16,404 nucleotides of DNA, taken from NCBI GenBank assembly GCA_028293225.1, contig JAQGPE010000059.1, positions 1-16,404 on the forward strand. Reading direction: 5' to 3'. Under the pieces are notes generated by a model. The model ran no database searches. It had not been told where the DNA came from and saw nothing but the letters and a program-made list of their open reading frames with translations. Origin of the DNA: Akkermansiaceae bacterium (GTDB lineage Bacteria; Verrucomicrobiota; Verrucomicrobiia; Verrucomicrobiales; Akkermansiaceae). The translations under genes and the position numbers were made by a program. Shown one piece after another: positions 1-16,404 of this stretch. Position 1 is the stretch's first letter, and the number at the start of each line of letters is the position of its first letter.

Positions 1-11
1 CCGCCTCGAAA

Positions 12-2132
12 ATGCTGCCGCGTCAGTTGATCCTTATTGGGGGCCTGTGTGCCTTGGTCCCGTTCCAGAGCGTCTTTTGCAAAGAGGACGCTTATGTCGA
101 AGGAGAAGTCCTGATCACTTTCAAGCCCGCCATCGAGGCCGAGGGGGCGAAGACCTCTCTCGGCCAGCACTCCATGCAGTTTGCCGAGCACTTCGACGCC
201 ATTTCCCGGCAGCGGGGCAGGGCGGCCGGGCTGGTTCGCAACAAGGCCCGTACCACCGCCCAGCTGATCGCTGAGCTGAGCGCCGATAGCGATGTCGAGG
301 CGGTGGAGCCAAACTATATCCGGCACGTCTCGACGGTGACCCCGCCGAACGATCCGAATTTCTCCAAGCTCTGGGCGCTCTCGAACAGCGGCCAGAGCGA
401 AAACGCCGTCGCCGGAACCAGCGGTGCCGACACGAAATTCCTGGCCGCGTGGAAGCTGGCCAAGCCGGACCCCAATGAAGTGGTGATCGGCGTCCTCGAT
501 ACCGGTGTGGATGTCACCCACCAGGACCTGGCCGGAAACATCTGGGTCAACCCTCTGGAGACCGCCGGCAATGGTGTCGACGACGACGGTGACGGCCTGG
601 TCGATGACGTGAACGGCTACGACTTCACCGGCGGCACCGGGGTGATCACGGATTCCGGCTTTCACGGCACCCATGTCGCCGGGACCATCGCCGCGGTCGG
701 TAAGAACGGACTCGGCGTCATCGGCGTCGATTACAAGGCGAAGATCCTGCCGCTGAAGATCTCCTCCGATGGAGATTCGATCACCTCATCAGCCGAGATC
801 GCGGCGATCAACTACGCGGTCAAGCTCAAGCAACGGGGGGTGAACATTGTCGCCCTCAATGCTTCGTTCGGAGGCGGAAGCTCCACCACGAACGAAAAGA
901 ACGCGATTTCCGCGCTGAACACCGCCGGGATCATCCTTTGTGCCGCGGCCGGAAACGGAGACGCGAATGGCGCGGGGATCAACAACGACACAACGCCCAG
1001 CTACCCGGCCAACTACGCGCTGCCGAATATCATCTCCGTGGCGGCCAGCGATCAGACCGACACGCTCGCCAGCTTCTCCAACTACGGCGCGACCACCGTC
1101 GACCTGTCCGCCCCCGGGGTGAACATCTATTCCACCGTGCCGCTTACGGAGATCTCCGTGCCTGCCAGCCTCGTGATCGGCTCGACCACCTACGCCGCCC
1201 AGCAGCCGGAGTTTTCCGGAGGCACCACCACGGCCGGCATCACCAGATCGATCTACGACTGCGGCAGTGGCAACACCTCTGAATTCCCAACCACGGTTAA
1301 AGGTAACATCGCCCTGATCAAGCGCGGCACCCTGACCTTCGCCCAGAAGACCACCAACGCCATGAAAGCCGGAGCGGTGGCCGCGATCATCTACGACAAC
1401 GTCGCTCCCGACCCCACCGATACGGGAGTCTGGACCCTGGGCACGAACGCCGCCTGGATCCCCGTCCTGCAGGTGACCCAAACAGCGGGCGCTGCGATCC
1501 AGGCCGGCCTGCCTGCGACCGGAACGGTGATCAGCTATCGTGATCCCTCGCTCGCCTACGCCTTCCTGGACGGAACCTCCATGGCCACGCCGCATGTCAC
1601 CGGTGCCGTCGGCTTTGCCGCGATGAACTATCCGTCCGACACGGTGGCGCAGCGCATCGCCCGCATTCTCAACCACGTCACTCCGGTCGCCTCGCAGGCG
1701 GGAAAGACCGTGACCGGCGGGCGTCTGAACCTGCTCGGCATCGTCGATACCGACGGCGACGGGATGCCGGACTGGTGGGAAACAGCTCATTTCGGCTCGC
1801 TGGCCCAGACCGCCGCCGGTGATTTCGATGGCGACGGGGAATCGAATCTCGACGAATTTCTCGACGCCACCGATCCGGCGGATCCTTCCGCGCATCTGGC
1901 GTTCTCAGGCTTCCAGGTTTCCACCAGTGCGGAAACCGGCGACCATTTCGTGCTCTCTTTCCCCACCGTCGTGGACCGGACTTATACCGTGCAATGGAGC
2001 GAAACTCTGGCTGCGGATTCCTGGACCAGCGTCGGCGCCGCGGTCGCCGGCACCGGGGCGACCGTGCAGGTGGTCGATCCGGCCGATCGCAGCACCGTCC
2101 CGAAGCGCTTTTACCGGCTGCACGCCGAGTGA
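12..2132 (+). CDS. Secreted subtilisin-family (S8) serine peptidase with PA-domain insertion
   Basis: This is a 706-residue exported endopeptidase. Residues 1-23 form a hydrophobic signal peptide, and residues about 28-107 look like an I9/fervidolysin-type prodomain. The catalytic domain follows with a complete triad: Asp163 in LDTG, His218 in HGTHVAG and Ser523 in GTSMATPH, with oxyanion Asn315 in AAAGNGD. An Asp-rich loop (residues about 188-200) resembles a calcium site. Residues about 378-510, between the last two catalytic blocks, form a protease-associated (PA) insertion, which often affects substrate access. After the catalytic domain come a DTDGDG/DFDGDG calcium-type linker (about 579-615) and a C-terminal beta-rich domain ending in RFYRLHAE, a tail I associate with Verrucomicrobia secreted proteins. 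The first ATG is only 11 bases from the window edge, so an upstream start cannot be excluded, but the signal peptide fits this one. It is probably monocistronic, since a terminator follows. Its substrate is unknown. Confidence 0.93.
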   Translation: MLPRQLILIGGLCALVPFQSVFCKEDAYVEGEVLITFKPAIEAEGAKTSLGQHSMQFAEHFDAISRQRGRAAGLVRNKARTTAQLIAELSADSDVEAVEPNYIRHVSTVTPPNDPNFSKLWALSNSGQSENAVAGTSGADTKFLAAWKLAKPDPNEVVIGVLDTGVDVTHQDLAGNIWVNPLETAGNGVDDDGDGLVDDVNGYDFTGGTGVITDSGFHGTHVAGTIAAVGKNGLGVIGVDYKAKILPLKISSDGDSITSSAEIAAINYAVKLKQRGVNIVALNASFGGGSSTTNEKNAISALNTAGIILCAAAGNGDANGAGINNDTTPSYPANYALPNIISVAASDQTDTLASFSNYGATTVDLSAPGVNIYSTVPLTEISVPASLVIGSTTYAAQQPEFSGGTTTAGITRSIYDCGSGNTSEFPTTVKGNIALIKRGTLTFAQKTTNAMKAGAVAAIIYDNVAPDPTDTGVWTLGTNAAWIPVLQVTQTAGAAIQAGLPATGTVISYRDPSLAYAFLDGTSMATPHVTGAVGFAAMNYPSDTVAQRIARILNHVTPVASQAGKTVTGGRLNLLGIVDTDGDGMPDWWETAHFGSLAQTAAGDFDGDGESNLDEFLDATDPADPSAHLAFSGFQVSTSAETGDHFVLSFPTVVDRTYTVQWSETLAADSWTSVGAAVAGTGATVQVVDPADRSTVPKRFYRLHAE

Positions 2133-2214
2133 CCGGGGCGGTCGTTTCAGGCCGGCGGACAAATGACGCGACCCGCGAAACGATTCCGCTGGCCGGAGCG
2201 TAGACTTGTCATAC

Positions 2215-2268
2215 AAAAAAGGTGTCGTGCCGCCGGGTCGGATCCCGGTCACCGTGCGGCACCTTTTT
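2215..2268 (+). terminator. Hairpin terminator after the S8 peptidase gene, probably bidirectional
   Basis: The left arm (A-run then GGTGTCGTGC, 2215-2230) pairs with the right arm (GTGCGGCACC then a T-run, about 2254-2268), using three G-U wobbles. The inner part forms a second perfect 5-bp stem (CCGGG at 2232-2236 with CCCGG at 2243-2247). The A-run before and the T-run after make it a plausible terminator on both strands. The T-run ends only 25 bases before the ATG at 2294, which leaves little room for a separate promoter between them. Confidence 0.75.
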
Positions 2269-2293
2269 GACCGTCGCTACGCTTCCTCAGTCC

Positions 2294-3145
2294 ATGAAGT
2301 TGAAACTGCTCCTTCTCTCGTTCCTTCTCGCGCTCCCGGCGCATTCCGCCCGCGGGGACACGCCCGGGCAGAATTTCCTCATCCAGTGCTCGGCCTGTCA
2401 CGCCGTCGACCACAAGCTGGTCGGCCCGTCGCTGGTGGAAATCTCCGGCATCTACGGCAAGGACCCGGACGGCTTCCTGCGCTGGTGCATGAAGCCGGGC
2501 AAGAAGCGACCGGACACTATCGAGATGCCGTCCATGGCCCATGTGGGCGAGCCGGCGCTGAAGGAAATCTACGGCTATATCCTCTCGGCCGCGGCCGGAA
2601 AAACCGAGCAGGCGGTCGCTGACAACTCGGCCGCGCTGGAGAACAACCGCCGCCCGCGGGTGCAGCGCATCTTCATGCCGGACGCCTCGCCCGCCGCCAT
2701 CGCCGTGGCGCTGCCCGGTGATCTGTCCTTCTGTTTCGACGCCGGCGACTGCCGCCTCCGCTATGTCTGGAAGGGCGGCTTCATCGACGCGCTGGACCAC
2801 TACAAAGGCAATGGCAACGCCCTCGCGAAGCTCAAGGGCGACGTGCTCTACCGTGAAGGCGAGTTTCCGCTCTCCGGTGGCTCAACGGTCAGCTCGACCC
2901 CCAAGTTCCTCGGCTACTCCATGAGCGAAGGCATCCCGATCTTCCGCTACCTCCGCGACGGCGTCGAGTATTCTGAAAAGATCACCCCCTTGCCGGACGG
3001 CAGCGGCATCCAGCGTGAGTTCACGACCAAGGGCTCTACCGCGCTGATCCTGAAGCCCGCGGGCAAGGGCGCCGTAGCGGCCGCGAGCACGGGCGAAGGC
3101 CCGATCCAGACCAACTCCTTCACCCTCACCTATCGCTGGAAATGA
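2294..3145 (+). CDS. Secreted class I cytochrome c with unassigned C-terminal domain
   Basis: This is a 283-residue exported electron-transfer protein. The start at 2294 is chosen because it begins a clean signal peptide (MKLKLLLLSFLLALPAHSA). The in-frame GTG at 2222 would lie inside the upstream terminator hairpin. Residues about 24-102 are a small cytochrome c domain with heme motif CSACH (32-36) and a likely axial methionine at Met78 or Met81 in EMPSM. After a short linker, residues about 122-283 form a second domain beginning QRIFMPD, with two cysteines (147 and 153) that could form a disulfide. I cannot name this domain, but the stretch FDAGDCRLRYVWKGGF resembles segments I recall in PVC and Bacteroidetes heme proteins. 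The stop overlaps the next start (ATGA), so it is probably translationally coupled to the beta-propeller protein, its likely redox partner. The cytochrome call is secure; the donor and acceptor are unknown. Confidence 0.88.
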   Translation: MKLKLLLLSFLLALPAHSARGDTPGQNFLIQCSACHAVDHKLVGPSLVEISGIYGKDPDGFLRWCMKPGKKRPDTIEMPSMAHVGEPALKEIYGYILSAAAGKTEQAVADNSAALENNRRPRVQRIFMPDASPAAIAVALPGDLSFCFDAGDCRLRYVWKGGFIDALDHYKGNGNALAKLKGDVLYREGEFPLSGGSTVSSTPKFLGYSMSEGIPIFRYLRDGVEYSEKITPLPDGSGIQREFTTKGSTALILKPAGKGAVAAASTGEGPIQTNSFTLTYRWK

Positions 3146-4644
3146 AAAAGCTCCTCCTCTTTCTCGCGCTGTCCACCGCGCTACACGCCGCGCCGGAACC
3201 CGTGCGCTTCGATTTCCAGAGCATCCAGGTGCCTCCTAATATCGACCCGCAGGTCGGCGGCGTCGCCGTGCTGCCGGACGGAAAAGTCGTGACCGTCTTC
3301 CACCGTGGCGAAGTGATGATCTACGACCCCGCTGCGAAAACCTGGAGCCGCTTTGCCGAAGGCCTCCACGAACCGCTCGGCATCCTGGTCGAGTCGCCAT
3401 CGTCTTTCCTGATCATGCAGCGGCCCGAGCTGACCCGCGTGAAGGACACCAACGGCGATGGCGTGGCCGACGAGTATGAGACCGTCTTCGACGACTTCGG
3501 CATCTCCGGCAACTACCACGAGTTCGCCTTCGGCCCGGTGAAGGACAAGGACGGCTCGCTCTACATCGCTCTCAATCTCGCTTCCCAGTTCGCTGGCGTC
3601 CGCCCGGAGATCCGCGGCACGTTCACCGACATCGGCGAACTGGACCGCAAGGGCATGACCCAGGACAAGGAATGGAGCAAACGCTCTGAAAAAGCAGGCC
3701 GCATGTATTCCCGCGTCAACTGGCGCGGCTGGGTCCTGAAGCTTTCGCCCGACGGCAAGCAGATGGAGCCCTTCGCCAGCGGCTTCCGCTCGCCGGATGG
3801 CATCGGCTTCGATGCGGATGGCAACCTGCTCGTCACCGACAATGAAGGCGACTGGCGCGGCACCTCGCCACTCTACATCGCCAAGGCCGGCGGCTTCTAT
3901 GGCAACCCGGCCTCTCTGGTCTGGCGCAAGGGCTGGGACAAGGGCGATCCGCTCAAGGTCCCGCTGGAAGAGCTCCAGAAAATGCGCACGATGGAAACCG
4001 GACGCTTTCCGCAGGGCTTTCTCGCCAACTCTCCGACTGAACCGGCGATCTTCCCGAAATCCTGGGGCCCGTATGCCGGCCAGGTGGTGCTGGGCGAAAT
4101 GAACCAGAACCGCATGGTTCGCTACCTGCCGGACGATGTCGCCGGTTTCCGCCAGTCGACCCTGATCCCGATGTTCGACGACACCGAGCTCGGCAGCGGC
4201 AACCACCGCGTGGCCTTTGGCCCGGACGGCGCCATGTGGGTCGGCAAGACCCACCTCTCCTGGGCTGGCGCCGAGGGCCTGGTAAAGGTCACCCCGAAAG
4301 ATGCGGAGAAAATCTTCACCGTCGTTTCCTGCCACGTCGTGAAAGCGGCGAAAGGCCAGGAAATGCACATTCGTGTGAGCCAGCCGATCGGTGCCCAGCT
4401 ACCGAAGATCGCGGTCGAGCGTTACGACTATCTCTATCATCGTGACTACGGTTCAGACCAGGTCGGCAAGGCGGAGGTGCCGGTGGGGAATGCGATCGTG
4501 TCCGCCGACGGCCTCGAAATCACGCTGCCGATGGAAATGAAAGAAGGCTTTATCCATCAGGTGGATCTGACGCCGCTGGTTTCGAAAACCGGCAGTCCGC
4601 TGGAAGGCAAATTGCTCTACTATCAGGCGACCAAGCTGCCCTGA
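3142..4644 (+). CDS. Secreted sorbosone/glucose-dehydrogenase-like beta-propeller protein (PVC type, DUF7133-like)
   Basis: This is a 500-residue exported protein with signal peptide MKKLLLFLALSTALHAA. The body shows repeated propeller-blade motifs: GGVAVLPDGKV (39-49), a calcium-type loop DTNGDGVADEYE (102-113), a blade with DKDGSLYIALNLAS, SGFRSPDGIGFDADGNLLVTDNEGDW, and NHRVAFGPDGAMWVGKTH. These resemble the soluble glucose/sorbosone dehydrogenase fold that PVC bacteria encode in many copies, usually next to or fused with cytochrome c. The last 120 or so residues are a separate beta-rich tail without a propeller motif. The gene overlaps the cytochrome gene by 4 bases, which supports a periplasmic oxidoreductase pair passing electrons from a sugar or alcohol to the heme protein. 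No heme motif is present in this protein, and I cannot confirm PQQ ligands by eye, so catalytic activity is inferred from the fold only. Confidence 0.8.
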   Translation: MKKLLLFLALSTALHAAPEPVRFDFQSIQVPPNIDPQVGGVAVLPDGKVVTVFHRGEVMIYDPAAKTWSRFAEGLHEPLGILVESPSSFLIMQRPELTRVKDTNGDGVADEYETVFDDFGISGNYHEFAFGPVKDKDGSLYIALNLASQFAGVRPEIRGTFTDIGELDRKGMTQDKEWSKRSEKAGRMYSRVNWRGWVLKLSPDGKQMEPFASGFRSPDGIGFDADGNLLVTDNEGDWRGTSPLYIAKAGGFYGNPASLVWRKGWDKGDPLKVPLEELQKMRTMETGRFPQGFLANSPTEPAIFPKSWGPYAGQVVLGEMNQNRMVRYLPDDVAGFRQSTLIPMFDDTELGSGNHRVAFGPDGAMWVGKTHLSWAGAEGLVKVTPKDAEKIFTVVSCHVVKAAKGQEMHIRVSQPIGAQLPKIAVERYDYLYHRDYGSDQVGKAEVPVGNAIVSADGLEITLPMEMKEGFIHQVDLTPLVSKTGSPLEGKLLYYQATKLP

Positions 4645-4658
4645 TCCGCCGCTCTAAC

Positions 4659-4698
4659 AAAAGCCTCCCCGGGGAAACGCTCCCTGCGGGAGGCTTTT
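4659..4698 (+). terminator. Intrinsic terminator after the cytochrome/beta-propeller pair
   Basis: AAAAGCCTCCC (4659-4669) is the exact reverse complement of GGGAGGCTTTT (4688-4698), giving an 11-bp stem with an 18-base loop. It lies 14 bases after the TGA at 4642-4644. The A-run and T-run flank the GC core, so it could also stop transcription from the opposite strand. It separates the two-gene redox unit from the MoxR operon. Confidence 0.88.
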
Positions 4699-4716
4699 CG
4701 TTTTCAGGGCGCGGAA

Positions 4717-4760
4717 AGATTTTTAGACAAATCGACAGGATCTGCATTTCAAAATGAAAG
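4717..4760 (+). promoter_or_regulatory. AT-rich block, possible promoter region of the MoxR operon
   Basis: This is the only distinctly AT-rich stretch between the terminator at 4659-4698 and the moxR start at 4837, so transcription of the long operon most likely begins here. TAGACA (4724-4729) and TCGACA (4732-4737) each match five of six bases of a sigma-70 -35 box. The best -10 candidate, CAAAAT (4750-4755), is poorly spaced from either. The location is inferred from context; no convincing full promoter is visible. Confidence 0.25.
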
Positions 4761-4780
4761 TGGCCATTGGTGTGCTGCGT

Positions 4781-4818
4781 AGCGGCTTGAATCGGCATTT
4801 CCCGAAGCCGGCTTTTTT
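4781..4818 (+). promoter_or_regulatory. Leader hairpin with T-run, possible attenuator before moxR
   Basis: AGCGGCTT (4781-4788) can pair with AAGCCGGCT (4805-4813) through 8 base pairs and one bulged base, leaving a 16-base loop. A T-run at 4813-4818 follows directly. The T-run ends 18 bases before the moxR ATG. The shape is that of a weak intrinsic terminator, and no gene ends here, so a leader attenuator is possible. The bulge and long loop make a chance hairpin almost as likely. Confidence 0.3.
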
Positions 4819-4836
4819 CATTTCCTTCGCCCTCCC

Positions 4837-5863
<1,027 letters not shown>

Positions 5864-5874
<11 letters not shown>

Positions 5875-6757
5875 TCTGCTCGATCCGGATGCAGTTTCCC
5901 GCGGCGAAGCGCTGGGCCTGATGGCTCGGAAAATCGTCGAAGGTTATCGCGTGGGGGAGCACCGGTCCCCGTTCCAGGGCTTCGCGATCGAGTTCGCGCA
6001 GCACCGCGAATACGCGCCCGGCGATGACATGCGCCACCTCGACTGGAAGGTCCTGGGCCGCTCCGACCGCTACTACATCAAGCAATACGAGCAGGACACG
6101 AACTTCGTCGCCCACCTGGTGGTCGATGGCAGCGCGTCGATGAACTACGGCTCCGGGAAGCTGACCAAGCTGCACTACGCCAAGATTCTGGCCTCCTGTC
6201 TCGCCCACCTGGTGCTGCTCCAGCGCGATGCTGTGGCGCTCGCACTGGTGGACACCGCCGTCCGCGAATACCTGCCCCGCACCGACAATCTCCAGCGCAT
6301 CAATCACATCATGGACCGGCTCGCCGCCTTCCAGGCGACGGGAGAGACCCGTCTCGGCGCTGCTCTCGAGCAGGTCGCCCGGGAGGCCCGGCGGCGTGGT
6401 ATCACGGTTCTGATCAGCGATTTCTTCGACGATGAGGAAGGCCTGGCCAAAGGCCTGGAACGTCTGACTTATGCGGGGAATGAGGTGATCGTTTTCCAGA
6501 TCCTCGACCCCTACGAACTGACTTTTCCGTTCCAGGGCACGTGGCGGTTCAAGGACCTCGAAAGCACCGCCGACCTCAAGACGGTGCCGGACGACATCCG
6601 CAAGAATTACCTGAAGAACTTCGAAGAGTTCCGCACCCGCATCCGCCGCATCTGCGAGAAATACCAGGCCCACTACGTGCTGGCCGACACCAGCCGGAGC
6701 ATCGCGGAAACTCTCAGCGCCTACCTTGCCTTCCGCCAGGGCACCTACCGGAAATAG
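5864..6757 (+). CDS. DUF58 domain protein (VWA-like MoxR partner)
   Basis: This is a 297-residue protein with no signal peptide or membrane segment, so it is likely cytoplasmic. The DUF58 signature is clear: FQGFAIEFAQHREYAPGDD followed by MRHLDWKVLGRSDRYYIKQYE (residues 37-76). A VWA-like fold follows, with an intact MIDAS-type metal site DGSAS (Asp88, Ser90, Ser92) and the usual ISDFFDDEE motif near Asp186. DUF58 proteins are regular partners of MoxR ATPases and are thought to bridge the ATPase to membrane VWA proteins. Unlike many DUF58 proteins it lacks an N-terminal membrane anchor, the form typical of Bat-type operons. It starts inside the end of moxR and ends with TAG six bases before the BatA-like gene, in the same reading frame as that gene. 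Confidence 0.95.
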
Positions 6758-6763
6758 CGTGCC

Positions 6764-8890
6764 ATGAATTTCCTCAATCCTCTCATGCTGAGCGGACTGG
6801 CGGCGCTCTCGGTGCCGGTGGTCATTCATTTCCTGAACCGCTTCCGGGTCAAAACCACGGACTGGGGCGCCATGCGCTTCCTGATGGAGAGCGTCCGTCA
6901 GAACCAGCGCCGCGTGAATCTGCAGGACCTGCTGCTGCTGCTTCTGCGCCTCTTGTTAGTAGCCCTGGCCGTGCTCGCGTTTGCCCGTCCGGTCCAGAAG
7001 GCGCTTGCAGGTCTGGGTCGCGAAAGCAAGGGACCCATCGCGGCGGTGGTGCTGCTGGATAACTCCGCCAGCATGGGCCGCAGTCTTGGTGCCGAGGTCT
7101 GCTTCGATCGCGCCAAGCGCACCATCACGACCTGGGCGGACGCGCTTGACAGCCAATCTCTGGTCGGGCTTTGCCTGGTCTCGAATCGCGCCGAGCCACT
7201 GATCCCAAAGCCGGGTCCGGACCTGGGACTTTTCCGCAAGGTGCTGGGCGAAGCCGAGGTCGGCGACCGTGGTAGCGATTTGCTTCCGGGCCTGCGCCTC
7301 GCCGTGGAGAGTCTGAAGAACATCACCGGCATGCCCCGGGAGATCCGCATCTACACCGATGGCCAGGGCGCCGCGTGGCTGAAATCCGGCGAGATTCTCA
7401 AGCTTGCCACCGATCATCCGGAAATCCGCTTCATCCCGGTCGTCGTCGCGGACAAACTGACGGACAATCTGGGCATCGTCAGCGTGCGTGCGGAGAGCGG
7501 CACGGTCGCGGCCTATCAGCCCGCCCGCTTCCAGGTGGAAGTGGCCAACCACGGCGACAAGGCGGTGGAGAACGTCCGGGTGGCGCTTTCGCTGGAAAAC
7601 AACCGGTCCGCCGGGGATGCCACCATCGCCCACCTCGATCCCGGCGCGACCGCCTCGGCCGTGATCACCACCAGCTTCGCCGAGGCCGGCCCAGCCTCGG
7701 TGACCGCCTCGATCCCGGCCGATGCCTTTGCCGCGGACAACCATCGCTCGGTCGCGCTGGAGGTGGTCAGTCAGACCAATGTCCTGATCTGCGAGGAAGA
7801 CCCCGCCGCTCCGCCGATCGACCGCGATGGCTTTTATCTCGCCAACGCCGTGATTCCGCTCTCTCCGGATCAGGCCGTGCGGCACTTCATGGCGGTCACC
7901 TTCGTGAAGCCGTCCGACCTTGCTGCTGAGCTGACCAACTCCAGCAACGCGGCCGTCCAGGCAGTCTTCCTGTGCAATCCCGCCGCGCCCTCGACCGCCG
8001 ATGCCGGCGCTCTCCGCGATTACGTGCGGACCGGTGGCAGCCTGGTGATTTTCCCGGGCCCCCGGACCCTGGTGCCGGAGTGGAAGAAGAATGAGATTCT
8101 CTCCGATCTGCTGCCCGCGACACTGGGCGAACCGACTCCCGACAATGAGGAGACGCAGTCGCTGACCTGGCAGTCCGGGACTTTCAATCACCCGGTCACG
8201 GAGCTTTGGAATGATCCCGCCCAGGGCCGCCTGTCGGCCGTGAAAGTCTTCCGGCATTTTCCTCTGACGCCGAAGCCCGATCGCCGGGTGATCGCGGCAC
8301 TGTCCGATGGCGCACCGGTCGCGGTGGAAGGGAAATATGGTGAGGGTTCGGTGGTCCTTTTCGCGACCCCTGCGACCCCGGACTTGTCGAATCTGCCACT
8401 GCATCCCGCTTTCGTCCCGCTGACGCAGCGCCTGATGAGCTATGTGAACCGCAAGAACGACGCAGGGCTCGCGCTCAGTCCGGGTGAGGCTTTCCGCCGT
8501 ACGGTCCCCTCCGAATTCCGGGGTGAGGATTTCTCGGTCCAACGGCCCGACAGCGACGCAGCCCACAGTGCCGGTCAAGTCGCTGCGGACGACGGTCAGA
8601 CTTACGTCCGCTACGCCCTAACCGATAAGGCCGGCGTCTACCACGTCCGGGTCGGCCCCGATCCGCTCGCGACCTTCGCGGTGCAGCTCGACCCCGCCGA
8701 GTCGGATCTTCATCCGGTCGATCCCTCCGTCTTCGCCGCTCTGGATGCCATCAAGCCTGCTGTCACTTCCGGCCAGTCGAGCCAGATGGTCATCACCCAC
8801 GAGTACTGGGCCGCCCTGATCTGGGCGGCCGCCGCCTTCTTCGTCCTGGAGGCCCTTCTGGCCCATCGGCTCAGCCACGCCCGCGCATGA
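6764..8890 (+). CDS. BatA-like membrane protein with VWA domain
   Basis: This is a 708-residue membrane protein. The N-terminus (MNFLNPLMLSGLAALSVPVV then IHFLNRFRVK) is the BatA/aerotolerance-regulator N-terminal domain, with membrane segments at about 7-25 and 56-76. A VWA domain follows with MIDAS motif DNSAS (Asp99, Ser101, Ser103) and TDG at 198-200. Residues about 230-330 look like a CARDB-type Ig-like domain (FQVEVANHGDKAVENVRV). Residues about 350-560 contain a Rossmann-like, glutamine-amidotransferase-like region (LRDYVRTGGSLVIFPGP). A last membrane segment is at about 681-701. The middle is therefore probably extracytoplasmic. It is about twice as long as classical BatA because of the added modules, which is the PVC/Bacteroidetes layout. 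It sits 6 bases after the DUF58 gene and overlaps the next gene by 4 bases (ATGA). The VWA domain probably binds a client in a metal-dependent way. Confidence 0.9.
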   Translation: MNFLNPLMLSGLAALSVPVVIHFLNRFRVKTTDWGAMRFLMESVRQNQRRVNLQDLLLLLLRLLLVALAVLAFARPVQKALAGLGRESKGPIAAVVLLDNSASMGRSLGAEVCFDRAKRTITTWADALDSQSLVGLCLVSNRAEPLIPKPGPDLGLFRKVLGEAEVGDRGSDLLPGLRLAVESLKNITGMPREIRIYTDGQGAAWLKSGEILKLATDHPEIRFIPVVVADKLTDNLGIVSVRAESGTVAAYQPARFQVEVANHGDKAVENVRVALSLENNRSAGDATIAHLDPGATASAVITTSFAEAGPASVTASIPADAFAADNHRSVALEVVSQTNVLICEEDPAAPPIDRDGFYLANAVIPLSPDQAVRHFMAVTFVKPSDLAAELTNSSNAAVQAVFLCNPAAPSTADAGALRDYVRTGGSLVIFPGPRTLVPEWKKNEILSDLLPATLGEPTPDNEETQSLTWQSGTFNHPVTELWNDPAQGRLSAVKVFRHFPLTPKPDRRVIAALSDGAPVAVEGKYGEGSVVLFATPATPDLSNLPLHPAFVPLTQRLMSYVNRKNDAGLALSPGEAFRRTVPSEFRGEDFSVQRPDSDAAHSAGQVAADDGQTYVRYALTDKAGVYHVRVGPDPLATFAVQLDPAESDLHPVDPSVFAALDAIKPAVTSGQSSQMVITHEYWAALIWAAAAFFVLEALLAHRLSHARA

Positions 8891-10758
8891 AAGGCTTCAT
8901 TCCATCGTTGGCGAAACTGCCGGATTTCTTCGGCCCAGGCACCGCGTGGTCGCTCACTTATGAGGGCATCTCGCCGGGACGGGCCTTGGCGATCCTGGCG
9001 GTTCTGATTGCCGCGACCCTGGTCGCCTATTGGCGCTGGGCGCCTGGCGTGAAGTTGTGGAAAAAAGCCGGTTTGGTCCTGCTGCGTGTGCTGGCCTGCG
9101 TGGTCCTGGTGGCGCTGCTGGCAAAGCCGGTGCTGGTCTTCACTCTCCAGGAGCCGGTGCGGCAGCCACTGGCGGTGCTGATCGACGGCTCAGACAGCAT
9201 GACCGTGAAGGACCGTCGCGATAGTGAAGAAGACCTGAAGCGCGCGGCGATCGCGGCAGGGGATGTGGAGCCGGATGCAGGGCTCAAGGGCGCGCCACCC
9301 GCCGGAGCGGCGGAGAAGTTCGGCGGCATCCCTCGCACGGAGTTGCTCCAGCAAATCGCTCGCAATCCGAAGCTCGATCTGTGGGGCAAGCTGGCCAGGC
9401 AGTCGGATCTCTCGTTCTATCGCTTCGGCCGCAGCGCCGCCCCGATCGGCTCGACCATCTCCGAGCCGAGGGAAGCAGGTCCGGATGAAATGGCGAAGCT
9501 CTTCCAGGAAGCGCAGACGGGAGATACCGCCACCGCCATCGGCGAGTCGTTGCGCCAGGTCCTTCAGGAACCACGCCCGCAATCGCTCGGCGGCGTGCTG
9601 ATGATCACCGATGGTGAAAGCAACACCGGCGCCTCTGCCTTGGAAGCCGCGATGATCTGCAAGGAGCAGAACGTCCCGCTCTTCATCTACGGCACCGGCG
9701 TGACTTCTCCCCGGGATGTGATTGTCCAGGACATCCGCGCCCCGAAGCTGGCTTTCGCGGGCGAGCGTCTCCAGGTCAGCGCTCATGTCGGCTCGCGCGG
9801 CATGGCCGGGAAATCCGTCACCGTCGTCTTGAAGTCCGATGGTGGGGCGGTCGACCAAAAGGAGATCGTGCTCAATGACGACCGCGGCGAGGATGTCGCG
9901 CTCCACGCCGTCCCCTCGCAGGCGGGCGACCTGCGCGTGGAGATCGGCGTTCCTCCCCAGCCGGGCGAGGCTTCCGTCGAGAACAACCAGGTTTCGACCA
10001 CGGTGCGGGTGACTGATCGGAAATTCCATGTGCTGTTGCTGGAGCAGGAGCCGCGCTGGGACTTCCGCTACCTGCTCGACTACCTACAGCGCGATCCCCG
10101 CCTGGAGGTGAAGTGCGTGATGATCGATGGCGAACCGGGTCTCGACAAGATCCCCGACTCGCCCTTCCTGCCCGGCCTGCCTGACACACGCGAGGCTTAC
10201 TTTTCCTCCCAGGTCCTGATCCTCGGCGATGTCAATCCCGACGACCTGGGTGAGGCGCGCATGAAAATCATCGCCGACTGGGTGGAGGCTGGCGGCGGCA
10301 TCATCTTCCTCGCCGGACCGAACTTCAGTCCGAACGCGTATGCCGGCACGCCGCTGGAGCCGCTGCTGCCGGTTGTCCCGGACCTCCAGATTCAGAGCGA
10401 GCAGGACAGCCGCCGTTCTCCCGAGCCCTATCAGTTGCGCCTCAGCAGGCTGGGGGAGCAGTCGCCGTATCTTCAGATGGACCCGGATCCCGAGGTCAAC
10501 CGGCAGATCTGGTCGGAGTTCCCGGGAGTGCGCTGGACGGCTCCGATCCTGCGGGTGAAGCCGGGAGCCGAGGTGCTGCTGGTGGATCCGCGGCCGGAGC
10601 GCGCCGGGCGCTATGGCCTGCTGCCGGTCTTCGCCATGCAGGGCTACGGCTCCGGCACCTGCGTGTATTTCGGCACCGATGAGACCTATCGCTGGCGCAG
10701 CCGGACCGGCGAGAAGTACTACTCGATCCTGTGGGGCCAGATCATGCAGTCACTGTAG
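8887..10758 (+). CDS. Second VWA / glutamine-amidotransferase-like membrane protein, cut short by in-frame TAG
   Basis: This is a 623-residue product as read to the TAG at 10756-10758. Two membrane segments (about 32-49 and 61-79) precede a VWA domain with MIDAS DGSDS (Asp100, Ser102, Ser104) and TDG near Asp242. A charged insertion of about 65 residues follows the first MIDAS motif. Residues about 265-375 are Ig-like. Residues about 380-620 are glutamine-amidotransferase-like, with VLLLEQEPRWDFRYLLDYL and WVEAGGGIIFLAGPN. The frame continues past the TAG to 11310 with an Ig-like region and a C-terminal membrane segment, the same ending as the BatA-like neighbour. The ancestral protein was therefore almost certainly about 807 residues. 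If the TAG is real and not read through, the product lacks its last anchor. The gene starts by ATGA overlap with the preceding gene. Family assignment is good; whether it is functional is open. Confidence 0.88.
   Translation: MKGFIPSLAKLPDFFGPGTAWSLTYEGISPGRALAILAVLIAATLVAYWRWAPGVKLWKKAGLVLLRVLACVVLVALLAKPVLVFTLQEPVRQPLAVLIDGSDSMTVKDRRDSEEDLKRAAIAAGDVEPDAGLKGAPPAGAAEKFGGIPRTELLQQIARNPKLDLWGKLARQSDLSFYRFGRSAAPIGSTISEPREAGPDEMAKLFQEAQTGDTATAIGESLRQVLQEPRPQSLGGVLMITDGESNTGASALEAAMICKEQNVPLFIYGTGVTSPRDVIVQDIRAPKLAFAGERLQVSAHVGSRGMAGKSVTVVLKSDGGAVDQKEIVLNDDRGEDVALHAVPSQAGDLRVEIGVPPQPGEASVENNQVSTTVRVTDRKFHVLLLEQEPRWDFRYLLDYLQRDPRLEVKCVMIDGEPGLDKIPDSPFLPGLPDTREAYFSSQVLILGDVNPDDLGEARMKIIADWVEAGGGIIFLAGPNFSPNAYAGTPLEPLLPVVPDLQIQSEQDSRRSPEPYQLRLSRLGEQSPYLQMDPDPEVNRQIWSEFPGVRWTAPILRVKPGAEVLLVDPRPERAGRYGLLPVFAMQGYGSGTCVYFGTDETYRWRSRTGEKYYSILWGQIMQSL
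10756..10758 (+). other. In-frame amber (TAG) codon interrupting the VWA gene
   Basis: The TAG is codon 624 of the frame starting at 8887. The codons on both sides (CTG before, CTG CAG after) belong to the same open frame, with no base gained or lost. The only other TAG used as a stop in this window ends the DUF58 gene at 6755-6757. The codon lies in a near-palindrome (ACTGTAGCTGCAGT, 10752-10765), which is probably chance. One base change would restore a Ser, Leu, Trp, Gln, Lys, Glu or Tyr codon. Confidence 0.9.
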
Positions 10759-11310
10759 CTGCAGTTGCTGGAGGGCGCCTCCTCGCTCACGCAATTGAAG
10801 ACCGATCGCAAGGAGTATGCGGTCGGCGATCACGTGGTGATTTCAGGCAATTCTTACACCGAGGGCTACGATCCCTACATCGCCCCCTCGCTCGATGGGA
10901 CCATGAGCTGGGAGGCGGACGGCAAACCGGTCACCGAAGCTCTCTCACTTCACGCCACGGCGAAGAACTCCTATCGCGGCGAGTTCATCACCAAGGTTCC
11001 GGGCTCCTATACTTTCGTCACTGCCCGCGATCCGGACGGCGTGATCAAGTTCGAGGTCGTCGACATGCGCCTGGAAAAGACCCGCACCGCTCTCGACGAG
11101 CGCCTGCTGCAGGCCATGGCGGAGACGGCCGGCGGGCAGTTCCTCCGGGAAGAAGATCTCTACAAGCTGCCCGGCCTGCTGGCGGCGAAAAGCGCCACCG
11201 TCGCCACCTTCAAAAAGGTCGAGCTCTATCAGTCGGCATGGGCGCTGACTGCTCTCCTTGGCTTCCTCTTCCTCGAATGGTTCCTGCGCAAACTCGCCCG
11301 CCTCAAATGA
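10759..11310 (+). pseudogene. C-terminal part of the interrupted VWA protein (Ig-like region plus membrane anchor)
   Basis: These 183 codons follow directly in frame after the TAG. They encode an Ig-like beta-sandwich (QLKTDRKEYAVGDHVVISG, then YRGEFITKVPGSYTFVTARDP). A helical stretch follows (LDERLLQAMAETAGGQFLREEDLYKLPG) that resembles the end of VWA/amidotransferase-like proteins in PVC operons. The last part is a membrane helix, SAWALTALLGFLFLEWFL, with a positive tail. No signal peptide or convincing start exists: the earliest start-like codons are TTG at 10765 and 10795. The GGAGG at 10770-10774 is about 20 bases from the second, too far for ideal use. Base composition and coding bias do not change at the TAG, and the end sits 1 base from the next gene, so this is the tail of the upstream gene rather than a separate one. 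It would be expressed only by readthrough or re-initiation. Confidence 0.85.
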
Positions 11311-11311
11311 C

Positions 11312-13018
11312 ATGAGCAAAGAGCGCACAACTCCCGCAGCAACTCAGCCCGGCCCGGCTTTGCCCATGTCGCTGGCCGCCCTGCTCAGCGCCGTGAGCCA
11401 GCGGCACCTCCGGATCAAGGTGCGGCAGTTTCCGGCTTTAGTCGTTGCCTGCCTCTCGGTCGCCTGGCTGCTGCAGGCTCTGGTCGATCGCTATTTCCGG
11501 TTGCCTTGGAATGCTCGGGCATGGCTGCTCGGCATCGATGGCCTCGTCGTTCTGGTACTACTCTGGCAGTATGTGCTGGTGCCGGTCTATCGTCGCCTCG
11601 ACCGCCGCGGCGCGGCGCTGCTGGTGGAGCGCAAAATGCCGGAGTTCGACAGCTCGCTGATTTCCGCCGTCGAGTTCTGCGAATCCACGGACAACTTTCC
11701 GGATCGCAGCCAGCCTCTCGTGATGGGCCTTCTCGCCAAGGTAGCGGTGCAGGTGCGAAGGCCGGACATCCCGGAAAAGGTGGTCGATGCCCGCCCGCTC
11801 AGGGTCCGGGTTCGCTGGGCTTGGGCGGCGGCGGTGATCCTGATCGCATCGGCCATCTTTGCCGGCTTTCACCTTTCGTTCCTCCTCGGTCAGCGCATCT
11901 TCCTTTCGCACCTTGCTCTGCCCAGCGACACACAGGTCGCGGCGGTGACGGGTTCCTTCATGGTTGATGCCGGAACGGACGCTCCGCTGGCCGTGACAGT
12001 GACCGGAGTCATTCCTCCAACGGCTTCCCTGATCGTCACCTCGGACGGCGAGACCACGACCATACCGGTGAATCTCTCCCGGGCGGGCGTCGCCAATACC
12101 TACCGCTATACGGTGAAGAATGTTCGCCAGGCTTTCACCTATCGCTTTGCAGTCAACGACGGCGAAAGTGAGCCGGCGCGGGTGAAGGTCAACATTCCGC
12201 CGACGCTGAAAAACATCCGGTTCATCCAGACCTATCCCGACTACACCGGCCTGCCGAAAGCGGTCATGTCACCCGGCAATCTCCGTTTCATGGAGGGCTC
12301 CCGGCTGCGCATCGAAGTCGCGTCTTCGGAGCCGCTGAATACCGCTCAACTGATGATCAAGGGCGACGACCGCACGCTGTGGTTCGAAAAAACCAACGAT
12401 CCTCTGACCTACGCTTTGGAACAGACGGTCCCCGGCAAAGGCTGGAAAACGATGTCCGCCCGCCTCGACGCAGGGGAGGGGAGGATCACCTCGAACGAGC
12501 CCGTCTACCGGGTCGATCTCGTGATCGACCGGGCCCCGTCGGCCATGATGCTGCTGCCGAAAAAGGACCGGATCACCGTCACTCCCGGCAGCACCGTTCC
12601 GCTTTCCTACAAAGCCAGCGACGATTTCGGTTTCCACAGTGTGCGCCTCTGTTACCGGATTTCCCGGCCGGATGGCAGCGGCTCCCTGACACCCGCCGAG
12701 CAGGATGAAATCCAGCTGAAATTCGACCCGGCTCAGAAAGCCTTCGCTTCGAACACGGACTTTGACCTCGCCAAACTCCAACCTTCCGTAACGCCGGGTT
12801 GCTCGATCAACTGCTGGCTGGAGGTGGAGGACAACAACTCGATCAAGCACTTCGTCAAAACGGTCAGTAAGGAAAAGATCATCGCCGTCGTCTCAGAGGA
12901 AGAGAAACGCATGGAACTCCTGGAGCTGATGGGGCAACGTGCCAAAGATGTCGAACGGCTCTATGACCAGCAGCGCGCCGTGAACCAGCGCGCTGAGGAA
13001 TCCCTGCACGGAAAGTAA
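11312..13018 (+). CDS. DUF4175-like membrane protein
   Basis: This is a 568-residue protein. The start at 11312 (MSKERTTP) is preferred to an in-frame ATG at 11258, which would lie inside the preceding coding frame; 11312 leaves a 1-base gap typical of this operon. Membrane segments are at about 41-58, 71-93 and 169-192. The first cytoplasmic stretch is followed by a helix pair (AALLVERKMPEFDSSLISAVEF), as in DUF4175 proteins. The large C-terminal part is extracytoplasmic, with Ig-like beta domains, including the IQTYPDYTGLP motif and SYKASDDFGFHSVRLCYRI. The tail from about residue 525 is a charged helix that probably forms a coiled coil. Proteins of this layout commonly sit next to MoxR/VWA genes and before a long coiled-coil protein, as here. 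A structural role linking the membrane complex to the coiled-coil partner is my inference. Confidence 0.8.
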   Translation: MSKERTTPAATQPGPALPMSLAALLSAVSQRHLRIKVRQFPALVVACLSVAWLLQALVDRYFRLPWNARAWLLGIDGLVVLVLLWQYVLVPVYRRLDRRGAALLVERKMPEFDSSLISAVEFCESTDNFPDRSQPLVMGLLAKVAVQVRRPDIPEKVVDARPLRVRVRWAWAAAVILIASAIFAGFHLSFLLGQRIFLSHLALPSDTQVAAVTGSFMVDAGTDAPLAVTVTGVIPPTASLIVTSDGETTTIPVNLSRAGVANTYRYTVKNVRQAFTYRFAVNDGESEPARVKVNIPPTLKNIRFIQTYPDYTGLPKAVMSPGNLRFMEGSRLRIEVASSEPLNTAQLMIKGDDRTLWFEKTNDPLTYALEQTVPGKGWKTMSARLDAGEGRITSNEPVYRVDLVIDRAPSAMMLLPKKDRITVTPGSTVPLSYKASDDFGFHSVRLCYRISRPDGSGSLTPAEQDEIQLKFDPAQKAFASNTDFDLAKLQPSVTPGCSINCWLEVEDNNSIKHFVKTVSKEKIIAVVSEEEKRMELLELMGQRAKDVERLYDQQRAVNQRAEESLHGK

Positions 13019-13025
13019 CTCCGCC

Positions 13026-14891
13026 ATGAAAGCCCTCCATTTCACCACCGGCGCAATGATCGCCTCAGGCCTGCTGACAGCCTCAGCCGCCGATCCCAAG
13101 CCGCCGGAAATCAAGAACACCGCCTACCAGGGCAGCGTGTCCGAAGAACAGCTCCGCGCCGATACCAAGCGCGTGATGGGCGAGATCTCCGCGCTGAAGG
13201 ATGAGTTCGGTAGGTATCCGTCCGTGCAGGCCGAGCTGGCGCGACTGGAGCGCGCCGCCGGGGACCTCGGTAGGCTGGAGGAAAGCGACATGCGTGAGGC
13301 GGCCCGGATCCTGCGCGATGCCAGCCGCCTGGAGAACCCGGAAAATACCAAATCGAAGGTCCTGGAAGCGGCCACTGCCCAGAAGAAGATCCAGACGCAG
13401 CTCCGTGAAATCGCCGACCGTCTTGCGGTTCAGAGAGACCTCGCGGAGATGCAGCAGCGCTTCGAGGCGCTCGCGCTCCGCCAGGCCGCCAATCTGCGCG
13501 AAACCCGCGAGGCCCAGGATCCGAAGCATCCCGACAACTCGGCTGCCCAAGCCATGGCTCAGGCGGAGCAGGCCGCGCTTGCCAAGGAGATCGCCACTGC
13601 CAGCGAAAGCCTGAAGGAGGTCGCGAATACCGAAGTCGCCAAAAAGACCGAAGCTTTCACTGAGGCGTTGCAGAAGGCCACCGAAGTGCAACTGCCCGAC
13701 AAGGCCCAGGAGGCCGCCCGCAAGGTGGCGGACAAGGACCATCAGGCCGCCGATTCCCAACAGGCGGTCCTCGAAGGACTTAAAAACGTCGTCGCGGCTT
13801 TGGATGCCGGAAAACCCGAAGCGGATCGCGCTCGCGAGATGGCCGCCAAGCTCGCGGAACTGGCGGAGAAGCAGGACCAGCTCACCACCGCCACCACCCA
13901 GGCCGGCAAGCCGGAACAGGATGCGGTTCGCCAGCAGCAGGAGAAAATTTCCGACCAGACGGATCTCGCGAAATCGCTCTTGGACCAATTGAGCCCACAA
14001 GCTGCCGAGCACGCTGCGAATGCCCGCGACAAAGCAGAGGAAGTGGTGAAGAAACTCGATCCTTCCGGCAGTCTCGATGACGCCAATCAGGTGGCGAAGG
14101 CGACCGATCAACAGAAGGAGGTGGCCAAAGATCTGGATGCCGCCAGCGATCTGCTGAAGAAGAAAGCCGAGGAGCTGGAGAAGAAACAGGCCGGTTCTTC
14201 CCAGGGCAACCCGTCCGGTTCACAGCCGGAGTCCGGAGTTCAGAGCTCTCCGCAGGATCAGCAGGCTCAGGAGCAGATCGAGAAGATGGACGGCATCGCT
14301 CAGTCACTGAAGGATGCCAAGCTCCAGATGCGGGTCGCGGACCGCCAGATGCTGCAGCAGTCGGATCTCAGCGACGCTGAGAAGCGCTTGAGCGAAGCCG
14401 GTAAGAACCTGGAGGAAGCCGCAAAGAAAGCCGCCGAAATGCAGGAGCTGCTGCCGGCACCCATTGGCGAGCACATTGCCAAGGCCTCTGAGCTGAACGG
14501 CCAGGCAAAGGGCGAAATGAAGAACTCCGGCTCCGATAAGGATGCGACTGGCAGAAAGCTCAGCGAGGCCGAGGGCGAGATCGACCGGGCTCTCGCCGGT
14601 CTCAAGGAGGCGGCGGAGAAGATGGCCGAACAGGGTCAGAAGCCCGGCGACCAGCAGGCGAATCAGAAGGGCCAGCAGCCGGGCGGCAAGCAGCCCGGCC
14701 AGGGTCAGGCTCCGGGAGAGCTCGCCAAGTCCAACAGCACTGATGCCAACATGATCCAGGCCGGCAAGGCCGAGGTCGGCCAGCGCGAGGCGCTCTCACT
14801 GCTGCAGCAGGAAAAGGCTCCGGCCGAATACGAGGAAATGGTCCGGCAGTACATCCGCAATCTGGCCAATGGCGAACTCCCTGCCCGCTGA
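13026..14891 (+). CDS. Large secreted coiled-coil protein rich in Ala, Glu, Lys and Gln
   Basis: This is a 621-residue protein with signal peptide MKALHFTTGAMIASGLLTASA and no later membrane segment. Residues about 35-530 are almost entirely helical and charged, with heptad-like spacing throughout (for example AEKQDQLTTATTQAGKPEQD), so it should form an extended rod. Breaks occur near 395-420 (Ser/Gly/Gln-rich) and 535-570, where a low-complexity GQQPGGKQPGQGQAPGE linker lies. The C-terminus (about 575-621) is a short conserved-looking helix with APAEYEEMVRQYIRNLANGE. It starts 7 bases after the DUF4175-like gene; GGAAAG about 10 bases upstream is the only partial Shine-Dalgarno match in this operon. 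Its stop overlaps the next ATG (TGATG). It is probably a periplasmic scaffold or the main extracytoplasmic partner of the MoxR/VWA complex. Coiled-coil composition makes weak similarity to unrelated proteins likely, so I assign no family. Confidence 0.8.
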   Translation: MKALHFTTGAMIASGLLTASAADPKPPEIKNTAYQGSVSEEQLRADTKRVMGEISALKDEFGRYPSVQAELARLERAAGDLGRLEESDMREAARILRDASRLENPENTKSKVLEAATAQKKIQTQLREIADRLAVQRDLAEMQQRFEALALRQAANLRETREAQDPKHPDNSAAQAMAQAEQAALAKEIATASESLKEVANTEVAKKTEAFTEALQKATEVQLPDKAQEAARKVADKDHQAADSQQAVLEGLKNVVAALDAGKPEADRAREMAAKLAELAEKQDQLTTATTQAGKPEQDAVRQQQEKISDQTDLAKSLLDQLSPQAAEHAANARDKAEEVVKKLDPSGSLDDANQVAKATDQQKEVAKDLDAASDLLKKKAEELEKKQAGSSQGNPSGSQPESGVQSSPQDQQAQEQIEKMDGIAQSLKDAKLQMRVADRQMLQQSDLSDAEKRLSEAGKNLEEAAKKAAEMQELLPAPIGEHIAKASELNGQAKGEMKNSGSDKDATGRKLSEAEGEIDRALAGLKEAAEKMAEQGQKPGDQQANQKGQQPGGKQPGQGQAPGELAKSNSTDANMIQAGKAEVGQREALSLLQQEKAPAEYEEMVRQYIRNLANGELPAR

Positions 14892-15676
14892 TGATCCGCA
14901 CGCTTTCCATCGCCACGATCCTGGCCCTCACCGCGGCCCGCGCCGAGGACGCCAACCCGTTCGGTCACGACGACAAGGAGCGCTCCGGTCTGATCGCCAT
15001 CATCTACGATCTGAAGCAGACCCAGCGTCGCCAGCCATCGGGCGTGTCTTCCGGGGACTACCCGCAGGTCATTCGCCAGTTTCTTTCGAAGGGCTGGGAT
15101 GAGGAGGTGCTGAACCGCTTTTTCCGCATCACCCGTCCGCTCTATTCCACGCAGATCTTCATCCCGCGCATCGATGCCGGTGCGGCACCGAAAGCTTTCG
15201 GCGTTCAGGATGTGATCCAGCCCTCGGAATGGGTCGTTCATTACAAAGGCCAGGTTTCGCCACCCTGCGATGGCATTTTCCGCTTCGTCGGCTATGCCGA
15301 CGACGTGCTGGCCGTGGGGGTCAATGGCAAGACGGTGCTGATCGGCAGCCGCCCCGATATGGATCTGAAGTCCGTTTGGTCGCCCACCGCCTCTCCCGGC
15401 GCCCGCGCTTTCAATGGGGATCTGGAGCGCGGCGACTGGCTGGAGCTCCACAAGGGCACGCCCATCGATCTCGATGTCCTCGTCGGCGAGCGTCCTGGCG
15501 GCGACTTCTGCGCCTTCCTGCTCTACGAAATGAAAGGGGCCACCTATCCAAAGGATGCAAATGGCATCCCGATCTTCCCGGTCTTTCAGCTCGCGCCACA
15601 GGACGTCCCCGCCAACACCGGCAATCTGGCGCCGCCCTTCATCAAGTCTCCCGATCTATGGCAGCAGGTGCGTTGA
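14891..15676 (+). CDS. Secreted PA14-like protein, first tandem copy
   Basis: This is a 261-residue protein with a signal peptide likely cleaved after ARA (residue 18). Residues about 33-95 form an N-terminal region with motif YDLKQTQRRQP, then FLSKGWDEEVLNRFFRITRPLY. Residues about 110-215 resemble a PA14-type beta-sandwich: GQVSPPCDGIFRFVGYADDV then LAVGVNGKTVLIGS, later GDWLELHKGTPIDLDVLVGE. PA14 domains usually bind carbohydrate or other ligands at the cell surface. The C-terminus (about 235-261) is a short tail without a membrane segment or sorting motif that I can recognise. The start overlaps the stop of the coiled-coil gene by 1 base (TGATG), which indicates translational coupling and a role in the same system. 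It is clearly a paralog of the next gene. The PA14 call rests on motif resemblance only. Confidence 0.75.
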   Translation: MIRTLSIATILALTAARAEDANPFGHDDKERSGLIAIIYDLKQTQRRQPSGVSSGDYPQVIRQFLSKGWDEEVLNRFFRITRPLYSTQIFIPRIDAGAAPKAFGVQDVIQPSEWVVHYKGQVSPPCDGIFRFVGYADDVLAVGVNGKTVLIGSRPDMDLKSVWSPTASPGARAFNGDLERGDWLELHKGTPIDLDVLVGERPGGDFCAFLLYEMKGATYPKDANGIPIFPVFQLAPQDVPANTGNLAPPFIKSPDLWQQVR

Positions 15677-16404
15677 GATTGCGAGGCCGCATGGCAGGCA
15701 TCGCACTGCTGTGCCTCGATTCCATCGTCCCGTCTGTCCTCGCCCAGGAAGAGGGGTCAGCCTTCGGCTCACCGGTGAAGACCACCGGCTCGATGATCGG
15801 CATTTTCTACGACCTGAAACAAAACCAGCGCCGCCAGCCGGTCCGGGTCGACTACCTGACCGTCATGGGCCAGTTCCTCGACAGCGGCTGGGATGAAAAT
15901 ACCCTGCGCGGCTTCTTTCGGGGCACCCGGCCGATCTACGCAACGGAGGTCTTCATTCACACGATGCAAGCCAGCGCCGCTCCGGACGCCTTCCAACTGG
16001 CCGAGGTGGTGAAGCCTTCCTACTGGTTCGTCATCTACAAGGCTCAGGTTTCGCCCCCGAGCGACGGCACCTACCGCTTTGTCGGCATCGCCGATGACGT
16101 CCTGGCGGTCGGGGTCAACGGCAAGACCGTGCTGGTCTCGAACTACGAAAGCACCCCGAACCGCAGCGAATGGCGGCAGCCCTCCCAGACCGATGACTTC
16201 CGGGTCTGGGCCGGCCCTCTGCGCCATGGCGACTGGTTCGAGGCGCGCAGGGGCCAGCCGATCGATCTCGATATCCTCCTGGGCGAATATCCGGGCAACA
16301 TCTTCGGGGCTTGGCTTCTGATCGAAAGGAAGGGCGAGAACTATCGCCACGACCAGGCCGGCCACTCCATCCTGCCGGTCTTCCAGGTCCGGTCGAAAGC
16401 GATC
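15658..16404 (+). CDS. Secreted PA14-like protein, second tandem copy (3' end outside the window)
   Basis: The frame is open from the ATG at 15658 to the window edge, 249 codons without a stop. The start at 15658 overlaps the previous gene by 19 bases but gives a proper signal peptide with a basic start (ALRLRGR) and cleavage after SVLA (residue 29). The alternative ATG at 15691 would leave an uncharged signal start, so I prefer 15658. It shares the whole plan of its upstream neighbour: YDLKQNQRRQP, GWDENTLRGFFRGTRPIY, QVSPPSDGTYRFVGIADDV, the identical string LAVGVNGKTVL, and GDWFEARRGQPIDLDILLGE. The two therefore arose by duplication and may form a heteromer. Differences lie in the loop after LAVGVNGKTVL (residues about 161-185), where this copy is longer, a likely ligand-specificity region. 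The right end seems close to the end of the conserved part. Confidence 0.8.
   Translation, partial: MAAGALRLRGRMAGIALLCLDSIVPSVLAQEEGSAFGSPVKTTGSMIGIFYDLKQNQRRQPVRVDYLTVMGQFLDSGWDENTLRGFFRGTRPIYATEVFIHTMQASAAPDAFQLAEVVKPSYWFVIYKAQVSPPSDGTYRFVGIADDVLAVGVNGKTVLVSNYESTPNRSEWRQPSQTDDFRVWAGPLRHGDWFEARRGQPIDLDILLGEYPGNIFGAWLLIERKGENYRHDQAGHSILPVFQVRSKAI

Follow-up and report, generated by a model that had tools for sequence, protein, structure and literature searches.

This locus raises the question of how a VWA-domain gene comes to carry an in-frame TAG when the sequence beyond the stop still reads as protein. The stretch analysed, hereafter the window, comprises 16,404 nucleotides and corresponds to contig C753 in a probably verrucomicrobial genome of 4.51 Mb, assembled in 820 contigs with a completeness of 61.84%. 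The original prediction left three options for the TAG: a fresh nonsense mutation, a sequencing or assembly error, or a readthrough site yielding a short and a long form. We favour a single, very recent nonsense mutation in an otherwise normal gene, with a probability of about 0.6, the weights given to mutation and to error being a matter of judgement. The lone stop is most likely ordinary, with no hidden control switch behind it.

As predicted, the TAG is codon 624 (10756–10758) of the frame opened by the ATG at 8887, and it is followed by 183 further sense codons (10759–11307) and a TGA (11308–11310), with a single base between the end of the frame and the ATG of the next gene (11312–11314). 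The GC content by codon position was alike upstream (0.679/0.454/0.820) and downstream (0.623/0.421/0.803) of the TAG, bearing out the claim of an unchanged composition, and family members align with the downstream part in this frame. This part is therefore coding sequence of the same gene rather than a chance open frame. On the plus strand, a GTG-started frame of 194 codons (10731–11315) runs across the C-terminal part in a different phase; since the homology sits in the frame from 8887, it probably arose by chance in GC-rich sequence.

The MoxR-DUF58-BatA-VWA-DUF4175 cluster to which the gene belongs (Table 1) is ordinary. The PF07726, PF01882, PF07584 and VWA matches follow one another in the order of clusters of the MoxR-DUF58-BatA-VWA (Bat) type, and the order of the DUF58, BatA, VWA and DUF4175 genes is kept in the named relatives as far as their pieces reach. 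In all nine named loci, a single frame crosses the TAG site and a DUF4175-like gene comes next; the upstream neighbours are BatA in eight and DUF58 in six of the nine, the other pieces being cut. The cluster resembles the Bat or MoxR-DUF58-VWA clusters (Bacteroides aerotolerance type and spirochaete relatives) in having, side by side, a MoxR ATPase, a DUF58 protein, a BatA-like protein bearing the TIGR02226 double membrane anchor and a second VWA protein. Unlike in those clusters, the VWA protein here has a DUF7408/DUF4350-like region (Pfam matches scoring less than the curated thresholds) as well as a C-terminal extension, after which the DUF4175-like gene follows, and in this one sequence it is interrupted by the TAG. 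A profile of 57 homologues, with the window protein left out, matched the BatB VWA domain structure 3ibs (E 3e-7); the solved sequences matched by this profile numbered nine, with VWA chains among them, and none of these matches extended past profile position 377. According to an excerpt of PMC3557215, no specific function had been shown for the Bat proteins of spirochaetes.

Table 1. Coordinates of the features of the cluster in the window
Feature	Position	Strand	Evidence
MoxR-type AAA ATPase gene	4837..5874	+	PF07726 AAA_3, 206 bits
DUF58 gene, TAG stop	5864..6757	+	PF01882
BatA-like gene, N-terminal double membrane anchor and C-terminal helix	6764..8890	+	PF07584, TIGR02226 two_anch
VWA-domain gene, 623 codons then TAG	8887..10758	+	PF00092 VWA, 24.0 bits (cut-off 23.8)
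Two N-terminal membrane helices of the VWA protein, residues 28–46 and 61–79	8968..9123	+	Kyte-Doolittle, 19 residues
In-frame TAG, codon 624	10756..10758	+	Ser/Ala in 117/117 listed homologues covering the column
Remainder of the VWA gene, 183 codons, weakly hydrophobic last segment, TGA	10759..11310	+	Same-frame homology
DUF4175-like gene	11312..13018	+	25.9 bits, just under the curated cut-off of 27.3

In the protein search, scores were computed for the 7997 candidates with the most shared words, which yielded 194 matches; the alignment consisted of the window gene and 119 homologues (the best 120 of the 194, its own entry excluded). At the TAG column, 61 of these homologues have a serine, 56 an alanine and two a gap, the latter being P0090, which ends earlier, and P0108, which seems to be frame-shifted at its end. 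Conservation is high in the flanking stretch WGQIMQSL-LQLLEGAS. Among the 45 relative loci given, L033 had no alignment at the site, and the 44 readable loci, which correspond to about 36 distinct places, some being duplicates, all had a sense codon, although the alignment at the site is doubtful for loci of less than about 28% identity. The check proposed on close relatives thus gave a sense codon throughout, with a TAG stop in none of the 117 listed proteins covering the column and none of the 44 loci read. A query with the C-terminal part gave matches in 23 of 38 genomes, including the window's own, and the 31 matches outside the window were all without an internal stop, in open frames of 339 to 1056 aa. 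The closest other homologue among the matches listed, P0002, is 81% identical, and the closest listed homologue with a genus-level source name is P0004 from Luteolibacter sp. Populi (73%). Together with L038 from Haloferula sp. BvORR071, P0004 was matched both before and after the site (first-part identity to the window of 73% for P0004 and about 52% for L038); unlike the window gene, these Verrucomicrobia orthologues are intact, with an uninterrupted frame and an Ala (P0004) or a Ser (L038) at the site. A search of the same genome for a second copy of the TAG site returned the window alone. Two distant VWA paralogues with open frames are present in this genome, L002 (31% identity, contig C391) and L003 (25%, contig C182), and C391 also carries a BatA-like N-terminal stretch.

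The part after the stop shows no sign of decay. Identity to P0002 was 498/614 (81.1%) before the stop and 144/183 (78.7%) after it, and the corresponding values were 72.7 and 72.1% for P0004, 71.9 and 73.2% for P0005, and 71.8 and 73.8% for P0006, the last two rising slightly after the stop. The comparison with P0003 gave the largest drop among the 36 pairs compared, from 77.5 to 70.5%; P0002 and P0003 are 78.4 and 73.2% identical to each other before and after the site. Changes restricted to one lineage, counted where five outgroups agree, were few: the window has 7 before and 3 after the stop, whereas P0002 has 18 before and 4 after it (Fisher p 0.65). Relaxation beyond the stop is not evident, and the TAG is therefore very recent, an error or read through; a functional long form would also be expected to show no decay. 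A stop private to one sequence with an undecayed downstream frame is what a recent nonsense mutation should leave, and this option of the original prediction fits the data.

The main rival to recent mutation is a base error in this assembly of 820 contigs, in which case the TAG would be a miscalled base or the base of a minority strain and the gene would be whole in the living population. This explanation, also among those first proposed, fits too, and we regard it as a real though clearly less likely possibility. An assembly error would look identical to a recent mutation, and the stop is known from one assembly; the assembly is fragmentary and incomplete, the part beyond the stop is undecayed, and none of the relatives examined shares the stop. 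A codon-usage scan for frames continuing through a stop, covering 101 of the 820 contigs (635,313 bases), gave 4, 11 and 15 matches at three thresholds, with a sensitivity at random interior positions of long frames of 473, 791 and 874 of 1515 (31, 52 and 58%). In 12 of the 15 matches, an ATG lies 2 to 8 codons past the stop, like in ordinary neighbouring genes, and the other three are the window TAG, L103 (passing just the loosest threshold, with an ATG 27 codons on) and a frame on the minus strand, antisense to the BatA gene; the 14 matches other than the TAG rest on codon usage, save for the known DUF58-BatA pair at 6755. The TAG was therefore the sole clear break of its kind in the 635 kb scanned at 31–58% sensitivity, a result that also favours an error. 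However, no other frame taken as a gene in the window is interrupted (of these, the DUF58, BatA and DUF4175 genes were compared with relatives), so the quality of the contig is not low overall. Moreover, the P0001 cluster has three member sequences on one contig, which may or may not be independent.

Leaky or regulated readthrough of the UAG, producing a short and a long form, is very unlikely. Beyond the UAG the frame stays open and shows no decay. A C directly follows the UAG, and this C is the only positive support for recoding. In yeast, a C at position +4 makes all three stops leakier, and misreading of UAG by tRNA-Gln is possible in E. coli (both cited in an excerpt of PMC5289835); a tRNA-Gln(CTG) is present in this genome. 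However, functional readthrough should conserve the stop together with the extension, and here the extension is conserved and the stop is private, with relatives differing by eye at silent positions in the junction sequences. Nor did RNA folding reveal a clear structure, with z values of −1.77 for the 100 bases that follow the stop (with 9 of 200 shuffles equally or more stable), +1.31 for the stretch around the stop and +0.28 for the 60 bases after it, and a downstream RNA element was set aside. UAG is read by RF1, and prfA is present (464 bits, cut-off 423). TAG terminates 54 of the 347 stop-terminated, non-overlapping frames of at least 200 codons in the 101 contigs sampled, and genome-wide recoding of TAG was rejected, since it is a regular terminator in a genome encoding RF1. 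The suppressor tRNA that had been proposed as a check was not found, none of the 29 tRNAs read by ARAGORN in the 30 loci matched with Rfam having a CTA anticodon; a PylS search (in which, of 14 control genomes, 13 rang and one was over the cut-off) gave no match, and pyrrolysine decoding was set aside. Both absences are weak evidence, because the genome is only 62% complete. The locus thus shares with amber recoding by pyrrolysine, suppressor tRNA or programmed UAG readthrough an in-frame UAG and a coding extension, but differs in the presence of RF1, in a stop not shared with relatives, and in the lack of PylS and of a CTA tRNA in the portion of the genome assembled, and the readthrough option of the original prediction received little support. 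A split of the gene in two, with the C-terminal part translated from its own start, is still less credible. In-frame start-type codons do follow the TAG (TTG 10765, GTG 10834, ATG 10903 and others), with a weak GGGA ahead of the ATG at 10903, but by eye none of them has a strong ribosome-binding site. The C-terminal query retrieved 12 proteins of 108 to 313 aa, and five of the seven read begin upstream and run through the site, the other two (P0125 and P0132) beginning further in. All 31 genome matches sit in open frames of 339 aa or more, and two conserved genes with their own starts, which had been named as the case that would overturn the prediction, were looked for in relatives and not seen, one frame crossing the site instead.

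On contig C663 of the same genome, two tandem genes for YrlA (Y RNA-like) were identified on the minus strand (L072:1586–1720 and L072:1740–1856), scoring 72.0 and 73.9 bits against a gathering score of 69. The first of them is overlapped by a match to the tRNA family (31.3 bits), at a place where ARAGORN reads no tRNA.

One listed homologue ends close to the TAG site. P0050 (627 aa, 57% identical), a jgi protein cluster with eight members on three contigs, ends at most two codons from it, as seen in the protein sequence. Since its seven nearest clusters over 99–100% of its length (71–81% identical) are 801–812 aa long, and since P0078 (82% identical to P0050 over 83%, 707 aa) is not cut at the TAG site, P0050 is the only listed protein ending here. 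Its end may be a contig effect or a real stop. Four other listed homologues that are short at the C-terminus end elsewhere, at positions corresponding to window residues 604, 656, 658 and 724. It is doubtful in the extreme that the vicinity of codon 624, where the DUF7408/DUF4350-like region gives way to the C-terminal extension, is a point at which VWA proteins of these clusters recurrently lose this extension, by the TAG in the window and independently in the P0050 lineage; were this so, the truncated proteins would be functional variants with a different partner or role.

Under the preferred reading, a recent nonsense mutation, the strain or population behind the assembly would carry the change, and ribosomes would stop at codon 624, with RF1 reading the UAG. 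We infer that a protein of 623 residues would be released, keeping both N-terminal membrane helices along with the VWA domain and the DUF7408/DUF4350-like region and missing the last 183 residues. About 550 bases ahead of the start of the next gene (11312) would then be left untranslated, and for this reason that gene may be made in smaller amounts. The stop probably means little beyond this genome, and where a fragmentary assembly shows a single in-frame stop, relatives and reads should be consulted before recoding is claimed. If real, the TAG would be a natural truncation, within this population, of a MoxR-cluster VWA protein about which little is understood.

The short product would still be anchored, since both N-terminal helices precede the stop, and the proposed alternation between anchored and unanchored forms is therefore unlikely. 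The final membrane helix predicted for the long form held in part: a hydrophobic segment is present, but it is weak and, like that of P0002, falls below the cut-off used for helices (Kyte-Doolittle 1.6 over 19 residues). The Ig-like region placed after the TAG found no Pfam support, with no family matching 10765–11307. In the BatA-like neighbour, the C-terminal anchor that had been put forward as the model for the VWA protein was recovered, as its helix 682–700 passes the same cut-off.
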